A DNA stretch of 64,000 nt, taken from positions 975,001 through 1,039,000 of the forward strand of contig NZ_CP040751.1 of the NCBI RefSeq assembly GCF_008001235.1, in the 5' to 3' direction. The position numbers were made by a program, and so were the translations under genes. The notes below the pieces were generated by a model. That model was not told the DNA's origin, searched no databases, and worked only from the letters and a program-made list of their open reading frames with translations. This document shows positions 1 to 64,000 of the stretch, piece by piece. How positions within the stretch are numbered: the first letter of the stretch is position 1; the number at the start of each line of letters is the position of its first letter. The stretch comes from Salidesulfovibrio onnuriiensis (GTDB taxonomy: Bacteria > Desulfobacterota > Desulfovibrionia > Desulfovibrionales > Desulfovibrionaceae).

Positions 1-1
1 C

Positions 2-619
2 AAGGCTACCGGCGATTCCCTGCTGGAAAAGCGCGGCAAGCGCATCCAGGAGAACCTGTCCATCATAACCGAGGAGGGCGAACGCCTGACCCGGCTCATC
101 AACGACGTGCTCGACCTGAACAAGATCGAATCCGGCCGCATGGGCTGGCGGGACGAGGTTGTCCGGGTCAGCGATATCGTGGAAAAGTCGCTTCAGTCGG
201 TCAAGGGATTGTTTGCCCAGAAGGTACAGGTGGAGCTGCTTCACGAGGTGGAGGACGGCATGCCCTCGGTCGTGGCCGATCCGGACCGTTTGCAGCAGGT
301 GCTCATGAACCTGCTCAACAACTCGGCCAAGTTCACCGAGGAGGGCAGCGTCACGGTCAAGGCCCACCGCGACAACGGCTACATCCGTGTGGAGGTCGTG
401 GACACGGGCGTCGGCATTGCCCCGGAAGACCGCTTGACCATCTTCGAGAAGTTCCACCAGTCCAGCATCAACACCATTAAGGACAAGCCCCAGGGAACGG
501 GCTTGGGCCTGACCATCTGCCGCGAGATCATCGAGCACTATGGCGGGCGCATCTGGGTCCAGTCCGAGCTCGGCAAGGGCAGTTCCTTCATCTTCACCCT
601 GTCTATCGAAAACGACTAG
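2..619 (+). CDS. Sensor histidine kinase, C-terminal part (5' end outside window)
   Basis: The reading frame is open from the window edge, so only the last 206 residues are visible. They begin inside the dimerization/phosphoacceptor domain (helix ending INDVLDLNKIESG) and continue with a complete HATPase_c domain: N-box (DRLQQVLMNLLNNSAKFT), G1 (VDTGVGI), F-box (IFEKFHQ) and G2 (GTGLGLTI). The phosphoacceptor histidine and the sensory part lie upstream of the window. The domain pattern is that of class I two-component kinases that phosphorylate a partner response regulator; neither that partner nor the signal can be seen. No regulator gene follows on this strand. Confidence 0.93.
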   Translation, partial: KATGDSLLEKRGKRIQENLSIITEEGERLTRLINDVLDLNKIESGRMGWRDEVVRVSDIVEKSLQSVKGLFAQKVQVELLHEVEDGMPSVVADPDRLQQVLMNLLNNSAKFTEEGSVTVKAHRDNGYIRVEVVDTGVGIAPEDRLTIFEKFHQSSINTIKDKPQGTGLGLTICREIIEHYGGRIWVQSELGKGSSFIFTLSIEND

Positions 620-635
620 TTCTTCGCAAAAGGTT

Positions 636-664
636 CGGGGACCCGCCACAATGGCAGGTCCCCG
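636..664 (+). terminator. Hairpin after the kinase gene, possible terminator
   Basis: Arms CGGGGACC and GGTCCCCG enclose an inner CGCC/GGC pairing, starting 16 nt after the kinase stop codon. There is no clear T tract, so intrinsic termination is only possible. The next gene lies on the opposite strand and converges on it. Confidence 0.35.
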
Positions 665-749
665 TGGTCTGTCTGCTGCCCCGGTGGAGAGGAGCCGGGA
701 CAGGGAGGAGGTTTTTTGCCGCTGTGCGGCGGGTTGGGGTGGATGAGAT

Positions 750-1187
750 TTACTGCACGAGGTGCCAGCGCCCGTCGGGCCCGCGATAGGCGTCGGCGTA
801 AACGGTTTCCTTCTTGCCGTTGGGCATTTCCGCCAGAAGCTCCACCTCGCGGTAGACGCGTCCGTCATGCTCCCTGGCTGGCCTGGGACGGGCCTGGTAG
901 TTCACGCCCGTGTCCGGGTTGCGCCATTGCGTCACCTGGCCGGACGGGGTGTTTTCCAGGGTGTTGGAAACCTGCTGCCGGTCTGTCTTGTCCATTTCAT
1001 TGCCGACAATGTACCCGGCGGCCATGCCGATGCCCGCGCCGATGGCAGCGCCCGAAATTTTGTTCTTGCTGGCCAGCGCGCCGATGGTGGCCCCGGTGAG
1101 CGCGCCCAGCCCGGCCCCGGACTGGGCCTTGTTGGCGCACCCGGTCGCCAGCAGGGCAAGCGCCGCGAGCAGGATGAAATGTTTCAT
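750..1187 (-). CDS. Glycine-zipper lipoprotein (17 kDa surface antigen/YMGG-like)
   Basis: A 145-residue protein with a lipoprotein signal peptide (hydrophobic LLAALALLA, lipobox ATGC, Cys17). Residues about 25-55 are a glycine/alanine-rich zipper (GAGLGALTGATIGALA, then GAAIGAGIGMAAGYIVG), typical of glycine-zipper 2TM outer-membrane-associated lipoproteins. The C-terminal half is a small soluble domain rich in charged and aromatic residues. The chosen ATG has GAGGA at a good distance; an ATG five codons upstream has its purine tract too close. It probably acts in the envelope as a structural or stability factor, which is inferred from family. It stands alone between convergent and divergent neighbours. 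Confidence 0.82.
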   Translation of the reverse strand: MKHFILLAALALLATGCANKAQSGAGLGALTGATIGALASKNKISGAAIGAGIGMAAGYIVGNEMDKTDRQQVSNTLENTPSGQVTQWRNPDTGVNYQARPRPAREHDGRVYREVELLAEMPNGKKETVYADAYRGPDGRWHLVQ

Positions 1188-1338
1188 GGCTGTTTTCCTC
1201 ATGCCCTTCCTAAGGCAACCTGCGTGCCAAAAAAGTTATCTTCTTGTAATAATTAAAATAGATGTGTTTTGAGTGAGGCGAATGACTGCGGTTGAGAAAC
1301 CTTTTTGCGCAGGTGCGCGCAAAGGGCGAACAGGTCCG

Positions 1339-1367
1339 TTGACAGGCGGATGGGAATTTCCTAGACA
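1339..1367 (+). promoter_or_regulatory. Sigma-70-type promoter of the TetR gene
   Basis: A perfect TTGACA is followed after 17 bp by TAGACA. The predicted transcription start falls in the adjacent palindromic operator, which argues against the early in-frame ATG at 1374 being the start codon. Confidence 0.65.
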
Positions 1368-1369
1368 GG

Positions 1370-1385
1370 CCGAATGAGCATTCGG
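1370..1385. promoter_or_regulatory. Palindromic operator O1 (CCGAATGAGCATTCGG)
   Basis: A perfect 16-bp inverted repeat placed immediately after the -10 element. Its 14-bp core recurs with one central base changed at 2008-2021, before the next gene. The position fits autorepression by the TetR protein encoded downstream. Confidence 0.7.
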
Positions 1386-1412
1386 TCATCCCGCAGGAAT
1401 TCGCCCGGCTTC

Positions 1413-1985
1413 ATGGAAGGAAGCGCCTCCAAGCGCGACCTGGTGCTGCGCTCAGCGCTCAGGCTCATTTCCGAGCACGGGTTCCACAACACCCCCATGT
1501 CGCAGGTGGCTCGGGAGTCCGGCGTGGCCGTGGGCACCATCTATCATCACTTTTCCGGCAAGGAAGCGCTCATCAACGAGCTCTACAGGGAAGTGAAGCT
1601 CTTCATCATGGGCCGCATTGCCGAGGGCTTTGACCCGGCCATGCCCGTGGAGCGGGGGATCCGCCTGGTCTGGCGCAACTATCTGGATTTTCGGCTGACC
1701 CACCCTGTGGAAATGCGCTTTGCCGAGCAGTACAAGAACTCGCCGTATATCGAGCGGGAGACCATAGAGGCCCTGAGCGCCATGAACGAGCCCTTCAATG
1801 CGTTCCTGCGGCGGGGCATTGACGAGGGTGTCCTGGAGGACAGAAGCCCGGTGGTCATCATGGCTGCCCTGTTCGGCCCGGTGGACAGCCTGTCCCATCT
1901 GTGCACCTGGTTCGGCGCGGAGCTTTCCGAGGAGCTCGCCGCCCAGACCGAGGAAGCCTGCTGGCAGGCCATCCGAAAACAATAA
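1413..1985 (+). CDS. TetR/AcrR family transcriptional repressor
   Basis: A 190-residue regulator. The N-terminal helix-turn-helix covers roughly residues 5-55 (ALRLISEHGFHNTPMSQVAR, then SGVAVGTIYHHFSGKEAL), the canonical TetR_N pattern ending in YHHF..K. The helical C-terminal part is the usual ligand-binding/dimer domain, and its ligand is unknown. An in-frame ATG exists 39 nt upstream but lies within the operator at the predicted transcription start, so the internal ATG is preferred; its Shine-Dalgarno (AGGA, about 14 nt away) is weak, so the start is uncertain. Matching palindromes before this gene and before the following hydrolase gene suggest it controls both. Confidence 0.88.
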   Translation: MEGSASKRDLVLRSALRLISEHGFHNTPMSQVARESGVAVGTIYHHFSGKEALINELYREVKLFIMGRIAEGFDPAMPVERGIRLVWRNYLDFRLTHPVEMRFAEQYKNSPYIERETIEALSAMNEPFNAFLRRGIDEGVLEDRSPVVIMAALFGPVDSLSHLCTWFGAELSEELAAQTEEACWQAIRKQ

Positions 1986-2007
1986 CGTACATTTTTTTAC
2001 AACAAAC

Positions 2008-2021
2008 CGAATGAACATTCG
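2008..2021. promoter_or_regulatory. Palindromic operator O2 (CGAATGAACATTCG)
   Basis: This matches the 14-bp core of operator O1 except for one central base. It lies between the TetR stop codon and the RomA-like gene, about 80 bp before that start codon. Two matching palindromes in one locus strongly suggest binding sites of the local TetR protein. Confidence 0.7.
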
Positions 2022-2102
2022 TTCGATTTTTTGTAAGGCTGTCTTGAGAAGAGTGGAAAACGAATTCGAGCCGGAAGGATGCTCGTACGGCGAGGAAGAG
2101 CC

Positions 2103-3212
2103 ATGAAAAGGATTGTATTCGCGCTGGCCGTTGTTGTATTGGGCTGCCTTGTGGTGGCCTGCGCGGCCCGGCCCAACTTTACCGGAGAACAGATGAGACG
2201 CATGCAAAGTTCCAGCAATTACGCGGACGGCAAGTTCCGAAACCCCACGGGCCTTTCCGCCGACGTCGTTGTTTCCTATCCCTCCATGATTTTCAACTAC
2301 CTGTTCGGTGAAGGGGAGCGCTTTCCCCGGACGCCGCCCGTTGTCGAGCCGCTGAACCCGCTTGCCATGGCCGAGGGATCCTCGCTCAAGGTGGCCTGGC
2401 TTGGGCATTCCACGGTGCTCCTCAATGTGGAAGGGGTCACCGTGCTCACGGATCCGGTGTTCAGCAAGCGGGTGTCCCCGTTCTCCTTTGCCGGGCCGAG
2501 CCGGTTCCACGATCGTCTGGCCATTGAGCCCGACCGTCTCCCTTCCATCGACGTGGTGGTCATTTCCCACGATCATTACGATCACCTGGACAGGGCCGCC
2601 ATTGAAACTCTCCACCCCAGGGTGGGATGTTTTTATGTCCCTCTCGGAGTCGGTGCGTATCTCGCCGAATGGGGCGTACCCAAAAACAAGATCGTGGAAC
2701 TGGACTGGTGGGAGGAGGCGCAACATCCGTCGGGACTGACCCTGGCCTGCACGCCGTCCCACCATTTTTCCGGCAGGGGGATCTTTGGCCGCAACACCAC
2801 CCTGTGGTGCTCCTGGTCTATTCTCGGGAAAGAGGAACGGGTCTACTTCAGCGGGGATTCCGGGTATTCATCCCATTTCAGGGAGATCGGCGAAAAGTAT
2901 GGCCCCTTCGACCTGACCCTGATGGAGTCCGGGGCCTACAGCGAATACTGGCCCTATGCCCACATGCAGCCCGAGCAGAGCGTCCAGGCCCACCTGGACG
3001 TGGGGGGAAAGGTTATGCTGCCCATTCACTGGGGGACCTTCAACCTGGCCCTGCACGATTGGGACGAACCCATACGGCGGGTCATGGACAGGGCGCGGCA
3101 GACGGATGTTCCTGTCCTTGCCACGGTGTCTGGTCGGGTGGTGGAGTTGTCACCCGGGCGGTTCGAGACGGCGGAGACCAGCGCCCCGGAACTTCGGATG
3201 GAGATCCGCTAG
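2103..3212 (+). CDS. RomA/NAPE-PLD-like metallo-beta-lactamase-fold lipoprotein
   Basis: A 369-residue exported protein with a lipobox (VVAC, Cys20) and the metallo-hydrolase signature HDHYDH at about residues 156-161. Further family landmarks are GHSTVLL near the domain start, DPVFSKRVSPFSFAGPSRFH, a metal-ligand aspartate in YFSGDSGY, and the late histidine in PIHWGTFNL. This arrangement is that of NAPE-type phospholipase D/RomA-like hydrolases, which act on a phosphodiester or lipid-like substrate; the substrate here is unknown. AGGAAG precedes the chosen ATG. RomA genes in enterobacteria also lie beside a TetR regulator (RamR), so the pairing may be a conserved theme. Its stop codon directly abuts the convergent serB stop codon. 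Confidence 0.87.
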   Translation: MKRIVFALAVVVLGCLVVACAARPNFTGEQMRRMQSSSNYADGKFRNPTGLSADVVVSYPSMIFNYLFGEGERFPRTPPVVEPLNPLAMAEGSSLKVAWLGHSTVLLNVEGVTVLTDPVFSKRVSPFSFAGPSRFHDRLAIEPDRLPSIDVVVISHDHYDHLDRAAIETLHPRVGCFYVPLGVGAYLAEWGVPKNKIVELDWWEEAQHPSGLTLACTPSHHFSGRGIFGRNTTLWCSWSILGKEERVYFSGDSGYSSHFREIGEKYGPFDLTLMESGAYSEYWPYAHMQPEQSVQAHLDVGGKVMLPIHWGTFNLALHDWDEPIRRVMDRARQTDVPVLATVSGRVVELSPGRFETAETSAPELRMEIR

Positions 3213-4427
3213 TTAGTGCACGGTTTCGCGGTCGCGTACGCCGATGAGGTAGAGGATGGAGTCCAGCCCCAGGGTGGAGATGGACTGGCGGGCCCCCTGC
3301 TTGACCTTGGGCTTGGCGTGGAAGGCGATGCCCAGCCCCGCAAGGTTGAGCATGGGCAGATCGTTGGCCCCGTCGCCCACGGCGATGCACTGCTGCAGGC
3401 TGATGCCTTCCTTGTCCGCAATGTGCTTGAGCAGTTCGGCCTTTTTGTTGGCGTCCACGATGTATCCCTCGGCCCTGCCCGTAAGCTTGCCGTTCACGAT
3501 CTCCAGCTGGTTGGCGTAGACGTAGTCGAGGCCCAGGCGTTCCTTGAGCCGGTTGCCGAAGTAGGTGAACCCGCCCGAAAGGATGGCCACGGTATAGCCC
3601 ACGGATTTGAGCACCCGGATGAGGCGCTCGGCCCCCTCGGTGAGCGGCAGCCGGTCATAGACCTTTTCCAACACGGATTCGTCCAGCCCTTCCAGCAGGG
3701 CCAGACGCTTTGTCAGGCTCTGGCTGAAGTCCAGTTCGCCGCGCATGGCTTCCTCGGTGATGGCCGCCACCTTGTCGCCCACCCCGGCCTCCTTGGCCAG
3801 TTCGTCTATGACCTCGGCCTGGATCAGGGTGGAGTCCATGTCAAAGGCCACCAGCCTGCGGTTGCGGCGGAAGATGTTGTCTTCCTGGAAGGCGATGTCC
3901 ACGCCCAGCGCCGCAGAAAGGTCCAGGAGCTGCGCCCGGAGCGCGGCCATGTCCCGGGGGGTGCCGCGGACCGTGAATTCCACGCAGGCGCGTGAAAGGG
4001 AACGGTCGCTGTCCAGCGGCATGCGGCCGGAAAGCCTGTGGATGGTGTCGATGTTCAGGCCGTTGTCGCGCATGATGGTCGAGACGCGCGCCACCTGCGC
4101 GGAGGTGATGTGCCGGGCCAGCAGGGTCACGATGTGCCTCGGGCGGTTGGCGGCCCCGACCCAGCTCTCGTATTTTTCCTTTTCCAGGGGATGCAGCTTC
4201 ATGGAGACGCCCAGTTCGTGGGCCTTGAAGAGCATGTCCTTGAGCACTGGCTTGGAGTCGGCGGGCAGGCGCACCAGGATTCCCAATGTCAGGAAGTCGT
4301 GGATGACCGACTGGCCGATGTCCAGGATGTCCACGCCGAAGTCCGCGAGAACCTCGGCCAGGGTGGCGGTCAGGCCGGGGCGGTCCTGTCCGGTGACGTG
4401 TATGAGAATCAACTGTTCGTTGGGCAT
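3213..4427 (-). CDS. serB: Phosphoserine phosphatase with N-terminal ACT domains
   Basis: A 404-residue protein. Residues about 1-180 hold two ACT-like regulatory domains (LILIHVTGQDRPGLTATLAE, and a second starting near RHIVTLL). The C-terminal HAD domain has motif I FDMDSTLIQAEVID, motif II LSGGF, and motif IV GDGANDLPML. It dephosphorylates O-phospho-L-serine in the last step of serine synthesis in the cytoplasm. GAGGGAG six bases before the ATG supports this start, and the first residues match where ACT-SerB proteins begin. It is convergent with the RomA-like gene with no bases between the stop codons, and divergent from the arsR operon. Confidence 0.95.
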   Translation of the reverse strand: MPNEQLILIHVTGQDRPGLTATLAEVLADFGVDILDIGQSVIHDFLTLGILVRLPADSKPVLKDMLFKAHELGVSMKLHPLEKEKYESWVGAANRPRHIVTLLARHITSAQVARVSTIMRDNGLNIDTIHRLSGRMPLDSDRSLSRACVEFTVRGTPRDMAALRAQLLDLSAALGVDIAFQEDNIFRRNRRLVAFDMDSTLIQAEVIDELAKEAGVGDKVAAITEEAMRGELDFSQSLTKRLALLEGLDESVLEKVYDRLPLTEGAERLIRVLKSVGYTVAILSGGFTYFGNRLKERLGLDYVYANQLEIVNGKLTGRAEGYIVDANKKAELLKHIADKEGISLQQCIAVGDGANDLPMLNLAGLGIAFHAKPKVKQGARQSISTLGLDSILYLIGVRDRETVH

Positions 4428-4501
4428 GGGCGGCTCCCTCTCGTGAAATTCCCGGGAACCTTCGCATAATTTCCTGCGGCAGTAAATCGCGCACTCAAGG
4501 G

Positions 4502-4530
4502 TTGACCCCATGGACCTATTTGTCTATTTT
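4502..4530 (+). promoter_or_regulatory. Sigma-70-type promoter of the arsR-permease operon
   Basis: TTGACC and TATTTT are separated by 17 bp. The -10 element lies within the long palindrome at 4519-4544, so bound repressor would block polymerase. Confidence 0.65.
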
Positions 4531-4544
4531 GCCAAATAGACAAA
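4519..4544. promoter_or_regulatory. ArsR-type operator palindrome
   Basis: A 26-bp inverted repeat with arms TTTGTCTATTT and AAATAGACAAA around a 4-bp centre, 15 bp before the arsR start codon. AT-rich palindromes over the promoter are typical ArsR/SmtB binding sites. Confidence 0.75.
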
Positions 4545-4558
4545 CGACGAGGAAACGC

Positions 4559-4885
4559 ATGTTGAAACAGATGGAATCGGACAAGTCCTACGAACTGACC
4601 GCCGAGGTATTTAAGGCCATGGGCCACCCGGCCCGGCTCGCCATGCTGGCGGCCCTGGGCCAGGGAGAGCAGTGCGTCTGCGAGCTGCAGAAGCTGGTGG
4701 AGCTGGATATGTCCACCGTGTCCAGGCACCTGGCCGTGCTCAAGCGGGCCGGGGTGGTTTCTTCGCGCAAGCAGGGCAACTGGGCCTATTACCGGCTGGA
4801 GCTGGAGTGCGTGGGCGCGTTCATTGATTGTATAGAAACCGCAAAATCGGGAAAGAAGACGAGGTGTTCGCAATGCAGGAACTGA
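4559..4885 (+). CDS. ArsR family metal(loid)-responsive repressor
   Basis: A 108-residue winged-helix protein. The recognition helix region (LDMSTVSRHLAVLKRAGVV) and wing (SSRKQGNWAYYRL) match ArsR/SmtB. A CVC motif just before the recognition helix is the arrangement of arsenite-sensing ArsR proteins (CxC), and the C-terminus has a CSQC pair that may add ligands. GAGGA seven bases upstream supports the ATG. The gene overlaps the following permease gene by 13 nt, so the two are translationally coupled. A palindrome over its own promoter indicates autorepression, relieved when thiolate ligands bind metal or arsenic. The exact inducer is inferred. Confidence 0.92.
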   Translation: MLKQMESDKSYELTAEVFKAMGHPARLAMLAALGQGEQCVCELQKLVELDMSTVSRHLAVLKRAGVVSSRKQGNWAYYRLELECVGAFIDCIETAKSGKKTRCSQCRN

Positions 4886-5964
4886 AGATGGCGCCGCAAC
4901 AGCCGTGCGCCTGCATGAGCGGCGGAAAGCCGCAGGCCAGACAGTGGAGCACGGGCCGCATGACCCTTGCGGGAGGAGCCCTGCTCCTGCTCTGGATGGC
5001 CGTATATTCCCAACTTCGGCCCTTTGCCTCCTGGGTCACCGAGTCCCTGCTGGGGCTCGACTCTGCCTCGCACATGGGCGCAGCCGTGGAATTCTTTGTT
5101 TACGACACCCCCAAAGTGCTCCTGCTGCTGGCCCTGATCGTCTTTTTCATCGGCGTGGTCCGGTCCTGGTTCACGCCCGAGAAGACACGGGCCATGCTCG
5201 CCGGAAAGCGCGAAGTGGTGGGCAACGGCATGGCCGCCTGCCTGGGCGTGCTGACCCCGTTCTGCTCCTGCTCGGCCGTGCCCCTGTTCGTGGGTTTCGT
5301 TTCCGCGGGCATTCCCCTGGGCGTGACCTTTTCCTTTCTCATTGCCGCGCCCATGGTCAACGAAGTGGCCCTTGTCTTGCTCTACGGCATGTTCGGCTGG
5401 AAGGTGGCCCTGCTCTATCTGGTCACGGGGCTGACCATCGCCATGGCGGCCGGCTGGGTCATCGGCCGTCTGCATATGGAGAAACATTTACAGGACTGGG
5501 TGCGCAACCAGCTCTCCATGGGCGGCGCTCCCGCCCATGGCGTCCTGACCCTTTCCGACCGCGCGCGGGCCGGGGTGGAGGCCGTGCGCGAGATCGTGGG
5601 CAAGGTCTGGGTCTACGTGGTGCTCGGCATTGCCGTGGGCGCGGGCATTCACGGCTACGTGCCTCAGGACTTCATGGCCTCCATCATGGGCAGGGAGGCC
5701 TGGTGGTCCGTGCCCCTGGCCGTAGTTATCGGCATCCCCATGTATACCAACGCCGCAGGCGTGGTTCCGGTGATTCATGCACTTATCGGTAAGGGAGCGG
5801 CGCTCGGATCGGCTTTGGCTTTCATGATGTCGGTGATCGCGCTTTCGCTTCCCGAAATGCTCATTCTCAAGAAGGTGCTCAAGGTCCGGCTCATCGTCAC
5901 CTTTGCCTCGGTGGTGGGCTGCGGGATATTGATTGTGGGGTATCTCTTCAACATGATACTGTGA
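4873..5964 (+). CDS. ArsP/YraQ (UPF0718) family permease
   Basis: A 363-residue inner-membrane protein with about eight hydrophobic segments. The hallmark FCSCSAVPLFVGFVSAGIPL includes the paired cysteines of this family, followed by AAPMVNEVAL; the second half repeats the fold (GIPMYTNAAGVVPV). The N-terminus carries an extra CAC cysteine motif before the first membrane segment. Family members include ArsP, which exports trivalent organoarsenicals, and others linked to metal homeostasis. Overlap with a CxC-type ArsR gene makes metal or arsenic export the likeliest role. GAGG precedes the chosen ATG. Substrate specificity cannot be read from sequence. Confidence 0.9.
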   Translation: MQELKMAPQQPCACMSGGKPQARQWSTGRMTLAGGALLLLWMAVYSQLRPFASWVTESLLGLDSASHMGAAVEFFVYDTPKVLLLLALIVFFIGVVRSWFTPEKTRAMLAGKREVVGNGMAACLGVLTPFCSCSAVPLFVGFVSAGIPLGVTFSFLIAAPMVNEVALVLLYGMFGWKVALLYLVTGLTIAMAAGWVIGRLHMEKHLQDWVRNQLSMGGAPAHGVLTLSDRARAGVEAVREIVGKVWVYVVLGIAVGAGIHGYVPQDFMASIMGREAWWSVPLAVVIGIPMYTNAAGVVPVIHALIGKGAALGSALAFMMSVIALSLPEMLILKKVLKVRLIVTFASVVGCGILIVGYLFNMIL

Positions 5965-5967
5965 CGC

Positions 5968-7088
5968 ATGAACATACATTCCTATAGAAATCTGTTTCCC
6001 ATTACCGAGAACAAAGTCTACCTGAGCAACTCCGCATCCACCCCGGCCTCCACGCGGCAGGTGGATGCCATGGCCCGTTTCTTTCAGGATTGGGCCATGC
6101 AGGGGCGCGAATGCGTGGATTACTACATGGATCAGGCCGAGGAGGCCCGGGGGACGGTCGCCGATCTCATCGGGGCCGACTGCGAGGAGGTCGCCTTTGT
6201 CTCCAACACCTCCATGGGACTCAATGCCGTGGCTCAAGGGCTGAAGCTCGGCCCGGGCGACGCGGTGCTGGTGCCGGTGCCGGATTTCCCGGCCAACGTC
6301 TTTGCCTGGAAGAATCTGGAGCAGGACGGGGTGCGCATCGTGGAGGTGCCCAAGCGCGAGGACGGCCGATTCGGCGTGGAGGAGTTGGAAAAATCCCTGG
6401 TGCCGGGCGCCAGGGTGGTTGCTCTCAGTTCCGTTGATTTCGTGACAGGATTCGCCGCCGATCTCAAGGCCATCGGTTCGTTTTGCCGGGAAAAGGGGCT
6501 GCTGTTCTGCGTGGACGCCATCCAGGGCCTGGGCGTGCTGCCGCTCGACGTCAGGGAATGCGGCATCCACTTTCTGTCCTCGGGCACCTACAAGTGGCTC
6601 CTGGGTCAGCGCGGGGCTGCCCTGCTTTATGTTTCCGAGGAGGCGGACCATCTCGTTTCCCTGCCCTGGGCCGGGTGGCGCACCATGGCCGTGGACGGCT
6701 GGGAACTGCATTTTTCCCCCAAGAAGGGGGCGAGAAGGCTGGAGCCCGGTTCCCTGGACATCATGGGAGCGCTGGCCGCCAAGGCAGGCCTGGACATCAT
6801 CGCCGAGGCGGGAATGGCCGGAATTCATACCCGGATCATGGACCTCACGGACATGGTCAAGGCCGAACTGGACAGCCGGAGCCTGGAGGTGGTCAGCCCC
6901 TGGGGGCCGGGGAACGTTCCGGCATTGTTTCCTTTTTTGTGGACGATCCGGACAAGGTCGTGCGGGATCTTGCCGCACGCGAGGTTTACTGCACCGCCAG
7001 GATGGGTGTGGTGCGCGTCGCGCCGCACTTCTACAACAACGAGGCCGACATCGAGGCGTTCTTCGATGCCCTGGACAGGACGCTGTAA
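5968..7088 (+). pseudogene. Class V aminotransferase (cysteine desulfurase-like), frameshifted near the 3' end
   Basis: The ATG follows the permease stop codon by 3 nt. Residues 1-310 form a good PLP fold-type I enzyme of the class V/NifS-like family: YLSNSASTP at the start, FVSNTSMGLNAV, the aspartate of FCVDAIQGLGV, and the PLP lysine in SSGTYKWLLG. Around 6907-6913 the frame breaks: the expected C-terminus (SGIVSFFVDDPDKVV through FFDALDRTL) continues one frame over and ends at 7088. One extra G in a GGGG run would restore a 373-residue protein. Either a real inactivating deletion or a homopolymer sequencing error explains this. Linkage to the arsR-permease pair suggests sulfur or metalloid chemistry, but the substrate is unknown. 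Confidence 0.85.
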
Positions 7089-7206
7089 CGGCCGGGGGAC
7101 AAAAACCGTAATAATAATAGAATAGAATGCCATCCGCCTTGTCAGAAAATCGGGGGCAAGCTATACAGAAGGAAACCCGTCACCCGAGTCCCCGCATGGA
7201 GGAGGC

Positions 7207-8673
7207 ATGAAATCGGACAGCTCCCAAAGCCTGGTCACTGGCTGCAACGACGAGATGGTCGCAGACGGGGAGTTCTGCTTCATCTCCAGTGCGGAGCGGT
7301 TCAATTATGTTTCCAAGCGCATTCGCGAAAAGCTCGCCGACTATGACGAATACGACTTTTCGCCCCGCCAGGTGCGGGCCCTGAACATTTTCTTCGATCT
7401 CAGCCAGGAATTCCGGACCCGTGAGATGTTCTACGCCACCAGCCTGAACATCCTGCGCATCATGTTCGGCCTGGAATGCTGCATCTACGTGCTGGAGGAC
7501 GAGGAGACCTTTTCCCTGGGAGCCTGTTCCGACGGCTACGGCCCGGACCGGGAAAAGATCCGCGGCTGGGACGACGAATTTTGCGGGGAAAAGGTGGAGA
7601 CCGATACCCATCTGTATTTCCCCATCCGCTGCAATCCCGAATACAACGATCTGCTGCCCTTTATCCCGCCGGACAACATCATCGGCAATTTCGTGATCCA
7701 CAAGGGCCGCGAGATTTTTCCGGACATGAAGCTGTTTCTGGGCAAGTACGTCAACCGGGTGGGCTACCAGCTGCACAACCGCATCCTGCGCGCCCGCAAC
7801 CGCGAGCATCTCAACTTCATCCGCAACCTGGTGGAGGACATCGGCCACAACGTCATCGTGCCCAACATTTATTTCAAGCTCTATTTCAACCAGTTGCGGC
7901 GCATGATTACCGAGCTGGAGGGCATAGGCGAGAAAATGGAGCGGGTGGAGACCGTGGAGGGCGGGGCCTGCGAGAACTGCGCGAACCGCATCCTCCAGGT
8001 GCACGAGAGGATGAAGTCGCAGTTCGACGAAATCTACCGGCACTACGTGCAGACCAGCATGTTTCTGGAAACCCTGCTGCGCCGACGCCATTTCGAGGAA
8101 GGCCGTTACGTGCTGGAAAAGAAGCCGTGCAACCCCCGGACCCAGGTCATCGAGCCGCAGTTGGAACGGTACCGGCATCGTCTGGAGGAACGCGGCATCC
8201 AGGTCGATCTGGGCATCGGCGGCGCGCCCCCGGACCAGACTATCCGCATGCTCATGGACATGGGGCTCATCTCCCAGGTCTTTGCCAACCTGTTTTCCAA
8301 TGCCGTGAAATACACCCGCGATGCCGAGCTGCCGGATGGGCGCACGGGACGCTTCCTGTCCTACGGCTGGAAGATTCTCAAGAACCATTTTGCCGAGGGC
8401 CTGGACGGCATCCGCATGCATGTCTTTTCCACGGGCGAGCCCTTGCGGCTGGTCAACCCCATGGAGATCTTCGATCCCGGATTCCGCGCCATGGACCTGC
8501 CCGCGGAAAGCGGCACCGGGCACGGGCTCTATTTTGTGCGTCAGGTGGTGGAGCTGCACCGGGGCGAGGTGGGCTACCTGCCCTATGAGTACGGCAACGA
8601 GTTCTATTTCATTCTGCCCTTCGAGCTGGAGGGGGAACCCACTCCGGTCTTCCCGCCCAAGTATGCCGCCTGA
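7207..8673 (+). CDS. Cytoplasmic sensor kinase with degenerate phosphoacceptor region
   Basis: A 488-residue protein with no membrane segment. Residues about 60-200 look like a GAF-type sensory domain (SLNILRIMFGLECCIYVLEDEE). The next section is helical and contains a CENC motif and FIRNLVEDIGHNVIVPN, where the histidine does not sit in a normal HisKA H-box. The C-terminus is HATPase-like with N-box FANLFSNAVKYT and a G2-like GTGHGLYF, but a clear G1 (DxGxG) box is not evident. A strong GGAGGAGG site precedes the ATG. It is a lone gene without an adjacent response regulator, so it may be an unusual kinase or an ATP-binding regulator. Confidence 0.78.
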   Translation: MKSDSSQSLVTGCNDEMVADGEFCFISSAERFNYVSKRIREKLADYDEYDFSPRQVRALNIFFDLSQEFRTREMFYATSLNILRIMFGLECCIYVLEDEETFSLGACSDGYGPDREKIRGWDDEFCGEKVETDTHLYFPIRCNPEYNDLLPFIPPDNIIGNFVIHKGREIFPDMKLFLGKYVNRVGYQLHNRILRARNREHLNFIRNLVEDIGHNVIVPNIYFKLYFNQLRRMITELEGIGEKMERVETVEGGACENCANRILQVHERMKSQFDEIYRHYVQTSMFLETLLRRRHFEEGRYVLEKKPCNPRTQVIEPQLERYRHRLEERGIQVDLGIGGAPPDQTIRMLMDMGLISQVFANLFSNAVKYTRDAELPDGRTGRFLSYGWKILKNHFAEGLDGIRMHVFSTGEPLRLVNPMEIFDPGFRAMDLPAESGTGHGLYFVRQVVELHRGEVGYLPYEYGNEFYFILPFELEGEPTPVFPPKYAA

Positions 8674-8734
8674 GCATTCTTTGGACCCTTCACTGTCGTG
8701 CGAAAATGAGCGGGTTCCGGCAGGGGGAGACCAT

Positions 8735-8782
8735 GCACTCAAAACGCCCGGCGGCCATCTGGCCGCCGGGCGTTTTGAGTGC
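8735..8782. terminator. Bidirectional terminator, 22-bp stem
   Basis: A perfect inverted repeat with arms beginning GCACTCAAAACGCCCGG and a four-base loop (ATCT). The stem includes AAAA/TTTT tracts. It lies between convergent genes and would stop transcription from both. Confidence 0.75.
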
Positions 8783-8809
8783 GGGACGTTCCTTTTCGCA
8801 AAAAGGGGG

Positions 8810-9925
8810 TCAGCCCTTGTAGCCCTGCGCGGGGGATTGCTTGAGAAAGCGCCGGTAGTAGGCCAGGCAGAGCACGGTCATGGGCAGGGCGATGATCAGG
8901 CCCAGGAAGCCGAGCAGTTGCCCCCAGACAGACAGGGAGAGCAGGATGAGCCAGGGGGAGAGCCCCATGGCCTTGCCCTGCAGCCTCGGCACCAGGACCG
9001 CGTCCTGGGTGAGCTGCGCCACTGCGAACACGCCGCCCACCAGGGCGAAGCCGTACCACAGGCTGTGGCCGTGTATCACGGCGTCCACCCCGGCCAGGGC
9101 AAAGGCCGGTATGAGCCCGGCGATCTGGAGATAGGGAACCAGATTCAGGAGCCCGGTGAACATGCCCAGCACCACGGCCAGGGGTAGTCCGATGAGGCTG
9201 AATCCCAGGGAAAAGAGCACGCCCATGATCAGGGCGATGAGGGCCTGGGTGCGGAAATAGCGGTTCATGGCCGTGGTGAATTCCTCGAAAAAGTCCACCA
9301 CGGTCTGCCGGTACTTGCCCGGGATGTACTCCTGCCAGTTGTCGCGGAATTTGCCGAAGTCCAGCAGGATGAAGCTCAGGTACAGGCCGACGACCACCAG
9401 CCCGGCCAGGGCCAGCAGGATGTTGGCCGTGCCGCTGATGATCTTCCACATGCCGGGCAGGGCCTTTTTCGCCCCGGCCTGGAGCATCTCGGAAAGTCCG
9501 GTTTCACTGAAGAACCTGCGCACGTCCTCGTTCTTGGCCAGGTCGCGAATGGCCTGCCACAGGTCGGGCGGCAGCCGGTCCGCAGCCTTTTGCGCCAGGG
9601 CCGAATTGTTGACCAGCTCCGAAAGCGTGGAGCCCATGTGGGAAAGCTCGGAAGCGATGACCGGAACCAGGACCCAGATCAGGCCGACCAAGGCCGCGGT
9701 GACCAGCAGCAGTGTCAGGACCACGGCCGCTGGACGGGACTTGATCAGCTTTTGGGTCAGTTCCACCAGCGGGTTGATCATGTAGGCCAGCACCAGGGCG
9801 GCCGCAAACGGGAGCAGGGCCTCGCTCAGGTACCCGGCAAGGCTCACGCCCGCCCAGAGCAGGGCCGCGGCCAGGGCGAGACGCACCACGCGGTCGAAGG
9901 TATAGGGTCTGTCGCTGTCGAACAT
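8810..9925 (-). CDS. AI-2E family (PerM/YdiK-like) membrane permease
   Basis: A 371-residue protein with about eight transmembrane segments in the order usual for the family: three near the N-terminus, a long polar stretch (about residues 90-170), then a C-terminal cluster. The region LIMGVLFSLGFSLIGLPLAV and the PYLQIAGLIPA segment are typical. Members have been tied to autoinducer-2 release, sodium/proton exchange and other transport; the substrate is unknown. An ATG two codons inside a GTG is taken as the start because GGCGGTG lies at a better distance. The gene is divergent from chrA and convergent with the sensor kinase. Confidence 0.88.
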   Translation of the reverse strand: MFDSDRPYTFDRVVRLALAAALLWAGVSLAGYLSEALLPFAAALVLAYMINPLVELTQKLIKSRPAAVVLTLLLVTAALVGLIWVLVPVIASELSHMGSTLSELVNNSALAQKAADRLPPDLWQAIRDLAKNEDVRRFFSETGLSEMLQAGAKKALPGMWKIISGTANILLALAGLVVVGLYLSFILLDFGKFRDNWQEYIPGKYRQTVVDFFEEFTTAMNRYFRTQALIALIMGVLFSLGFSLIGLPLAVVLGMFTGLLNLVPYLQIAGLIPAFALAGVDAVIHGHSLWYGFALVGGVFAVAQLTQDAVLVPRLQGKAMGLSPWLILLSLSVWGQLLGFLGLIIALPMTVLCLAYYRRFLKQSPAQGYKG

Positions 9926-10049
9926 GGTCACCGCCGTGTTGGGGTTGTCGTATGATTTTTCTTGGTATCAGGACGCCGCCGATTACTCAACCGCCGCAGT
10001 GGGTTGCATTGGCCGCCTTGCCGTGGCAATGAGCGGGGAGAGGTGTACC

Positions 10050-11204
10050 GTGAAACGACCGGCGCTGTGGCGGATATTCATCATTTTCCTGCGGCTCGGG
10101 CTGACCGCCTTTGGCGGCCCGGCCATGATCCCCTATATCCGCCGTCAGGCCGTGGACAGGCAGGGCTGGCTTTCGGAAGAGTCCTTTGCCTTCGGCATGT
10201 CCATCACCCAGCTCATTCCCGGGGCCACGGCCATGCAGATGGCCGCCTACGCGGGCCTGCGCGCCCGGGGCGCCTGGGGGGCGGTGGCCGCCTATCTGGG
10301 GTTCAGCCTGCCCGCCTTTGCGCTCATGCTCGTCCTGTCCGCGCTCTATTTCTCGGCCCGGGACATCGTCTGGGTGGAGCGTCTGTTCGCGGGGCTCCAG
10401 GCCGTGGTTATCGCGCTCATGGCCAATGCGGCCCTGGGCTTTTCCCTGCGCTACCTGGATACCCCGGCCGCATGGGCCCTGGCCCTGCTGGCGGGCGTCT
10501 GGCTCGGGCTCAAGGGCAACCCCATCCTGGCCCTGGTCGTGGTCTGCGCGCTGGCCGTGTTCGTGTTTCGCGGGGAGCGGGGCGCATCCTCAGCCGTTCA
10601 GCACTCCGCCCTGCACTGCGACCACCGCCGTGCGGCCCTGGGCATGGCCGCGTTCATGCTTGTCGCCGGGGGAGCGCTCTTTCTGCTGGATCCCTCCCTG
10701 GGGGACCTTGCCGCGCTCATGGCCAAGATCGACCTGTTCGCCTTTGGCGGAGGCTACGTGTCCGTGCCCCTTATGCTTCATGAGGTGGTTGAGGCCCGGT
10801 CCTGGCTCACCGAGCCTCAGTTCATGGACGGCATTGCCCTGGGCCAGGTCACGCCCGGCCCCATCGTCATGACCGCCACCTTCGTGGGCTATGCGGTCAA
10901 GGGCCTTCCAGGTGCGGTCGCGGCCACCGTGGCCGTGTTCTCCCCCTCCCTGCTCATCCTCCTGGCGACCACCCCGTTCTACGAGCGTCTTTCCGCGTCG
11001 GCAGTGGCCCGCCGCGTGCTCAGGGGCAGCCTCATCTCCCTGGTGGGGCTCATGGCCGCCGTGGCCGTGCGCTTCGCCCTCATCGCCCAGTGGGACTGGA
11101 CTTCGGCCCTGATCTGCGCCGGGGCCCTGGCCGCCCTGCGCCTGCGGGTGGATATCCTCTGGGTGGTCTGTGCGGGCGGCGTCCTTTCCGTCATGCTGGG
11201 CTGA
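10050..11204 (+). CDS. chrA: Chromate transporter, two-domain (ChrA) type
   Basis: A 384-residue inner-membrane protein with two homologous halves. The N-terminal half carries FLRLGLTAFGGPAMIPYIRR and QLIPGATAMQMAAY; the C-terminal half repeats these as KIDLFAFGGGYVSVPLMLHE and GQVTPGPIVMTATFVGY. These FGG and PGP signatures define the CHR family, and the fused form corresponds to the bidomain ChrA associated with chromate efflux. The preferred start is GTG, with GGGGAGAGG six bases upstream; an in-frame ATG 21 nt earlier is the alternative. No chrB regulator is nearby. The physiological anion in a sulfate-reducing-type organism could be sulfate-like rather than chromate. Confidence 0.9.
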   Translation: MKRPALWRIFIIFLRLGLTAFGGPAMIPYIRRQAVDRQGWLSEESFAFGMSITQLIPGATAMQMAAYAGLRARGAWGAVAAYLGFSLPAFALMLVLSALYFSARDIVWVERLFAGLQAVVIALMANAALGFSLRYLDTPAAWALALLAGVWLGLKGNPILALVVVCALAVFVFRGERGASSAVQHSALHCDHRRAALGMAAFMLVAGGALFLLDPSLGDLAALMAKIDLFAFGGGYVSVPLMLHEVVEARSWLTEPQFMDGIALGQVTPGPIVMTATFVGYAVKGLPGAVAATVAVFSPSLLILLATTPFYERLSASAVARRVLRGSLISLVGLMAAVAVRFALIAQWDWTSALICAGALAALRLRVDILWVVCAGGVLSVMLG

Positions 11205-11256
11205 GCCCTTTTCCCCTCTTTTCGGTGCCCTTTTTTTCCTTCGTATTTGTAATGCT

Positions 11257-11285
11257 TTGACATTGTTTGCCCATGGCGGTACTGT
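11257..11285 (+). promoter_or_regulatory. Sigma-70-type promoter of the chemoreceptor gene
   Basis: A perfect TTGACA is separated by 17 bp from TACTGT. The start would fall just before the leader hairpin at 11294-11331. Confidence 0.55.
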
Positions 11286-11293
11286 TCATAATC

Positions 11294-11331
11294 GGAGAAA
11301 TTTCGAATATCGGGCTTTTTCGAATTTCTCC
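11294..11331 (+). repeat. Leader stem-loop before the chemoreceptor
   Basis: Arms GGAGAAATTTCGAA and TTCGAATTTCTCC pair with a single bulged base around an 11-nt loop. It would occupy the first 40 nt of the mRNA; there is no T tract, so it is not an obvious terminator. Confidence 0.5.
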
Positions 11332-11366
11332 TTTCTGTTGAACATTGCATACCAAAGTGGGGGCTT

Positions 11367-13787
11367 ATGTCACGGTTGCTCAAGTTGCCTTTCCAGACCA
11401 AACTTCTGGCGGGTACCGTCTGTATCGTTGCCGCTGCCATTCTGACCATGACTCTTGTGACGCAGTTCCAGGTCAAGGATTCGCTCACCGAGATGGGGCG
11501 AACGTCCATGCAGTCCTTTGGCGAGAGCATGTACAATCTCATGGAAATGCAGCATTCCCTGCTGGCCGACAAGGTCAAGACCGATCTCAATCTCATGCAG
11601 AAGGAAATGGCCAAGTACGGCTCCCCGTTCATCAATGCGGGGAACTCCGTGACCATGGACATCGTCAACCAGGTGACCAAGGAAAAGGAGAACGTGACCA
11701 TTCCCACCATGCAGTTCGGGGGGCATGTCATCAGCGGGACCTATGATTTCGTGGACATGATCCAGAAACAGGTGGGCGGGACCGCAACCATCTTTCAGCT
11801 GCTTCCGGGCAAGCTGCTGCGCATTTCCACCAACGTGCTGAAGACGGACGGCCAGCGCGCCGTGGGCACCTACATTCCGGACAGCAGCCCGGTGTACAAG
11901 TCCATCATGAACGGCGAGACCTACTACGGCATCGCCTTTGTGGTGAACGACTGGTACCAGACCGCCTACATGCCGCTCAAGGACGCCTTCGGCAAGATCG
12001 TGGGCGTCATCTACGTGGGCCGGAAGATCCTGACCCCGGAATTCCGCAAGGCCGTGGAGGCCGCCAAGATCGGCGGCAAGGGCTACGGGTTCATCTTCAA
12101 CCAGAAGGGCGGCCTGGTGCTGCACCCGAGCCTGGAGGGCGAGAGCCTGGTCGAATATCCGTTCTGGGAGCTCTTCAAGAGCATCAAGGACGGATACGCC
12201 ACCTACGAGTTCAAGGGCCAGGACAAGCAGGTCTTCATCAAGTATTTCGAGCCCTGGGGCTGGTCCTACGGGTTTTCCATGACCGGCAACGAGATCTTCA
12301 ACGGCGTGGACCGCAAGCTGCTTCTTTCCAATATCACGGTGGCCGTGCTTTCCCTGGTTGCGGTGGTGGGCGTGCTCCTGTTGCTCATACGGGTGGTCAC
12401 CAAGCCCCTGCACGAATTGTCCGCCTTCACCGGCGAGGTTTCCCACGGCAACTTCGACGCGGAGATTTCCTATGACGTCAGGGACGCCATCGGCGACACC
12501 ATCGAGTCGGTGCGGGACATGATCCTGGAGCTCAAGAACAAGCTCGGCTTTTCCGAGGGCATTCTGCGCAGCCTGACCTACCCCTGCGTGGTGGTGGACA
12601 CCGAGGAAAGGATTTCCTTCGTCAACCAGCAGGAACTGGACCTGCTCCAGAAGGACGGCATTCCCGGAGACTACATGGGCATGAGCTTCTCCGAATTCGT
12701 GTACGGCGACCCGGGCCGCGAAACCCAGATGGGCAAGTGCATCAAGGACAGGTGCGTCATCGTGGGCCAGGAAACCCACGGGCAGGGAGCCAAGGGCCGC
12801 GAATACGACATTCTTGTGGATATGGCCGTCCTGGAGGACCTGGACGGGAAGGTCATCGGCGCTTTCACCATCGTGACCGAGACCACGGCCATTAAGGCCA
12901 ATGAACGCCTGGCCAATGAACAGCGGGAGCGCATCGTGCAGGCCGCCCGTTCCGCCGACGAGATCGCCGAGCAGCTTTCCTCGGCCGCTGAAGAGCTTTC
13001 CGCCCAGGTGGAGCAATCCTCCAAGGGCACGGGCGTGCAGCGCGAGCGCGCGGCGGAAACGGCCACGGCCATGGAAGAGATGAACGCCACGGTGCTGGAG
13101 GTGGCCCGCAACGCCGCGGACGCCGCCGCCAATGCGGACGAGGCCAGGGTCAAGGCCGGCACCGGTGCGGAACTGGTGGACAAGGTGGTGGAAGCCATCG
13201 CCCAGGTGGATGCCCGTTCCGCGGAGCTCAAGGACAGCATGGACGCCCTGGGCAGGCAGACCGAGAGCATCGGGGCCATCATGCAGGTCATCGAGGACAT
13301 TGCGGACCAGACCAACCTGCTGGCCCTGAACGCGGCCATCGAGGCGGCCCGCGCCGGCGAGGCCGGTCGCGGTTTTGCCGTGGTCGCGGACGAGGTGCGC
13401 AAGCTGGCCGAGAAGACCATGGACGCCACCAAGCAGGTGGGCCAGGCCATCACCGACATTCAGGACGGGGCCATGCGCAACGTGGAGGCCACGGAGGTGG
13501 CCCGCGAATCGGTGCGCACCAGCACCGAGCTGGCCAACCAGTCCGGCGAGGCCATGGAGGAAATCCGTTCCCTGGTGGAACAGTCCGCGGACCAGGTCCG
13601 CAACATAGCCACGGCAGCGGAACAGCAGTCGGCCACCAGCGAGGAGGTCAACCGGGCCACCGAGGAGATCAACGTCATTTCCGCGGAAACGGCCACGGCC
13701 ATGCAGGAGTCCCAGAACGCCATCGAGTCCCTGTCGCAGCTGGCTGGCCAGCTCAAGGAACTCATCGAGCGCATGCAGGAGGCCTAG
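11367..13787 (+). CDS. Methyl-accepting chemotaxis protein, Cache-HAMP-PAS type
   Basis: An 806-residue receptor. A membrane segment (residues about 12-33) precedes a periplasmic Cache-type sensor with the repeat-like [20 protein letters not shown] and [16 protein letters not shown] blocks. A second membrane segment (about 310-337) and a HAMP domain follow. A PAS-like domain spans about 395-510 ([20 protein letters not shown]). The signalling domain carries the conserved tip [20 protein letters not shown] followed by [18 protein letters not shown]. There is no C-terminal CheR-tethering pentapeptide. It relays a periplasmic ligand, and possibly a cytoplasmic cofactor signal through the PAS domain, to CheA and CheW. 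The gene is monocistronic with its own promoter and terminator. Confidence 0.95.
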
Positions 13788-13812
13788 CCTGGGAATTGTT
13801 TGAGAAAAAGAA

Positions 13813-13840
13813 GGCCCCGCTTCCCTCGGGAAGCGGGGCC
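13813..13840. terminator. Bidirectional terminator after the chemoreceptor
   Basis: Arms GGCCCCGCTTCCC and GGGAAGCGGGGCC around a two-base loop, followed by TTTGTCTTT on the plus strand and preceded by AAAAAGAA. It serves the two convergent genes. Confidence 0.85.
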
Positions 13841-13850
13841 TTTGTCTTTG

Positions 13851-14321
13851 CTAGAATCGGAGGCAGGAGTTGATCCGTTGGGGATGCTGGAACAGGTCCA
13901 GGGCCGAGAGGATGTCCGTGGCGATGAGGTCGGCCGAGGCCACGGCCCGGGCCGAGGCGCATTCGCCCTGGATCACGGCGATGCCGATGGTGCACTCGCT
14001 GAGCATGAGGCAGTCGTTGCGCCCGTTGCCCACGGCCGCGCAGTGGTCCACGCCCAGGCCGCGTACGAAGTCGCGCTTGGCCTTGCCCTCGTCCCCTTCG
14101 CTGATGACGTGCACCGTGCAGGGCAGGCCTTCCAGCTTGTCCTCGCAGGTGCCGTGGGTGTCTGCCGTGAGCACGGTGATCTCCAGGAGCGGGGCCAGGG
14201 CCCGGATGCGCTCGGCCACTCCGGGCAGCAAGTCGCCGTCATGGGCGATGGTGCCGTTGTAGTCCATCACGAGATGATTGAGTTCCACCGCGCCGATGCC
14301 GTGGATTTCCACGCGCAGCAT
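13851..14321 (-). CDS. HAD-family phosphatase resembling a soluble P-type ATPase domain
   Basis: A 156-residue protein with HAD motif I as MDYNGTIA (nucleophile aspartate, with asparagine instead of the usual second aspartate), motif II around VLTAD, a motif III lysine in GKAKRDF, and motif IV GNGRNDCLML. This matches the small soluble proteins related to P-type ATPase catalytic domains (COG4087). The substrate is unknown; the DxN variant resembles the DKTGT logic of ATPases more than general sugar-phosphate HADs. It begins 1 nt after the stop of the 70-residue gene and ends the long leftward gene run. Confidence 0.8.
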   Translation of the reverse strand: MLRVEIHGIGAVELNHLVMDYNGTIAHDGDLLPGVAERIRALAPLLEITVLTADTHGTCEDKLEGLPCTVHVISEGDEGKAKRDFVRGLGVDHCAAVGNGRNDCLMLSECTIGIAVIQGECASARAVASADLIATDILSALDLFQHPQRINSCLRF

Positions 14322-14322
14322 G

Positions 14323-14535
14323 TTACTGCTTCCCCGCGCCGAGCATGGCGTTCAGGCCGTCCTTGAAGATCAGCTTGGTGGCAAGTTCGTCGGCGATCTC
14401 GGCCAGGTCCATGATCCTTTCCAGGAAATCCAGGATCTGGAGGCGTTTTTCCTCGTCGCCGTTGTCGAATTCGAACTTGCAGTCGCCGTCCTTGAAATAT
14501 GTTTCCAGCCTGTCGAGATAGTCCATGTCCAGCAT
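14323..14535 (-). CDS. Small acidic conserved-looking protein, unknown function
   Basis: A 70-residue, highly acidic, helical protein (EFDNGDEEKRLQILDFLERI, then MDLAEIADELATKLIF). AGGAAGG five bases before the ATG gives a good start. It is packed between rlmH (11 nt) and the HAD gene (1 nt), so it is almost certainly translated as part of this operon. No domain was recognised. Its size and charge would suit an adaptor for a neighbour, but that is conjecture. Confidence 0.7.
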   Translation of the reverse strand: MLDMDYLDRLETYFKDGDCKFEFDNGDEEKRLQILDFLERIMDLAEIADELATKLIFKDGLNAMLGAGKQ

Positions 14536-14546
14536 AGGGGCCTTCC

Positions 14547-15017
14547 TTATTCGTGATGGTAGGGCATGCCGCGCAGGATGGTGCCCGCGCGGTAGAGTTG
14601 TTCCAGGAGCACGAGCCGCGCCAGCTCGTGGGGCAGGGTCATGTCGCTCAGGCGCAGCTTGACCCGGGCCGCGTTTTTGACCTCGTCCGAGAGCCCGAAG
14701 GGACCGCCGATGACGAAGGTGGGGCGCAGGTTGGGGTCCTCGGTCCAGGTGCGCAGCCGGGCCGCCAGCTTCTTGGAGGTGATCCGGTCCCCGAATTCAT
14801 CCAGGATGATGAGCATGTCCGAGGGCTTGGCCTTGGCCATGATTCCCTCGCCCTCCTTTTTGTTGCGGTCGGCGGCGGGCAGCTTGCCCGGGCCGTCCTT
14901 GACCATGCTTTCCTCCAGCTTGAAGAAGCGCGAAAGCTTTTTCCAGTAGTGCTCGCACCCCTGGGCGTAGAATTTTTCCTTGGGCTTGCCCACCCAGATG
15001 AAACCGATCTTGCTCAT
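14547..15017 (-). CDS. rlmH: 23S rRNA pseudouridine1915-N3-methyltransferase
   Basis: A 156-residue SPOUT methyltransferase covering the full family length. Landmarks: N-terminal IGFIWVGKPKEKFYAQGCEH, LIILDEFGD, the SAM-binding FVIGGPFGLSDEV, and the C-terminal knot LSDMTLPHELARLVLLEQLYRA ending in YHHE. It methylates pseudouridine 1915 in helix 69 of 23S rRNA on assembled ribosomes. The start lies 3 nt after the upstream phosphoesterase stop codon. Confidence 0.96.
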   Translation of the reverse strand: MSKIGFIWVGKPKEKFYAQGCEHYWKKLSRFFKLEESMVKDGPGKLPAADRNKKEGEGIMAKAKPSDMLIILDEFGDRITSKKLAARLRTWTEDPNLRPTFVIGGPFGLSDEVKNAARVKLRLSDMTLPHELARLVLLEQLYRAGTILRGMPYHHE

Positions 15018-15020
15018 GGC

Positions 15021-15683
15021 CTAGACGTTCTTGAGTTGGGCCGTGAGTCGGCCGCCGATGTAGTCCAGGCGCACATAGCCGCCCCCGGCCAGCATGCCGG
15101 GGTTGATCACCGTGCTCGCGCCGATGGTGTCCGTGCCCCTGGATTCGTGGATGTGGCCGGTGAGCACCAGGGCGGGCTGCTTTTCCTCGATAAAGCGGCG
15201 CACCACCGGGCTGCCCACGTGCTGGCCGTTGCCGATCATGTCCAGCCGGGTATTCGCGGGAGGTTCGTGGATGGCCAGGATGAGCGTGTCGAAGCGCATG
15301 GATTCCGCGCGTTCGAAGCATTCCTCCAGCCATTGCTCGATGGTGGATTCGGGAACCTCGCCGGGGGTGCCGAAGGGGGTGGGCGTGGAATGGCCGATGC
15401 CCATGATGCCGAGGCCCGGGGCGAGCCTGCGGATCTGCAGATGCAGGTTGATGCCCAGGTCGTCCAGGTGCCGCGCCACGGCCTCGGTGTCCATGTTGCC
15501 GGGCTGGGCCAGGATGGTGCGGTTGTATGCCTCCACCGCGCCGATGACGCCCTTGATGGCGCTCGGGGTGCCGTGGTTGGTCAGGTCGCCGGTGATGATG
15601 ACGCCCTCGGCCCCGGCGAGCTCGGGGATTTCCGCCAGCACGCTGGTGGATTCGTGGATGTCGCCGAACGCGATCCAGTACAT
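15021..15683 (-). CDS. Calcineurin-like metallophosphoesterase
   Basis: A 220-residue protein with the metallophosphoesterase motif series: FGDIHES near the N-terminus, GDLTNHG, a GNMD that replaces the usual GNHD, HEPP, and TGHIHES near the C-terminus. It resembles the YfcE/MJ0936-like small phosphoesterases. The histidine-to-methionine change in the GNHD box may alter catalysis. GGAGG precedes the ATG. It sits in the run between corA and rlmH; its substrate is unknown. Confidence 0.88.
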   Translation of the reverse strand: MYWIAFGDIHESTSVLAEIPELAGAEGVIITGDLTNHGTPSAIKGVIGAVEAYNRTILAQPGNMDTEAVARHLDDLGINLHLQIRRLAPGLGIMGIGHSTPTPFGTPGEVPESTIEQWLEECFERAESMRFDTLILAIHEPPANTRLDMIGNGQHVGSPVVRRFIEEKQPALVLTGHIHESRGTDTIGASTVINPGMLAGGGYVRLDYIGGRLTAQLKNV

Positions 15684-15761
15684 TGCGGTCCTCCGGAAAA
15701 TCGATGTTGGTCGCCCACAGGGTAAGGGGAAACCGGCCCGCTATCAAAGGTTTTTTCCGGA

Positions 15762-16825
15762 TCAGAACCAGCGCTTGCGCACGAAGACGGCGGCCATGGC
15801 CACGGCCAGGACACCCATGACGCCGAGAATGATGAAATAGCCGTAGTGCCACTTGAGCTCGGGCATGTACTCGAAGTTCATGCCGTAGATGCCCGCCACA
15901 AAGGTCAGGGGGATGAAGATGGTGGCCACCAGGGTCAGCACCTGCATGATGCGGTTGGCCTGCATGCCGGAAAGGGAGATCTGGAGTTCGATCATGCCCT
16001 GCATGATTTCCGTGAGGGCCTTGACGGCGTCCGCTACCTGGTTGGCGTGGTCCCCCACATCCCGCAGGTAGGGGAGCGCATCCTGGCCGAAGCCGTTCTC
16101 CTCGTCCCGGATGAGTTCCGAGACCATCTCCCGGATGGGCATGAGCGTGTTGCGCAGGATGATGTTCTCCCGCCGCAGCCGGTAGAGTTCCTGGAGCTTG
16201 TTCTGGGACTGCCTGCGTTCCAGAGCGGTTTCCAGTTCCTCGGCGCGGGAGCTGATCTGTTCGAGGGTGCCGTAGTATTTGTCTATGATGGCGTCGAGCA
16301 GGGCCACCACCAGGTAGCTGCCCCCGGCCGCGCGGATCTTGCGGCCCTTGCGGACGCGTTCCAACACCCCGTCGAAGCGCGAGGTCTTTTTTTCCTGGAA
16401 CAGGATGACCACGTCGTCCTTCCAAAGAATGGCCATGTGCTCGTGGGTGATGCAGCCCCGGGACCGGTCGAATCCGGCGTCCTTCAGGACGATGAACAGG
16501 GAGTCGTCCTCCTGCCATTCCAGCTTGGGATGCTGGCCCGTGTTCATGATGTCTTCGAGCACCAGGGGGGAAATGGAGAACCATTCCCCGATGGCCCGGA
16601 TGATCTCCGGGTCGTGAACCCCCACAAGGCGCAGCAGGGTCGTCCTGTCCGCGTGGATGTCGGGCTTCCCGGCCATGCCGGGCAGGGGCAGATGTCCTCG
16701 AACACGTCCGGGTTGTAGGAGAGCATGCACAAGGTTGGGGTGAAGTCCTGCACGGCCCCGGCATAGATGAGCGATCCGGGGGCGGAGTCCTTTTTGACCG
16801 AGCGCCATTGGAGAAAATCGAACAT
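15762..16825 (-). pseudogene. corA: CorA-type magnesium/cobalt transporter, frameshifted near the N-terminus
   Basis: The C-terminal 300 residues are an intact CorA: long helix region, then two membrane segments with the selectivity motif YGMNFEYMPEL. The true N-terminus (MFDFLQWRSVKKDSAPGSLI through SYNPDVFED) lies in another frame and starts 3 nt after the mscS stop codon. The frames join near 16685-16695 (minus-strand codons for CPCP or PLPG). Adding one C to a CCCC run gives a continuous product reading EDICPLPGMAGKPDIHADRT, with the length expected of the family. Either the gene is broken or the assembly lacks one base here. If intact, the protein forms a pentameric Mg2+ channel. Confidence 0.85.
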
Positions 16826-16828
16826 GGG

Positions 16829-17899
16829 CTACTCCGTTTCCTGCTGCAGGTGGATGGTCCGGGTGGGGAAGGCGAACCCGACGCCCTCGCCTTCGAACTT
16901 GCGGACAATGGCCAGGTTGATGCGCTGCTGGACGTCCATGTATTCGTTGTAGTCCGGGGATTCCACGTAGAAGACCACCTCGAAGTCCAGGCTGCTGTCC
17001 CCGAAGCGGGCGAAATGGGCCCGGTCAAAGGTGGCGCGCGGCGTTTCATCGACGATGGCCTTCACGTATCCCGGTATGGCCTCAAGCTGGTGCGAGGGGG
17101 TGGAATAGAGCACGCCGAAGCCGAAGACCACGCGGCGGCGGGACATGCGCCGGTAGTTCTTGACCCTGGAGCCGGTCAGGTCCGAGTTGGGCAGGATGAT
17201 CTGTTCGCCCGAAAGGCTGCGGATGCGCGAGGTCTTGAGTCCGATGTGCTCCACGGTTCCCAGGAGGTCGCCCACGATGACGAAGTCGCCGATGACGAAG
17301 GGGCGGTCGAAGAGGATGGCGAAATAGCTGAACAGGTCCCCGAGGATGGCCTGGGCCGCAAAGCCCACGGCGACGCCGGCGACGCCGAGACCGGCCAGGA
17401 TGGTGCCCACCTTGACCCCGAAGTTGTCCAGGATGAAGGCCAGGGCCAGCACCCAGGCAACGCCCTTGACCACGGGAAGCACCACCTTGCCCCGGTGCTC
17501 GGCCAGGGAGGATCCCCGGGCGCGCAGGTAGATGTCCAGGAACAGCCGCAGCCCGTTGAAGAGCAGCGAGATGGTGGTGATGGTGAACAGGATCAGGAAC
17601 AGGTGGTCCAGGAAGGATCTCGCCGCGGCCCCGAGGAAGAGGGATTCGCAGAAGAACCAGGCCGCGAACAGGTTCAGCAGCCAGTACAGGGAGCCCAGGA
17701 GCATGTCCGCGAGCAGCGGGTCCAGACGGGAGCCGTCCTTCTGCGCCCAGCGGTTCAGGCGGACCTTGGCCAGGCGCCGCAGCAGCGCTGCTGCGGCCAG
17801 GGCGGCCAGCAGCAGTCCCAGGGCCACGAGCATGGCCACGGGGTCGGATTCGAGGAACGGGCCGGTCATGGCCTTGATGGTTTTCGTCATGGTGTCCAT
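16829..17899 (-). CDS. MscS family mechanosensitive channel
   Basis: A 356-residue protein with about four or five membrane segments. The pore-lining helix and following region (GLGVAGVAVGFAAQAILGDL, then FSYFAILFDRPFVIGDFV) show the glycine/alanine pattern of MscS TM3, with the soluble beta domain after it (GTVEHIGLKTSRIRSLSGEQ, IILPNSDL). The C-terminal alpha/beta domain is complete. It opens under membrane tension to release solutes on osmotic downshift. It lies 47 nt after motB and immediately before corA, so it probably belongs to the same leftward transcription unit. Confidence 0.92.
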   Translation of the reverse strand: MDTMTKTIKAMTGPFLESDPVAMLVALGLLLAALAAAALLRRLAKVRLNRWAQKDGSRLDPLLADMLLGSLYWLLNLFAAWFFCESLFLGAAARSFLDHLFLILFTITTISLLFNGLRLFLDIYLRARGSSLAEHRGKVVLPVVKGVAWVLALAFILDNFGVKVGTILAGLGVAGVAVGFAAQAILGDLFSYFAILFDRPFVIGDFVIVGDLLGTVEHIGLKTSRIRSLSGEQIILPNSDLTGSRVKNYRRMSRRRVVFGFGVLYSTPSHQLEAIPGYVKAIVDETPRATFDRAHFARFGDSSLDFEVVFYVESPDYNEYMDVQQRINLAIVRKFEGEGVGFAFPTRTIHLQQETE

Positions 17900-17946
17900 G
17901 CCGCCTTGATATCAGAATTTCGGCACAGGACAAGCCCGTGCGGGGA

Positions 17947-18654
17947 TCAGGGCGTCGCGCCCGGCTTCACCAGGATGATGACCCGGCGGTTGCGGCTCTG
18001 GTTGTCGGGCAGCGGAGCACCCGCTCCGTCCGTGTTGGGCGCGATGGGCCGGGTGTCTGCCAGGCCCATGACCTTGATGTCGTCCTTGGGAAAACCCCGG
18101 GCAATGAAGAACCGGGCCACGGATGAGGCGCGGGCCGAGGAGAGCTCCCAGTTGGACGGGTACTTGTCCGAATGGATGGGGATGTTGTCCGAGTGTCCTT
18201 CGATGACCAGCTCATACTGCTGCTCGGTGAGCGGCCCCACGATGCGGTCCAGGATGGTTTTGGCCCGGCCCGTGAGCGTGGCGTCCCCCAGCTTGAAGAA
18301 CACCGCGCCCTTGAGGTTGATGGCCACGGCGTCGGGCCGCAGCTTCAGGGACAGGGCCTCGGTCTCCTGGCCGATGCTCCTGCTGAGCTCCTTCTGGAGC
18401 GCAAACAGGTTTTTCCTCTTTTCTCCGGCCGGGTCCTTGGCCGTCTCGGCGGGCGCGGCCTTGCCCTTCATGGCCTCGGACATGATGGAGGACATGGTCT
18501 GGTAGCGGGCCGGGTCCACCTTGGAAACTGTGACCATGAGCACGAAAAAGCACAGCAGCAGGGTCATCATGTCCGCAAAGGACAGGGCCCAGTTGCCCTG
18601 CTCCTGCCGCTGGCGGCGCTCCGTGGTGAAGAATGGGGGCTTGTGTCCGGTCAT
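17947..18654 (-). CDS. motB: Flagellar stator protein MotB
   Basis: A 235-residue protein. The single membrane helix (LSFADMMTLLLCFFVLMVTV) contains the proton-binding aspartate at residue 28. The plug/linker is short, and the C-terminal OmpA-like peptidoglycan-binding domain shows VIEGHSDNIPI and NWELSSARASSVARFF. With MotA it forms the torque-generating stator anchored to the cell wall. AGGGG precedes the ATG; a TTG two codons upstream is less likely. It follows motA by 9 nt. Confidence 0.95.
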   Translation of the reverse strand: MTGHKPPFFTTERRQRQEQGNWALSFADMMTLLLCFFVLMVTVSKVDPARYQTMSSIMSEAMKGKAAPAETAKDPAGEKRKNLFALQKELSRSIGQETEALSLKLRPDAVAINLKGAVFFKLGDATLTGRAKTILDRIVGPLTEQQYELVIEGHSDNIPIHSDKYPSNWELSSARASSVARFFIARGFPKDDIKVMGLADTRPIAPNTDGAGAPLPDNQSRNRRVIILVKPGATP

Positions 18655-18663
18655 GGCCAACCC

Positions 18664-19437
18664 CTAGCGGGCCTCGATGGAGGACCACTTGCGCGGCGGC
18701 AGGTAGCCCTTGAGCTTGTCCGTGATGATGGCGGCCGGGGTCTTGTCCTTGATGTGCAGGATGCCGTCGCGGAACACGCACATGAGGATGGTGCGTTCCT
18801 CCACCCGGCGTTCCACCTTGTTGGCGATGGGCAGATAGAAGAGGTTGGCGAAGAGCACGCCGTAGAGGGTGGTGGTCAGGGCCGTGGCCATGCCCGGGCC
18901 CACGCGGGTGATGTCGTCGCCCATGCCCTGCATCATGGCGATGAGCCCGATGAGCGTGCCGATGATGCCGAAGGCCGGGGACAGGGCGGCCATGGTGCGG
19001 TAGATGCCCGCCGCGTAGGTCTCCTGGGCGTGGTACTGCTGGATGCGGTTGTCGAAGATTTCCCGGAGCTCTTCCTTGTCGTAGCCGTCCACCAGCATCT
19101 GCAGGCCGTCGCGCAGGAATTCGTTGTCGATCTTTTTCAGGGATTTCTCCAGGTAGTCGTCGCCCTTGCTGGCGGCTTCCTTGGAGATCTGCACCAGCAC
19201 CTTGATGTAGTTGGCGATGGGCAGTTCCTCGGCCGTGAACGCGGTCATGAACAGGCCGAACACGCGCATGACTTCCTTGAGCGGGTAGCAGATGAAGGTG
19301 GCCGCGACGGTGCCGCCCAGGACGATGGCCAGGCCCGGCAGGTTGATGAACACGGCCACCGAGTCGGTGGCGAAGAAGGTTGCCGTGCACAGGATGACGA
19401 TCCCGGCGATGATTCCGAATATGGTGGCTATGTTCAC
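18664..19437 (-). CDS. motA: Flagellar stator protein MotA
   Basis: A 257-residue protein with four membrane segments: two at the N-terminus (FGIIAGIVILCTATFF; LPGLAIVLGGTVAATFICYP), a cytoplasmic loop carrying the charged region, then IGTLIGLIAMMQGMGDD and the last segment (MATALTTTLYGVLFANLFYL). Together with MotB it conducts ions to turn the rotor through contacts with FliG. The start is GTG, overlapping the TGA of the upstream gene (GTGA), which implies translational coupling to the cNMP/FliG-C protein. Confidence 0.95.
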   Translation of the reverse strand: MNIATIFGIIAGIVILCTATFFATDSVAVFINLPGLAIVLGGTVAATFICYPLKEVMRVFGLFMTAFTAEELPIANYIKVLVQISKEAASKGDDYLEKSLKKIDNEFLRDGLQMLVDGYDKEELREIFDNRIQQYHAQETYAAGIYRTMAALSPAFGIIGTLIGLIAMMQGMGDDITRVGPGMATALTTTLYGVLFANLFYLPIANKVERRVEERTILMCVFRDGILHIKDKTPAAIITDKLKGYLPPRKWSSIEAR

Positions 19438-20609
19438 GAGGTCTTGACCCCCTTGGCGGCCTTGATCAGTTCAATGAGTTCTTCCTGGATGTCGTCGGCT
19501 TCCATGTCGTCCACCGGGCCCCGGTTCTCGGCCTCTTCCATTACCACCTGGGCGATCTTCTTGGCCAGGTTGGCCTGGATCTTCCTGTTGGCGTCTCCGT
19601 CGGCCAGGGACATGAGCACTCCGAGCTTGTAGTAGCCCAGATCGGCAAAAACCTGCTTCAGGGTGGCGTTGTCCACGAAGATGATGTCGTTGACGTCCTC
19701 CAGGTCCTCGACCTTCTTTTTCTTCCGCTGGACCTTCTTGAAAAAGTCCGCGGGCTGTTCGGCGGCCCAGGCCAGGGCGTTCTTCTTGTGGAAGAGGAAC
19801 AGGCTTTCCGGCACTTCGCTGTTGGCCATCTTCTTGTAGAGGATCTGGGGATCGGCCCCCAGCTCCTCGGCCAGGTCGAAGATGTCGATGAGCTCCAGCT
19901 CCAGGTTGAGCGCCCCGCTCTTGTTCAGTTCCTTGTACAGGTTGGAAGCCACCTGGAAGAAGTTTTCCGCGTCCTTGATCCGGATGAACAGGTCGTCGAA
20001 GGCCTTGGCTCCCTTGCCCTTGGTCACTTCGATGATCTTGAGGCGCTGGAGTTGGTCCACGGTGGAGCGGATCTCGCTCTGTGGCGTGAGCAGGATGTCC
20101 TTGATCTGGCGCGAGAGCTCGGTCAGGCTCATGCCCGCCTTGTAGTTGGGGTGTTTCTTCTGTTCGATGGGCGGCAGATGGGCGTGGACCCTCCAGGCCA
20201 TCTCCATGATGCGGCAGATGCTCAGGAAGGTGTTTTCCCCGGCCCGGGAGGCGTCCAGGCGCGTCTTTTTCCGGAGTTTCTCGATGAGCAGCCGGGTCAG
20301 GTGCTGGATGGTCTTGGGGCATTTTTCCAGAAGGCTCTGGATGATGTTCTCGGTGAGCACCATGAGCTCGCAGAACTCCGAGGCCTCGGCCGAGGTTGAG
20401 CGCGGCAGCCCGGTGAGCGCCCCCATCTCCCCGAATATCTCGCCCTTGCCCACCTGGTCGAGGACGATCTTGCGGTTGTCCACGGTGCGGTAGAGCGTCA
20501 CCGTGCCCTTCTTGACCATATAGGCGTATCCGGCCTGCTGGCCTTCCTTGAAGATGACCTGGTCCTTGAAGAAGGTTTTCACGTTCTGGACGTTTTGCTT
20601 GCTGGTCAT
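19434..20609 (-). CDS. Cyclic-nucleotide-binding protein with C-terminal FliG-C-like domain
   Basis: A 391-residue soluble protein. Residues about 10-115 are a cNMP-binding barrel (FKEGQQAGYAYMVKKGTVTL; GKGEIFGEMGALTGLPRSTS, where the phosphate-binding cassette lies). Residues about 160-205 look like a Crp-type winged helix (LTELSRQIKDILLTPQSEIR). A helical linker follows. Residues about 302-391 align, by eye, with the torque domain of FliG: IIFVDNATLKQVF, then AKKIAQVVMEEAENRGPV against E. coli QRAADILRDDLANRGPV. The positions of FliG R281, D288 and D289 hold K, E and E. It overlaps motA by 4 nt. A second-messenger-responsive factor acting at the stator is a strong inference, not proven. Confidence 0.8.
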   Translation of the reverse strand: MTSKQNVQNVKTFFKDQVIFKEGQQAGYAYMVKKGTVTLYRTVDNRKIVLDQVGKGEIFGEMGALTGLPRSTSAEASEFCELMVLTENIIQSLLEKCPKTIQHLTRLLIEKLRKKTRLDASRAGENTFLSICRIMEMAWRVHAHLPPIEQKKHPNYKAGMSLTELSRQIKDILLTPQSEIRSTVDQLQRLKIIEVTKGKGAKAFDDLFIRIKDAENFFQVASNLYKELNKSGALNLELELIDIFDLAEELGADPQILYKKMANSEVPESLFLFHKKNALAWAAEQPADFFKKVQRKKKKVEDLEDVNDIIFVDNATLKQVFADLGYYKLGVLMSLADGDANRKIQANLAKKIAQVVMEEAENRGPVDDMEADDIQEELIELIKAAKGVKTS

Positions 20610-20926
20610 GGCATCCCTTCATGCAGCCCTGTAGAGTGAATATTCCGAACCATAGGAAATTTCGTTCTTATTTAGCCATTATTTCCGGAAAAGTACAACA
20701 ATTGGCTGCTTTTCTGCAGGGAGTGCCTGGGGATTATTATTTTGCCAGAATGCGTCCTGTGGCGATTTTTCGCGTGCGGTTGAGAAATCTTCAAGACTCT
20801 TGTGGACAAACGACGGGGGGAATTATACCCTCGCCTGCACAAAGCTATAGCCATTTCTGAAAACCGACGATATAGAGAGCCCGGACAAACCGGCTTCGGG
20901 CTGGAATAACGAATGCGAGGGTAATC
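20610..20926. other. Divergent intergenic region between the mot operon and bactofilin
   Basis: This 317-bp, AT-richer stretch should hold divergent promoters. On the minus strand TTGTAC is followed after 17-18 bp by CTAAAT/TAAATA. On the plus strand TTGTGG is followed after 18 bp by TATACC, about 100 bp before the bactofilin ATG. A small stem (AGCCCG with CGGGCT) lies in the bactofilin leader. None of these is a strong match and no gene is apparent. Confidence 0.4.
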
Positions 20927-21421
20927 ATGGCTCTTTTCAATAAAAAGAACATCGCCGAAGGCAACCCGGGCGAGTTGAACGCCTTTCTGGGCGTGGGCAC
21001 CGAATACCGGGGCAAGCTTGACTTCGTGGGCACAGTGCGTATAGACGGCTCCTTTGAAGGGGAAATCTCCACCGACGGCACCCTGGTGTTGGGCCGCGAG
21101 GCCACCATCAAGGGCACCGTGCGCGTCGGAGAACTCAGTTCCTGCGGCAAGATCCTGGGCGACGTCGCGGTGCAGGGCAAGGCCGTCCTGCAGCAGACCT
21201 CGACCCTGGAAGGCAGCCTTGTTGCCGAAAAGCTCGTGGTGGAACAGGGCGCCGTGCTCCAGGGCGATATTTCCATGACCGGGGGCTTTGTGCGGACCGT
21301 GGCGCCCAGCGCCGACAATGTGGTCCGCGCCGACTTTGCTCCCGCAGCCGAGTTCGCGGACGAATTCCCCGAGGAAACCGAAGAAGAACAGCAGGCCGAA
21401 GCCGCGGGCGGCGTCAGTTAG
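20927..21421 (+). CDS. Bactofilin family cytoskeletal protein
   Basis: A 164-residue protein. Residues about 15-125 form the bactofilin (DUF583) right-handed beta-helix, seen as repeating six-residue hydrophobic turns (GKLDFVGTVRIDGSFEGEIS; TDGTLVLGREATIKGTVRVG). The N-terminus is short and polar, and the C-terminus is an acidic disordered tail (EEFPEE-like). Bactofilins polymerize without nucleotide and scaffold cell-wall or polarity proteins. The adjacent 51-residue gene starts 29 nt downstream and precedes a strong terminator, so the two form a small operon. Confidence 0.93.
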   Translation: MALFNKKNIAEGNPGELNAFLGVGTEYRGKLDFVGTVRIDGSFEGEISTDGTLVLGREATIKGTVRVGELSSCGKILGDVAVQGKAVLQQTSTLEGSLVAEKLVVEQGAVLQGDISMTGGFVRTVAPSADNVVRADFAPAAEFADEFPEETEEEQQAEAAGGVS

Positions 21422-21450
21422 TCCGCAGGCCGCCTTGAGGAGGTTGTCAC

Positions 21451-21606
21451 ATGTTTGAACTCGTTATCATCACCAAGGACAGGGAACGCGTGGTCTACAA
21501 GGCCGAAAAGAAGCTCGACGTGGAATTGGAGCGTCAGCGTCACGTCCGTTCCCTGGGTGAAGGCGTCGCGGAAATCCGCGAAGTCAAGGCTGGCAAGAAG
21601 AAGTAG
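21451..21606 (+). CDS. Small basic protein, 51 residues, unknown function
   Basis: The reading frame begins MFELVIITKDRERVVYKAEK and ends KAGKKK. GAGGAGG lies seven bases before the ATG, an excellent ribosome-binding site, and codon use matches the neighbours. The gene is followed at once by a stem-loop and an intrinsic terminator, so it is the last gene of the bactofilin unit. No known domain was recognised; it is predicted to be alternately beta and charged helical. It may be a partner of the bactofilin filament. Confidence 0.75.
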   Translation: MFELVIITKDRERVVYKAEKKLDVELERQRHVRSLGEGVAEIREVKAGKKK

Positions 21607-21632
21607 TCTTCCGTAAACGTCGGAAGAACAAA

Positions 21633-21657
21633 GGCGGCTCTCGGGCCGCCTTTTTTT
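21633..21657 (+). terminator. Intrinsic terminator of the bactofilin operon
   Basis: Stem GGCGGC/GCCGCC with flanking A residues, followed by TTTTTTT. A second small stem (TCTTCCG with CGGAAGA) lies just before it, next to the stop codon. Confidence 0.88.
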
Positions 21658-21675
21658 GCGCCCGGCGCAATGAAG

Positions 21676-21699
21676 AAAGGGACCGTTGTCGGTCCCTTT
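21676..21699. terminator. Second stem-loop, possible backup or opposite-strand terminator
   Basis: Arms AAAGGGACC and GGTCCCTTT around GTTGTC form a symmetric hairpin 19 bp after the main terminator. It could stop transcription arriving on the minus strand from the small sigma-54-linked gene. Confidence 0.5.
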
Positions 21700-21772
21700 C
21701 CTGAATCAAGTGGAGGATGTTTCTTGTATTTTCATGGCCTGCTCTGAGGAGGCCTTGTGAGGGGGCCGCTTG

Positions 21773-21804
21773 GGCGGCCCGGCTGGTTCGGGGGCCGGGC
21801 CGCC
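21773..21804. repeat. GC-only inverted repeat downstream of the small basic ORF
   Basis: Perfect 11-bp arms GGCGGCCCGGC and GCCGGGCCGCC separated by 10 bp. No T tract follows on either strand, so it is either a strong structural element of a minus-strand transcript or a Rho-type pause region. Confidence 0.45.
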
Positions 21805-21840
21805 ACGGATGCGGGCTGTATGGTAATGACCTGTCTTTCC

Positions 21841-22098
21841 TCAGGGCCTCGGTTTTCCAACCAGGGCGCTGGGTGGGGAGTAGTCCGGTACGAGGGGGTG
21901 GGGAGAGGTCCGGACGTGCACCCTGGCCAGAGAGGGGATGGCCCCGTCCACGAAGTGGGCGGAATGACAGGTCCCCGTAACAATCCTGAGCCGCGCTCTT
22001 CGCCTTCCGGGACGGAGCCGCACCGGGCTCCAATCCTTGAGAAGGCGCAGGAGCCTTCTAGCTGCTTGTGTCAGAGTGGTGAGAGTAGCGGTATTCAT
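21841..22098 (-). CDS. Candidate small basic protein (85 residues) under a sigma-54-type promoter
   Basis: The frame starts MNTATLTTLTQAARRLL and ends GKPRP. AAGGA lies about nine bases before the ATG, and the ATG is about 20 nt after the start predicted from a near-consensus sigma-54 promoter. The product is arginine-rich (RLRPGRRRARLRI) with a proline-rich tail; no domain was recognised. Codon use includes AGA, AGG and CGA, unlike most neighbours, so either recent origin or a non-coding RNA with a fortuitous frame is possible. The promoter context is stronger evidence of transcription than the frame is of translation. Confidence 0.42.
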   Translation of the reverse strand: MNTATLTTLTQAARRLLRLLKDWSPVRLRPGRRRARLRIVTGTCHSAHFVDGAIPSLARVHVRTSPHPLVPDYSPPSALVGKPRP

Positions 22099-22125
22099 GC
22101 TGTTCTGTCCTTGTTGGATCCCTAT

Positions 22126-22142
22126 AAGCAGGGGGCGTGCCA
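22126..22142 (-). promoter_or_regulatory. Sigma-54 (RpoN) promoter
   Basis: Minus-strand TGGCACG, four bases, then CTGC followed by TT. This differs from the -24/-12 consensus TGGCACG-N4-TTGC at one base. The spacing between GG and GC is exactly canonical, and the small ORF begins about 30 nt downstream. Confidence 0.72.
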
Positions 22143-22196
22143 AACACGGAAAAGCAGCAAAAACAGCCGGTTGAGTTGATCGGGTGATCAAGGCGG

Positions 22197-22248
22197 TTGT
22201 GCAGCTCTTGCACAAAGCTGCACAATAAGGTGCAGGCATATTGCACTT
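22197..22248 (-). promoter_or_regulatory. Upstream activator-site cluster (TTGTGCA-type palindromes)
   Basis: A perfect 19-bp palindrome (TTGTGCA, 5 bp, TGCACAA) is followed by a further TGCACAA and by a 22-bp inverted repeat (AAGGTGCA with TGCACTT). It lies roughly 55-110 bp upstream of the sigma-54 promoter, where bacterial enhancer-binding proteins normally bind. Confidence 0.62.
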
Positions 22249-22265
22249 GTGTGCAGGAAGAGCTG

Positions 22266-23249
22266 TTATTCCGGCATGACTAGGAGGTAATAGCCCACAG
22301 CCACAAGGCCGATGCTCAGGGCGCGCAGGGTCTGGTTCCAGGCGATGAGCCTGGCGGCCATGCCCGGCTTGAAGATCCCCGCGTAGTACGGGAACTGGTG
22401 CCGGAAGGCGCGCATGGGCGAGGACAGGAAGTTGGCGATGAGCAGGGCCAGCACCACCTGGTGCGGCTGGAGCACCCCGGCCGTGAGCAGGGCCGCGGCC
22501 GTGGACAGCCCGCCGTGGATTTCGCCCAGCAGGTAGACCGCGATGATGCTGATGGCCTCGGGCGGCAGGAAGTCGAAGACGCCCATGTTGTCGCCCATGG
22601 TCTGCTGCAGCCACTGGAACACGCCCCAGTGCTTTGCCAGGAAGATGAGCGTGAAGATGGGGATGGTGACGTAGGCGATCTTGGGCAGCCGCTTGCGGAA
22701 CCGTTTCCAGGCGCGGGCCAGGGGATGTTCGTTTTTGCGGTTTTCGGCGGCCTCGTCCAGGCGGCAGGGCACGCAGCCCTCGGGCAGGGGCGGCAGCACG
22801 AAGTGGCCCACCAGCACGATGCCTCCGGTGCGCAGGAGCGCGGCAAAGGCGCTCAGGCCCACATAGGCCCAGCCCGCATAGGGCGAGGCGCTGAAATAGC
22901 CCAGGATCATGCCGTAGAGGCTGGGCAGGTGCAGGAAAAAGGTGGGGAAGCTGTTGAACAGGTTGGAAAAGAGCAGCTCCCGGTCGTTGATCTGGCCCTT
23001 GTCGTAGGCCTCGGCCAGCATGCTGTTGGCCGTGAATCCGGAAAAGAAGGCCATGGAAAAGCTGGCCGCGGCAATGTCCTTGAGCCGGCCCAGGCGCGCC
23101 AGGGGCGCCGCCAGCACGGCCACATGGCGCGTCCAGTTCAGGGTCTCAATGAGGATGCCCGCAAACAGGCCCACGCTGATGAAGAAGATCAGGCGCACCA
23201 GCGGCCAGAGCAGCCCGTTGTAGATCTCGGGCCAGGTAAGCGAATCCAT
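22266..23249 (-). CDS. Nucleoside recognition (Gate) domain membrane protein
   Basis: A 327-residue polytopic protein with about eight hydrophobic segments. The SMAFFSGFTANSMLAEAYDKG region and the paired late segments (LLGEIHGGLSTAAALLTAGV) resemble Gate-domain proteins related to nucleoside transporters and spore-maturation proteins SpmA/SpmB. In non-sporulating bacteria these are of unknown transport function. The start lies 6 nt after panB, so the two are cotranscribed. Its stop codon is next to the enhancer-like palindromes of the following sigma-54 promoter. Confidence 0.85.
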   Translation of the reverse strand: MDSLTWPEIYNGLLWPLVRLIFFISVGLFAGILIETLNWTRHVAVLAAPLARLGRLKDIAAASFSMAFFSGFTANSMLAEAYDKGQINDRELLFSNLFNSFPTFFLHLPSLYGMILGYFSASPYAGWAYVGLSAFAALLRTGGIVLVGHFVLPPLPEGCVPCRLDEAAENRKNEHPLARAWKRFRKRLPKIAYVTIPIFTLIFLAKHWGVFQWLQQTMGDNMGVFDFLPPEAISIIAVYLLGEIHGGLSTAAALLTAGVLQPHQVVLALLIANFLSSPMRAFRHQFPYYAGIFKPGMAARLIAWNQTLRALSIGLVAVGYYLLVMPE

Positions 23250-23255
23250 GCGGCC

Positions 23256-24149
23256 CTATTTCCTTTTCTTGGGCTTGATTTTCTTGAGGCCGGGAAGCTC
23301 CTCGTCACTCATGCGGATGGTGTTCTTTTCGGCCGGGAACCTGCCGTGGCGCACGTCCTCGCAGTAGCGCGAAAGGGCCGTGGTGGCCTCCTTGCCCAGT
23401 TCTGCATAGCGGCGCACGAACTTGGGGGTGAAGCGGTCGAACATGCCCAGCACATCGTGCCAGACCAGGATCTGGCCGTCCGTGACGTTGCCCGCGCCGA
23501 TGCCGATGGTGGGCACCGGGATTCGGGCGGTGACCAGTTCCGCCGCCTCGGCGGGCATGGCTTCGAGCACCAGCGAGAATATCCCCGCGTCCACCAGGGC
23601 CAGGGCGTCCTCCACCAGGGTCTGCACGGCCTCGGCGGTCTTGGCCTGGGCCTTGAATCCGCCGAAGGCGTTGACGCTCTGGGGGGTGAGCCCCAGGTGC
23701 CCCATGACCGGGATGCCCGCGTCCACGATGGCGCGGATGCGTTCGGCCATGTTCCGGCCCCCCTCCAGCTTCACGGCCTTGGCGCGGCCTTCCTGCACCA
23801 GGCGGCCCGCGTTGGCCACGGCCTGCTCCAGGCTGACGTGGTAGGACATGAAGGGCATGTCCGCCACGAGCAAGGCTTTTTTCACGCCCCGGCTGGCGGC
23901 ACGGGTATGGTGGATCATCTCCTCCATTGTCACGGAAAGGGTGTCCTCGTGGCCGAGGACCACCATGGCCAGGGAGTCGCCCACCAGCACCAGGTCGGCT
24001 CCGCTTTCGTCGGCGGTGACGCCGGTGGCGTAGTCGTAGGCGGTCAGGCAGGCGATCCTGGAATCTCCGCCCTTCATGGCCTGGATGTCCGGGGCGGTGA
24101 CTGTCTTGCGCGCCTTGCCCGCGCCGTAGGGCTGGGAGGTGTTGCTCAT
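23256..24149 (-). CDS. panB: 3-methyl-2-oxobutanoate hydroxymethyltransferase
   Basis: A 297-residue enzyme with the complete PanB pattern: CLTAYDYATG, the Mg2+-binding LVGDSLAMVVLGHEDTLSVT, HHTRAASRG, AKAVKLEGG, GIPVMGHLGLTPQSVNAFGG, the catalytic glutamate region LVLEAMP, and TIGIGAG near the C-terminus. It transfers a hydroxymethyl group from methylene-tetrahydrofolate to 2-oxoisovalerate, the first committed step of pantothenate and coenzyme A synthesis. The inner of two close ATGs has the better-spaced CGGAG site. A lysine-rich C-terminal tail (KKIKPKKRK) is unusual for the family. Confidence 0.96.
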   Translation of the reverse strand: MSNTSQPYGAGKARKTVTAPDIQAMKGGDSRIACLTAYDYATGVTADESGADLVLVGDSLAMVVLGHEDTLSVTMEEMIHHTRAASRGVKKALLVADMPFMSYHVSLEQAVANAGRLVQEGRAKAVKLEGGRNMAERIRAIVDAGIPVMGHLGLTPQSVNAFGGFKAQAKTAEAVQTLVEDALALVDAGIFSLVLEAMPAEAAELVTARIPVPTIGIGAGNVTDGQILVWHDVLGMFDRFTPKFVRRYAELGKEATTALSRYCEDVRHGRFPAEKNTIRMSDEELPGLKKIKPKKRK

Positions 24150-24244
24150 GTGCATCTCCGAAAAGGTTGTTTGTGGGGAAGGGCCTTCCGAAGGAATTCT
24201 TAAACCAATGTGCGCCCCGTGGCAAAGGGCGCGGGGGCGGTGGC

Positions 24245-24275
24245 AAAAAAAAGGCCGCTGCCCGAAGGCAGCGGC
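24245..24275 (-). terminator. Intrinsic terminator of the S24 repressor gene
   Basis: Minus-strand stem GCCGCTGCC/GGCAGCGGC with a four-base loop (TTCG), followed by eight T residues, 25 nt after the stop codon. Confidence 0.9.
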
Positions 24276-24299
24276 TTGGGCTCTTCCCTTGTGAGTCGC

Positions 24300-25019
24300 T
24301 TACATGGTGCCGAAGTTTTGGAGCACCCAGACGACACGGCCCACGGTGCGGGCCGCCATTTCCGAGGCCGGAATGGTCAGGTCCGCATGCTGGTCGTTGT
24401 CGGCCTTGAGCACGAACTCTTCGTTCTTGAGGTAGGCGCGGCGGATCATGAGGCCCTGGTGCGGGAAATGCACGGCCACCAGATCGCCGTCCGGATGCTG
24501 TTTCTGGTTCTGGTCGATCCCCACGAACGCGCCGCGGTTGATGACCGGTTCCATGCTGGCGGAATCCACCTTGACCACCTGCAGGTTGGGGCGGGCGTAG
24601 GATTCCGGGATGGACAGCTCTTCCAGGGGCTGGGGCTCCCAGGAGCCGTTGGCCGAGGAGCCGGCCATGGAGGACACGGACACCACGCGGCCGCGGGAGT
24701 TCATGCGGCCATACGGGGTCGGGGCCTCGCGCAGGATGGTGTCTGCGGGGATCTTGGCCTTGCTTGCGTTGAGGTAGACCGGCTCAACGCCGTCGGCCAG
24801 CCAGTCCGGGTCCAGACCGTGGCTGCGGTAGAGTTTCAGGAACCATTCTGCCGGGATGGAACACCGGCGTTTGGCGTCGGATATGCTGGATTGGCGGACA
24901 TCGAGAACCTCGGCCAGTTGGACCTGGGTACGCGCGCCCGTGGCTTTCTTGATGCGTTCAAGGGCTTCCTCAAACCACTTGCGCTGCGCCTCGTCGCATT
25001 TTTTTCTCAGTTTGGGCAT
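24300..25019 (-). CDS. Phage CI-like repressor, XRE-type HTH plus S24 (LexA-like) domain
   Basis: A 239-residue regulator. Residues about 10-70 resemble the CI-type helix-turn-helix (ALERIKKATGARTQVQLAEV; LDVRQSSISDAKRR). Residues about 130-235 are an S24 fold with the serine-containing DSASMEPVINRGAFVGIDQ. An Ala-Gly pair (SMAGSS) lies in the linker, as at LexA-type cleavage sites. Where LexA has its catalytic lysine, the sequence reads GLMIRRAYLK, so the usual lysine is not obvious and self-cleavage may be lost. The ATG with GGAG nine bases upstream is preferred over a GTG three codons earlier. No phage genes accompany it; it may be a domesticated regulator. Confidence 0.85.
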   Translation of the reverse strand: MPKLRKKCDEAQRKWFEEALERIKKATGARTQVQLAEVLDVRQSSISDAKRRCSIPAEWFLKLYRSHGLDPDWLADGVEPVYLNASKAKIPADTILREAPTPYGRMNSRGRVVSVSSMAGSSANGSWEPQPLEELSIPESYARPNLQVVKVDSASMEPVINRGAFVGIDQNQKQHPDGDLVAVHFPHQGLMIRRAYLKNEEFVLKADNDQHADLTIPASEMAARTVGRVVWVLQNFGTM

Positions 25020-25043
25020 GGTGGGCACTCCTGTTACGGTTGC

Positions 25044-25057
25044 ATAGCGTTCGCTAT
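25044..25057. promoter_or_regulatory. Palindromic operator ATAGCG-TT-CGCTAT
   Basis: A perfect 14-bp inverted repeat 25 bp before the repressor start codon, in its leader. Its size and symmetry fit a CI/LexA-like dimer, so autoregulation is likely. Confidence 0.6.
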
Positions 25058-25176
25058 CGTTTGGGCCCCCGAGGGATGACGGATAATGACGGGGGCGGGG
25101 TTCACGGCTCTCTCTATGCCTTCCTGGACAGAATACTCATGGCTGTAACCAGGATATTCTTTCCTCGAAGTTTATC

Positions 25177-25220
25177 GGGGTGAACCCCTAGACAAATTGG
25201 GGGATTCCCCCAGATTTGTC
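25177..25220. promoter_or_regulatory. Inverted-repeat cluster in the repressor promoter region
   Basis: A 12-bp palindrome (GGGGT-GA-ACCCC) is followed by a 30-bp inverted repeat with arms GACAAATTGGGGG and CCCCCAGATTTGTC. On the minus strand the outer edge of the repeat forms TTGACA, a possible -35 element for the repressor gene. About 310 bp separate the repressor and hflC, and no other gene is seen there. Confidence 0.5.
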
Positions 25221-25263
25221 AAGGTAATGATAAGTATTCTTAATCGGGTGAACGTACGAAAAC

Positions 25264-25287
25264 GGGGCCATTCATATGAATGGCCCC
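25264..25287 (-). terminator. Terminator of the hflK-hflC operon
   Basis: A perfect 24-bp palindrome with arms GGGGCCATTCAT and ATGAATGGCCCC, 43 nt beyond the hflC stop codon and followed by GTTTT on the minus strand. Confidence 0.75.
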
Positions 25288-25329
25288 GAAATTGTTGGGT
25301 TTTATCCGATATATGGATCTTTTATAATA

Positions 25330-26181
25330 TTATTGGAAGTACTGTAAAAACGGACTGTCCGGAGTGAAGATGAATCGGGAGTTGTCCTTGAGGCCCTTGC
25401 GGTAGGCGTCCAGGCTGCGCTTGAATGCGTAGAACTCGGGGGATTGCCCCAGGGCTTCTGCGTAGATACGGGTGGCTTCGGCGTCGCCCTCGCCTCGGAT
25501 GATGGCCGCTTCCTTGTTGGCTTCGGCCAGGATGATGGACCGTTCCTTGTCGGCCTGCGCCTTAATGCGGGCCGATTTTTCCTCGCCTTCGGAGCGGTAC
25601 TGCTTGGCCTGGCGTTCACGCTCGGCCTTCATGCGGCCGAAGATTGCGCTGGCGTTTTCCGTTGGCAGGTCGGTGCGCTTGATGCGTACGTCCACCACCT
25701 CGATTCCGTAGGGCAGCAGCTGTTTCTGGGTCCGTTCGGTCACGTTGGACATGATCTCGCTGCGCTTGTGGGAAACCACCTCGATGAGGGTGTAGCGCCC
25801 CAGGCTGACGCGGAGCTGGGAGCGGATGATGTCGTCCAGCCGCGCCTGCGCGCCCGGGATGGTGCGCACCTTCTGGTAGAAGAGCAGGGGGTTGGCGATG
25901 CGCCACTTCGCGTAGGAGTCGATGTTCATGTACTTCTTGTCTTCGGTGGTGATTTCCTCGGGCTTGGCGTCGTAGTCCAGGATGCGCGAGTCAAAGTAGA
26001 CCACGTCCTGGACAATGGGCAGCTTGAAGTGCAGGCCCGGTCCCAGGGCGTTGGGGTGCACGGGCTTGCCGAGCTGGAGCACGATGGCCTGCTCGGTCTG
26101 GTCCACGGTGAACATGATCTGGGTCAGCAAGAGTGCGCCCACCAGGATGCCCGCTATCAATATGATTGTCTGTTTCTTCAT
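25330..26181 (-). CDS. hflC: HflC, SPFH-domain protease modulator
   Basis: A 283-residue protein with an N-terminal membrane anchor (LIAGILVGALLLTQIMFTVD), an SPFH/Band 7 domain starting at QTEQAIVLQLGKPV, and a coiled-coil C-terminal region (ERERQAKQYRSEGEEKSARI). The C-terminal YAEALGQSPEFYAFKRSLDA block is characteristic of HflC. With HflK it forms a membrane assembly that surrounds and restrains the FtsH protease. GGAGG precedes the ATG; the gene follows hflK by 18 nt. Confidence 0.95.
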   Translation of the reverse strand: MKKQTIILIAGILVGALLLTQIMFTVDQTEQAIVLQLGKPVHPNALGPGLHFKLPIVQDVVYFDSRILDYDAKPEEITTEDKKYMNIDSYAKWRIANPLLFYQKVRTIPGAQARLDDIIRSQLRVSLGRYTLIEVVSHKRSEIMSNVTERTQKQLLPYGIEVVDVRIKRTDLPTENASAIFGRMKAERERQAKQYRSEGEEKSARIKAQADKERSIILAEANKEAAIIRGEGDAEATRIYAEALGQSPEFYAFKRSLDAYRKGLKDNSRFIFTPDSPFLQYFQ

Positions 26182-26199
26182 TATGCTGTGCCTCCGCGC

Positions 26200-27276
26200 C
26201 TACTGCTTGGTGTTGGTGCTTTCGCCCTTGCCGCGCTGGATTCTGTCCAGGGGCAGGTAGGGCACGGATTTCTTGAGTGCGTCGTCGGACAGGATCAGCT
26301 TTTCCGCCTCGGGGTTGGAAAGGATCTCTTCCATGGTCTCGAGGTAGAGGCGCTTCTTGGTGATGTCGCGGGCCTTGTTGTACTCCTTGAGCACCGCCAG
26401 GAACTTGGAGGCGTCACCCTCGGCCAGCCGGACCTTGGCTTCTTTGTAAGCCTGGGAGGCATTGACGATGCGGGCCGCCTGGCCCCTTGCCTTGGGCAGG
26501 ATGTCGTTGGCGTAGGCCTGGGCCTCGTTTTCGAGGCGGCTCTTGTCCTCGCGGGCCGAGGCGACGTCCTTGAACGCGTCCACCACCTGATCCGGCGGAT
26601 GCACGTTCTGGAGCTGCACGGCCACGATGCTGATGCCGCACTTGTAGGAATCGAGAATGCCCTGCATGAGTTCCCGGGTGCTGGCCTGGATCTCCTGCTT
26701 GCCCGTGGTCAGGGCGTCGTCGATCCTGCTTTTGCCCATGACCTCGCGCATGGCCGCGCTGGCCGCGTTCTTGATGGTGCCTTCCACGTCCATGACGTTG
26801 AACAGGTATTCCTTGGCGTCCTTGATCATGAACTGCACGATGAACTGCAGGCTGACGATGTTCTCGTCGCCGGTGAGCATGAGGGATTCATCGGGCACGC
26901 CGCGTTCCTGCCCCTGCCGGAAGGGCACGGAGCGGTTGCGGGTCATGGACCGGAAGCCCATTTCGATGCGCTGGATCTGCGTCACCTTGGGGGTCAGCAC
27001 GCTTTCCACCGGATAGGGAATATGGTAGTGCGGCCCAGACGTGGTGATGCGTGAAAATTCGCCGAAACGCTTGACGACGCCCACTTCGTCCGGTTCCACT
27101 ATGTAGATGCCGGAGAGGAGCCAGAGCACGCCCAGGGCCAGGAAAATGAGTTTCCCGCCGGGCAGCTTGAAGTTCTTGAACTTCTTGAACTGCTCGTTGA
27201 AGTCGTCGAATCCGGGGGGCGTGCCGCCGGAGTTCCCCTGCCGTTGCTTTTGGAGTTTGTCCCAGTCCCAGTTCAT
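26200..27276 (-). CDS. hflK: HflK, SPFH-domain protease modulator
   Basis: A 358-residue protein with a short cytoplasmic N-terminus rich in Gly, Pro and Asn (the family opening MNWDWDKLQ), a membrane helix (LIFLALGVLWLLSGIYIV), an SPFH domain (EPDEVGVVKRFGEFSR) and a long coiled-coil with YNKARDITKKRLYLETMEEI. It assembles with HflC around FtsH and modulates quality-control proteolysis. This start matches the family start, although the ribosome-binding site is weak; an upstream extension would not resemble HflK. It is divergent from the phosphohexomutase gene. Confidence 0.95.
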   Translation of the reverse strand: MNWDWDKLQKQRQGNSGGTPPGFDDFNEQFKKFKNFKLPGGKLIFLALGVLWLLSGIYIVEPDEVGVVKRFGEFSRITTSGPHYHIPYPVESVLTPKVTQIQRIEMGFRSMTRNRSVPFRQGQERGVPDESLMLTGDENIVSLQFIVQFMIKDAKEYLFNVMDVEGTIKNAASAAMREVMGKSRIDDALTTGKQEIQASTRELMQGILDSYKCGISIVAVQLQNVHPPDQVVDAFKDVASAREDKSRLENEAQAYANDILPKARGQAARIVNASQAYKEAKVRLAEGDASKFLAVLKEYNKARDITKKRLYLETMEEILSNPEAEKLILSDDALKKSVPYLPLDRIQRGKGESTNTKQ

Positions 27277-27367
27277 AATAGGCCAGAAATAGGCATTTGC
27301 GCGGGATTGGTCAAGAAATCCCGAAAATAATAACATTTGATACGCGAAAAACGTCGGGGAACCGAAC

Positions 27368-28735
27368 ATGAAATCGATCAACAGGGAGATATTCCGCGCC
27401 TACGACATACGCGGCGTGGTGGACCGGGATTTCGACCCCGAATGGGTGGAGCGCCTGGGCCGGGCCTGCGGCACCTTTTTCAGGGCTCGCGGCTGGCAAC
27501 GAGCCCTTGTGGGCCACGATTGCCGGGCCACATCCCCGGAATATTCCCGCAGCCTCGCCCGGGGGATGAACGCCGCCGGGGTGGATGCGGTGCTGCTGGG
27601 GCAGGTCTCCACGCCCATGTTCTATTTCGCGGCCCGGCATCTGGATTTCCAGGCAGGGGTCATGGTTACGGCCAGCCACAACCCCCCGGACCAGAACGGC
27701 TTCAAGGTCTGGGGCGGCCGGTCCACCATCCTGGGCGAGGATATCGTCTCCCTGCACGACCTTATGGTCTCCGGCGAGTTCGCATCGGGCCCGGGCCTGA
27801 CCTCCTGGCACGATATCCTGCCCGCCTACGAACGGGACCTGCTTTCCCGCGTGCGCCTGGAGCGGCCGGTGCGGGTGGTGGTGGACGGCGGCAACGGCAC
27901 CAGCGGCGAGATCACGGCCCGTCTTCTGGAGCAGGCCGGGGCAGAAGTGGTGCGCCTGTATTGCGAGCCGGACGGCAATTTTCCCAACCATCATCCCGAT
28001 CCGGTGGTGGAGGAGTATTCCACCGACCTCAAGGCCAGGGTGCTGGAGGCCGGGGCCGAGGTGGGCGTCGGCCTGGACGGCGACGGCGACCGCATCGGGG
28101 CCGTGGACGAGCAGGGCCGCCTGCTGTTCGGGGACCAGCTCCTTGCCGTGTACGCCCGGGAACTGCTCCGGGAGGTTCCCGGAGCCACCGTGCTCGGGGA
28201 CGTGAAATGCAGCCACCTGCTGTTCGCCGACATTGCCGCGCACGGCGGCAACCCGGTCATGTGCGAGACCGGCCATTCCATCGTCAAGGCCCGCATGCTC
28301 GAAACCGGGGCGGCCCTGGGCGGCGAGATGAGCGGGCACATGTTTTTTTCCCACGGTTTTCACGGATTCGACGACGCCACCTTCGGGGCCCTGCGCCTGG
28401 TGGAGATCCTCAGCCGGGGCGACAGGCCCCTGTCCGGGCTCCTCGACGGCTGGCCCGAGACCAGCAGCACCCCGGAGATACGCATGGCATGCCCAGAGGC
28501 GGTCAAGTTCGAGGTGGTGCGCCGGGCCCGGGAACATTTCTCCAAGGATCATGAAGTGATCGACATGGACGGCGTGCGGGTGGTATTTCCCGACGGGTGG
28601 GGCCTGGTTCGGGCCTCCAATACCCAGGCCGTGCTGGTGCTTCGTTTCGAAGCGGAATCTCCGGAGCGGCTGCAGGAGATTCGCCAAGGCATGGAGGAAC
28701 CGCTCATGCGCTGGATAAGGGAACTCGAGGCCTAA
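27368..28735 (+). CDS. Phosphomannomutase/phosphoglucomutase
   Basis: A 455-residue alpha-D-phosphohexomutase with all four domains: N-terminal FRAYDIRGVVD, active-site serine in TASHNPPDQNGFK, Mg2+-binding DGDGDRIG, substrate-specificity loop GGEMSGHMFF, and the phosphate-binding RASNTQAVLVLRFEA. It interconverts the 1- and 6-phosphates of mannose and glucose for GDP-mannose, LPS and exopolysaccharide precursors. The GEMSGH motif is that of PMM/PGM (AlgC-like) enzymes. The next gene starts 2 nt downstream, suggesting coexpression with the cysteine-cluster protein and transporter. Confidence 0.94.
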   Translation: MKSINREIFRAYDIRGVVDRDFDPEWVERLGRACGTFFRARGWQRALVGHDCRATSPEYSRSLARGMNAAGVDAVLLGQVSTPMFYFAARHLDFQAGVMVTASHNPPDQNGFKVWGGRSTILGEDIVSLHDLMVSGEFASGPGLTSWHDILPAYERDLLSRVRLERPVRVVVDGGNGTSGEITARLLEQAGAEVVRLYCEPDGNFPNHHPDPVVEEYSTDLKARVLEAGAEVGVGLDGDGDRIGAVDEQGRLLFGDQLLAVYARELLREVPGATVLGDVKCSHLLFADIAAHGGNPVMCETGHSIVKARMLETGAALGGEMSGHMFFSHGFHGFDDATFGALRLVEILSRGDRPLSGLLDGWPETSSTPEIRMACPEAVKFEVVRRAREHFSKDHEVIDMDGVRVVFPDGWGLVRASNTQAVLVLRFEAESPERLQEIRQGMEEPLMRWIRELEA

Positions 28736-28737
28736 CC

Positions 28738-29226
28738 ATGTCGGTCGTTTTTCGTTGGGATGGCCTTTTCCGCTGGCTCCGGGCCAAGCTGCTGCGCAGC
28801 GAGGTGGTGGTCACCGGCCATTGCCGGATGTGCGGCGAGTGCTGCCGCGACATCATGATCCTGGACGGCGGCACCTGGGTGAGCAGCGAACGGGCCTTCC
28901 GGAAGCTGGTGGACAGGAAGCCGGAATATGCGCGTTTTTTCGTCACCTGCACGGATGACCGGGGACCGCTGTGCTTCACCTGCCGTTATCTCAGCGACGA
29001 GGGGATCTGTCTGGACCATGACAACCGGCCGGAGATATGCAGGCGCTATCCCTCGCCGCGTATCTACTACCGGGGCTGCGACCTGCGCGCCGACTGCGGG
29101 TATTCCTTCCGGGCGTTGACCTTTCGCCGGGCCTGGTGGCAGTTTCGGGGCAAGACCTCGCCTCCGTTCGGGGAGGTGCTCAAAGGCAAGCTGGACCTGC
29201 AACACAAGGACGATACGGGCTCATGA
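28738..29226 (+). CDS. YkgJ-family cysteine cluster protein
   Basis: A 162-residue protein with a zinc- or iron-binding cysteine pattern: CRMCGECCRD near residue 30, then CFTCRYL, GICLDHDNRPEICRRYP and a late cysteine. This CxxCxxCC...CxxC arrangement defines the YkgJ/CxxCxxCC family (UPF0153). Its biochemical role is unknown; some members are linked to metal-dependent modification or methyl transfer. The stop codon overlaps the start of the adaptor gene (ATGA), so it is translationally coupled to the ABC export system. Confidence 0.88.
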   Translation: MSVVFRWDGLFRWLRAKLLRSEVVVTGHCRMCGECCRDIMILDGGTWVSSERAFRKLVDRKPEYARFFVTCTDDRGPLCFTCRYLSDEGICLDHDNRPEICRRYPSPRIYYRGCDLRADCGYSFRALTFRRAWWQFRGKTSPPFGEVLKGKLDLQHKDDTGS

Positions 29227-30311
29227 AAAAGTATTTCCTCATCTTCATTCTCATTGCCGCCGTGGTTGCCGGGGGTTCCTATTTCCTGCTTTCCGGAAAT
29301 TCCGAGACGATCCGCATCATCAAGACCGCCGCCGTGGAGCGCGGTACGGTGCGCAAGGTGCTGGAGGCCACGGGCATCATCAAGGCCCAGGTGGGCGCCA
29401 TGCTCAAGATCGGCGCGCGGGCCACCGGCACCCTGGAAAAGGTCGAGGTCAAGGTGGGCGACCCGGTCCGGGAGGGCGATCTGGTGGCCGTGGTGGACGA
29501 CCGCGAGATCCAGGCCAAGGTCGCCGAGGCCAAGGCCAAGATCAAGCTGGCCGAGGCCAAGTACGCCTACGCGGCCAAGAACCTGCCCCGCCAGCGCAAG
29601 CTGGTGCGCCAGAAGCTGGAGCCTCAGGACACCTTGGACCAGGCCGAGCAGGAAACCCAGGTGGCGCGCTTCGAGCTGGAGGCGGCCAAAGCCACCCTGG
29701 AGACCCTGCGCATACAGCTGACCTACTGCAAGATTTACAGCCCCATCGACGGCATTGTCAGCCAGGTGGCGGCCCAGGAGGGCGAGACCATCGTTTCCGG
29801 GCTCAACGTTTCCAACCTGGTGACCATCCTGGCCCCGGAACGGCTGGAGATGTGGATATACGTGGACGAGACCGACATCGGCCGGGTGGCCGAGGGCATG
29901 CCCGTGGAATTCACGGTGGACTCCTTTGCGGACAAGGTTTTCAAGGGCTCGGTGGAGCGCGTCTATCCCGAGCCGGAGATCCGCGACAACATCGTCTACT
30001 ACCGCGCCCTGGTCACGGTGACCGGGGAGCAGGCCGGTTTCCTGCGCCCGGAAATGACCACCCAGTGCAGGATCATCGTGGAGACCCGGAGCAATGTGCT
30101 CTCCATTCCCAACTCGGCCCTCAAGTGGGTGGCGGGCCGCCAGGTGGTCTATGTGGGCGAGCCCGAGGGCAATGAGCCCCGCGAGGTGGTTCCCGAGCTG
30201 GGCCTGCAGGGTCTGGAGCGCAGCGAGGTCCTTGCCGGGCTCAAGGAGGGGGAACCCGTGGCCACGCAACTGGTCATCCCCGGCCGCAAGCTCGGGGAAA
30301 AGGGCATTTAG
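29223..30311 (+). CDS. Periplasmic adaptor (HlyD/MacA-like) of an ABC export system
   Basis: A 362-residue membrane-fusion protein. The N-terminal anchor is YFLIFILIAAVVAGGSYFLL. The lipoyl half-motifs (GTLEKVEVKVGDPVREGDLV and YSPIDGIVSQVAAQEGETIV) flank an alpha-helical hairpin (about residues 100-165), and a beta-barrel and membrane-proximal domain follow. It bridges an inner-membrane ABC permease with an outer-membrane channel, as MacA does. The ATPase gene begins 2 nt downstream. No TolC gene is seen in the window. Confidence 0.92.
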   Translation: MKKYFLIFILIAAVVAGGSYFLLSGNSETIRIIKTAAVERGTVRKVLEATGIIKAQVGAMLKIGARATGTLEKVEVKVGDPVREGDLVAVVDDREIQAKVAEAKAKIKLAEAKYAYAAKNLPRQRKLVRQKLEPQDTLDQAEQETQVARFELEAAKATLETLRIQLTYCKIYSPIDGIVSQVAAQEGETIVSGLNVSNLVTILAPERLEMWIYVDETDIGRVAEGMPVEFTVDSFADKVFKGSVERVYPEPEIRDNIVYYRALVTVTGEQAGFLRPEMTTQCRIIVETRSNVLSIPNSALKWVAGRQVVYVGEPEGNEPREVVPELGLQGLERSEVLAGLKEGEPVATQLVIPGRKLGEKGI

Positions 30312-30312
30312 C

Positions 30313-31011
30313 ATGACTGCGGCCATCAGCCTGGAAAACGTCACCAAGACCTTCTGGCAGGAGCCCGAAAAAGACGGAAGCGCCGCTGCCGAACGCCGCG
30401 GCGTGCGCGTGCTCAAGGACATCACCCTGGAGATCGAGCGGGGCGAGTTCGTGGCCCTGCAGGGCACTTCGGGGTCGGGCAAGTCCACCCTGCTGCAGAT
30501 CATCGGCCTGCTGGACCGGCCCTCCAGCGGCGAGTACCGGCTCATGGGCGACGACGTTTCCGGGCTGAACGACGACGCCCAGTCCGACCTGCGCAACCGT
30601 TCCCTGGGGTTCATCTTCCAGAGTTTTTATCTCATTCCCTATGCCACGGCCCTGGAGAACGTGATCCTGCCCGGCCTGTATTCGGGCGCGCACCGTTCCG
30701 ACCTGCGCCGCCGAGCGGCCGAGCTGCTGGAGCGCGTGGGCCTGGGCGATCGCATGGACTTCAAGCCCGCCAGCCTTTCCGGCGGCCAGCAGCAGCGCGT
30801 GGCCATGGCCCGGGCCCTGCTCAACGAGCCGGACATCATTCTGGCCGACGAGCCCACGGGCCAGCTCGATTCGGCCACCAGCGCCGAGATCATGGCCCTG
30901 TTTCGGGACGTGAACCAGGGCGGCAAGACCATCGTGCTGGTGACCCATGACGAAGAGGTCGCCGCCATTGCCCGGCGGACCATTCACCTGTCCGACGGCA
31001 GAATCGCATGA
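30313..31011 (+). CDS. ABC transporter ATP-binding protein (MacB/LolD type)
   Basis: A 232-residue ATPase with Walker A GTSGSGKSTL, Q-loop FIFQSFYLIPYATALENV, signature LSGGQQQRVAMARALL, Walker B IILADEPT and an H-loop histidine in LVTHDEE. The GLLDRPSSGEY region and overall length are typical of the LolD/MacB-ATPase group that drives mechanotransmission exporters. An insertion of about 15 residues (EPEKDGSAAAERRG) precedes the first strand. It powers the permease encoded about 100 nt downstream. Confidence 0.95.
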   Translation: MTAAISLENVTKTFWQEPEKDGSAAAERRGVRVLKDITLEIERGEFVALQGTSGSGKSTLLQIIGLLDRPSSGEYRLMGDDVSGLNDDAQSDLRNRSLGFIFQSFYLIPYATALENVILPGLYSGAHRSDLRRRAAELLERVGLGDRMDFKPASLSGGQQQRVAMARALLNEPDIILADEPTGQLDSATSAEIMALFRDVNQGGKTIVLVTHDEEVAAIARRTIHLSDGRIA

Positions 31012-31107
31012 CGCGGCTGTTGCGGCGTTCCGCGTTCGAAGGGGCGGAATCCGTTTTCAGAAGTTTTAGAGAAAATCTAGAAAACGTTTAATCGTTTAGT
31101 ATTCAAA

Positions 31108-32334
31108 ATGATTACGCTTCTTGCACGTATTCAGGGCATGGCCTTCGAGGCGGTCTGGGCCTACAAGCTCAGGTCGTTCTTTGTGGTGCTGGGCGTGGCC
31201 CTGGGCATCGCCTCCCTGTCGCTCATCGTCATGTCCGTGGACGGGGCCAACCGCAAGGCCATGGAGATCGTGGAAATGTTCGGCCCGGACGCGGCCTTTG
31301 TGCTGGGCGGCAACTTCAAGAAGCGCGCGGTGGGCATGCGCACCCTGACCCTCAGCCAGGAGGACGCCGTGCGCATCCGCCAGTCCCTGCCCGGGGCCTA
31401 CCTGGTGGTTCCCATGCGCGCCCAGCACGGCCAGACCGTCAAGCACCGGGAAAAGAACTACCAGAACGTGCTCATTGTCGGAGCCACGGAAAACTATGCC
31501 GAGGTCTGGAACTGGCCCCTGGCCGAGGGCCGCGATATCCGGCCCGAGGACGAGCGGACCGGGGCGCGCGTGGCCCTGATCGGCGACAAGCCCTCCAGCG
31601 AGCTTTTCGGCCAGAGCTCCCCGGTGGGCAAGGTCATCTACATCAACGGCATTCCCTTCCAGGTGGTGGGTCGGCTCTCGAACCGGGGCATTTCCGGCGG
31701 GGGCGGCGACCTGGACAACCGCATCATCATCCCCCTGTCCACCCTCACCAGCCGCTTCAACATGGACCGCAAGTATTTCCGGGCCCTGCGGGTCAAGTTC
31801 TACGAACCCCGGTACATGGACGCCCACGTGGAAAATCTCCGTTCCCTGCTGCGGCACCTGCACCAGCTCAAGCCCGAGGAGGACGACGATTTCACCATCC
31901 TCACGGCGGACGAGGTGCTCAAGTTCCTTTCCGTGTTCAAGGGCGGGCTGACGATCTTCCTGGGTGTCACGGCCACCATCGCCATGCTCGTGGGCGGGTT
32001 TGTGCTGGCCAACCTGTTCACCATCAGCGTTTCCGAGCGCAGCGAGGAGATCGGGCTCAAGCGGGCCATGGGCGCGCACCGCTCCTCCATTATGCTCCAG
32101 TTCCTCATGGAGGCCTCGCTCCTGACCCTGCTGGGCGGGGTGCTGGGCCTGGCCATGGGCTACGGCCTGGGGCAGTTCCTCAGCCGGCTGGATATCCTGG
32201 TCATCAGCTTTTCCTGGAAGGCCTTCGGCCTGTCCCTGGCCAGCGCCCTGGCCGTGGGGATCGTCTTTGGGCTCAAGCCCGCCCGCCATGCCGCCGGCCT
32301 GGATCCCATCCGGGCCCTCAAGGGCGAAGGCTAG
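31108..32334 (+). CDS. ABC transporter permease, MacB/FtsX-like
   Basis: A 408-residue protein with one N-terminal membrane segment (LRSFFVVLGVALGIASLSLI), a large periplasmic domain (about 60-270: AAFVLGGNFKK through the SSPVGKVIYINGIPF block) and three C-terminal segments including VSERSEEIGLKRAMGAHRSS, the coupling helix of MacB-type permeases. It would export lipoproteins, peptides, siderophores or antibiotics; the substrate is unknown. The 96-nt gap before it is AT-rich and has no strong ribosome-binding site near the ATG, so the start is slightly uncertain. Confidence 0.92.
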   Translation: MITLLARIQGMAFEAVWAYKLRSFFVVLGVALGIASLSLIVMSVDGANRKAMEIVEMFGPDAAFVLGGNFKKRAVGMRTLTLSQEDAVRIRQSLPGAYLVVPMRAQHGQTVKHREKNYQNVLIVGATENYAEVWNWPLAEGRDIRPEDERTGARVALIGDKPSSELFGQSSPVGKVIYINGIPFQVVGRLSNRGISGGGGDLDNRIIIPLSTLTSRFNMDRKYFRALRVKFYEPRYMDAHVENLRSLLRHLHQLKPEEDDDFTILTADEVLKFLSVFKGGLTIFLGVTATIAMLVGGFVLANLFTISVSERSEEIGLKRAMGAHRSSIMLQFLMEASLLTLLGGVLGLAMGYGLGQFLSRLDILVISFSWKAFGLSLASALAVGIVFGLKPARHAAGLDPIRALKGEG

Positions 32335-32410
32335 ACGCGCGTTTGCGATTTTGGCTTTTGCGCATCCTGTGGTATGCAGGCGCGTCGGTATTCGCGAGAA
32401 GGGAGGGTTC

Positions 32411-32911
32411 ATGAACACCGCACGGCAGAAAACCAAGACAATTCACATCATCCGCAACATCGCCCTGGTGGTCATCGCACTGGGCGGCGTGGCCTTCTTC
32501 TTTACCCTGGACCTGTTCGAGGACAACGGCGAGGGCGGGCTGTTCGGGCCCAAGATGTCCAGCAAGCTTCATTTCGTGGGCCAGGTCAAGAGCACCGAGT
32601 TCAGCAACGAGCAACTCAAGCAGATCTCCTCGTTCATTGGCAAATATGAGGAGGCCCTGGAACGGGTGGAGATCAGCGTCTCCAAGGACGACAGCTATGC
32701 CGAGCTCAAGCCCGGCACCCAGGTTTTGTTCGAGATCCATATACGGCTGGTAGGCGGCGCGCGGCTCGAAACCCCGGTCCGGCGCACCACCTGGGGCCAG
32801 CTCATTCCCATGGCCACCCGCAAGATCGACAAGGATCTCAAGGCCTATGCCGCCATGCACGGCGGCAAGCTGCGCACCAGCGGCGGCAATGTTCTGATCA
32901 ACAGCATGTGA
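32411..32911 (+). CDS. Membrane-anchored protein of unknown function beside the ABC system
   Basis: A 166-residue protein with one N-terminal membrane helix (NIALVVIALGGVAFFFTLDL) and a periplasmic domain of mixed alpha/beta character (LHFVGQVKSTEFSNEQLKQI; LFEIHIRLVGGARLE). GGAGG precedes the ATG. It follows the permease by 76 nt and may be an accessory factor of the exporter. No family was recognised. Confidence 0.75.
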   Translation: MNTARQKTKTIHIIRNIALVVIALGGVAFFFTLDLFEDNGEGGLFGPKMSSKLHFVGQVKSTEFSNEQLKQISSFIGKYEEALERVEISVSKDDSYAELKPGTQVLFEIHIRLVGGARLETPVRRTTWGQLIPMATRKIDKDLKAYAAMHGGKLRTSGGNVLINSM

Positions 32912-33050
32912 TCCCATTATAGTGGACTCCTGCGGGCAAATGCCGTAAAGGCTTTCACACACCTCGCTGTGATCAGTTGCGGCGGGGGTCTTTTTGCGTC
33001 TGCGTCTCACGCCGTTTCATGTGCACAGCGCAATTCAACCGAGCTAAAAA

Positions 33051-34853
33051 ATGAACACGAAAAATATACGAAATTTCAGCATCATCGCTCATATCGACCA
33101 TGGTAAGTCCACCCTGGCCGACCGTATCCTCGAGATAACGGGCATGGTCTCGGACCGCGAGAAAAAGGACCAGTACCTGGACAAGATGGAGCTGGAGCGC
33201 GAGCGCGGCATCACCATCAAGGCCCAGACCGTGCGCATTCCCTACAAGGCCGCGAACGGCGAGGAATACGTGCTCAACCTCATCGACACGCCGGGCCACG
33301 TGGACTTCAGCTACGAAGTCTCCCGTTCCCTGGCCGCCTGCGAAGGCGCGCTGCTGGTGGTGGACGCCACCCAGGGCGTGGAGGCCCAGACCCTGGCCAA
33401 CGTGTACCTGGCCCTGGACAACGACCTCGAGGTCATCCCGGTACTGAACAAGATCGACCTGCCCAGCGCCGACCCCGAGGCCATCTCCGCCGAGATCGAG
33501 GAGGTCATCGGCCTGGACTGCTCGGATTCCCTGCATGTTTCGGCCAAGACCGGCCTCAATGTGGAGCGCGTGCTCGACGCCATCGTGGAGCAACTGCCCG
33601 CCCCCAAGGGCGACCCGGACGCGCCGCTCAAGGCTCTCATCTTCGACTCCTGGTACGATTCCTACCAGGGCGTGGTGGTGCTGTTCCGCATTCTGGAGGG
33701 CAGGCTGCGCAAGGGCGACGATATCCGCATCTTCTCCACGGGCAAGGATTTTGACGTCACCCGGCTGGGCGCATTCATGCCCGAGCCCGTGGACATCAAG
33801 GAAATGGGACCGGGCGAGGTCGGGTTCCTGTGCGCCAGCATGAAGGAACTGGGCGATGCGCCCGTGGGCGATACCATCACCCACGTGGAGCGGCCCACCG
33901 CAGATCCCTTCCCGGGCTTCAAGCCGGTCAAGCCCATGGTCTTTGCCGGCCTGTATCCCATCGAACCCGCCGAGTACGAGACCCTCAAGGCCGCCCTGGA
34001 AAAGCTCCAGCTCAACGACGCGGCCTTCACCTTCGAGCCCGAGGTCTCCCAGGCGCTCGGCTTTGGTTTCCGGTGCGGCTTCCTGGGCCTGCTGCATATC
34101 GAGATCATCCAGGAACGCCTGGAACGTGAATTCGGGGCCAAGCTGATCACCACCGCGCCGTCCGTGGTCTACAAGGTGGACACCGTGGACGGGAAGAACC
34201 TGGTGATCGACAACCCCAGCAAGATGCCCGATCCCACCAAGATCGACAAGATCCACGAGCCGTTCGTGCGCATGGACATCCATGTTCCCAACGAATTCGT
34301 GGGGCCGGTGCTGGCCCTGTGCGAGGAAAAGCGGGGCATCCAGAAGAACATGGGCTACATCACGCCCACCCGCGTGATGATCACCTATGAGATTCCCTTT
34401 GCCGAGGTCATGTACGACTTCTTCGACAAGCTCAAGTCCAGCACCAAGGGTTACGCCTCCCTGGATTACGAGATCATCGACTACCGCGAGGCGGACATGG
34501 TCAAGCTGGACATCCTCATCAACGGGGACCCGGTGGACGCCTTCTCCTGCATCGTGCACCGCGAGAATTCCGCGCGCCAGGGAAGGGCCATCGCCCTGCG
34601 CCTCAAGCGTTCCATTCCGCGCCAGCTTTTCGAGGTGGTCATCCAGGCCGCCATCGGCAGCAAGATTATCGCCAAGGAGCGCAACGCGCCCTTCCGCAAG
34701 GACGTGACCGCCAAGTGCTACGGCGGCGACATCTCCCGCAAGCGCAAGCTTCTGGAAAAGCAGAAGGAAGGCAAAAAGCGCATGCGCCGCATGGGCAACG
34801 TGGAGATTCCGCAGGAGGCCTTCCTGTCCGTGCTCAAGGCCGACGAAGATTAA
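33051..34853 (+). CDS. lepA: Elongation factor 4
   Basis: A 600-residue translational GTPase. The G domain shows G1 [15 protein letters not shown]2 in [13 protein letters not shown]3 DTPGHVDF and G4 NKID. The LepA-specific C-terminal domain ends with [20 protein letters not shown] and [17 protein letters not shown]. It acts on ribosomes to promote back-translocation or initiation under stress. The gene is followed after 51 nt by lepB, the classical lep arrangement. Confidence 0.98.
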
Positions 34854-34904
34854 TTTGTATTCTGACGGGGGAGTGCGCTCCCCCGAACCATTTGAGGACA
34901 TCCC

Positions 34905-35579
34905 ATGAGTAGAGACCTGGTAAAATCCGTTCGCGATTCCTTTGAAATTCTCATTGTGGCCCTGATCCTGGCCCTGTTCATCCGCACCTTCGTGGTCCAG
35001 GCCTTCAAGATTCCGTCCGGCTCCATGCTGGAGACCCTGCAGATCGGCGACCATCTGCTGGTGAGCAAGTTCCTCTATGGCGTGAAGCTGCCGTTCACGG
35101 ACAAGATCATCATCCCGATCTCCGATCCCGAGCGCCGCGACGTCATTGTCTTCAAGTACCCGCAGGATCCCTCGGTGGACTACATCAAACGCGTGATCGG
35201 CCTGCCCGGCGACACCATCGAGATCCGCGAGAAGAAGCTTTACGTCAACGGCGAGCTGCAAGAGGAACCCTACGTGCACTACAAGGATTCCATGATTTAC
35301 CCGCATCCCGACCAGATGCCCGAAACCCTGACCCCGAACATGTTCGACGCCTACTTCAACGGCACCAACAACCTGGCCAAGCGCGACAACATGCCCAAGC
35401 TCACCGTGCCCGAGGGCAAGTACTTCGTCATGGGCGACAACCGCGACGGTTCGCACGATTCCCGCTTCTGGGGCTTCGTGGACCGCAGCCAGATCGTGGG
35501 CAAGGCGCTCATCATCCACTGGTCGTGGAGGTCGTTCACGGATATTCGCTGGAGCCGCCTGGGCACCATCGTCAGGTAG
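34905..35579 (+). CDS. lepB: Signal peptidase I
   Basis: A 224-residue membrane peptidase. One N-terminal membrane segment (ILIVALILALFIRTFVVQAF) precedes the catalytic serine in IPSGSMLETLQIGDHLLVSK and the general-base lysine in YIKRVIGLPGD; Box E is GDNRDGSHDSRFWGFV. It cleaves signal peptides of exported pre-proteins on the outer face of the inner membrane. GAGGACATCCC precedes the ATG. It is the last gene before the repeat-rich region and AT-rich island. Confidence 0.97.
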   Translation: MSRDLVKSVRDSFEILIVALILALFIRTFVVQAFKIPSGSMLETLQIGDHLLVSKFLYGVKLPFTDKIIIPISDPERRDVIVFKYPQDPSVDYIKRVIGLPGDTIEIREKKLYVNGELQEEPYVHYKDSMIYPHPDQMPETLTPNMFDAYFNGTNNLAKRDNMPKLTVPEGKYFVMGDNRDGSHDSRFWGFVDRSQIVGKALIIHWSWRSFTDIRWSRLGTIVR

Positions 35580-35616
35580 ATACGCCTGCCGATGTGAATG
35601 GGGATGTTGTGATTAG

Positions 35617-35694
35617 GGGAACGCCTTTGGAAAGGTATCCCCTCAAGACACAGGGGCGCTGCCCCTGCACCCCGCCCAAGGGCGAGCCCTTGGG
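35617..35694. repeat. Mosaic of short palindromes (REP/BIME-like)
   Basis: Three consecutive imperfect or perfect palindromes: one from 35617 with arms GGGGAACGCCTTT and AAAGGTATCCCC, one from 35651 (CAGGGGC-GCT-GCCCCTG), and one from 35675 (CCCAAGGGC-GA-GCCCTTGGG). The first shares its CCTTT/AAAGG centre with repeats at 35803 and 63553. Confidence 0.7.
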
Positions 35695-35710
35695 AATCCG
35701 AGCTAAAAAA

Positions 35711-35743
35711 CCGCCCCGACCCCGCAAAGCGGGGTCGGGGCGG
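35711..35743. terminator. Strong GC hairpin, terminator (lepB side and/or minus strand)
   Basis: Perfect 15-bp arms CCGCCCCGACCCCGC and GCGGGGTCGGGGCGG around AAA. An A6 run on the left gives a T tract for minus-strand transcription; the plus side ends in TATATCTTT. Confidence 0.8.
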
Positions 35744-35802
35744 TATATCTTTGGCATGCTTCAAAAAAAAGGGCTTCTCACGTATTGGTTACGAAATTTA
35801 AT

Positions 35803-35828
35803 GGGGACACCTTTCCAAAGGTGTCCCC
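35803..35828. repeat. REP-like 26-bp palindrome at the island edge
   Basis: Arms GGGGACACCTTT and AAAGGTGTCCCC joined by CC. GGGGACAC also begins the inverted repeat that bounds the adjacent AT-rich island. Confidence 0.75.
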
Positions 35829-35854
35829 TATGGCAAAATAGGTATGGTGTACCT

Positions 35855-36190
35855 CTAATTCAAGTGTCGGGTGGTCAAAAATAGGTATTGTGTCCCCAGA
35901 TTTCCAGATTTTCCCAGATTTTCGACATTTCCATACCCCGTACCTTCCCAGCTAACGGAACGATTATTCACCATTCCGGGCATACTACCAGGCTCATATC
36001 CACCCGGGTAAGACTTACTTTTCCAAGTACTCATACGAAGCTTGTCTGCTTCGCACATTTTATCAGGATCTAACGCAAAATCATTAGGATCAATACTTAA
36101 AGCCTCTCTTGGAGTGGTCCATGAGCTTTGCTTTTCTTTAGGAACATTATTTTTTTTGCCATTACTACTGCTACTGCCATTGCTTCCCAT
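35855..36190 (-). CDS. 111-residue protein of the AT-rich island, probably truncated
   Basis: A Ser/Asn/Gly-rich N-terminus (MGSNGSSSSNGKKNN) is followed by a polar domain (SIDPNDFALDPDKMCEADKL; GYEPGSMPGMVNNRSVSWEG). The last 13 codons run through the left inverted repeat (GTQYLF onward), so the original 3' end appears to have been replaced by repeat sequence. GGGAG six bases before the ATG is a good ribosome-binding site, and the gene follows the Sel1 lipoprotein gene by 18 nt. No family was recognised. In a toxin-immunity reading it would be the remnant partner of the Sel1 protein, which is speculative. Confidence 0.6.
   Translation of the reverse strand: MGSNGSSSSNGKKNNVPKEKQSSWTTPREALSIDPNDFALDPDKMCEADKLRMSTWKSKSYPGGYEPGSMPGMVNNRSVSWEGTGYGNVENLGKSGNLGTQYLFLTTRHLN
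35879..35897. repeat. Left 19-bp inverted repeat of the island
   Basis: AAATAGGTATTGTGTCCCC; the right-hand copy, reverse complemented, differs at three positions (two adjacent internal bases and the last base). A partial second copy (AAATAGGTATGGTGTAC) lies 42 bp to the left. Confidence 0.7.
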
Positions 36191-36208
36191 ATCGTACTCC
36201 CAACAGAC

Positions 36209-37162
36209 CTATTTGGCTAACACATTCAATTTTTTAATTGCTTGTGCATCACCAAGACTTGCAGCTTTTTTATAGTATTCTATAGCAGCATTATAATTTT
36301 GAGCCACACAATCTCCAAGCTCATAAAAATATCCCAACAACAACAAAGCCTTAGCATGATTTTTATGTGCTGCCATTCTAACCCATTTTAAAGCAACTTT
36401 TTTATCAATCTTAACACCTTCTCCGGTATAATAGTTAACCCCAACATTATACTGCGATGATGTGTTACCAGTTAAAGCAGAACGCAAATAATAGTAATGC
36501 GATTTTGAATAATCAACATCGACACCATATCCATTTTTATACGCCACACCGAGCATATATCCAAAAGTTGAAACTGCTTCTTCAAATGAGTTTGTTGCGA
36601 TACTTATAGCTTTCTCATAATCTCTATATTCAGCAACCCAAAAATATTTATTTGCTTCATACACTTTTTTAGAAATATCGCTTCTAAGATAATTTGAATT
36701 AATATATTCAGCTTTAGAAATATCTTTTTCAACACAAACGCCAGCCATATACATTCCAGATAATATTGCGGCTGAGCTATCGCTCCCTAACTTAATAGCT
36801 CTATTCAGCCAATATAATGACTTTTCACAATCAATACAATCAATGTCCTTTGAATAAATAACTCCAAGATCATTCATTGATTCTATATTATCACCCTCTG
36901 CAGACTTTTTATACCAAAACAAAGCCTTTTCAGTATCCTGCGAAGTCCCAAATCCATTGTAATACATTTTCCCAACATAATATTGGGCATCTACATTACC
37001 TTTTTTGGCGTCTTTGAGTAGCTCGGCAAAAGAAGTTCCATCAACCGTGAAGTCATCAGAGAACCCATTTCCTAAAGGATCATTGCCTCCTTGCTTACAC
37101 CCAACAAAGGCAAGCAACAGCAGCACGAAAAGCAAAACACGAAAATTCATCAAAACTCGCAT
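36209..37162 (-). CDS. Sel1-repeat lipoprotein
   Basis: A 317-residue protein with a lipoprotein signal (LLFVLLLLAFVGCKQ) and about six Sel1/TPR-like repeats, for example AQYYVGKMYYNGFGTSQDTE, SQYNVGVNYYTGEGVKIDKK and ALLLLGYFYELGDCVAQNYN. The ATG with GGGGAGAG upstream is preferred. Sel1 lipoproteins act as protein-binding scaffolds; some are periplasmic immunity proteins for phospholipase effectors of type VI secretion. Codon use is strongly AT-biased, unlike the chromosome around it, indicating recent transfer. The downstream 111-residue gene is in the same operon. Confidence 0.88.
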   Translation of the reverse strand: MRVLMNFRVLLFVLLLLAFVGCKQGGNDPLGNGFSDDFTVDGTSFAELLKDAKKGNVDAQYYVGKMYYNGFGTSQDTEKALFWYKKSAEGDNIESMNDLGVIYSKDIDCIDCEKSLYWLNRAIKLGSDSSAAILSGMYMAGVCVEKDISKAEYINSNYLRSDISKKVYEANKYFWVAEYRDYEKAISIATNSFEEAVSTFGYMLGVAYKNGYGVDVDYSKSHYYYLRSALTGNTSSQYNVGVNYYTGEGVKIDKKVALKWVRMAAHKNHAKALLLLGYFYELGDCVAQNYNAAIEYYKKAASLGDAQAIKKLNVLAK

Positions 37163-37241
37163 TTTTTCTCTCCCCTCGTTTTTGTCCCTATATGGCAATC
37201 CACCCATTTATCATTGCGCTGGTAGTGCTCCTTGTAAATCT

Positions 37242-37260
37242 AGGGACACAATACTAATTT
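37242..37260. repeat. Right 19-bp inverted repeat of the island
   Basis: AGGGACACAATACTAATTT, inverted relative to the left copy. It lies about 80 bp upstream of the Sel1 gene, so the presumed promoter of the island genes is inside the element. Confidence 0.7.
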
Positions 37261-37302
37261 CCTATGTTAGCCACGATATTCTCACATAAGAAATTTTATC
37301 CA

Positions 37303-37326
37303 CGGCCCGCTTCGGCGGGCCGTTTT
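37303..37326 (+). terminator. Intrinsic terminator right of the island
   Basis: Stem CGGCCCGC-TTCG-GCGGGCCG followed by TTTTGATTT on the plus strand. No plus-strand gene precedes it now; before insertion of the island it could have served lepB. Confidence 0.75.
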
Positions 37327-37363
37327 GATTTGCTCTGAGCAAACCAAAACACAACCAGGGTTT

Positions 37364-37386
37364 GCAAAGGGGATTATCCCCTTTGC
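37364..37386. repeat. REP-like palindrome (GCAAAGGGG / CCCCTTTGC)
   Basis: A near-perfect 23-bp inverted repeat with centre ATTAT, followed by GCCGGAGGC. It shares the CAAAGGGG half-site with the 50-bp palindrome near 63.6 kb. Confidence 0.65.
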
Positions 37387-37430
37387 CCGCCGGAGGCGAG
37401 GCTTCAAGTCTTACGGATGCGGACAGCATC

Positions 37431-37480
37431 ACATAAGAAAGCCCACCGTGCGGAAAGCAGGGTGGGGAGTTTTCTTATGT
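37431..37480 (-). terminator. Composite hairpin, copy 1, at the end of the ArsR-like gene
   Basis: Outer arms ACATAAGAAA and TTTCTTATGT pair perfectly. The inner arms CCCACC and GGTGGG enclose the loop GTGCGGAAAGCAG. It overlaps the gene's last codons. The core and loop recur almost unchanged at 39067-39118 with different but still paired outer arms. Confidence 0.7.
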
Positions 37481-37807
37481 ATCGAATTCCGCTGAATAGG
37501 CGGCCAGAATGGAAGCTATCATCTGGCCGAATCTCGGTTCGAGTTCCTCGTGCCGCGCGGTGCTTTGGACCTTGACGCCTATTCGCTCGCTTCGGATGAG
37601 GCCTGCCTCGCGCAGTACCTTGAAATGCTGTGATAAAGTCGCTTTCGGTATGGTGCGCCCCAGCGTGTTGAGAAATTCGGAACACATCCTCGGGGAATCG
37701 GATCCCATGATTTCTTTGAATATCTGAACCCGGATGGGGTCGGACAGGGCATGAAGGAGCCCTGTGACCGTCACGTCTTCTATCGCAGGATGGGTAAGTG
37801 GCCTCAT
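37475..37807 (-). CDS. ArsR-like winged-helix repressor
   Basis: A 110-residue regulator: HALSDPIRVQIFKEIMGSDS, then the recognition helix IPKATLSQHFKVLREAGLIR and a wing with SERIGVKVQSTARHEE. It lacks the CxC metal motif, so it belongs to the ArsR-fold group that senses organic ligands or redox state. AAGGA precedes the chosen ATG. It is transcribed away from the metallo-hydrolase gene, whose strong promoter carries GTTC/GAAC half-sites, suggesting this protein represses that gene and perhaps itself. Confidence 0.88.
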   Translation of the reverse strand: MRPLTHPAIEDVTVTGLLHALSDPIRVQIFKEIMGSDSPRMCSEFLNTLGRTIPKATLSQHFKVLREAGLIRSERIGVKVQSTARHEELEPRFGQMIASILAAYSAEFDT

Positions 37808-37865
37808 GAGTGTGTTCCTTCCGTGGCCGGAATCATTCCCCCACGACAAGCGTATGGGGCGGCCA

Positions 37866-37907
37866 TTGACATGGCATCAATTAGTTCATATAAACCGAAC
37901 AAACGAA
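37866..37907 (+). promoter_or_regulatory. Near-consensus promoter with overlapping inverted half-sites
   Basis: TTGACA, 17 bp, TATAAA. Half-sites GTTC (from 37884), CGAAC (from 37896) and CGAAC (from 37904) overlap the -10 element and start region, consistent with control by the divergently encoded ArsR-like repressor. The leader to the next start codon is about 140 nt and contains no clear structure. Confidence 0.7.
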
Positions 37908-38040
37908 CAATGCGGTTTGCATCCCTGTCCGAAGTGGGGAGTCAATGCATACCCTTTTGTTCGGTGGTGAACAAGGATGGCATATAGCCTACGCATCGCT
38001 GCCTGCGGCGGCAGCTTCATTTCCACAGAGAGGAACCGGC

Positions 38041-39021
38041 ATGAACAGACGAAGTTTCATCAAGCAGGCGGCAGTGGCTTCCGCCGCAGTTGCGAATACC
38101 GCCATTTGGGCGGGAAAGGCGCAGGCCGACCAGTCTGCCCGAGCGTACACCGGCCATAAGCAGGCCGGATACTATTGGCTGAAAATCGGCGAATACGATG
38201 TGGCGGCGCTGTCCGACGGGACCCTGAATTCCAATGGACGGATTCTCAACGGCCAGCCTGGACAGGTGGAAAAATTGCTTGAGGAATCTCATGCACCGAC
38301 ACCACGAGTGACTTCGGTCAACTCATTCCTCATTCTTATGGGTGAGCGGCGTATCCTTGTCGATGCCGGGACCGGACAGCTGCTCGGTCCTACGCTCGAC
38401 AAGTTGCCGACCAGCCTCGAATCCGCCGGGTTTGCCGCGGAACAGATCACGGACATTCTGCTTACCCATATCCATGCGGACCATTCCGGCGGACTGACCG
38501 CAGGCGGCAAGCGGGTCTTTCCCAATGCCACCGTGCATGTCAACGACGTGGAGGCCGATTTCTGGCTTTCCCCCGTCAACCAGGACAAGGCGACGGACAA
38601 ACGCAAATGGTCCTTTGTCCAGGCGGACAAGGCGCTGGCCCCCTATGTTTCCGCCGGTAAGGTCTCCCGTTTCAAGGGAGGGAACATGGTTCTTCCCGGG
38701 ATATCGTCCATCAATGCGCCTGGACATACGCCGGGGCACACCTTTTTTGCCTTGGAGAGCCGAGGGGAAAAGCTGGTGTTTTTCGGCGACACCGTCCATG
38801 TGGGCGAGGTCCAGTTCCCCAGTCCGGAGCTGGCCATCGAATATGACATTGATCCGGACGGGGCCGTCGAACAACGCCGGAAGGCCTTTGCGGAGGCCTC
38901 GGAAGAGGGATACCTGGTCGCCGGCGCTCACATTTCTTTCCCGGGCATAGGTCATGTGGCCAAGGCCGCTACGGGATATCGTTGGATTCCGATACCGTAC
39001 GTCAACGATTCGCACGCATGA
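38041..39021 (+). CDS. Tat-exported metallo-beta-lactamase-fold hydrolase
   Basis: A 326-residue protein. The signal peptide has the twin-arginine motif NRRSFIK, a hydrophobic Ala-rich core and an AQA cleavage site, so it folds in the cytoplasm with metals before export. The hydrolase domain has LTHIHADHSGG (HxHxDH), NAPGHTPGH, FFGDTVHV and a late histidine region. It resembles MBL-fold lactonase or thiol-hydrolase-like proteins regulated by ArsR-type repressors. GAGAGGAACCGGC precedes the ATG. The substrate is unknown; a role in detoxifying a lactone, thiol or peroxide is possible. Confidence 0.9.
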   Translation: MNRRSFIKQAAVASAAVANTAIWAGKAQADQSARAYTGHKQAGYYWLKIGEYDVAALSDGTLNSNGRILNGQPGQVEKLLEESHAPTPRVTSVNSFLILMGERRILVDAGTGQLLGPTLDKLPTSLESAGFAAEQITDILLTHIHADHSGGLTAGGKRVFPNATVHVNDVEADFWLSPVNQDKATDKRKWSFVQADKALAPYVSAGKVSRFKGGNMVLPGISSINAPGHTPGHTFFALESRGEKLVFFGDTVHVGEVQFPSPELAIEYDIDPDGAVEQRRKAFAEASEEGYLVAGAHISFPGIGHVAKAATGYRWIPIPYVNDSHA

Positions 39022-39029
39022 GTCAGAGA

Positions 39030-39052
39030 CCAATGGGGATTCTTCCCATTGG
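39030..39052 (+). terminator. Hairpin after the metallo-hydrolase gene
   Basis: Arms CCAATGGG and CCCATTGG around GATTCTT, 8 nt after the stop codon. No T tract follows directly, but the larger composite hairpin does. Confidence 0.5.
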
Positions 39053-39066
39053 CCCCCGGAGGCAGC

Positions 39067-39118
39067 GAAAACAAAAAAAGCCCCACCGTGCGGGAAGCAG
39101 GGTGGGGATCTTGTTTTC
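39067..39118 (-). terminator. Composite hairpin, copy 2, after the 276-residue gene
   Basis: Outer arms GAAAACAA and TTGTTTTC, inner arms CCCCACC and GGTGGGG, loop GTGCGGGAAGCAG. The minus-strand side has a run of seven T residues (A7 on the plus strand). The core matches copy 1 at 37431-37480. Confidence 0.75.
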
Positions 39119-39127
39119 CGGAAAGGA

Positions 39128-39958
39128 TCAGATGGACATGCTCAGGAGCTGTGCGTCGGGCGCGGGCATGGAGGTGTATGCGGCCATGGCCTGCTGCATG
39201 CCCTGTTGCTTGGCGGCCTCGTCAAGCTCCTCCTTGGCCGAGGGAATGCCGCCCTCTTCCATGATGTCGTTGATGAGCGCGTCCAGCAGTTCTTTGGTGG
39301 GGTCGACCTCTTCCTTGTCGGTTTCCACGGCCTGCTGGGCCTGGGTGAGCACCCGGCTGGTCAGGGAGGCGGCTTCGCCCACTGTGGAGGAGGACTCTGC
39401 AGCGAAAAAGACTTCCTGGGATCCGTTGTCGAAGAAGGCGTTGAGATCCTTGTTGACCCCGGAGTTGAACTTGGCGATGGCCGCGTCGCCCGCGGCAATG
39501 CCGAAGTTGCGGTCCACCATCTTGAGCACGTTCAGGAGTCCGTCGCCGATGGCCTCCTCGGACTGTCCCCGGGAGGCGGACTGCACGATCATGCCCATGG
39601 CGGCGGTGGCCGCGTCCTTGCCGTACTGATCCTCGACCCAGCGAACCGTGTCCTTGAGCGAGGAAACCAGAGCGGTGGGATCCTTGGATTCGCCTTCCTG
39701 CCCGTCGTCGGCGGGTTGCTGGAATCCCTGGAGGTAGCGGCCCATGAGGTCGCCGAACACGTCCACGCGGTCCTGGATCTGGGAGTCCTGCTTTTCGGCC
39801 TTGGGGACGGTGGAGAGCTGGGGAGCCACCTCGGTCTTGGCCTTTTGTTTGGCCAGACCCGCGCTCGCGCCGAAACCCAGGGCGGAGGTCTTCCCGTCCT
39901 GCTGTTCCTGCACTTTCTGCATGTAGTTGAAGTTCAGATGGCTCGCCTGGATGATCAT
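39128..39958 (-). CDS. Soluble acidic protein of unknown function
   Basis: A 276-residue protein, Gln/Glu/Ala-rich and without membrane segments or signal peptide. The N-terminus (MIIQASHLNFNYMQKVQEQQ) is followed by a low-complexity linker and a helical domain (VSSLKDTVRWVEDQYGKDAA; VNKDLNAFFDNGSQEVFFAA). AAGGA nine bases before the ATG favours this start over an upstream TTG. No family was recognised. It is monocistronic, divergent from selD, and ends at the composite hairpin. Confidence 0.7.
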   Translation of the reverse strand: MIIQASHLNFNYMQKVQEQQDGKTSALGFGASAGLAKQKAKTEVAPQLSTVPKAEKQDSQIQDRVDVFGDLMGRYLQGFQQPADDGQEGESKDPTALVSSLKDTVRWVEDQYGKDAATAAMGMIVQSASRGQSEEAIGDGLLNVLKMVDRNFGIAAGDAAIAKFNSGVNKDLNAFFDNGSQEVFFAAESSSTVGEAASLTSRVLTQAQQAVETDKEEVDPTKELLDALINDIMEEGGIPSAKEELDEAAKQQGMQQAMAAYTSMPAPDAQLLSMSI

Positions 39959-40061
39959 GTTTTTCAATCCTTCACCTGTTCATATCGGCAGCTTGCATAT
40001 TAACTTTACGTTGCAAAGCCCATTTTGTTAGGTTGCCCCATCGCTTCAAAGGAGGAAAGCA

Positions 40062-41108
40062 ATGGCCAAGCTCAGGCTTGTGGACACCGTGAAGGCAGCC
40101 GGTTGAGCCGCCAAGATTGCTCCGGGTGAACTGGAGCAGGCGCTCTCCGGGTTGGGAGCTCTTCACAGTGACAGGATCATCGCCGGTATGGGCGGCGACA
40201 ATGAGGATGCGGTCATCCTGCACTTCCCTGCGGGGAAGGCGCTGGTGCAGACCGTGGACTTCTTTACGCCCATCGTCAATGATCCCTACCGCTTCGGACA
40301 GGTGGCTGCGGCCAATGCCTTGTCCGATGTCTATGCCATGGGCGGTGAGCCTTGGTCGGCCATGAATATTGTCTGCTTTCCCATCAAGTCCATGCCCGGT
40401 GAAGTGCTGGCCAAGGTGCTTCAGGGCGGCCAAGACAAGATCACCGAGTCCGGCGCCGTTCTGGCTGGCGGACACAGCGTGGAGGACGAGGAGCTCAAGT
40501 ACGGGCTGGCCGTTTCCGGGGTCGTGGACCCGGACGGGTTCGCCTCCAACCGGGGCGTGCGGCCCGGCGACGAACTGCTGCTGACCAAGCCCGTGGGTAC
40601 GGGCGTGCTGGCCACGGCGGTGAAGGCCGAATGGGAAGGCTGCGATGAGCTGGAGGAAATTTTGTACAAGTGGGCCTCGCGCCTGAACAAGACGGGCGGC
40701 AAGGTCATCCGGGAGCTGGGCCTCAAGGGCGCCACGGACGTGACCGGATTCGGCCTGGGCGGCCACGCCATCGAGCTGGCCGAGGCCAGCAAGGTGTCCA
40801 TTGAGCTTCGCCTGGAGGCCGTGCCGTTCATCCCCGAGGCCGTGGAGCTGGCGGGCATGGGCATGTTGCCGGGAGGCAGCCTCTGCAACCGCAACCACTA
40901 CCGGCCCAAGACCCGGGCCTCCGAACATTGCGATCCCATCCGATTCGACCTGGTCTTCGACGCCCAGACCTCGGGCGGCCTGATCCTGGCCGTGCCGGGC
41001 GACAGGCTCGACCAGGCCCGGGCCATGCTGGAGGCGGCCGGGGACCTGGTCGCGCACATCGGCCGCGCCGTTCCCGCCGAACCGGGAAAACCCCTGATTA
41101 TCATCTAG
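40062..41108 (+). CDS. selD: Selenide, water dikinase containing selenocysteine (in-frame UGA)
   Basis: Starts at the ATG after GGAGG and reads MAKLRLVDTVKAAG, then UGA at codon 15, then AAKIAPGELEQALSG; with UGA as Sec the product has 348 residues. The UGA occupies the active-site Cys/Sec position of SelD (normally followed by a short run to KI). Other landmarks: MGGDNEDAV, TVDFFTPIVNDPYRFGQVAA, AMGGEPWSAMN, GGHSVEDEELKYGLAV and GATDVTGFGLGGHA. A hairpin after the UGA acts as a candidate SECIS. SelD makes selenophosphate from selenide and ATP for Sec-tRNA synthesis. Automatic gene callers would truncate or shift this start. Confidence 0.95.
40104..40138 (+). promoter_or_regulatory. UGA selenocysteine codon with candidate bacterial SECIS
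   Basis: TGA at 40104-40106 is in frame. A stem TGCTCC/GGAGCA starts 11 nt later with the nine-base loop GGGTGAACT, 17-25 nt from the codon, the distance at which bacterial SECIS loops contact SelB. Confidence 0.72.
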
Positions 41109-41171
41109 ATTCATTGTGGGGCGGAGCGTATTCTGTTACTCCGTACCCACGTATTATAAGGAGAAACGAAC

Positions 41172-42335
41172 ATGCCTGTTCGGTCAAAAGATAATTTTCT
41201 TGTCTTCGGCTCCCCGCTCGTCGGGCAGGAGGAGATCGACGAAGTCGTGGCCAGCATGAAGAGCGGCTGGCTCGGCACCGGCCCCAAGGTGGCCCGGTTC
41301 GAGAGCCATTTCGCCGCCTATACCGGGGCCATACACGCCGCCGCCTTCAATTCCTGCACCGCGGCCCTGCACCTGAGCCTGGTGGCGCTCAATCTCAAGC
41401 CCGGCGACGAGGTCATCACCACGCCGCTGACCTTCTGCGCCTCGGTCAACGCCATCATCCACGCCGGGGCCACCCCGGTGCTGGCGGATGTGGACCCGGT
41501 CACCGGCAATATCGATCCCGAGTGCATCCGGGCAAAGATCACGGAGCGCACCCGGGCCATCCTGCCCGTGCACTACGCGGGCCGCGCCTGCGACATGGAC
41601 GCCATCATGGCCCTGGCCCGGGAGTACGACCTCCGGGTGGTGGAGGACTGCGCCCACGCCATCGAGACCCGCTACAAGGGCCGGCACGCCGGGACCTTCG
41701 GCGATTTCGGCTGCTTCAGCTTTTACGTGACCAAGAACGTGGTCACGGGCGAGGGCGGCATGGTCGTCACCCGCAGCGAGCAGGACATCCAGCGCATCAA
41801 GGTGCTGGGCCTGCACGGCATGAGCGCGGACGCCTGGAAGCGGTTCAGCGACGAGGGCTACAAGCATTACATGGTCGTGGAGGCCGGATTCAAGTACAAC
41901 ATGATGGACATCCAGGCCGCCATCGGCATCCACCAGCTGAAGCGGGTGGAGGAGTGCCTGGTGCGCCGCCGGGAAATCTGGGGTATGTATGACGAGGCCT
42001 TCGCGGACCTGCCCATCGGCATCCCGGCTCCGGAGGAGCCGGACACCCGCCATGCCCGCCACCTGTACACCATCCTGGTGGACGAGGCGGAATGCGGCGT
42101 GAGCCGGGACCGGTTCCTGGAGCGCATGACAAAGGAAAACATCGGGGTGGGCGTGCACTACCTGAGCATTCCCGAACACCCGTATTATCAGCAGAATTAC
42201 GGCTGGAAGCCGGAGGAGACTCCGGTGGCCACCCGCATCGGTCGCCAGACCCTGAGCCTGCCGCTCTCGGCCAAGCTCACGGACCAAGACGCGGCCGATG
42301 TCATCCAGGCAGTGAAACAATCTCTCGGAGCGTAA
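41172..42335 (+). CDS. DegT/DnrJ/EryC1-type sugar aminotransferase (first copy)
   Basis: A 387-residue PLP enzyme: FGSPLVGQEEIDEVVASMKS, GWLGTGPKVARFE, FNSCTAALHLSL, LPVHYAGRACDMD, the PLP aspartate region VVEDCAHAIETRYKG, and the PLP lysine in SFYVTKNVVTGEGG. It transfers an amino group to a 4-keto or 3-keto nucleotide sugar. AAGGAG precedes the ATG. It opens a six-gene cluster that ends with a PglF-type dehydratase, its probable substrate source. The next gene begins 4 nt after its stop codon. Confidence 0.93.
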   Translation: MPVRSKDNFLVFGSPLVGQEEIDEVVASMKSGWLGTGPKVARFESHFAAYTGAIHAAAFNSCTAALHLSLVALNLKPGDEVITTPLTFCASVNAIIHAGATPVLADVDPVTGNIDPECIRAKITERTRAILPVHYAGRACDMDAIMALAREYDLRVVEDCAHAIETRYKGRHAGTFGDFGCFSFYVTKNVVTGEGGMVVTRSEQDIQRIKVLGLHGMSADAWKRFSDEGYKHYMVVEAGFKYNMMDIQAAIGIHQLKRVEECLVRRREIWGMYDEAFADLPIGIPAPEEPDTRHARHLYTILVDEAECGVSRDRFLERMTKENIGVGVHYLSIPEHPYYQQNYGWKPEETPVATRIGRQTLSLPLSAKLTDQDAADVIQAVKQSLGA

Positions 42336-42339
42336 CAGC

Positions 42340-43314
42340 ATGCACGTACTCATTACCTCGGCGGGACGCCGCACCTCACTGGTCAAGGCCTTCAAGGAAG
42401 TTTCCAACCCCGGCGGCTGCAAGGTCTTTGCGGGCGACATGGACCCCCTGGCCCCGTCCCTGTACCTGGCGGATGAAGCCGTGAAGCTGCCGCCCGTGCT
42501 CTCGGACCAGTACATTACCTTTTTGCTGGACTACGTGACCGAGCAGGGCATCAAACTGGTGGTGCCCACAATCGATACCGAGCTGCAGGTCTTTGCCGAA
42601 AATGCCGAGCGGTTCATTTCGCGCGGCTGTCGGCTGCTCATTTCCGAGCCCGAGCTCATCAGCGCCTGCCGCGACAAGTGGAACACCTTCACCTTCTTCG
42701 ACCGGCTGGGCGTGCGCACGCCCAAGTCCTGGCTGCCCGAGGACCTGGACGACGAGGCCATTGCCGAACTGCCGGACAACCTGTTCGTGAAGCCGCGCGA
42801 CGGCAGCGCCAGCGTGCATACCTACGCCACAGACCGGAAGGGCCTCAAGGCCATCATGGGCCGCGTGCCCAACGCCATCGTGCAGGAGCGTATCCAGGGC
42901 CGCGAGATCACCATCGACGCCTTCCTGGATTTCGACGGCAAGCCCCTGCATTACGTGCCGCGCATCCGCATCAAGACCGTGGGCGGTGAATCCGTGCAGG
43001 GCGTGACCATTTCTGAGCCGGGCCTGAACGAATGGCTGGAGGGCCTGTTGGAGATCATCGGCCGCATGGGCGGCATGGGCCCCATGTGTTTGCAGGCGTT
43101 CCTCACCTCGGAAGGCTTCGTGCTTTTCGAGATCAATCCCCGTTTCGGCGGCGGCTACCCCCTGGGCAGGGCCGCGGGCGGTTCCTATCCCGAATGGCTG
43201 GTGAACCTGCTGCGCGGCGAAAAGGTCGCGCCCCGGCTGGGCGAGTACAAGGTGGGTCTGTCCATGACCCGCTACTACTGCGAGGTGTTTACAGAGGAGC
43301 CCAAGTGGCGGTAA
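42340..43314 (+). CDS. ATP-grasp ligase (carbamoyl-phosphate-synthase-like)
   Basis: A 324-residue protein with an N-terminal preATP-grasp domain (VLITSAGRRTSLVKAFKEVS; VFAGDMDPLAPSLYLADEAV) and ATP-grasp core (DKWNTFTFF, LFVKPRDGSAS, IVQERIQGREITIDAFLD, and the Mg2+ site FEINPRFGGGYPLG). The fold ligates a carboxylate to an amine or similar nucleophile through an acyl phosphate. Between an aminotransferase and HAD genes it could acylate an amino sugar with an amino acid. The last 10 nt overlap the next gene. The substrate is unknown. Confidence 0.92.
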   Translation: MHVLITSAGRRTSLVKAFKEVSNPGGCKVFAGDMDPLAPSLYLADEAVKLPPVLSDQYITFLLDYVTEQGIKLVVPTIDTELQVFAENAERFISRGCRLLISEPELISACRDKWNTFTFFDRLGVRTPKSWLPEDLDDEAIAELPDNLFVKPRDGSASVHTYATDRKGLKAIMGRVPNAIVQERIQGREITIDAFLDFDGKPLHYVPRIRIKTVGGESVQGVTISEPGLNEWLEGLLEIIGRMGGMGPMCLQAFLTSEGFVLFEINPRFGGGYPLGRAAGGSYPEWLVNLLRGEKVAPRLGEYKVGLSMTRYYCEVFTEEPKWR

Positions 43315-43997
43315 GGGGCGTTGTCTTCGACATGGACGACACGCTCTGCCTGGAGCGTGACTATGTGAAGAGCGGCTTTCGGGCCGTGGCCGACCACGTG
43401 CGTGACGCGGCCGATGCGGAAGAAGTGTTCGGGGCCCTGTGGGCCATGTTCGAGGAAGGTGTCCGGGGTGACACCTTCAATCGTTTGATGGACCGGTTTC
43501 CCACGGTGGCCGGGGCGTTCGACATACCTACACTGGTGAGCGTCTACCGCAATCACACCCCTTCTGTTTCCTTCCTGCCGGGCATCGGGGAGCTCCTTGC
43601 GACTTTACGGGGCCTAAATATCAAGATAGGAGTCCTCTCGGACGGGCCGCTGGCATCCCAGCAGGCCAAGGCCGTGGCCCTGGGCGTCTATCAGGTTGCC
43701 GATGCGGTCATGCTCACGGACAGTCTGGGCCGGGAGTGCTGGAAACCCTCGCCGGAGGGATTCCTGAGGCTCGAGGCCGAACTGGGCCTTTCCGGCCATG
43801 AGCTGGTATACGTGGGCGACAACGTGGAAAAGGATTTCATTGCACCCAACAGGCTGGGCTGGGCCACTGTGCGCCTGAGGCTGCGCGAACAATTGCGTTG
43901 CGCCGCGGAAGCCTCGGAGGAGGCGGCCGCCCCCGGCCACGAGGTGCATTCGACGGAAGAGCTGTCGGCATTGCTCGACACGATGAAAGACGGGTAA
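43305..43997 (+). CDS. HAD-family hydrolase, copy 1 of the cluster
   Basis: A 230-residue HAD phosphatase: motif I VVFDMDDTLCLERDYVKSGF, motif II VLSDG, motif III near KPSPEGF, motif IV VYVGDNVEKDFIAPNRLGW. The start is GTG, overlapping the ATP-grasp stop, with GAGGAG upstream. It is a cap-type HAD, likely acting on a sugar phosphate or acyl-sugar phosphate intermediate. It is closely related in layout to the next gene, probably by duplication. Confidence 0.9.
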   Translation: MAVRGVVFDMDDTLCLERDYVKSGFRAVADHVRDAADAEEVFGALWAMFEEGVRGDTFNRLMDRFPTVAGAFDIPTLVSVYRNHTPSVSFLPGIGELLATLRGLNIKIGVLSDGPLASQQAKAVALGVYQVADAVMLTDSLGRECWKPSPEGFLRLEAELGLSGHELVYVGDNVEKDFIAPNRLGWATVRLRLREQLRCAAEASEEAAAPGHEVHSTEELSALLDTMKDG

Positions 43998-44011
43998 GCG
44001 AGGGAAGCGAC

Positions 44012-44698
44012 GTGGGATTCAAGGGTGTCGTTTTTGATATGGACGACGTTGTCTATCTGGAACGGGAATACGTGCGCAGCGGCTTCCAGGCCGTGGCGCG
44101 CGCCTTGTCGGAAGAGAGGAACGGGGAGATTTTCGACCTGCTGTGGACCATGCTCGGTCAGGAATGCGGGCAGGACGTGTTCAGCCGTCTGCTGAGCGAA
44201 CGCCCGGAACTGGGCGGCGGCTGGACGGCCGAGGACCTGGGCGAGATCTATTGGACCCACGAGCCCGAGATCACTTTGCTGCCATCCATTCGCGCACTGG
44301 TGGAAGAGCTCCAGGACCGGGGCGTCAAATGCGGGCTGGTGTCCGACGGCGACTGCGAGGTGCAGGAGCGCAAAGCCCGCGCCCTGGGCGCGGACGAGCT
44401 CTTTGACGCGGTGCTTCTGACCCATCGTTTCGACCGGGAACCGTGGAAGCTTTCCTCCCTGTGCCTGGACTTCGTGGCCCACAATATGGACCTGCTCAAT
44501 GAAACCCTTGTCTATGTGGGCGATAATCCAGTAAAAGACTTTCTTGGAGCACAAAAGCTCGGCTGGAGTTCCGTGCTGCTGGAGCAACCCGGTCAGTTCC
44601 GGGACCAGGAGGCGACCCCCCTGGCCGCGCCCTCGCACACGGTGGAGGGCGTGGAGGCGCTTCGGGAACTCCTGCTGGGCATGACCAGGGAATCATGA
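44012..44698 (+). CDS. HAD-family hydrolase, copy 2 of the cluster
   Basis: A 228-residue paralogue of the preceding protein: VVFDMDDVVYLEREYVRSGF, GLVSDGDCEVQE, and VYVGDNPVKDFLGAQKLGWS. Motif I reads DMDDVV in place of DMDDTL, replacing the threonine after the second aspartate pair. The start is GTG with GAGGG before it, 14 nt after copy 1. Two tandem HADs suggest either two successive dephosphorylations or one copy with altered specificity. Confidence 0.88.
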   Translation: MGFKGVVFDMDDVVYLEREYVRSGFQAVARALSEERNGEIFDLLWTMLGQECGQDVFSRLLSERPELGGGWTAEDLGEIYWTHEPEITLLPSIRALVEELQDRGVKCGLVSDGDCEVQERKARALGADELFDAVLLTHRFDREPWKLSSLCLDFVAHNMDLLNETLVYVGDNPVKDFLGAQKLGWSSVLLEQPGQFRDQEATPLAAPSHTVEGVEALRELLLGMTRES

Positions 44699-44705
44699 GC
44701 ACAAC

Positions 44706-45836
44706 GTGAGCAAGCCGGACCGGATATTTCTTTCCCCGCCGCACATGGGCGGCCACGAACTCGATTATGTGCACCAAGCCTTCGAGGCCAATTTCATCGC
44801 CCCCGCAGGCCCCCAGCTGGCGGAATTCGAAAAACGGTTCTGCGAACTGACCGGCTTTGGCCACTGTCTGGCCCTGGCCAGCGGCACCGCGGCCATGCAT
44901 TTGGCCCTGCGCCGTTTGGGCGTGGAGCGGGGAGACGTGGTCATCGCCTCCACCCTGACCTTTATCGGTTCTGTTTCCCCGGCCACCTTCCTGGGCGCGG
45001 AGCTTGTTTTCGTGGACTGCGATCCTGTGTCCTGGAACATGGACCCGGTCCTGCTGGAACAGGCCATTGCCATGGCCACGGACAAAGGCAGGCGCGTGGG
45101 CGCGGTCATTCCCACGGATCTCTACGGCCAGTGCGCGGACTACGACCGCATCCGGGAGATCTGCGACCGTCACGGCATTCCCCTGGTCATAGACGCCGCC
45201 GAATCCGTGGGCGCCAGCTACAAGGGCCGTCCCGCCGGGCGCGGCGGCCGGGCCGCTATCTATTCCTTCAACGGCAACAAGATTATCACCACCTCCGGCG
45301 GCGGCATGCTGGCCTCGGACGACGGAGAGCTCATCGACAAGGCCCGTTGGCTTTCCCAGCAGGCCAGGGACGCCGCCCCGCACTACGAGCATTCCACCAT
45401 CGGCTACAATTACCGCATGAGCAACGTGGTTGCGGCCATCGGCCTGGGGCAGCTGGATGTCCTGCCGGACCGCGTTGCCCGTAGGCGCGAGATTTTTTCC
45501 TGGTACGAACGAGCCCTGGGCGGCCTGCCGGGCGTGACCCTGGCTCCGGAAGCCGACTACGGCGTGCACAACCGCTGGCTCACAGTGGCCTTGTTCGACG
45601 AGTCCTTCGGGGCCGCACCCGAGCGGGTGCGCCTGGCCCTGGAGGCCGAAAACATAGAGTCCCGGCCGGTCTGGAAACCCATGCATCTCCAGCCCGTGTT
45701 CAGGGACGCCGCCGTGGTGGGCGGAGCGGTCGCCGAGGACCTTTTTACCCGGGGGCTGTGTCTGCCTTCGGGCACGGCCATGACCGAGGGCGACCTGGAG
45801 CGCGTGGCGGCGGTGATCCGGAGGTGCGGCCGATGA
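44706..45836 (+). CDS. DegT/DnrJ/EryC1-type sugar aminotransferase (second copy)
   Basis: A 376-residue PLP enzyme: LSPPHMGGHELDYVHQAFEA, NFIAPAGPQLAEFEKRF, LASGTAAMHLALR, VIPTDLYGQCADYDRIREIC, the aspartate in VIDAAESVGASYKG, and the PLP lysine in YSFNGNKIITTSGGG. It resembles PglE/ArnB-like 4-aminotransferases that act on the 4-keto sugar made by PglF. The start is GTG with a weak ribosome-binding site. Its last 4 nt overlap the PglF gene, the usual coupling for a dehydratase-aminotransferase pair. Confidence 0.93.
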   Translation: MSKPDRIFLSPPHMGGHELDYVHQAFEANFIAPAGPQLAEFEKRFCELTGFGHCLALASGTAAMHLALRRLGVERGDVVIASTLTFIGSVSPATFLGAELVFVDCDPVSWNMDPVLLEQAIAMATDKGRRVGAVIPTDLYGQCADYDRIREICDRHGIPLVIDAAESVGASYKGRPAGRGGRAAIYSFNGNKIITTSGGGMLASDDGELIDKARWLSQQARDAAPHYEHSTIGYNYRMSNVVAAIGLGQLDVLPDRVARRREIFSWYERALGGLPGVTLAPEADYGVHNRWLTVALFDESFGAAPERVRLALEAENIESRPVWKPMHLQPVFRDAAVVGGAVAEDLFTRGLCLPSGTAMTEGDLERVAAVIRRCGR

Positions 45837-47701
45837 GAGCCCTGATGCCCAATCTGCGCAACACCAATTTCTACATCATGCTCCTGCTGGATGCGCTGGT
45901 TTTCGGGCTCTCCCTGTGGACGGCCTACCTGTTCCGGTTCGATTTTTCCATTCCTTCGGGCTTTGCGGTGCAGCTTCTGCGCCTGCTGCCCTATGCCGTG
46001 GCGGTCAAGCTCGGCGTTTTCTTGATCTTCGGCATGTACCGGGGCATGTGGCGCTATACCAGCCTCGGGGATCTCTGGAAGCTGCTGCGGCTTTCCTTTC
46101 TCCAGTCCGGGGCCCTGCTTTCCCTCATGCTCTTCGTGTTTCAGGCCGAGGCCTTTCCCCGCAGCGTGTTCATCCTCGACTGGGGGCTCTCCTTGGGCAT
46201 GACCGCTGCCCTGCGCGTGGCCATCCGGGTCTTTTACGCCCGGTCATTGGGGCGGGCCGTGTCCGTTGCCGACAGGAAGCGGGTGCTGGTGATCGGCGCC
46301 GGGGACGATGCCGAGAAGATCATCCGGGAGATGATGGACAGCCACCGGCTCAACTACGAGCCCGTGGGGCTCATCGACGAGGATCGGGCCAAGCGGGGCA
46401 GAACCATTCACGGCGCGGCGGTGCTGGGCGGGCTGGACAGCCTCGAGGATGCGGTCGACCAGTATCGCGTGGACGAGATTTTCATTGCCGTGTCCGAGGC
46501 CACGCCCGAGGCCATGCGGGCCATGGTGGAGCGCTGCAAGGGCACGGGATTGCCCTACCGCATCCTGCCGGCCATGTCCGAAATCATGGACGGGCGGGTG
46601 GACGTCAAGGCCCTGCGCGACATCAGGTACCTGGACCTGCTCGGCCGGTCCCAGGTCAATCTGGATACCGGGCGCATCCAGTCCTATCTTTCGGGCCGGA
46701 CCGTGCTGGTCACTGGCTGCGGCGGCTCCATCGGTTCCGAACTGTGCCGGCAGATCGTGCGCTTCAAGCCTTCCCGCCTGGTGCTCGTCGATGCCGGCGA
46801 ATACAACCTCTACCAGATAGAGATGGAGCTGGTGCACGAGTTCGGGGTCGGGAATCTGGTGACCGTGCTCGGCAACATCACCGACGCCGAGCTCATGAAC
46901 AGGGTTTTTGCCGAGTACAGGCCCTCGGTGGTCTTTCATGCCGCCGCCTACAAGCACGTGCCCATGCTGGAACGCAATCCGTGGCAGGCCGTGCGCAACA
47001 ATATCCTGGGCTCCAGGGTGGTCATGGAAACGGCGGTGGCGCACGGCGTGGACCGTTTCGTGGTGGTTTCCACGGACAAGGCCGTGCGGCCCACCAACGT
47101 CATGGGGGCCAGCAAGCGCGTCACCGAACTGCTCATGCGCGAATACCAGGGCCGGGGCACCCGGTTCATGGCCGTGCGCTTCGGCAATGTCCTCGGGTCC
47201 AGCGGCTCGGTGGTGCCCCTGTTTCGCAGGCAGATCGAAAAGGGCGGCCCGGTGACCGTGACCCATCCGGAAGTGACCCGCTACTTCATGAGTATCGCCG
47301 AGGCGGCCCAGCTCATTCTCCAGGCCGGCAGCATGGGCGAGCCGGGCAACGGCGGCGAGATTTTCGTGTTGGACATGGGTGTGCCCGTGAAAATCGCGGA
47401 CATGGCCCGTGACCTGATCCGGCTTTCCGGCAAGGAGCCGGACGTGGACGTGGAGATCGCGTTCACCGGGCTTCGCGAGGGCGAGAAGCTCTATGAGGAA
47501 CTCATCACCGAGGGTGAGGGCATCGTGCGCACCGAGCACGACAAGATTCTCGTGCTCGGCCCCGCTGCCGAGGTCGGGTCCCCATCGCCGGACCTCGGCA
47601 GGGCCGTCGGAGATCTTCTTGCCGCCGCCAGCGCCCACGACGGCGCGGCAATCCGGGAACTGCTGGCCATATTGGTTCCCGAATACACCCCCGGTGGGTA
47701 G
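45833..47701 (+). CDS. PglF/CapD-type UDP-N-acetylglucosamine 4,6-dehydratase
   Basis: A 622-residue membrane-anchored enzyme. About four N-terminal membrane segments (starting IMLLLDALVFGLSLWTAYLF) precede a CoA-binding-like Rossmann region (VLVIGAGDDAEKIIREMMDS) and the SDR dehydratase domain: VTGCGGSIGSELCRQIV, HAAAYKHVPMLE, STDKAVRPTNVMGASKRVTE, FGNVLGSSGSVVPLFRRQIE. It removes water from UDP-GlcNAc to give the UDP-4-keto-6-deoxy sugar, the substrate for the adjacent aminotransferase, a route to bacillosamine-like diamino sugars for glycans or glycoproteins. Confidence 0.95.
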   Translation: MRALMPNLRNTNFYIMLLLDALVFGLSLWTAYLFRFDFSIPSGFAVQLLRLLPYAVAVKLGVFLIFGMYRGMWRYTSLGDLWKLLRLSFLQSGALLSLMLFVFQAEAFPRSVFILDWGLSLGMTAALRVAIRVFYARSLGRAVSVADRKRVLVIGAGDDAEKIIREMMDSHRLNYEPVGLIDEDRAKRGRTIHGAAVLGGLDSLEDAVDQYRVDEIFIAVSEATPEAMRAMVERCKGTGLPYRILPAMSEIMDGRVDVKALRDIRYLDLLGRSQVNLDTGRIQSYLSGRTVLVTGCGGSIGSELCRQIVRFKPSRLVLVDAGEYNLYQIEMELVHEFGVGNLVTVLGNITDAELMNRVFAEYRPSVVFHAAAYKHVPMLERNPWQAVRNNILGSRVVMETAVAHGVDRFVVVSTDKAVRPTNVMGASKRVTELLMREYQGRGTRFMAVRFGNVLGSSGSVVPLFRRQIEKGGPVTVTHPEVTRYFMSIAEAAQLILQAGSMGEPGNGGEIFVLDMGVPVKIADMARDLIRLSGKEPDVDVEIAFTGLREGEKLYEELITEGEGIVRTEHDKILVLGPAAEVGSPSPDLGRAVGDLLAAASAHDGAAIRELLAILVPEYTPGG

Positions 47702-47723
47702 TGAATCTTTCTGCAAAAAAGTG

Positions 47724-47751
47724 TTGACCGCATATCGGAATGTGGTATCTC
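47724..47751 (+). promoter_or_regulatory. Candidate promoter of a small RNA
   Basis: TTGACC and TATCTC separated by 16 bp, 23 bp after the PglF stop codon. The first stem of the candidate RNA would begin near the predicted start. Confidence 0.45.
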
Positions 47752-47757
47752 TGTATC

Positions 47758-47891
47758 GAATACTTTGTATTCGGAGCCTCTCGCCCGATTGCTGCGTAGA
47801 CCCTCACGGCATGAAGGCAACCGCCTTGAGCGGCGGGCTCCCCCCTTCCCTTGTGAGCGTCGGTTCGGGCACAACCGGCGCTCAATTTTTT
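47758..47891 (+). ncRNA. Candidate structured RNA with its own terminator
   Basis: A compact fold is visible: a 5' hairpin (GAATAC-TTT-GTATTC); a long-range stem GGAGCC with GGCTCC, extended past a TCT bulge by CGCC with GGCG; an inner hairpin AAGGC-AACC-GCCTT; and a terminator with arms GAGCGTCGGTT and AACCGGCGCTC followed by AATTTTTTT. A promoter precedes it and no open frame of note spans it. The intergenic region is about 400 nt. It matches no RNA family I recognise; it is shorter than typical 6S RNA. It could also be a leader of the downstream HIT gene. Confidence 0.55.
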
Positions 47892-48099
47892 TCTGAAGAG
47901 AAGTCCCTGTTTTTTCAGCGGGTTCGAAATCCCTTGCCAGTCCTGGGCTCCCGACGGCCCCTTATAAAAGTCTCGTGAAATTTTCAAATTGACTTGATTT
48001 AACTGGTTTTGTCGGTTAATACCTTGATTAACTATGAATTTTCTCCTCTACATGGGGAGGCGACTGGTGCTCGGCTTTTGCCGGGCTTTTGAGGATTCC
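47892..48099. other. Leader region of the HIT gene
   Basis: The first part is GC-rich with a tRNA T-arm-like GGGTTCGAAATCCC but no other tRNA parts. From 47980 it is AT-rich, and TTGATT with TAATAC at 17 bp is a possible promoter. Confidence 0.35.
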
Positions 48100-48516
48100 A
48101 TGAGCGAAGAATGTATTTTTTGTAAAATCATTGCAGGGGAGATTCCCTGCGCCAAGATATACGAGTCCGAAACCTGCCTGGCGTTTCTGGATATCGCCCC
48201 GGTGAACAAGGGCCATGCCCTGGTGCTGCCCAAGGAGCACCACGCCACCATCTGGGAGCTGCCCTCCCGGTTGGGCGAAGGATTCATGGACGCTCTGGCC
48301 AAGGTCGGGGCTGCCGTGAAGGATGCCACCGGCGCGGACGGGCTCAATGTCATGCAGAACAATCTCGAAGCCGCGGGGCAGTTGGTGCCGCACGTGCATT
48401 TTCATCTGATTCCCCGGTTCGAGAACGATGGTTTGGAGCTTTGGGCGCAAACGCCCTATGAAGACAACGATGAGATGAATTCGCTTGCGGAAAGGATCCG
48501 CAGCACATTGGGGTAG
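48100..48516 (+). CDS. HIT family protein (histidine triad hydrolase)
   Basis: A 138-residue protein: CIFCKIIAGEIPCAKIYESE at the N-terminus (CxxC zinc knuckle start), FLDIAPVNKGHALVLPKEHH, and the active-site triad VPHVHFHLIPRF. This is the HINT-like branch that hydrolyses nucleoside phosphoramidates or adenylates. GAGGA six bases before the chosen ATG is convincing. IHF/HU-type protein is encoded 28 nt downstream, suggesting cotranscription. Confidence 0.93.
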   Translation: MSEECIFCKIIAGEIPCAKIYESETCLAFLDIAPVNKGHALVLPKEHHATIWELPSRLGEGFMDALAKVGAAVKDATGADGLNVMQNNLEAAGQLVPHVHFHLIPRFENDGLELWAQTPYEDNDEMNSLAERIRSTLG

Positions 48517-48544
48517 CACCCGCAACCCGATACTGGAGGCTATG

Positions 48545-48835
48545 ATGAGTGGACAAACACTGACCAAGGCCGGAATCGTCGATTACATCTATGAGCGTAC
48601 CGACAAGAACCGGGCCGAGATCAAGGACCTCGTCGAAACCATTCTGGACGTCATGAAGGGCGCCATCAAGAAGGACCATGCCCTGCTGGTCAGCGGTTTC
48701 GGCAAATTCGAAGCCTATGACAAGAAGGCGCGCAAGGGCCGCAACCCGCAGACCAGCGCCACCATCACCCTGCCGCCGCGCAAGGTGGTCGTGTTCCGCC
48801 TGTCCAGGAAGTTTCGTTCCGAGCTGAACCCCTAG
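48545..48835 (+). CDS. HU/IHF family DNA-binding protein (IHF-alpha-like)
   Basis: A 96-residue protein: LTKAGIVDYIYERTDKNRAE, then LLVSGFGKFEAYDKKARKGR and NPQTSATITLPPRKVVVF, with the conserved GRNPQT arm proline. Sequence details favour IHF-alpha over HU, but paralogue assignment without a tree is uncertain. It bends DNA for recombination, replication and sigma-54 promoter activation, which is relevant to the sigma-54 locus elsewhere in this window. The second of two adjacent ATGs has correct spacing from GGAGG. Confidence 0.9.
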   Translation: MSGQTLTKAGIVDYIYERTDKNRAEIKDLVETILDVMKGAIKKDHALLVSGFGKFEAYDKKARKGRNPQTSATITLPPRKVVVFRLSRKFRSELNP

Positions 48836-48867
48836 GCCGCCGGAGCCGCGAAGATATGACGAAAAAA

Positions 48868-48895
48868 GGAGCTTTCCGAAATGGAAAGCTCCCTT
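48868..48895 (+). terminator. Hairpin after the IHF-like gene
   Basis: Arms GGAGCTTTCC and GGAAAGCTCC around GAAAT, preceded by A6 and followed by CTTG. The A run would also suit minus-strand transcription. Confidence 0.65.
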
Positions 48896-48943
48896 GCTCG
48901 CCTGCGTGAAACCCATGCTTGTGCACGGGGGACTGGGGGCAGG

Positions 48944-48977
48944 AAAAAAAGAAGCGCGTTATTGCGCTTCTTTTTTT
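48944..48977. terminator. Bidirectional terminator overlapping the SPOR gene stop codon
   Basis: A7GAAGCGC pairs with GCGCTTCT7 around GTTATT. It has T tracts on both strands; the minus-strand gene's stop codon is in the loop. Confidence 0.88.
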
Positions 48978-49453
48978 GTCTTTTCGATCAGGATGAAGCT
49001 GTCGGGATAGATGACGCGCAATTTCTTGAGCGCCCGTTCCGCGGTTTCCCGGTCCGGGAAGACCCCGGCCTGGACGCGGAAGAATCCGTCGGTTTCGTTC
49101 TTGGAGAATCTCGAGCCCTTGTACCCGTCCGCAATGAGGCGGGACATGGCGGCCTTGGCGCCGACCTGATCGGCGTAGGCACCCACCTGAATATAGGCCA
49201 GCCCCTTGTTGGAGGGCTTGAACGGCCCCAGGTCCTGCTCGATGATGTCCGTTTCCTGGATGGCGGGTTCCTTCACGACCTTGGGGGCCGGTTTCTCCAC
49301 CACGGCGGGCTTCTTCACGACCTTGGCCGGCTTTTGAGGGGCCGGCTGCTGCGTGACCGGGGGCGTCGTCTCAATGGACTTGCGGGCGCACCCGGCGGCG
49401 GCAAGGGCCGTTGCCAGCAACAACAGTGCAAACAGTTTGATGTATTTGTTCAT
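48959..49453 (-). CDS. SPOR-domain lipoprotein
   Basis: A 164-residue protein with a lipobox (LAAAGC), a Pro/Lys/Val-rich linker with repeated KPAKVVKKPA-type units, and a C-terminal SPOR domain (AYIQVGAYADQVGAKAAMSR; FFRVQAGVFPDRETAERALK). SPOR domains bind denuded peptidoglycan at the division septum. Proximity to ftsE-ftsX supports a role in division or cell-wall remodelling, comparable to RlpA/DedD-like proteins. Confidence 0.9.
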   Translation of the reverse strand: MNKYIKLFALLLLATALAAAGCARKSIETTPPVTQQPAPQKPAKVVKKPAVVEKPAPKVVKEPAIQETDIIEQDLGPFKPSNKGLAYIQVGAYADQVGAKAAMSRLIADGYKGSRFSKNETDGFFRVQAGVFPDRETAERALKKLRVIYPDSFILIEKTKKEAQ

Positions 49454-49607
49454 AAAAAACTCCGGCGGGATTGGAAAAAGGCGCTCGGGCTCCCGTCCGC
49501 CCGATTCCCCTCTGGGAAAGTATGCTGTCTACTAGATCACAATGCGGCTCTTGGCAAGATTGCGCAAAGGCCTTTGCCGCATGTGCGGGAATTTGCACGT
49601 GGCGTGG

Positions 49608-50483
49608 CTACCGAACCGCAACCCAGCTGGAAAGGGCGGCCACCAGGGTCACGGCCCCGCACATCAGGGCGCAGTGCTCCCACGGCAGAAAGCGGATCTC
49701 GATGAACAGGGGCGCGATGTTCAGGGTTTCGGCCAGCGCGTTTTGCGCCAGCTTGAGCAGGCCGATGCCCGCGGCGCTGCCGAGCAGCCCCTGGACCATG
49801 CCCCCGGTCAGGAGCGGCCAGCGCACATACCATGGCTTGGCCCCCACCAGGGAGAGGATCTCGATTTCGTCCATCCGGGTGAGCAGGGAGAGGCGTATGG
49901 TGTTGCCCACCACCAGCCCGACGACCAGCCCCAGGAACCCGATGATGGGCCAGATGATGGCCCGGCTGATGACTCGCCATCCCCGGGCCAGGTCGGCCTG
50001 CAGCGGGGTGTAGGTGACCTTTTCCACGCCGTCCATGGCCTTGAGCCCGGTCAGGATGTCCGCCGCCCAGCCCTCCTGCTGCGCCTCGGGCGGCACGGCA
50101 AACGAGGTCAGGGCCGAATAGGGCAGGGGGTTCTGGTCCTTGAGCCAGGAAAAGTCGCCGGTCTTGCCCAGTGTGTCGGCCAGCTCCAGCAGCGCGTCCT
50201 GGGGCGTGAATCCTTTGATTTCCACCAGATGGTCCATGGCGCCGATGGTTTCCCATTGGGTCTGGATCAGCTCGGGTGTGGCGTCGGCGCTCCAGTAGAC
50301 CTGGAACTGCACTTCCCCGCGCGACTTGAGCAGGTGCAGGTCTATGTTGTGCAGGGCCAGCAGGATGAACCCGGCCAGGAGCGAGACCATGGCCACGGCC
50401 ACCAGGGTCAGCAGGTGCGCCCAGGGGTGGATCCTGAAGTCGGCGAGGCCGCGTCCGGTGAGGCGGAGGAGTTGCCCTATCAT
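49608..50483 (-). CDS. ftsX: Cell-division membrane protein FtsX
   Basis: A 291-residue protein with four membrane segments: an N-terminal one (LLTLVAVAMVSLLAGFILLA), a periplasmic loop (about 55-165), then three C-terminal segments including PIIGFLGLVVGLVVGNTIRL, followed by RMDEIEILSLVGAKPWYVRW, the ATPase coupling region. FtsEX regulates periplasmic peptidoglycan amidases through the loop. The start overlaps the ftsE stop codon by 4 nt. Confidence 0.94.
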   Translation of the reverse strand: MIGQLLRLTGRGLADFRIHPWAHLLTLVAVAMVSLLAGFILLALHNIDLHLLKSRGEVQFQVYWSADATPELIQTQWETIGAMDHLVEIKGFTPQDALLELADTLGKTGDFSWLKDQNPLPYSALTSFAVPPEAQQEGWAADILTGLKAMDGVEKVTYTPLQADLARGWRVISRAIIWPIIGFLGLVVGLVVGNTIRLSLLTRMDEIEILSLVGAKPWYVRWPLLTGGMVQGLLGSAAGIGLLKLAQNALAETLNIAPLFIEIRFLPWEHCALMCGAVTLVAALSSWVAVR

Positions 50484-51193
50484 TCGGTTTCCTCCCCGGT
50501 TTCCGGATCGAGCCCGGGAATGGCTTCCCCGTCCAGCTCCACCACGCGCCCCTGCTCCAGATGCAGGATGCGGGCGTCGGGCACGGCCTCCAGCACTTCA
50601 CGGCTGTGGGTGGCCATGATGATGGAGGTCCCGTAGGTGTGGAACTGCTTGAAGATGTCCATGAGATGCATGGTCAGGTCGAAGTCCAGGTTGCCGGTGG
50701 GTTCGTCGGCCAGGATCAGTTCCGGGTTGGTGACCATGGAGCGGGCAATGGCCACGCGCTGCTGCTCGCCACCGGAAAGGCGTTCGCAGAGCGTGTAGCT
50801 CTTGGATTCCAGGCCCATGGCCCGGATGATGGCCCGCACGCGGCGTTCCAGGGGCGAACGGGGCATGCCGCGCACCTCCAGGGCCATGGCCACGTTGTCG
50901 AAAACGGACCGTCTGGGCAGGATCTTGAAGTCCTGGAAGACCACGCCCACGCGCCGCCGCAGGCTCGGCACATTGCGGCGCTTGAGCTTGTTGAGCTCGA
51001 ACCCGGCCACCGCGGCCCGGCCCCGCGTCAGGGGCAGCGCGCCGTAGAGCAGCCGCAGCAGGGTGGTCTTGCCCGCGCCGGAATGACCTGTCAGGAACAG
51101 GAATTCGCCTTTTCCCAGGGAGAAGCTGATGTCCTTGAGCGCCCACTGGGAACCGAAATTGTAGGATAGATGTTGCACCTCAACCATGGACAT
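50480..51193 (-). CDS. ftsE: Cell-division ATP-binding protein FtsE
   Basis: A 237-residue ABC ATPase: Walker [13 protein letters not shown]-loop [20 protein letters not shown], signature [15 protein letters not shown], Walker [14 protein letters not shown]. The Q-loop stretch and the D-loop are strongly FtsE-like. With FtsX it couples ATP hydrolysis to cell-wall hydrolase activation at the septum. The start is one of several near ATGs; the one chosen begins [15 protein letters not shown]. Confidence 0.95.
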
Positions 51194-51228
51194 GTGTGTA
51201 CCCGCATGAGCGGGTTTTGTAAAACCTG

Positions 51229-52080
51229 TCAATCATTTTGCACCAACCCGCGCAGTACGGCCAGGTTTCGGCGGTCGTCCTCGAGGTCCTCTTCCTTGTC
51301 GGTTTCCAGGCTCATGCCCACTTCCCGGAAGCGCGGGTCGTTCATGAGGCTGCGAAAGCCCTCCAGCCCGATGGCGCCCTGCCCGATGTGCTCGTGCCGG
51401 TCCTTGCGTTCTCCCAGTTCGGTCTTGCTGTCGTTGAGGTGGAAAAAGCGGATGCGCTCCAGCCCCACGATGCGGTCGAACTCGGCAAAGGTTGCGGCAT
51501 AGGCCTCGGGGGTACGGATGTCGTATCCTGCCGCAAAGGTGTGGCAGGTGTCGTAGCAGACCCCGAGCCGGTCCCTATGGCGGCTGGCCCGGATCATTTC
51601 GCCCAGCTCCTCGAAGCGCGAGCCCAGGTTGGTGCCCTGCCCGGCAGTGGTTTCCAGCAGCACGGTGACGTTCTCGGTGTCCGAGGCCTCGATGGTCCGG
51701 TCCAGGCGTTGCACGTAGCGCTCGATGCCCGCCTCTACGCCCGCTCCCAAATGCGAGCCAGGGTGGGTCACCAGCCAGGAGACGCCCAGGGCCTCGCAGC
51801 GGCGCAGCTCCTCGGCAAAGGCGGCGGAGGACTTGGCGGCCGCGTCCTCCTTGGGACTGGCCAGGTTGATGAGGTAGGAGTCGTGGGCGGCCACGGGATA
51901 GTCCCCCCAGGCCCGCCATTCCTCCCGGAACAGGGCGATGTCTCGTTCCTCCAGGGGCGGTATTTTCCATTGGCGCTGGTTGCGCGTGAATATCTGCAGT
52001 GCGGTTCCGTCCACGGCCCGGATGCGGGCAAAGGCCTTGTGTAGGCCCCCGGCAATGGACATGTGCGATCCAAGATACAT
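51229..52080 (-). CDS. nfo: Endonuclease IV (AP endonuclease)
   Basis: A 283-residue TIM-barrel enzyme: YLGSHMSIAGGLHKAFARI, ALQIFTRNQRQWK, AHDSYLINLASP, TVLLETTAGQGTNLGSRFEE, GVCYDTCHTFAAGYD, RIRFFHLNDSKTELG, and DRHEHIGQGAIG. These carry the metal-ligand Glu, Asp and His residues of the tri-zinc site. It cleaves abasic sites in base-excision repair. It lies upstream of ftsE on the same strand, 35 nt away, so possibly cotranscribed. Confidence 0.96.
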   Translation of the reverse strand: MYLGSHMSIAGGLHKAFARIRAVDGTALQIFTRNQRQWKIPPLEERDIALFREEWRAWGDYPVAAHDSYLINLASPKEDAAAKSSAAFAEELRRCEALGVSWLVTHPGSHLGAGVEAGIERYVQRLDRTIEASDTENVTVLLETTAGQGTNLGSRFEELGEMIRASRHRDRLGVCYDTCHTFAAGYDIRTPEAYAATFAEFDRIVGLERIRFFHLNDSKTELGERKDRHEHIGQGAIGLEGFRSLMNDPRFREVGMSLETDKEEDLEDDRRNLAVLRGLVQND

Positions 52081-52206
52081 GTATCAACTCCGTTGCGGTT
52101 TCGGGCATTGTACCCGCAAATCCTGTTTCGGCAAGGGGGAAGGGAGCTTGCATAGGGCGGCGTCTGCGGTTAATCAGGGAAGATAAACGCAGCCAACGGA
52201 GTTTCC

Positions 52207-52713
52207 ATGAAAATCAATCTGCCTGCTCCCAAGGGGAAAACCGTCATGGAGCGCACGCTCAGGACACTGGGCATGCTGCTGGTCTTTCTCGTGGTCATCT
52301 GGGCTTTCTACAAGAACAATGAAAACGTGCTGGAGCGCGTCCAGAAGAACCGTTCCGTATGGGACGAAACCGGCCAGCTCGACAAGGACGAGATCAGCTA
52401 TCTGCGCGATTTCGTGAAGAGCATGCGCGAGCGGTTCGGCGTGGCGGTCAAGATTCAGGTCTTCAAGGGTGATGTGGAAATGCCCGAACTGGATTCCAAG
52501 ACCATCTACATCGGCCTGTCCCCGGCGGGGCGGCAGGTGGCCGTGGAGTTTCCGCCCCTGCTTCGGCCCGCCCTGGGAGCGGATTTCATCGAATCGGTGA
52601 ACAACGAGTTCTTTGCCGAGGCCTTTGACACCGGGCAGTGGGGGCGCGAGCTGCAGATACTGACAACCATGATCTGGTCGCGTCTTGCGGCCCTGGAGGA
52701 AAGCACTCAGTGA
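52207..52713 (+). CDS. Membrane-anchored protein with TPM-like domain
   Basis: A 168-residue protein with a single membrane helix ([20 protein letters not shown]). The soluble part ([40 protein letters not shown]) resembles TPM/YgcG-like domains but lacks a clear catalytic signature. It overlaps rnhA by 4 nt (GTGA), so it is coupled with RNase H. Function unknown. Confidence 0.75.
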
Positions 52714-53165
52714 GTGACGTTACTTTGTATACGGACGGCTCCTGCCTGGGCAACCCCGGCCCGGGCGGTTACGGGGCGGTGCTCATCTTTGGCGAGCACC
52801 GCAAGGAGCTTGCCCAGGGGTTCAAGGATACCACCAACAACCGCATGGAGCTGCGGGCCGTCATCGAGGGACTCCGGGCCCTGACCCGTCCCTGTTCCGT
52901 GGAGCTTTACACGGATTCCAAATACGTGCAGCAGGCCATCACCAAGGGCTGGCTCAAGAACTGGCAGAAAAACGGTTGGCAGACCGCGGCCAAGAAGCCG
53001 GTCAAGAACCAGGACCTGTGGCGGGATCTCATGCCGCTTCTGGAAAAGCACCGGATCGATTTCCGCTGGGTCAAGGGCCACAGCGGGCATCCGGAGAACG
53101 AGCGGTGCGACGAACTGGCCAGGACGGCGGCGTCGGGAAGGAATCTTCTTCCGGACGAGCAGTAG
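52710..53165 (+). CDS. rnhA: Ribonuclease HI
   Basis: A 151-residue enzyme: [20 protein letters not shown] (first catalytic Asp), [13 protein letters not shown] (Glu), [13 protein letters not shown] (Asp), [20 protein letters not shown] (basic protrusion) and [20 protein letters not shown] (last His/Asp). It degrades RNA in RNA-DNA hybrids. The start is GTG, overlapping the preceding stop codon; starting later would remove the first strand. Confidence 0.96.
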
Positions 53166-53178
53166 GCTGAAAAAACGA

Positions 53179-53201
53179 GGCGGCATGGGCCGCCTTTTTT
53201 T
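53179..53201 (+). terminator. Terminator of the rnhA operon
   Basis: Stem GGCGGC/GCCGCC followed by TTTTTTT. The last T residues reach the stop codon of the convergent sensor gene. Confidence 0.88.
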
Positions 53202-54612
53202 ATGCGTCGTCCGGATCGGCGGGGACTTCGGATTCGCGGGCGATGTCGATGACCGTGACGAAGTTTCTCGGCTCGCCCCGGATGGTCATGGGGCTGACAT
53301 GGACCTCCACGTCCCGCAGCACGTCCCCGGCCAGCTTGTGCCGGGTGCGGAAGTGGGAGGCGTCGTGATTGGCCTGCACGGTGTCGATCATTCCCTGCAC
53401 CGTGTCGCGGGAGTTGGCGTCCAGGTCGTGGATGGTCAGGGCGTTGAGCGTGGTGCGGGTGTAGCCGTAGTACCGGGCCGCCTGCTTGTTGCTGTCCATG
53501 ATCCCGCCCGTGACCGGATCCACCAGGAGCAGCACCAGCTGGTTGTCCTCAAACAGGGCCCTGTACCGTTCGGCGTTTTCGCAGAGTTCCTCTTCTCTGC
53601 CCCGAACCTCCCGGGACATCGTTCGGAATTCCTCTTCCACGGCTTCCAGCTCACGGTAGGTCGCCCGGAAGGGAGCGTCGGCAATGTCTCCGCCTGCCGC
53701 CAGTTGCTTGATGTCGTCGATGAAGTCTTCCAGGGGGAGGACCAGGCCGGTTTTGATGGAATTTCCGAGCAGGGCCCTGGCGATCAGGAACAGGGTGGTC
53801 ACCAGGGCGATCAGCGCCAGGACGGCCTGGATGACCGGAATGAAGACGGTGGAGGCCTGACTCAGGATCATGATTTTCCAGTCTTCGCCCGGGATGCGGG
53901 CCAGGGAGCCGATATACAGGCGGTCCTCGTGGGTGAACATTTTCGTGAGGACGCGGCCCTCCTGCTCCCGGGCCTGTAGCAGGGGCATATCGCCGATGTT
54001 TTCCTGGCGGAGCACCTTGGCCCTGTCCGGATGGGAGACGATATTCCCGAAGGCGTCCGTGAGGATGATGATGTTGCCCGGCGGAAGCATGCCTCCCAGG
54101 TGTTGGGAAAGGGTCAGAGTGTCCATTTCTCCCACGAGCATGTTGCCGGCGGGATGGGGCACGCCCAGGTAGATGACGGGGTGTCCTGATTCCGGGGAGA
54201 CGATGGGCCTGGTGATGATGGAGCCGCCCGGCTGCGGGGCGATCTTGATGGGGAACGGCAGCCCCTCGGCACCGGCGGGTGCGGCCGCCAGTATGGTGCC
54301 TTCCCTGGAAAGCCAGAGCAGGCGTTCGAAATGGGGATAGGCGCCGTAGAAGTTCTCCAAGGATTTTTTCATGTCGCTTTCCCCGGGGGCGATGCGCTTG
54401 GAAAAATACCTGAGGGCGTGCAGGGAGCCGTCGATGTAGGAGGAAATATAGTAGGAGATGGCCCCCGAGACCGTTCGGTTGCGTTTTTTCACCTCGTTGT
54501 AGGCGCTGTTGGCCATCAGGATTCCCAGGCCGAGGACAAAGACGAGGCTGGGCAGGAATATCCAGATGCGCAGTTTTTTTCTGAGTATGGACAGAAAGGT
54601 GGGACGCGCCAT
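53200..54612 (-). CDS. Cache-PAS membrane sensor without an output domain
   Basis: A 470-residue protein. The first membrane segment (IFLPSLVFVLGLGILMANSA) leads into a Cache-type periplasmic domain (about 45-265, with WLSREGTILAAAP and HEDRLYIGSLARIPGEDWKI). A second membrane segment (PVIQAVLALIALVTTLFLIA) is followed by a HAMP-like linker, a coiled region and a PAS domain (RALFEDNQLVLLLVDPVTGG; IMDSNKQAARYYGY). It stops there: no kinase, GGDEF, EAL or MCP domain follows. AGGAG precedes the ATG, and the start overlaps the lipoprotein gene's stop region. It may signal by protein contact. Confidence 0.88.
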   Translation of the reverse strand: MARPTFLSILRKKLRIWIFLPSLVFVLGLGILMANSAYNEVKKRNRTVSGAISYYISSYIDGSLHALRYFSKRIAPGESDMKKSLENFYGAYPHFERLLWLSREGTILAAAPAGAEGLPFPIKIAPQPGGSIITRPIVSPESGHPVIYLGVPHPAGNMLVGEMDTLTLSQHLGGMLPPGNIIILTDAFGNIVSHPDRAKVLRQENIGDMPLLQAREQEGRVLTKMFTHEDRLYIGSLARIPGEDWKIMILSQASTVFIPVIQAVLALIALVTTLFLIARALLGNSIKTGLVLPLEDFIDDIKQLAAGGDIADAPFRATYRELEAVEEEFRTMSREVRGREEELCENAERYRALFEDNQLVLLLVDPVTGGIMDSNKQAARYYGYTRTTLNALTIHDLDANSRDTVQGMIDTVQANHDASHFRTRHKLAGDVLRDVEVHVSPMTIRGEPRNFVTVIDIARESEVPADPDDA

Positions 54613-54614
54613 GA

Positions 54615-55724
54615 TCACTCCTGGTTCAGCAGGACGAAGCGGCCGTTTTTCACGGTGGAGATGAAGTCCTCCCGTTCGACGTCGCCGTATTCATTGAAGC
54701 GGAATTCTCCGATGATGCCCGGGTAATTATCTTCCTCCAGCAGGGCCTGCTTGAGCCCTTCCAGGCCGCCGTCGGTCCTGCGCAGCCCGGTGATGAGCGC
54801 CGTGGTGGCCTCATAGGCGTAGGTCGCCGCGAATCCCGGAGGCGCGCCGTAGCGGTCGATGAATCGCTTTTTGAAGTCCTGGAATTCCTTGCGCTGGTTG
54901 TCCGCGGAATAGACCGTGGCGAAGATGAAGCCCTCCACGGAGTCCCCGCCCGCCTGGATCACCTCCGGGGTGTAGGACCAGGCCGGACAGAACACCGGCA
55001 GGTTCAGCCCCCGGCTTTTGAGCCTCCTGGCCAGGGCGGCCACGTCGCGGGCCGAGGCGGACATGACCAGGGCCTGCGGATTGCTCTGCGCGATGGCCTC
55101 CAGCAGTTCGTCCCAGTTGCGCAGCTCGTTGGAGGAATATTCGAGCGTTCCCGGTATGCTTCCGCCCAGTTCGGCGAACCGGTTCGCAAAGGCGTTGTTG
55201 AAGGTGTTTACGTAGTCGGCGTTGTCCTGGTCGCCGATGATGAACACCCTGGTGATATCCCTGTTCCTGGCGTACTCGGCCAGGGATCGGGCGCGGGCCG
55301 TGTTCACTGCCACGACCCGGAAAAAGAAGTCGTCCTTGTCGCTCAGTGCCGGGGACGAGGAGGTGGGCGAGATCATGATCGTTTCGAGATGGGGCGCCAG
55401 GGCCACGCCGATGCCGCTGGTCATGGGGCCGACCACGGCCACGCAGCCCTGGTCCATGAGCTCCTGAACGGCCTGGATGGCTGTGGCCGGGGTGTTGCCG
55501 TCGTCCTTGGGGAAAAGCCGGATGTCGCGGCCGTCAATGCCGCCCTGGAGGTTGGCTTCCTTCACGGCCAGTTGCGCGCCGTTGCGCCCCGCGACGCCCA
55601 GGTCCGAGAATTTGCCGGTGAGCTGGCCCACGAAACCGATGTCCACGGGCGAAAAGGAATCGCATCCTGCGGCGAGCAGCAGGAGGATGAAAAGGCAGAG
55701 GCTGAGTCTTGATGCCGTGCGCAT
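54615..55724 (-). CDS. LivK-like (type 1 periplasmic-binding) lipoprotein
   Basis: A 369-residue protein with lipobox LAAGC and the branched-chain-amino-acid-binding fold: DIGFVGQLTGKFSDLGVAGR, NGAQLAVKEANLQGGIDGRD, VAVVGPMTSGIGVALAPHLE, ISPTSSSPALSD, and AYEATTALITGL. No permease or ATPase is nearby, so it may serve as a ligand-sensing subunit for the overlapping Cache-PAS sensor instead of transport. Stop and start codons of the pair are within 3 nt. Confidence 0.92.
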   Translation of the reverse strand: MRTASRLSLCLFILLLLAAGCDSFSPVDIGFVGQLTGKFSDLGVAGRNGAQLAVKEANLQGGIDGRDIRLFPKDDGNTPATAIQAVQELMDQGCVAVVGPMTSGIGVALAPHLETIMISPTSSSPALSDKDDFFFRVVAVNTARARSLAEYARNRDITRVFIIGDQDNADYVNTFNNAFANRFAELGGSIPGTLEYSSNELRNWDELLEAIAQSNPQALVMSASARDVAALARRLKSRGLNLPVFCPAWSYTPEVIQAGGDSVEGFIFATVYSADNQRKEFQDFKKRFIDRYGAPPGFAATYAYEATTALITGLRRTDGGLEGLKQALLEEDNYPGIIGEFRFNEYGDVEREDFISTVKNGRFVLLNQE

Positions 55725-55840
55725 GGTCTTCCGTCCTTGTTGTGCGGCCCAAGGGCTTACAGACAGCCTACACGAAAAAGCGGAATATTTACATGGCCCC
55801 GGGCCAAATAATAATTCGGCTCGGATTCAGGGGGATGCGG

Positions 55841-56821
55841 CTATCGTTTCAGGTCCTTGCGGTGCCAGCGCCAGGCCGTTTCGATGATTTCGCGCACGTC
55901 CGCGTGCCTGGGCCGCCAGCCAAGGACGCGCCGGGCCTTTTCCGAGGAACTGACCAGCGCCGGGGAGTCGCCCGCCCTTCGCTCGGCGGTTTCCACGGGA
56001 ATCTCCCGGCCGGTCACCTCCCGGGCCATGTCGATGACCTCGCGCACGGAAAACCCGTTGCCGTTGCCCAGGTTGAAGATGTCGGAATCGCCGCCGCCCG
56101 CCAGATGGTCCAGGGCCAGGGCGTGGGCCTCGGCCAGGTCCGTGACGTGGATGTAGTCGCGTAGGCAGGTCCCGTCCGGGGTGGCGTAGTCCGTGCCGAA
56201 GATCTTGATGCTGTCCCGGATGCCCAGGGCGGCGTGCAGAATGAGCGGGATGAGATGGGTCTCGGGCTGGTGCCGTTCGCCCACGTCCGTTTCCGGGTCG
56301 GCCCCGGCCGCGTTGAAGTAGCGCAGGATGGCGCTCTTGAGTCCGTAGGCCTTGCCGTAGTCCCGGATGACCTGCTCCACCATGCGTTTGGACCAGGCAT
56401 AGGGCGAGAGCGGGGACAGGGGATGATCCTCGGCCAGGGTCGGGGTCTGCGGTTCGCCGTAGACGGCGGCCGTGGAGGAAAACACGATGCGTCCCACGCC
56501 GGCGTCCTGCATGGCCCCCAGCAGGTTCAGGGTGTTGCGCACGTTGTTTTCATAGTACATGCGCGGCTTTTCCACGGATTCCCCCACCGCGATGAAGGCC
56601 GCGAAATGCACCACCTCGTCGATGGAATGCCGGGCGAAGACGTCCTTGAGAAAGGCCCTGTCCTCCAGGTCCCCCTCCTCGAATTCGCCCCATTGCAGGA
56701 AATCGCGGTGGCCGTAGGAAAGATTGTCCAGAACGACCACGTCCTTGTCGCGGGAGGCCAATTCCTTGGCCGTGTGCGACCCGATGTATCCGGCGCCGCC
56801 GGTGATCAGTGTTTTGCCCAT
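55841..56821 (-). CDS. galE: UDP-glucose 4-epimerase
   Basis: A 326-residue SDR enzyme: N-terminal LITGGAGYIGSHTAKELASR, VVLDNLSYGHRDFLQWGEF, HFAAFIAVGESVEKPRMYYE, catalytic SSTAAVYGEPQTP and YAWSK (YxxxK), and RYFNAAGADPETDVGERHQP. It interconverts UDP-glucose and UDP-galactose for cell-surface polysaccharide. It is 40 nt after hemW on the same strand. Confidence 0.95.
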   Translation of the reverse strand: MGKTLITGGAGYIGSHTAKELASRDKDVVVLDNLSYGHRDFLQWGEFEEGDLEDRAFLKDVFARHSIDEVVHFAAFIAVGESVEKPRMYYENNVRNTLNLLGAMQDAGVGRIVFSSTAAVYGEPQTPTLAEDHPLSPLSPYAWSKRMVEQVIRDYGKAYGLKSAILRYFNAAGADPETDVGERHQPETHLIPLILHAALGIRDSIKIFGTDYATPDGTCLRDYIHVTDLAEAHALALDHLAGGGDSDIFNLGNGNGFSVREVIDMAREVTGREIPVETAERRAGDSPALVSSSEKARRVLGWRPRHADVREIIETAWRWHRKDLKR

Positions 56822-56861
56822 GGGGAGGTTCTACCGCACCGGGCGGGGCGGGGCAAGCGGA

Positions 56862-58091
56862 TCAGTCGTCGAAGACTAGTCTTCGTATGATGGGGTTGGA
56901 GGCCAGCATGCCGTTCTTGGTCAGCTTGAGGCGGCCCCGGTTGATGCGCACCAGGTTTTCCCGGTGCAAGGCGCTCAGGAGCGGCTCCTGGCGTTTGACC
57001 AGGTCGTACCCGGCCCGTTTGCGGAATTCCTTGAGATCCAGGCCCTTGGTGGTGCGCAGGCTGAGCATGACCAGCTCGCGCAGCCGGTCCTGGTCGGTCA
57101 GTTCCTCGAAGTCCTCGCCTACGAACCCGCCTCGCACGGCCGCGTCGTATTCGTCCATGTAGCACGGGTTGGTGAAGCGGCGCTTGCCGAGGGTGGAAAC
57201 GGCCGAGGGCCCCAGGCCCAGGTAGTCCTCTCCGGACCAGTAGCCGCTGTTGTGGCGGGACATGAAGCCCATGCGCGCGAAGTTGGAGACCTCGTACTGC
57301 ATGTAGCCGTGGGATTCCAGGAACTCGGCCCCGTAGATGAACATGCGGCCCAGTTCGTTTTCCTTGGGCAGCTTGAATTCGCCGTCGTCGAACTTCTTGC
57401 CCATGACCGTGTAGGGCTCCAGGGTCAGGTTGTAGGCCGAGAGGTGCTCGGGCTTCAGCTTGACCACGGTTTCCAGGGTTTTGATCCAGGCCTGCATGCG
57501 CTGGCCGGGCAGGCCCCAGATGAAGTCCACGCTGATGTTGTGGAACCCGGCGCTGCGCGCGTCCCTGTAAGACTGCACGGCCTGAGACGCGGAGTGCGGA
57601 CGGCCGAGCATGTACAGCTCGCCGTCGTCCAGGCTCTGGAAGCCGAGGGAGAGGCGGTTGACGCCCATGCTCAGGAGCGCGCGGAAATAGCTGATGTCCG
57701 TGGCCGAGTCCGGATTGGCCTCCAGGGTGATCTCCATGCCCTGCTGGAAGGTGAAGTGCGTGCGCAGGGCCTTCATGATGGAGTCCAGCTGGTGCGGCGG
57801 GATCAGGCTGGGGGTACCGCCGCCGAAGTAGACGGTCTTGAGCCGGGGGCGCTTGAGCCGTTCGCCCCAGAGCTCGATCTCCTTGAGCAGGGTCTTGTGG
57901 TACCAGGCGAAGGTCACCTGGTTGAAGGCCTGGGAGTGGAAGGTGCAGTAGTGGCAGCGCGACCGGCAAAAGGGCACGTGGATGTAGAGCAGCAGGCCGG
58001 AAGCCTCGTCCCGGACAGCCTTCTTGCGGGTGCCTGCCGCACCGGGAAAGGCCGGGCGTATGGAGAGTTCGTCGCCGCTGTAGATGGCCAT
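56862..58091 (-). CDS. hemW: HemW-like radical SAM protein
   Basis: A 409-residue protein. The N-terminal radical SAM motif is PFCRSRCHYCTFHS (CxxxCxxC). Family landmarks: YFGGGTPSLIPPHQLDSIMK, ITLEANPDSATD, GVNRLSLGFQSLDDGELYML, FIWGLPGQRMQAW, and a C-terminal winged-helix domain (LDLKEFRKRAGYDLVKRQEP). HemW is a heme chaperone, long annotated as coproporphyrinogen III oxidase; the extra cysteine of bona fide HemN is absent. The next gene upstream ends 1 nt before it. Confidence 0.9.
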   Translation of the reverse strand: MAIYSGDELSIRPAFPGAAGTRKKAVRDEASGLLLYIHVPFCRSRCHYCTFHSQAFNQVTFAWYHKTLLKEIELWGERLKRPRLKTVYFGGGTPSLIPPHQLDSIMKALRTHFTFQQGMEITLEANPDSATDISYFRALLSMGVNRLSLGFQSLDDGELYMLGRPHSASQAVQSYRDARSAGFHNISVDFIWGLPGQRMQAWIKTLETVVKLKPEHLSAYNLTLEPYTVMGKKFDDGEFKLPKENELGRMFIYGAEFLESHGYMQYEVSNFARMGFMSRHNSGYWSGEDYLGLGPSAVSTLGKRRFTNPCYMDEYDAAVRGGFVGEDFEELTDQDRLRELVMLSLRTTKGLDLKEFRKRAGYDLVKRQEPLLSALHRENLVRINRGRLKLTKNGMLASNPIIRRLVFDD

Positions 58092-58092
58092 G

Positions 58093-58455
58093 CTAGACGT
58101 CCCTGCCCGGTCGGTTGAGGAAGATCAGGATGCCTCCGTAAGTGAAGTAGCCGCCCACGAACAGGTTCACCAGCTTCATGCCCAGATCTCCCTCGGTGCC
58201 CGCCACCAGGTGCAGCAGGCCGCTGAAGAGCATGAGCAGGCAGAGTGCCCAGGTGGCGAGTTTCTGCTTCTGATGGGTGAACCAGCCCAGAACGGAATAG
58301 ACAAATATGGAGATGAGCCAGACATGGGGCGGATTGTTTTCGCTGGGCTGGAGCCAGGCCAGGGCCGCGTTCAGGACGGCCATGAGCACGAAGCCTATGA
58401 GAAAGGCCTCTTGCCGGAACAGGAATCCGAATCTGCTTTCCTCCAACCTGGGCAT
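58093..58455 (-). CDS. Small four-helix membrane protein, unknown function
   Basis: A 120-residue protein with four hydrophobic helices (EAFLIGFVLMAVLNAALAWL; VWLISIFVYSVLGWFTHQ; WALCLLMLFSGLLHLVAG; LVNLFVGGYFTYGGILIFL) and a GGAG start signal. It sits between queH and hemW with 1-3 nt gaps, so it is cotranscribed. No function is evident. Confidence 0.75.
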   Translation of the reverse strand: MPRLEESRFGFLFRQEAFLIGFVLMAVLNAALAWLQPSENNPPHVWLISIFVYSVLGWFTHQKQKLATWALCLLMLFSGLLHLVAGTEGDLGMKLVNLFVGGYFTYGGILIFLNRPGRDV

Positions 58456-58458
58456 GGC

Positions 58459-59007
58459 TTACTCCGTCCTGAGTTCCTTGTGGTAGCGTTCGTTTTCGCT
58501 GTAAAGGCAGCCGCAGTACTGCTGCCGGTAGATGCCCCATTCCTTGCTCAGGGCAATGCCCTCTTTCCAGCCTTCCCGGAAATCGTGGTACAGGAACCGG
58601 GTCTTGCCGCCCTCCAGGTCGCGCCCCAGCGCCGCGATGTCATCGTGTTTCTGGAACTTGCTGTAGAGCAGGGTGGTGCTGAAGCAGTCGAACCCGCCGC
58701 GTTTGGCAATGGACGCGGTGCGTTCCAGCCTGTTGGCATAGCAGTGGAAGCAGCGGTTGTTCTCCCGGTAGGCGACTGCGCGGAACCAGTCCTGGGGCCG
58801 GTATTCGCCGTCCTTGACCAGGACCTTGAAACCCAGCTTTTCCGCCACTTCCAGGCAGCCGTCGCGGCGTTTCGCGTATTCGGTCAGGGGATGGATGTTC
58901 GGGTTGTAATACAGCCCGGTGACTTCATACCCCTGGTCCTGCAGGGTCTGCACGGTGGTGATGCTGCACGGTCCGCAGCACATGTGCAGCAATATTTTCT
59001 CGTTCAT
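58459..59007 (-). CDS. queH: Epoxyqueuosine reductase QueH
   Basis: A 182-residue protein of the DUF208 family: LLHMCCGPCSITTVQTLQDQ at the N-terminus (the CCxxC pair), LYYNPNIHPLTEYAKRRDGC, ENNRCFHCYANRLERTASIA, and YCGCLYSENERY near the C-terminus. These cysteines bind the iron-sulfur cluster and iron of QueH, which reduces epoxyqueuosine to queuosine in tRNA. AAAGG precedes the ATG; an upstream M lacks a proper site. Confidence 0.94.
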   Translation of the reverse strand: MNEKILLHMCCGPCSITTVQTLQDQGYEVTGLYYNPNIHPLTEYAKRRDGCLEVAEKLGFKVLVKDGEYRPQDWFRAVAYRENNRCFHCYANRLERTASIAKRGGFDCFSTTLLYSKFQKHDDIAALGRDLEGGKTRFLYHDFREGWKEGIALSKEWGIYRQQYCGCLYSENERYHKELRTE

Positions 59008-59069
59008 GGCGAACCTTTTTCCCATATCCCGTCAAGAGTCAAGTCCGTGAAATTCTTGCGCACGGCGCG

Positions 59070-59846
59070 TCATTCGCTTTTCGGCGCGGTCTGCTCGAGT
59101 ATTCGGCCATATTCCGGGGTGGTTTTGAAGATGCGCAATTCCTCGGAAAAGCGTCCGATAAAGCTCTTGTTCACGGTTTCCTTGCTGAACAGGGTATAGA
59201 TGCGCTGTTCTTCCAGAAGGAAGGGCGCCGGGCAGACGTCGCATTCCAGGCCGAGCTGGTGGCTCAGCCAGAGGCCGTTGCGGTGGTCGCACAGGGCCGC
59301 GTCGATGCGGTTTTCCATGAGCTTGCGGAAGTTGGCCTCGTCGGTGAGCACGGTCTGCGTTTCCGCGATTTCCCCCAGGCGTTTCAGCAGGGTGGGCGAG
59401 TAGGCGTAATCCTGGACCACACCCACCCGTTTTCCCCGGAGGGATTCAAGGGAGGTGTACTGGTGCTCCCGGGAGCGGAAACAGGGGACAAAGACTCGCC
59501 ATTGGGCCGTGAGCATGGATTCCGATGGAAACAGGGCGAATTTTTCCCGCTTGGGGCAGCGGATGCCGCTGAGCAGGATGTCCGCCTGGCCCAGTTCCAG
59601 CATCTGGAGCCCTCGGCTCCAGGGAACGCCTTTTGCGGAGGAGATTTCGATACCCATGGCCTTCAGCACGGCCCTGGTCACTTCATAGGAGATGCCTGCG
59701 GGCCGCTGGCGGCTGTCGGTGTATTCATAGGGCGGCCACTGGTCATAGACGATGCGCACGGACTCCGCGCGGCCGAAGACCGCGCCGAAGAGGCCGAAGC
59801 AGAGGGAAAGTGTCAGGATGGCCGCAATACGGCAAGCCGTGCTCAT
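59070..59846 (-). CDS. Family 3 extracellular solute-binding protein (paralogue A)
   Basis: A 258-residue exported protein with signal peptide (ILTLSLCFGLFGAVFGRAES) and the SBP_bac_3 fold: YDQWPPYEYTDSRQRPAGIS, GLQMLELGQADILLSGIRCP, RGKRVGVVQDYAYSP, and DAALCDHRNGLWLSHQ. It is the most divergent of three adjacent paralogues. No amino-acid ABC permease or ATPase gene is near, so the ligand may feed a sensor or a remote transporter. Confidence 0.88.
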   Translation of the reverse strand: MSTACRIAAILTLSLCFGLFGAVFGRAESVRIVYDQWPPYEYTDSRQRPAGISYEVTRAVLKAMGIEISSAKGVPWSRGLQMLELGQADILLSGIRCPKREKFALFPSESMLTAQWRVFVPCFRSREHQYTSLESLRGKRVGVVQDYAYSPTLLKRLGEIAETQTVLTDEANFRKLMENRIDAALCDHRNGLWLSHQLGLECDVCPAPFLLEEQRIYTLFSKETVNKSFIGRFSEELRIFKTTPEYGRILEQTAPKSE

Positions 59847-59872
59847 GGTTACAGGATATCAGCAGGGAAACG

Positions 59873-59886
59873 GTGTGCGCCATTAG
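59873..59886 (-). promoter_or_regulatory. Shared upstream element CTAATGGCGCACAC (copy A)
   Basis: The identical 14-mer, read on the minus strand, lies 27 nt before the start codon of paralogue A; the other copies lie at the same distance. Confidence 0.6.
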
Positions 59887-59921
59887 TTTTTGGAAAAGAA
59901 AAGGGGGGAATTCGGAACGGG

Positions 59922-60689
59922 CTATTGGCCGTAGGACTTGGTGCTCCGGAGCAGGCGTTCATACGCCGGGGTGGCCTTGAACTTGCGGAGCCGTTCGGTG
60001 AATTGATCCACGATATCCCTGGTGACGGTCTTTTTGCTGAAAAAGGGGTAGAGCTCCCGGCTGCCGATGGGCAGCGGCGTGACGCAGATTTGGGAGCTGA
60101 GCTCCAGATCGTGCAGGAGCCACAGGCCGTTGAGATAGTCGCTGAGCACCGCGTCCACGCGGCCGGTGACCAGCTTGCGGAAGTTGGTCTCGTCGGTGTT
60201 CACTTGGTCGATGATGGCGACGTTGTCCAGGTCTTTCATGAATTTTTCAGGATAGTTGTAGCTGCGCACCGTGCCGACTGTTTTTTTGTCCATGGTTTCG
60301 ATGGAGGTGTAGGTGGCCGGGTTGCTGCGGTAGCAGTGCACGAAGGCCCGCCATTCGGCCGTGATGATGGATTCTCCGGGATAGTGGAAGATCTTTTCCC
60401 GTTCCGGGGTGTACACCCCGCTGATGAGCACGTCGATTTCCCCGTGTTCCAGCATCTTGAGCCCCCGGCCCCAGGGCAGCACATCCACGCTGCGCAGGTC
60501 GATGCCCATTTCCGCGAGCACGGCCTTGGTGGCTGCGAAGGCGATGCCTGCGGATTGTCCCTGCTGGTTCTGGTATTCGTAGGGCGGCCAGATATCCATG
60601 CCCAGGCGCAACGACGCGGTCCCTTCCGCCTGTGCGGGCAGGGCCAGGATGATCAGCAGTATGGCCAGGAACAACCGGGAGTACTTCAT
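59922..60689 (-). CDS. Family 3 extracellular solute-binding protein (paralogue B)
   Basis: A 255-residue protein: signal peptide (LFLAILLIILALPAQAEG), LRLGMDIWPPYEYQNQQGQS, GLKMLEHGEIDVLISGVYTP, IETMDKKTVGTVRSYNYPEK, DAVLSDYLNGLWLLHDLELS, VTPLPIGSRELYPFFSKKTV. It is roughly 70% or more identical to paralogue C by eye and exactly as long, with an 822-bp repeat spacing, indicating tandem duplication including upstream DNA. Confidence 0.92.
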   Translation of the reverse strand: MKYSRLFLAILLIILALPAQAEGTASLRLGMDIWPPYEYQNQQGQSAGIAFAATKAVLAEMGIDLRSVDVLPWGRGLKMLEHGEIDVLISGVYTPEREKIFHYPGESIITAEWRAFVHCYRSNPATYTSIETMDKKTVGTVRSYNYPEKFMKDLDNVAIIDQVNTDETNFRKLVTGRVDAVLSDYLNGLWLLHDLELSSQICVTPLPIGSRELYPFFSKKTVTRDIVDQFTERLRKFKATPAYERLLRSTKSYGQ

Positions 60690-60715
60690 GCTTGCAGCCT
60701 AACAGCATGCGACAT

Positions 60716-60729
60716 GTGTTCGCTATTAG
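60716..60729 (-). promoter_or_regulatory. Shared upstream element, variant copy B (CTAATAGCGAACAC)
   Basis: Differs from copies A and C at two bases; 27 nt before the start codon of paralogue B. Confidence 0.55.
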
Positions 60730-60743
60730 AATGATGCTCGGGG

Positions 60744-61511
60744 CTATCGGTCGAGATTTTCGACCCTGTTGAGCAGCTGTGCATATTCCGGGGTGGCCTT
60801 GAACTTGCGGAGCCGTTCGGTGAATCGATCCACGATATCTTTGGCGACGGTCTTTTGGCTGAAAAGGGGATAGAGTTCCCGGCTGCCGATGGGCAGCGGC
60901 GTGACGCAGATTTGGGAGTTGAGCTGCAGCACGTGCAGGAGCCAGAGCCCGTTGAGATAATCGCTGAGCACCACGTCCACGCGATCGGTGACCAGCTTGC
61001 GGAAGTTGGTCTCGTCGGTGTTCACCTTGTCGATGAGGGCAATGCTGTCCAGCTTTTTCATGAATTTTTCAGGGTAGTTGTAGCTGCGAACCGTGCCGAC
61101 TGTCTTTTTGTCCAGGGTCTCGATGGTGGTGAAGGCGGCCGGGTTGCTTTGGCCGCAGTGCACGAAGGCCCGCCACTCGGCCGTGATGATGGATTCTTCG
61201 GGGTAGTGGAAGATGCTTTCCCGCTCCTTGGTGCGCACCCCGCTGATGAGCACGTCGATTTCCCCGTGCTCCAGCATCTTGAGGCCCCGAGCCCAGGGCA
61301 GCACCTCCACGCTGCGCAGTTCGATGCCCATTTCCGCGAGCACGGTCCTGGTGGTTTCAAAGGCAATGCCCGCGGGTCTTCCCGATGTGGTCTGGAATTC
61401 GTAGGGCGGCCAGATATCCATGCCCAGACGCAGAGGCGTGGTTTCGTAGGCCCATGCGGGCAGGGCCAGGGTTGCCAGCAATATGGTTAGGCACAGACGG
61501 AAGTACTTCAT
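60744..61511 (-). CDS. Family 3 extracellular solute-binding protein (paralogue C)
   Basis: A 255-residue protein with signal peptide (LCLTILLATLALPAWAYE) and the same landmarks as paralogue B: LRLGMDIWPPYEFQTTSGRP, GLKMLEHGEIDVLISGVRTK, IETLDKKTVGTVRSYNYPEK, DVVLSDYLNGLWLLHVLQLN, VTPLPIGSRELYPLFSQKTV. Differences cluster near the pocket, so the two may differ in ligand. It precedes paralogue B by 54 nt. Confidence 0.92.
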   Translation of the reverse strand: MKYFRLCLTILLATLALPAWAYETTPLRLGMDIWPPYEFQTTSGRPAGIAFETTRTVLAEMGIELRSVEVLPWARGLKMLEHGEIDVLISGVRTKERESIFHYPEESIITAEWRAFVHCGQSNPAAFTTIETLDKKTVGTVRSYNYPEKFMKKLDSIALIDKVNTDETNFRKLVTDRVDVVLSDYLNGLWLLHVLQLNSQICVTPLPIGSRELYPLFSQKTVAKDIVDRFTERLRKFKATPEYAQLLNRVENLDR

Positions 61512-61537
61512 GCTCGCAGCCTAACAACATGCGTCAT

Positions 61538-61551
61538 GTGTGCGCCATTAG
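61538..61551 (-). promoter_or_regulatory. Shared upstream element CTAATGGCGCACAC (copy C)
   Basis: Identical to copy A; 27 nt before the start codon of paralogue C. Confidence 0.6.
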
Positions 61552-61577
61552 AATCAATGGTTGCGGCAATCGTCCGT

Positions 61578-63536
61578 TTAATACGCCAGTCTGCCCAGGG
61601 ATTTGAGTATCAGCGTGCAGCCCATGGCGAACATGCCCGTCAGGCCCATGCCGCAGGAAAAGCCCGCCAGGAGGACCGGCGCGTAATGCCGCCATTGGGC
61701 CCCGTATTTCTTCAGGAAGTAGAAGCGGCCCAGCAGCGCGCCGATGACCTCCAGGATCAGGCCATGGGGCGTGGACTGGCCCAGGCCGCGCACCACGCCG
61801 TAGACCAGGAGCACGGGCAGCCCCAGCACGTTGAGCAGGGCGTACAGCCCCACCCCCAGGCCGATGCCGCCCAGCACGATGGGACCGGACAGGGCCTCGA
61901 AAAAGAGGGAGTTGCCTTCCAGGGTCGAGGTCTGCAGAAGCAGGGTGTTGAGGGCCTGCAGATGCCAGAGTTCCTGGGCAAACGGGTACTGCGGCGAGGG
62001 GATGGGCGCCAGCTGCCACAGGAACTGGGAAAAGAGCAGCGAGGCCACCATGACCACCGGGAAAACCACCAGTTCGGCCTTGATGATGCCCTTGAGACTG
62101 GTGCCCGTAAGCTCGATCTGCCGGAATTGCACCGTGGCCTCCCCGTAGTTGTGGATGGGGATGGGCGCGTACCAGATTTCGATGCCCTGGTAGCCGAAGA
62201 ACTTGGCCCCGGCAATGAACGAGAATTCGCGCACCATGGGCAGGCTGATGAACTGCCCGGCCACGCCCTCCATGCGTGCGGTCACGTAGGAGACCACGGG
62301 CGTGTACACGAAGCCGTAGAGCACGAAGAATATCCACGGGAAGGACGGCACCAGCCAGACGCACAGGAAGATGTAGGCCAGGGTGGAGAACACGTAGATG
62401 GACAGCGAGACCCAGATGTTGATGTCGCCCCGGTTCATGTTGGTCTTGAGCAGCACCGAGAAGTCCAGCTTGCCGTCGCCCGAGCCCTTGAACGACTTGA
62501 CCACGTAGTAGACGCCGATGAGCGCGATGGCTAGGCCCAGCCCGATGCCGAAGCTCATGTAGAAGTCGAAGTTGTTGGCGAAGACCGTTTCCACGGTTTC
62601 CATGCCCGGGTGCCAGCGGTGCAGGATGCCGTGGTGGTACAGGACCGGGTTGGCCACCACGGTGATGATCAGCCCCACCAGTCCGCCGATGACCGCCCAG
62701 AAGGGCAGCACCATGCCGATGAACACCAGGCCCAGGTCGAACTGCAGGCCCGTGGCCACTGCGGGCAGCACATCCTCGGTGTGCCGCGTCAGTTCGATCC
62801 ACGGGATGGGAATGAGCCGTATGGTCTCCTGGAACAATAATCCCGAGAGGGCTGGCAGGAGCACGTAGAAGAAGCCGAAGGCCAGGCCGATCATGCCGCC
62901 GATGGAAAAGACGCGCCATTTCCAGCCGGTCTTGCGGTCCTCGGTGGATTCGGCCAGGGCCATGGTGCCCAGCGCGCCCACCGGGGCCATGGGGAAGGGC
63001 AGCTTTTCCACGTCCGATGTCAGCCGGTAGAGGCTGTAGCCCAGCCCGAAGTGGTCGATGCGCTGCACGAGCTGCGCACCGATGAGCAGCAGGATCGGGA
63101 TGAGCCAGTCGCCGTGGAAGAAGCTCCGGTCCAGGTAGGAGGCCGATTCCAGGCCCGGGGCCACCCAGTGGGGGATGAATTCCGTGAGGCCGAGCATGCG
63201 CGCGGCGTCGGACTGCACCAGATACTGGTTCCAGAGCAGGCCCTGGAACGGCGAGGCCAGGGCCGCGCCCGCCATGTAGTAGAGCAGGAAGATTTCCTGC
63301 TGCTTGAGTTCCGAGTACGAGCGCTTGGCGATTTCCGCGAACAGGATGATGGTCACCCAGCGGGCGGCCGGACCGATGCCCTGGCCGATGACCAACTGCA
63401 GATACATGCTGCCGGGCATCATCAGGAAGCCGATGAAGATGGCCCCGATAAAGGTCTTCCAATCGAAGCCCTCCTCGAAGCGGTCCGGCGGCTTCATCAG
63501 GTCGCGATACTCTTTGAGTTCCTTGTCGTCGTACAT
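61578..63536 (-). CDS. OPT-like membrane transporter (DUF6785 type)
   Basis: A 652-residue protein with about 13-15 hydrophobic segments. The N-terminus (FDWKTFIGAIFIGFLMMPGS) and internal SPFQGLLWNQYLVQSDAARM, FPMAPVGALGTMALAESTED, and GLEST-like loops resemble the oligopeptide-transporter-like proteins now placed in DUF6785. It pairs with the following gene, whose product resembles the DUF6784 part, so the two may be halves of one transporter. Substrate unknown; peptides or metal-peptide complexes are candidates. Family assignment is from memory. Confidence 0.8.
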   Translation of the reverse strand: MYDDKELKEYRDLMKPPDRFEEGFDWKTFIGAIFIGFLMMPGSMYLQLVIGQGIGPAARWVTIILFAEIAKRSYSELKQQEIFLLYYMAGAALASPFQGLLWNQYLVQSDAARMLGLTEFIPHWVAPGLESASYLDRSFFHGDWLIPILLLIGAQLVQRIDHFGLGYSLYRLTSDVEKLPFPMAPVGALGTMALAESTEDRKTGWKWRVFSIGGMIGLAFGFFYVLLPALSGLLFQETIRLIPIPWIELTRHTEDVLPAVATGLQFDLGLVFIGMVLPFWAVIGGLVGLIITVVANPVLYHHGILHRWHPGMETVETVFANNFDFYMSFGIGLGLAIALIGVYYVVKSFKGSGDGKLDFSVLLKTNMNRGDINIWVSLSIYVFSTLAYIFLCVWLVPSFPWIFFVLYGFVYTPVVSYVTARMEGVAGQFISLPMVREFSFIAGAKFFGYQGIEIWYAPIPIHNYGEATVQFRQIELTGTSLKGIIKAELVVFPVVMVASLLFSQFLWQLAPIPSPQYPFAQELWHLQALNTLLLQTSTLEGNSLFFEALSGPIVLGGIGLGVGLYALLNVLGLPVLLVYGVVRGLGQSTPHGLILEVIGALLGRFYFLKKYGAQWRHYAPVLLAGFSCGMGLTGMFAMGCTLILKSLGRLAY

Positions 63537-63552
63537 ATGCAGCCTTGTGTTG

Positions 63553-63602
63553 CCGGGGGAAGGGGGAACCCCCTTTGCAAAGGGGGTTCCCCCTTCCCCC
63601 GG
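63553..63602. repeat. Perfect 50-bp palindrome (REP-like, bidirectional stem)
   Basis: Each 25-bp arm reads CCGGGGGAAGGGGGAACC followed by CCCTTTG; the arms meet at TTTG/CAAA with no loop. It lies between the two transporter genes and can form a very stable hairpin or cruciform. Confidence 0.85.
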
Positions 63603-63707
63603 ACCCCCAACCCCCTTCCCGAAAATCCCTGGCGATCGCTTTGCGATGGGGGGTGGCCGGTTGTTTTTCTATCTCATATCGTAGTTTTCAGTAAACGGTT
63701 CCCTGAG

Positions 63708-64000
63708 CTACACCGGGAACACGTTGTACACGGTTTTCGTCCACAGGCTCAGGAGCGCATAGAAGCCGCCCATGAGGAAATCGCCCAGAATCAGGCCCAC
63801 GAACAGGAAACGCAGCCGGTTGAACAGGGCCGTGCCCCCGTAGTGCAGACAGAGGTGGTTGCACATCCATCCCAGGAAAAAGCTGAACCAGAGCACCTTC
63901 ATGCCCGTGGAATAGGCCACAAGGTAGCCCAGCGGATGCAGGGGCCACCAGGGCAGTCGGTAGTAGCAGAGAATCAGCAGGCCCATGATCAGCGCGCCCG
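63708..64000 (-). CDS. OPT-like transporter partner (DUF6784-like), C-terminal part only
   Basis: The frame is open to the window edge, leaving 97 C-terminal residues: LIMGLLILCYYRLPWWPLHP, VLWFSFFLGWMCNHLCLHYG, and LRFLFVGLILGDFLMGGFYA, three or more hydrophobic segments. It is expected to function with the 652-residue protein encoded downstream of the 50-bp palindrome. The start and most of the protein lie outside the window. Confidence 0.78.
   Translation of the reverse strand, partial: GALIMGLLILCYYRLPWWPLHPLGYLVAYSTGMKVLWFSFFLGWMCNHLCLHYGGTALFNRLRFLFVGLILGDFLMGGFYALLSLWTKTVYNVFPV

Follow-up and report, generated by a model that had tools for sequence, protein, structure and literature searches.

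The window, the 64,000-nucleotide stretch of Salidesulfovibrio onnuriiensis DNA analysed here, contains on its minus strand a locus that we interpret, with modest confidence, as an RNA gene that depends on sigma-54 and belongs to a ZraPSR-like (envelope/metal stress) regulon. Its product would be a dual-function RNA, the RNA half of which is more lasting than the protein half. A broader proposal, which we hold tentatively, is that the gene belongs to an RNA family of sulfate reducers that is controlled by sigma-54 and a stress regulator, occurs where Hfq is not detectable, and places a near-leaderless membrane-protein gene and an anti-Shine-Dalgarno RNA on the same bases; in some lineages the frame would have disappeared or been rebuilt without loss of the pairing.

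Promoter and candidate activator

The sigma-54 −24/−12 element of the window sequence (TGGCACG-CCCC-CTGC-T) lies on the minus strand at 22142–22127. The 64 kb contain a single TGGCACGNNNNYTGCW, with 0.05 expected and an occurrence in 5 of 100 shuffles. A perfect palindrome, TTGTGCA-N5-TGCACAA, at 22197–22215 has no second match in the window even with two mismatches allowed (0.16 expected), and across the 3.89-Mb genome TTGTGCA-N2..8-TGCACAA occurs nowhere else. The 160 nt that precede the −24 element contain four TGTGCA/TGCACA hexamers, compared with 0.42 in shuffled sequence, and only 1 of 2000 shuffles is as high. The same hexamers precede the 30 aligned relatives (mean 4.20 versus 0.55 shuffled; at least two in 30/30). 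The half-site cluster is located 55–114 bp from the sigma-54 element, which is downstream of it, and the half-sites are ∼80–140 bp upstream of the predicted start at 22116, a normal enhancer distance. The locus thus combines a TGGCACG-N4-TTGC-like element with upstream activator sites, and both the near-consensus promoter and the enhancer-like cluster of the initial annotation are borne out. A chance promoter is ruled out by the genus-wide recurrence and by the shuffle counts for the element, hexamers and palindrome.

The RNA gene is flanked by a minus-strand permease gene at 22266–23249 (Gate domain PF07670, 29.5 bits versus a cut-off of 29.6) and, on the opposite side, by a convergent gene at 21451–21606 that encodes 51 amino acids and has no Pfam or NCBIfam family. 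Past the latter, the gene at 20927–21421 is presumably bactofilin-like. By eye, a AACATRCTGAAAT-like stretch recurs ∼30 nt upstream of −24, between the enhancer sites and −24, at many loci, also in other genera, and is possibly a site for a DNA-bending protein. A second sigma-54-like element in the window, TGGCACGCAGGTTGCC (∼1229–1214, minus strand), was also seen by eye some tens of bases ahead of a frame whose beginning resembles that of a lipoprotein.

The activator site and sigma-54 pattern occur together at four places in the window genome, including the window locus. The pattern at 3435491 precedes an operon for a ZraP-like protein, a DUF4405 protein, a ZraS-like histidine kinase and a sigma-54 response regulator, so that the site recurs before the operon of an enhancer-binding protein, where the initial annotation had suggested looking for it. 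The ZraP-like product scores 47.3 against Pfam Metal_resist (PF13801), above the cut-off of 29.2, and matches the ZraP model with an E-value of 1.2e-10. ZraS is the best model for the kinase, and the regulator has receiver, AAA+ and Fis-type domains. The names carry “-like” because the curated NCBIfam equivalog cut-offs are not reached (ZraP, 41.8 of 200 bits; ZraS, 259.2 of 479; ZraR, 413.5 of 760), and the regulator scores higher on the AtoC model (456.5 of 714). Since the same sites and promoter are common to the RNA gene and this operon, the ZraR-like regulator is the likely activator, and the sites most likely belong to it. This assignment follows the co-localisation logic set out in PMC4641369. 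In a family-wide scan, a stricter pattern was found in 74 of 159 genomes; a ZraP homologue was present at 11 of 30 fetched loci, mostly right behind the promoter by position.

The two remaining places in the window genome differ in content. The third, 10 kb beyond the zraP-like operon, is followed by a short transcript (L066; G000, the window genome, C1 3445469, minus strand). Behind such a site, 13 other genomes have, by eye, a frame for a SHOCT-like small membrane protein, one of which was scored (28.3 bits versus a cut-off of 27); the frame seems interrupted at L051 (G015). In G000, G002, G011 and G016 (loci L066, L037, L047 and L052), no SHOCT-like frame was seen by eye, only a short RNA with ACACCTCTCC/ACACCTCCCC-like CU-rich motifs and a terminator. 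We presume that these short CU-rich RNAs represent the same gene as the SHOCT-like one. The fourth place contains the gene of a CII-like phage regulator (CP76; L067 1193–1501); this gene has a sigma-54 promoter and TGCACA-type sites of its own, and TGCGACA-like repeats lie nearby.

Three forms of the element in the genus

The search set comprises 36 genomes of the genus (Pseudodesulfovibrio), including that of the window. The activator-site and sigma-54 pattern is present in 36/36, with one reversed-control match in total. The element takes three forms. Type C, the majority form, is found in 30 genomes, each matched by both the small-protein profile and the RNA model R1, which were themselves built from type-C members. 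Type A, the form of the window, is found in four (G000, G016, G027 and G028) and type B in two (G003 and G010). The small-protein profile matches 30/36 genomes of the genus and 0/211 other genomes of the family, and a single small protein used as query retrieves only three loci in the named genome collection. R1 gives 11 weak matches in other genera (E-values of 0.0017–0.0098 per genome).

The forms share a genomic position in part. At 18 of 30 permease loci, the promoter lies within 450 nt 3′ of the permease gene (4 type A, 2 type B and 12 type C). Six further type-C copies (L078–L083) adjoin the permease, and other type-C copies are located elsewhere. The 51-amino-acid gene occupies the far side, as in the window, at L015–L017, L020, L023 and L031; because the permease and the 51-amino-acid gene flank both, these type-C copies and the type-A copies are positional counterparts. 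R1, built on type C, matches the transcript start of a type-A copy, L007 (E 6.8e-4), and of two type-B copies, L011 (5.5e-4) and L019 (0.012). The window copy scores below significance (7.8 bits with E 0.084 over 4 kb; a 10.5-bit match elsewhere is higher), and R1 has no match at the element in L008 or L009.

The alignment A1 contains 30 type-C copies from 28 genomes. L018, L027 and L031 were left out as the same places as L075, L074 and L084, respectively, and so was L030 (G008), which is identical in sequence to L029 (G009). The copy of G023 and the second copy of G006 were found later and are not in A1. The ends of L023b, L070 and L060 in A1 were set by hand; for the fold and motif statistics, these three copies were truncated to round lengths.

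Coding and RNA signals

The predicted transcript is ∼440 nt long in the window copy and ∼300 nt in most relatives. In the window it probably continues past the frame to the terminator at 21699–21676, so the 85-codon frame would span part of a larger conserved RNA (Table 1). No known RNA or protein family was found for it in Rfam, Pfam or NCBIfam: at gathering thresholds the window has no match to Rfam, and the 85-codon frame has no Pfam or NCBIfam family up to an E-value of 1. The RNA is strongly folded (minimum-free-energy z of −6.1 in the window copy; −5.9, −8.4 and −7.4 in the three type-A relatives; mean −5.6 in the majority form). The GTCCGG..CCGGAC hairpin, the GACCUGU/ACAGGUC long-range helix and the GC-rich hairpin are kept in all four type-A species. 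Their positions are 97.9% paired, compared with 27–47% in slid controls; with four sequences only, covariation is no better than in shuffles (268/500).

Table 1. Positions of predicted elements of the RNA gene in the window
Feature	Position	Strand	Basis
TTGTGCA/TGCACAA half-site cluster, predicted ZraR-like enhancer-binding-protein sites; core palindrome 22197–22215	22197–22256	−	enrichment; recurrence before zraP-like operon
Sigma-54 −24/−12 promoter TGGCACGCCCCCTGCT	22127–22142	−	pattern count versus shuffles; counterparts across genus
Predicted transcription start (+1)	22116	−	inferred from spacing to −12 element
Ribosome-binding site AAGGACAG; present in type A, not in near-leaderless majority form	22105–22112	−	sequence
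85-codon basic ORF; weak constraint over the N-terminal 35 codons, selection as protein improbable in the C-terminal part	21841–22098	−	pN/pS, type-A comparison
Hairpin AGAAGG-CTCCTGCG-CCTTCT, roughly at P1 position of majority form	22040–22059	−	by eye; related L007 matches model R1 there
Hairpin GGAGC..GGCTCC, roughly at P2 position	22014–22031	−	by eye; L007 match to R1
5′ arm of long-range helix, within stretch (GACCTGT, identical in 4/4 type-A species)	21966–21976	−	type-A comparison
Hairpin GTCCGG..CCGGAC; its CU-rich loop ACCTCTCCCCACCCCCTCGTA contains CU motifs predicted to be unpaired	21883–21915	−	type-A comparison, folding
Second CU-rich stretch TACTCCCCACCC, predicted unpaired	21871–21882	−	type-A comparison, folding
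3′ arm of long-range helix (GACAGGTC)	21828–21835	−	type-A comparison
GC-rich hairpin GGCGGCCCGG..CCGGGCCGCC, pairing in 4/4	21773–21804	−	type-A comparison
CU-rich stretch CATCCTCCACTT ahead of terminator	21708–21719	−	type-A comparison
Intrinsic terminator AAAGGGACCG-ACAA-CGGTCCCTTT	21676–21699	−	sequence; same-place terminator covaries in majority form

The 85-codon frame runs on the minus strand from an ATG at 22098 to a stop codon ending at 21841 and is basic (15 R+K, 3 D+E). The ribosome-binding site and the basic frame without a recognised family are present as initially annotated; the frame as the product of the gene holds only for its start. For codons 2–35, pN/pS in type A is 0.45 and 0.42 in frame versus 0.67–1.66 in the other frames. 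For codons 36–84 it is 0.66 and 0.84 in frame versus 0.92–1.19, and the two type-A pairs use different C-terminal frames owing to a 1-nt gap in a hairpin loop, in RNA that is otherwise conserved. A full-length conserved protein of 85 codons is rejected on this frame switch and these ratios. What the four type-A genomes thus share is a ribosome-binding site followed by a basic frame that has diverged and that shows weak constraint as a protein at its start only, and in the window species at most the N-terminal third of the diverged frame would still matter as a peptide. Of the checks proposed in the initial annotation, conservation of the frame was in this way set against that of the RNA.

The arrangement pictured in the initial annotation, a sigma-54 promoter with enhancer sites ahead of an unknown small product, recurs across the genus, but in 30 of the 36 genomes the 5′ part of the RNA encodes a different small product, a predicted single-pass membrane protein of 62–68 residues with a hydrophobic 15-residue stretch in 30/30 aligned copies. 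The type-C start codon lies 12–13 nt (11 in one copy) past the GC of the −12 element, which corresponds to ∼+1 to +3. If transcription starts where the spacing predicts, the AUG is at ∼+2 and the mRNA would be nearly leaderless. The start-codon position and the hydrophobic stretch in the 30 aligned copies, together with the coding signal at the start of the majority-form frame and the low ratios of type-A codons 2–35, would also be expected if the gene simply produced an mRNA for a small, rapidly evolving stress protein, with folding that stabilises the message or controls its translation and with CU-rich stretches of no special role. We consider this alternative unlikely in view of the RNA evidence from the majority form and of the copies that lack a frame.

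In the 30 aligned transcripts, the helices P1 and P2 and the terminator are paired in 95.9% of cells (slid controls, 34–48%). Changes on both sides are observed at 17 of the 29 pairs, beyond a shuffle mean of 7.3, and none of 500 shuffles reaches 17; covariation events are fewer than cells because the sequences are related. The covariation of helices, which is not measurable in the window's form, extends inside the frame in the majority form. At column pair 41–62, both-side changes in eight sequences also alter amino acids, so this P1 pairing is maintained to the detriment of the peptide, which counts against an mRNA alone. Synonymous change is also low at codons 7–12 and 20–25 (pS 0.00–0.27 versus 0.39 for the whole frame), and the conserved 3′ part lies outside the frame.

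The ordinary-mRNA reading is further opposed by copies that retain most of the RNA pairing without an intact frame. In the two type-B genomes, no ATG frame close to the start reaches 25 residues, and the only frames listed are a GTG one of 29 codons and a TTG one of 30; in type-B L011, P2 is fully paired and P1 contains two non-standard pairs. In G006, an unlinked second copy (L164; C1 2036011–2036107, minus strand) matches R1 with 44.6 bits, and its frame stops at codon 4. By eye, L164 has a sigma-54-like element, the P1 and P2 pairing and the terminator; its enhancer sites are weaker, and it falls outside the site-plus-promoter matches. In other genera, inspection by eye likewise showed C-rich RNAs with no conserved frame downstream of such sites (L130, L131 and L133–L136 in one genus, L129 and L148). 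Because the RNA is retained where the frame is lost, we regard its function as RNA as the more fundamental of the two.

These same copies, the C-rich RNAs at L130, L131 and L133–L136 and the C-terminal frame that differs between type-A species would suit a purely non-coding small RNA whose frames are by-products of stop-poor, GC-rich sequence. Such an explanation is rather improbable given the substitution pattern of the majority-form frame. Among 64 close pairs of the 435, pN/pS for codons 2–12 is 0.16 in frame versus 1.63 and 5.09 in the other frames, followed by 0.65 versus 1.50 and 1.13 for codons 13–32, and 0.79 versus 1.00 and 1.07 from codon 33 to the end. Frame 0 is open in 30/30 copies versus 2/30 and 9/30 for the other frames, a count that is partly by construction, as the collection filter required a frame of 56–74 residues with a motif. 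Gaps between the start codon and column 200 measure 3, 9, 12 and 15 nt. Over all 435 pairs, the whole type-C frame has a pN/pS of just 0.84 (1.01 and 0.94 in the other frames), and its C-terminal half is therefore weakly constrained. Purifying selection is thus evident at codons 2–12 of the majority form and weakly in the window form. The dual-function RNA guessed at in the initial annotation, which remains our preferred interpretation, gains support from this coding signal, from the helix covariation and from the copies without a frame.

The CU-rich motifs of the RNA are predicted to be exposed. In the majority form, CCCTCCTCACC is located between P1 and P2 in most rows, and more CU-rich motifs are observed in the 3′ part. 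CCTCC occurs 3.0 times per RNA versus 1.16 in shuffled sequence (at least twice in 27/30), and GGAGG 0.10 times; the unpaired probability of CCTCC is 0.69, compared with 0.43 for other 5-mers. In type A, CCTCC is hardly enriched (2.25 versus 1.71 shuffled; GGAGG 0.75), and its unpaired probability is 0.77 versus 0.40. By eye, the majority form is C-rich and G-poor in its 3′ part. Alternatively, such stretches could serve Rho utilisation or protein binding, and the RNA could act by titrating a protein. This would fit genomes in which Hfq was not found but is very improbable, since a Rho site is not needed where there is an intrinsic terminator and the motifs are predicted to be mostly unpaired, as in base-pairing RNAs.

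Candidate mechanism and relation to known systems

In the mechanism that we propose for the dual-function RNA, the sensor kinase would phosphorylate the ZraR-like response regulator, which, judging from the shared sites, would bind the TTGTGCA/TGCACAA sequences and open the sigma-54 promoter. The product would be a terminated, strongly folded RNA with unpaired CU-rich stretches. These may pair with the Shine-Dalgarno regions of selected mRNAs and lower their translation without Hfq; of all the steps, this target pairing has the weakest support. The 5′ part of the RNA would, in most species of the genus, also be translated from ∼+2 into the small single-pass membrane protein. Trans-acting base pairing is less typical without Hfq. 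The Hfq model PF17209 matched 0/36 genomes of the genus, whereas the control search matched 5/14 genomes, E. coli among them, and the RNA accordingly falls outside the Hfq-dependent class of Qrr and SgrS. As no Hfq was found in the 36 genomes, protection of the RNA must come from its own helices or from another chaperone.

The Cpx and sigma-E responses include RNA arms. If our interpretation is true, a ZraPSR-type envelope-stress two-component system gains one as well, in bacteria in which Hfq was not found. Within the genus, the gene exists in coding, diverged and frame-less versions, which makes the relation of peptide to RNA testable with natural alleles; if true, these versions constitute a natural experiment in the gain and loss of the protein half by dual-function RNAs. 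In searches of one open-access library, no paper joined Pseudodesulfovibrio with small RNA, or Desulfovibrio vulgaris with sRNA and DseA, and the titles and abstract openings returned contained no report of an RNA in a ZraR-type regulon.

Both sigma-54-driven small RNAs and dual-function RNAs are already known as kinds. In D. vulgaris, the regulator DVU3381 targets DVU3382–DVU3381 and DVU3384, according to Kazakov 2015 (PMC4641369) and Rajeev 2011 (PMC3333781), and Table 1 of PMC4641369 gives no RNA for it. Like the operon of the window genome, the ZraPSR and DVU3381 systems place a sigma-54 response regulator beside a kinase, here also beside a ZraP-like gene, and have few target operons; as a guess, DVU3381 may be the counterpart of the regulator described here and DVU3384 that of ZraP. 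The same Table 1 lists sigma-54-driven non-coding RNAs under DVU0653, DVU0679, DVU1419 and DVU2359, and the DVU1419 RNA is filed there under envelope stress. These RNAs resemble ours, by description only, in that a sigma-54 promoter and an enhancer-binding protein drive an RNA in Desulfovibrionales.

Likenesses to other regulatory RNAs are partial. RsaE and the cuckoo RNAs expose CU-rich anti-Shine-Dalgarno loops; the CCTCC/CTCCCC motifs here, predicted to be exposed, are similar, although the present RNA is longer and multi-domain and the likeness is one of motif. SgrS/SgrT is a dual-function RNA. VcdRP of Vibrio cholerae is described as another (PMC8672173). Both combine, as the RNA here may, a small protein frame with possible base-pairing segments on one RNA; unlike them, the RNA here has a predicted near-leaderless start at a sigma-54 promoter, its frame overlaps the helices, Hfq was not found and its RNA role is a prediction. 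The Qrr small RNAs of Vibrio under LuxO share with it sigma-54, an NtrC-type response regulator and a small RNA product. Qrr RNAs depend on Hfq and have no ORF, unlike the present RNA, which is without an Rfam match and occurs in a set of 36 genomes in which Hfq was not found. Tandem copies of the element are observed in two genomes of the genus (L020 and L023, in G002 and G011), where each copy has its own enhancer sites and promoter and the protein of the first copy is the more diverged.
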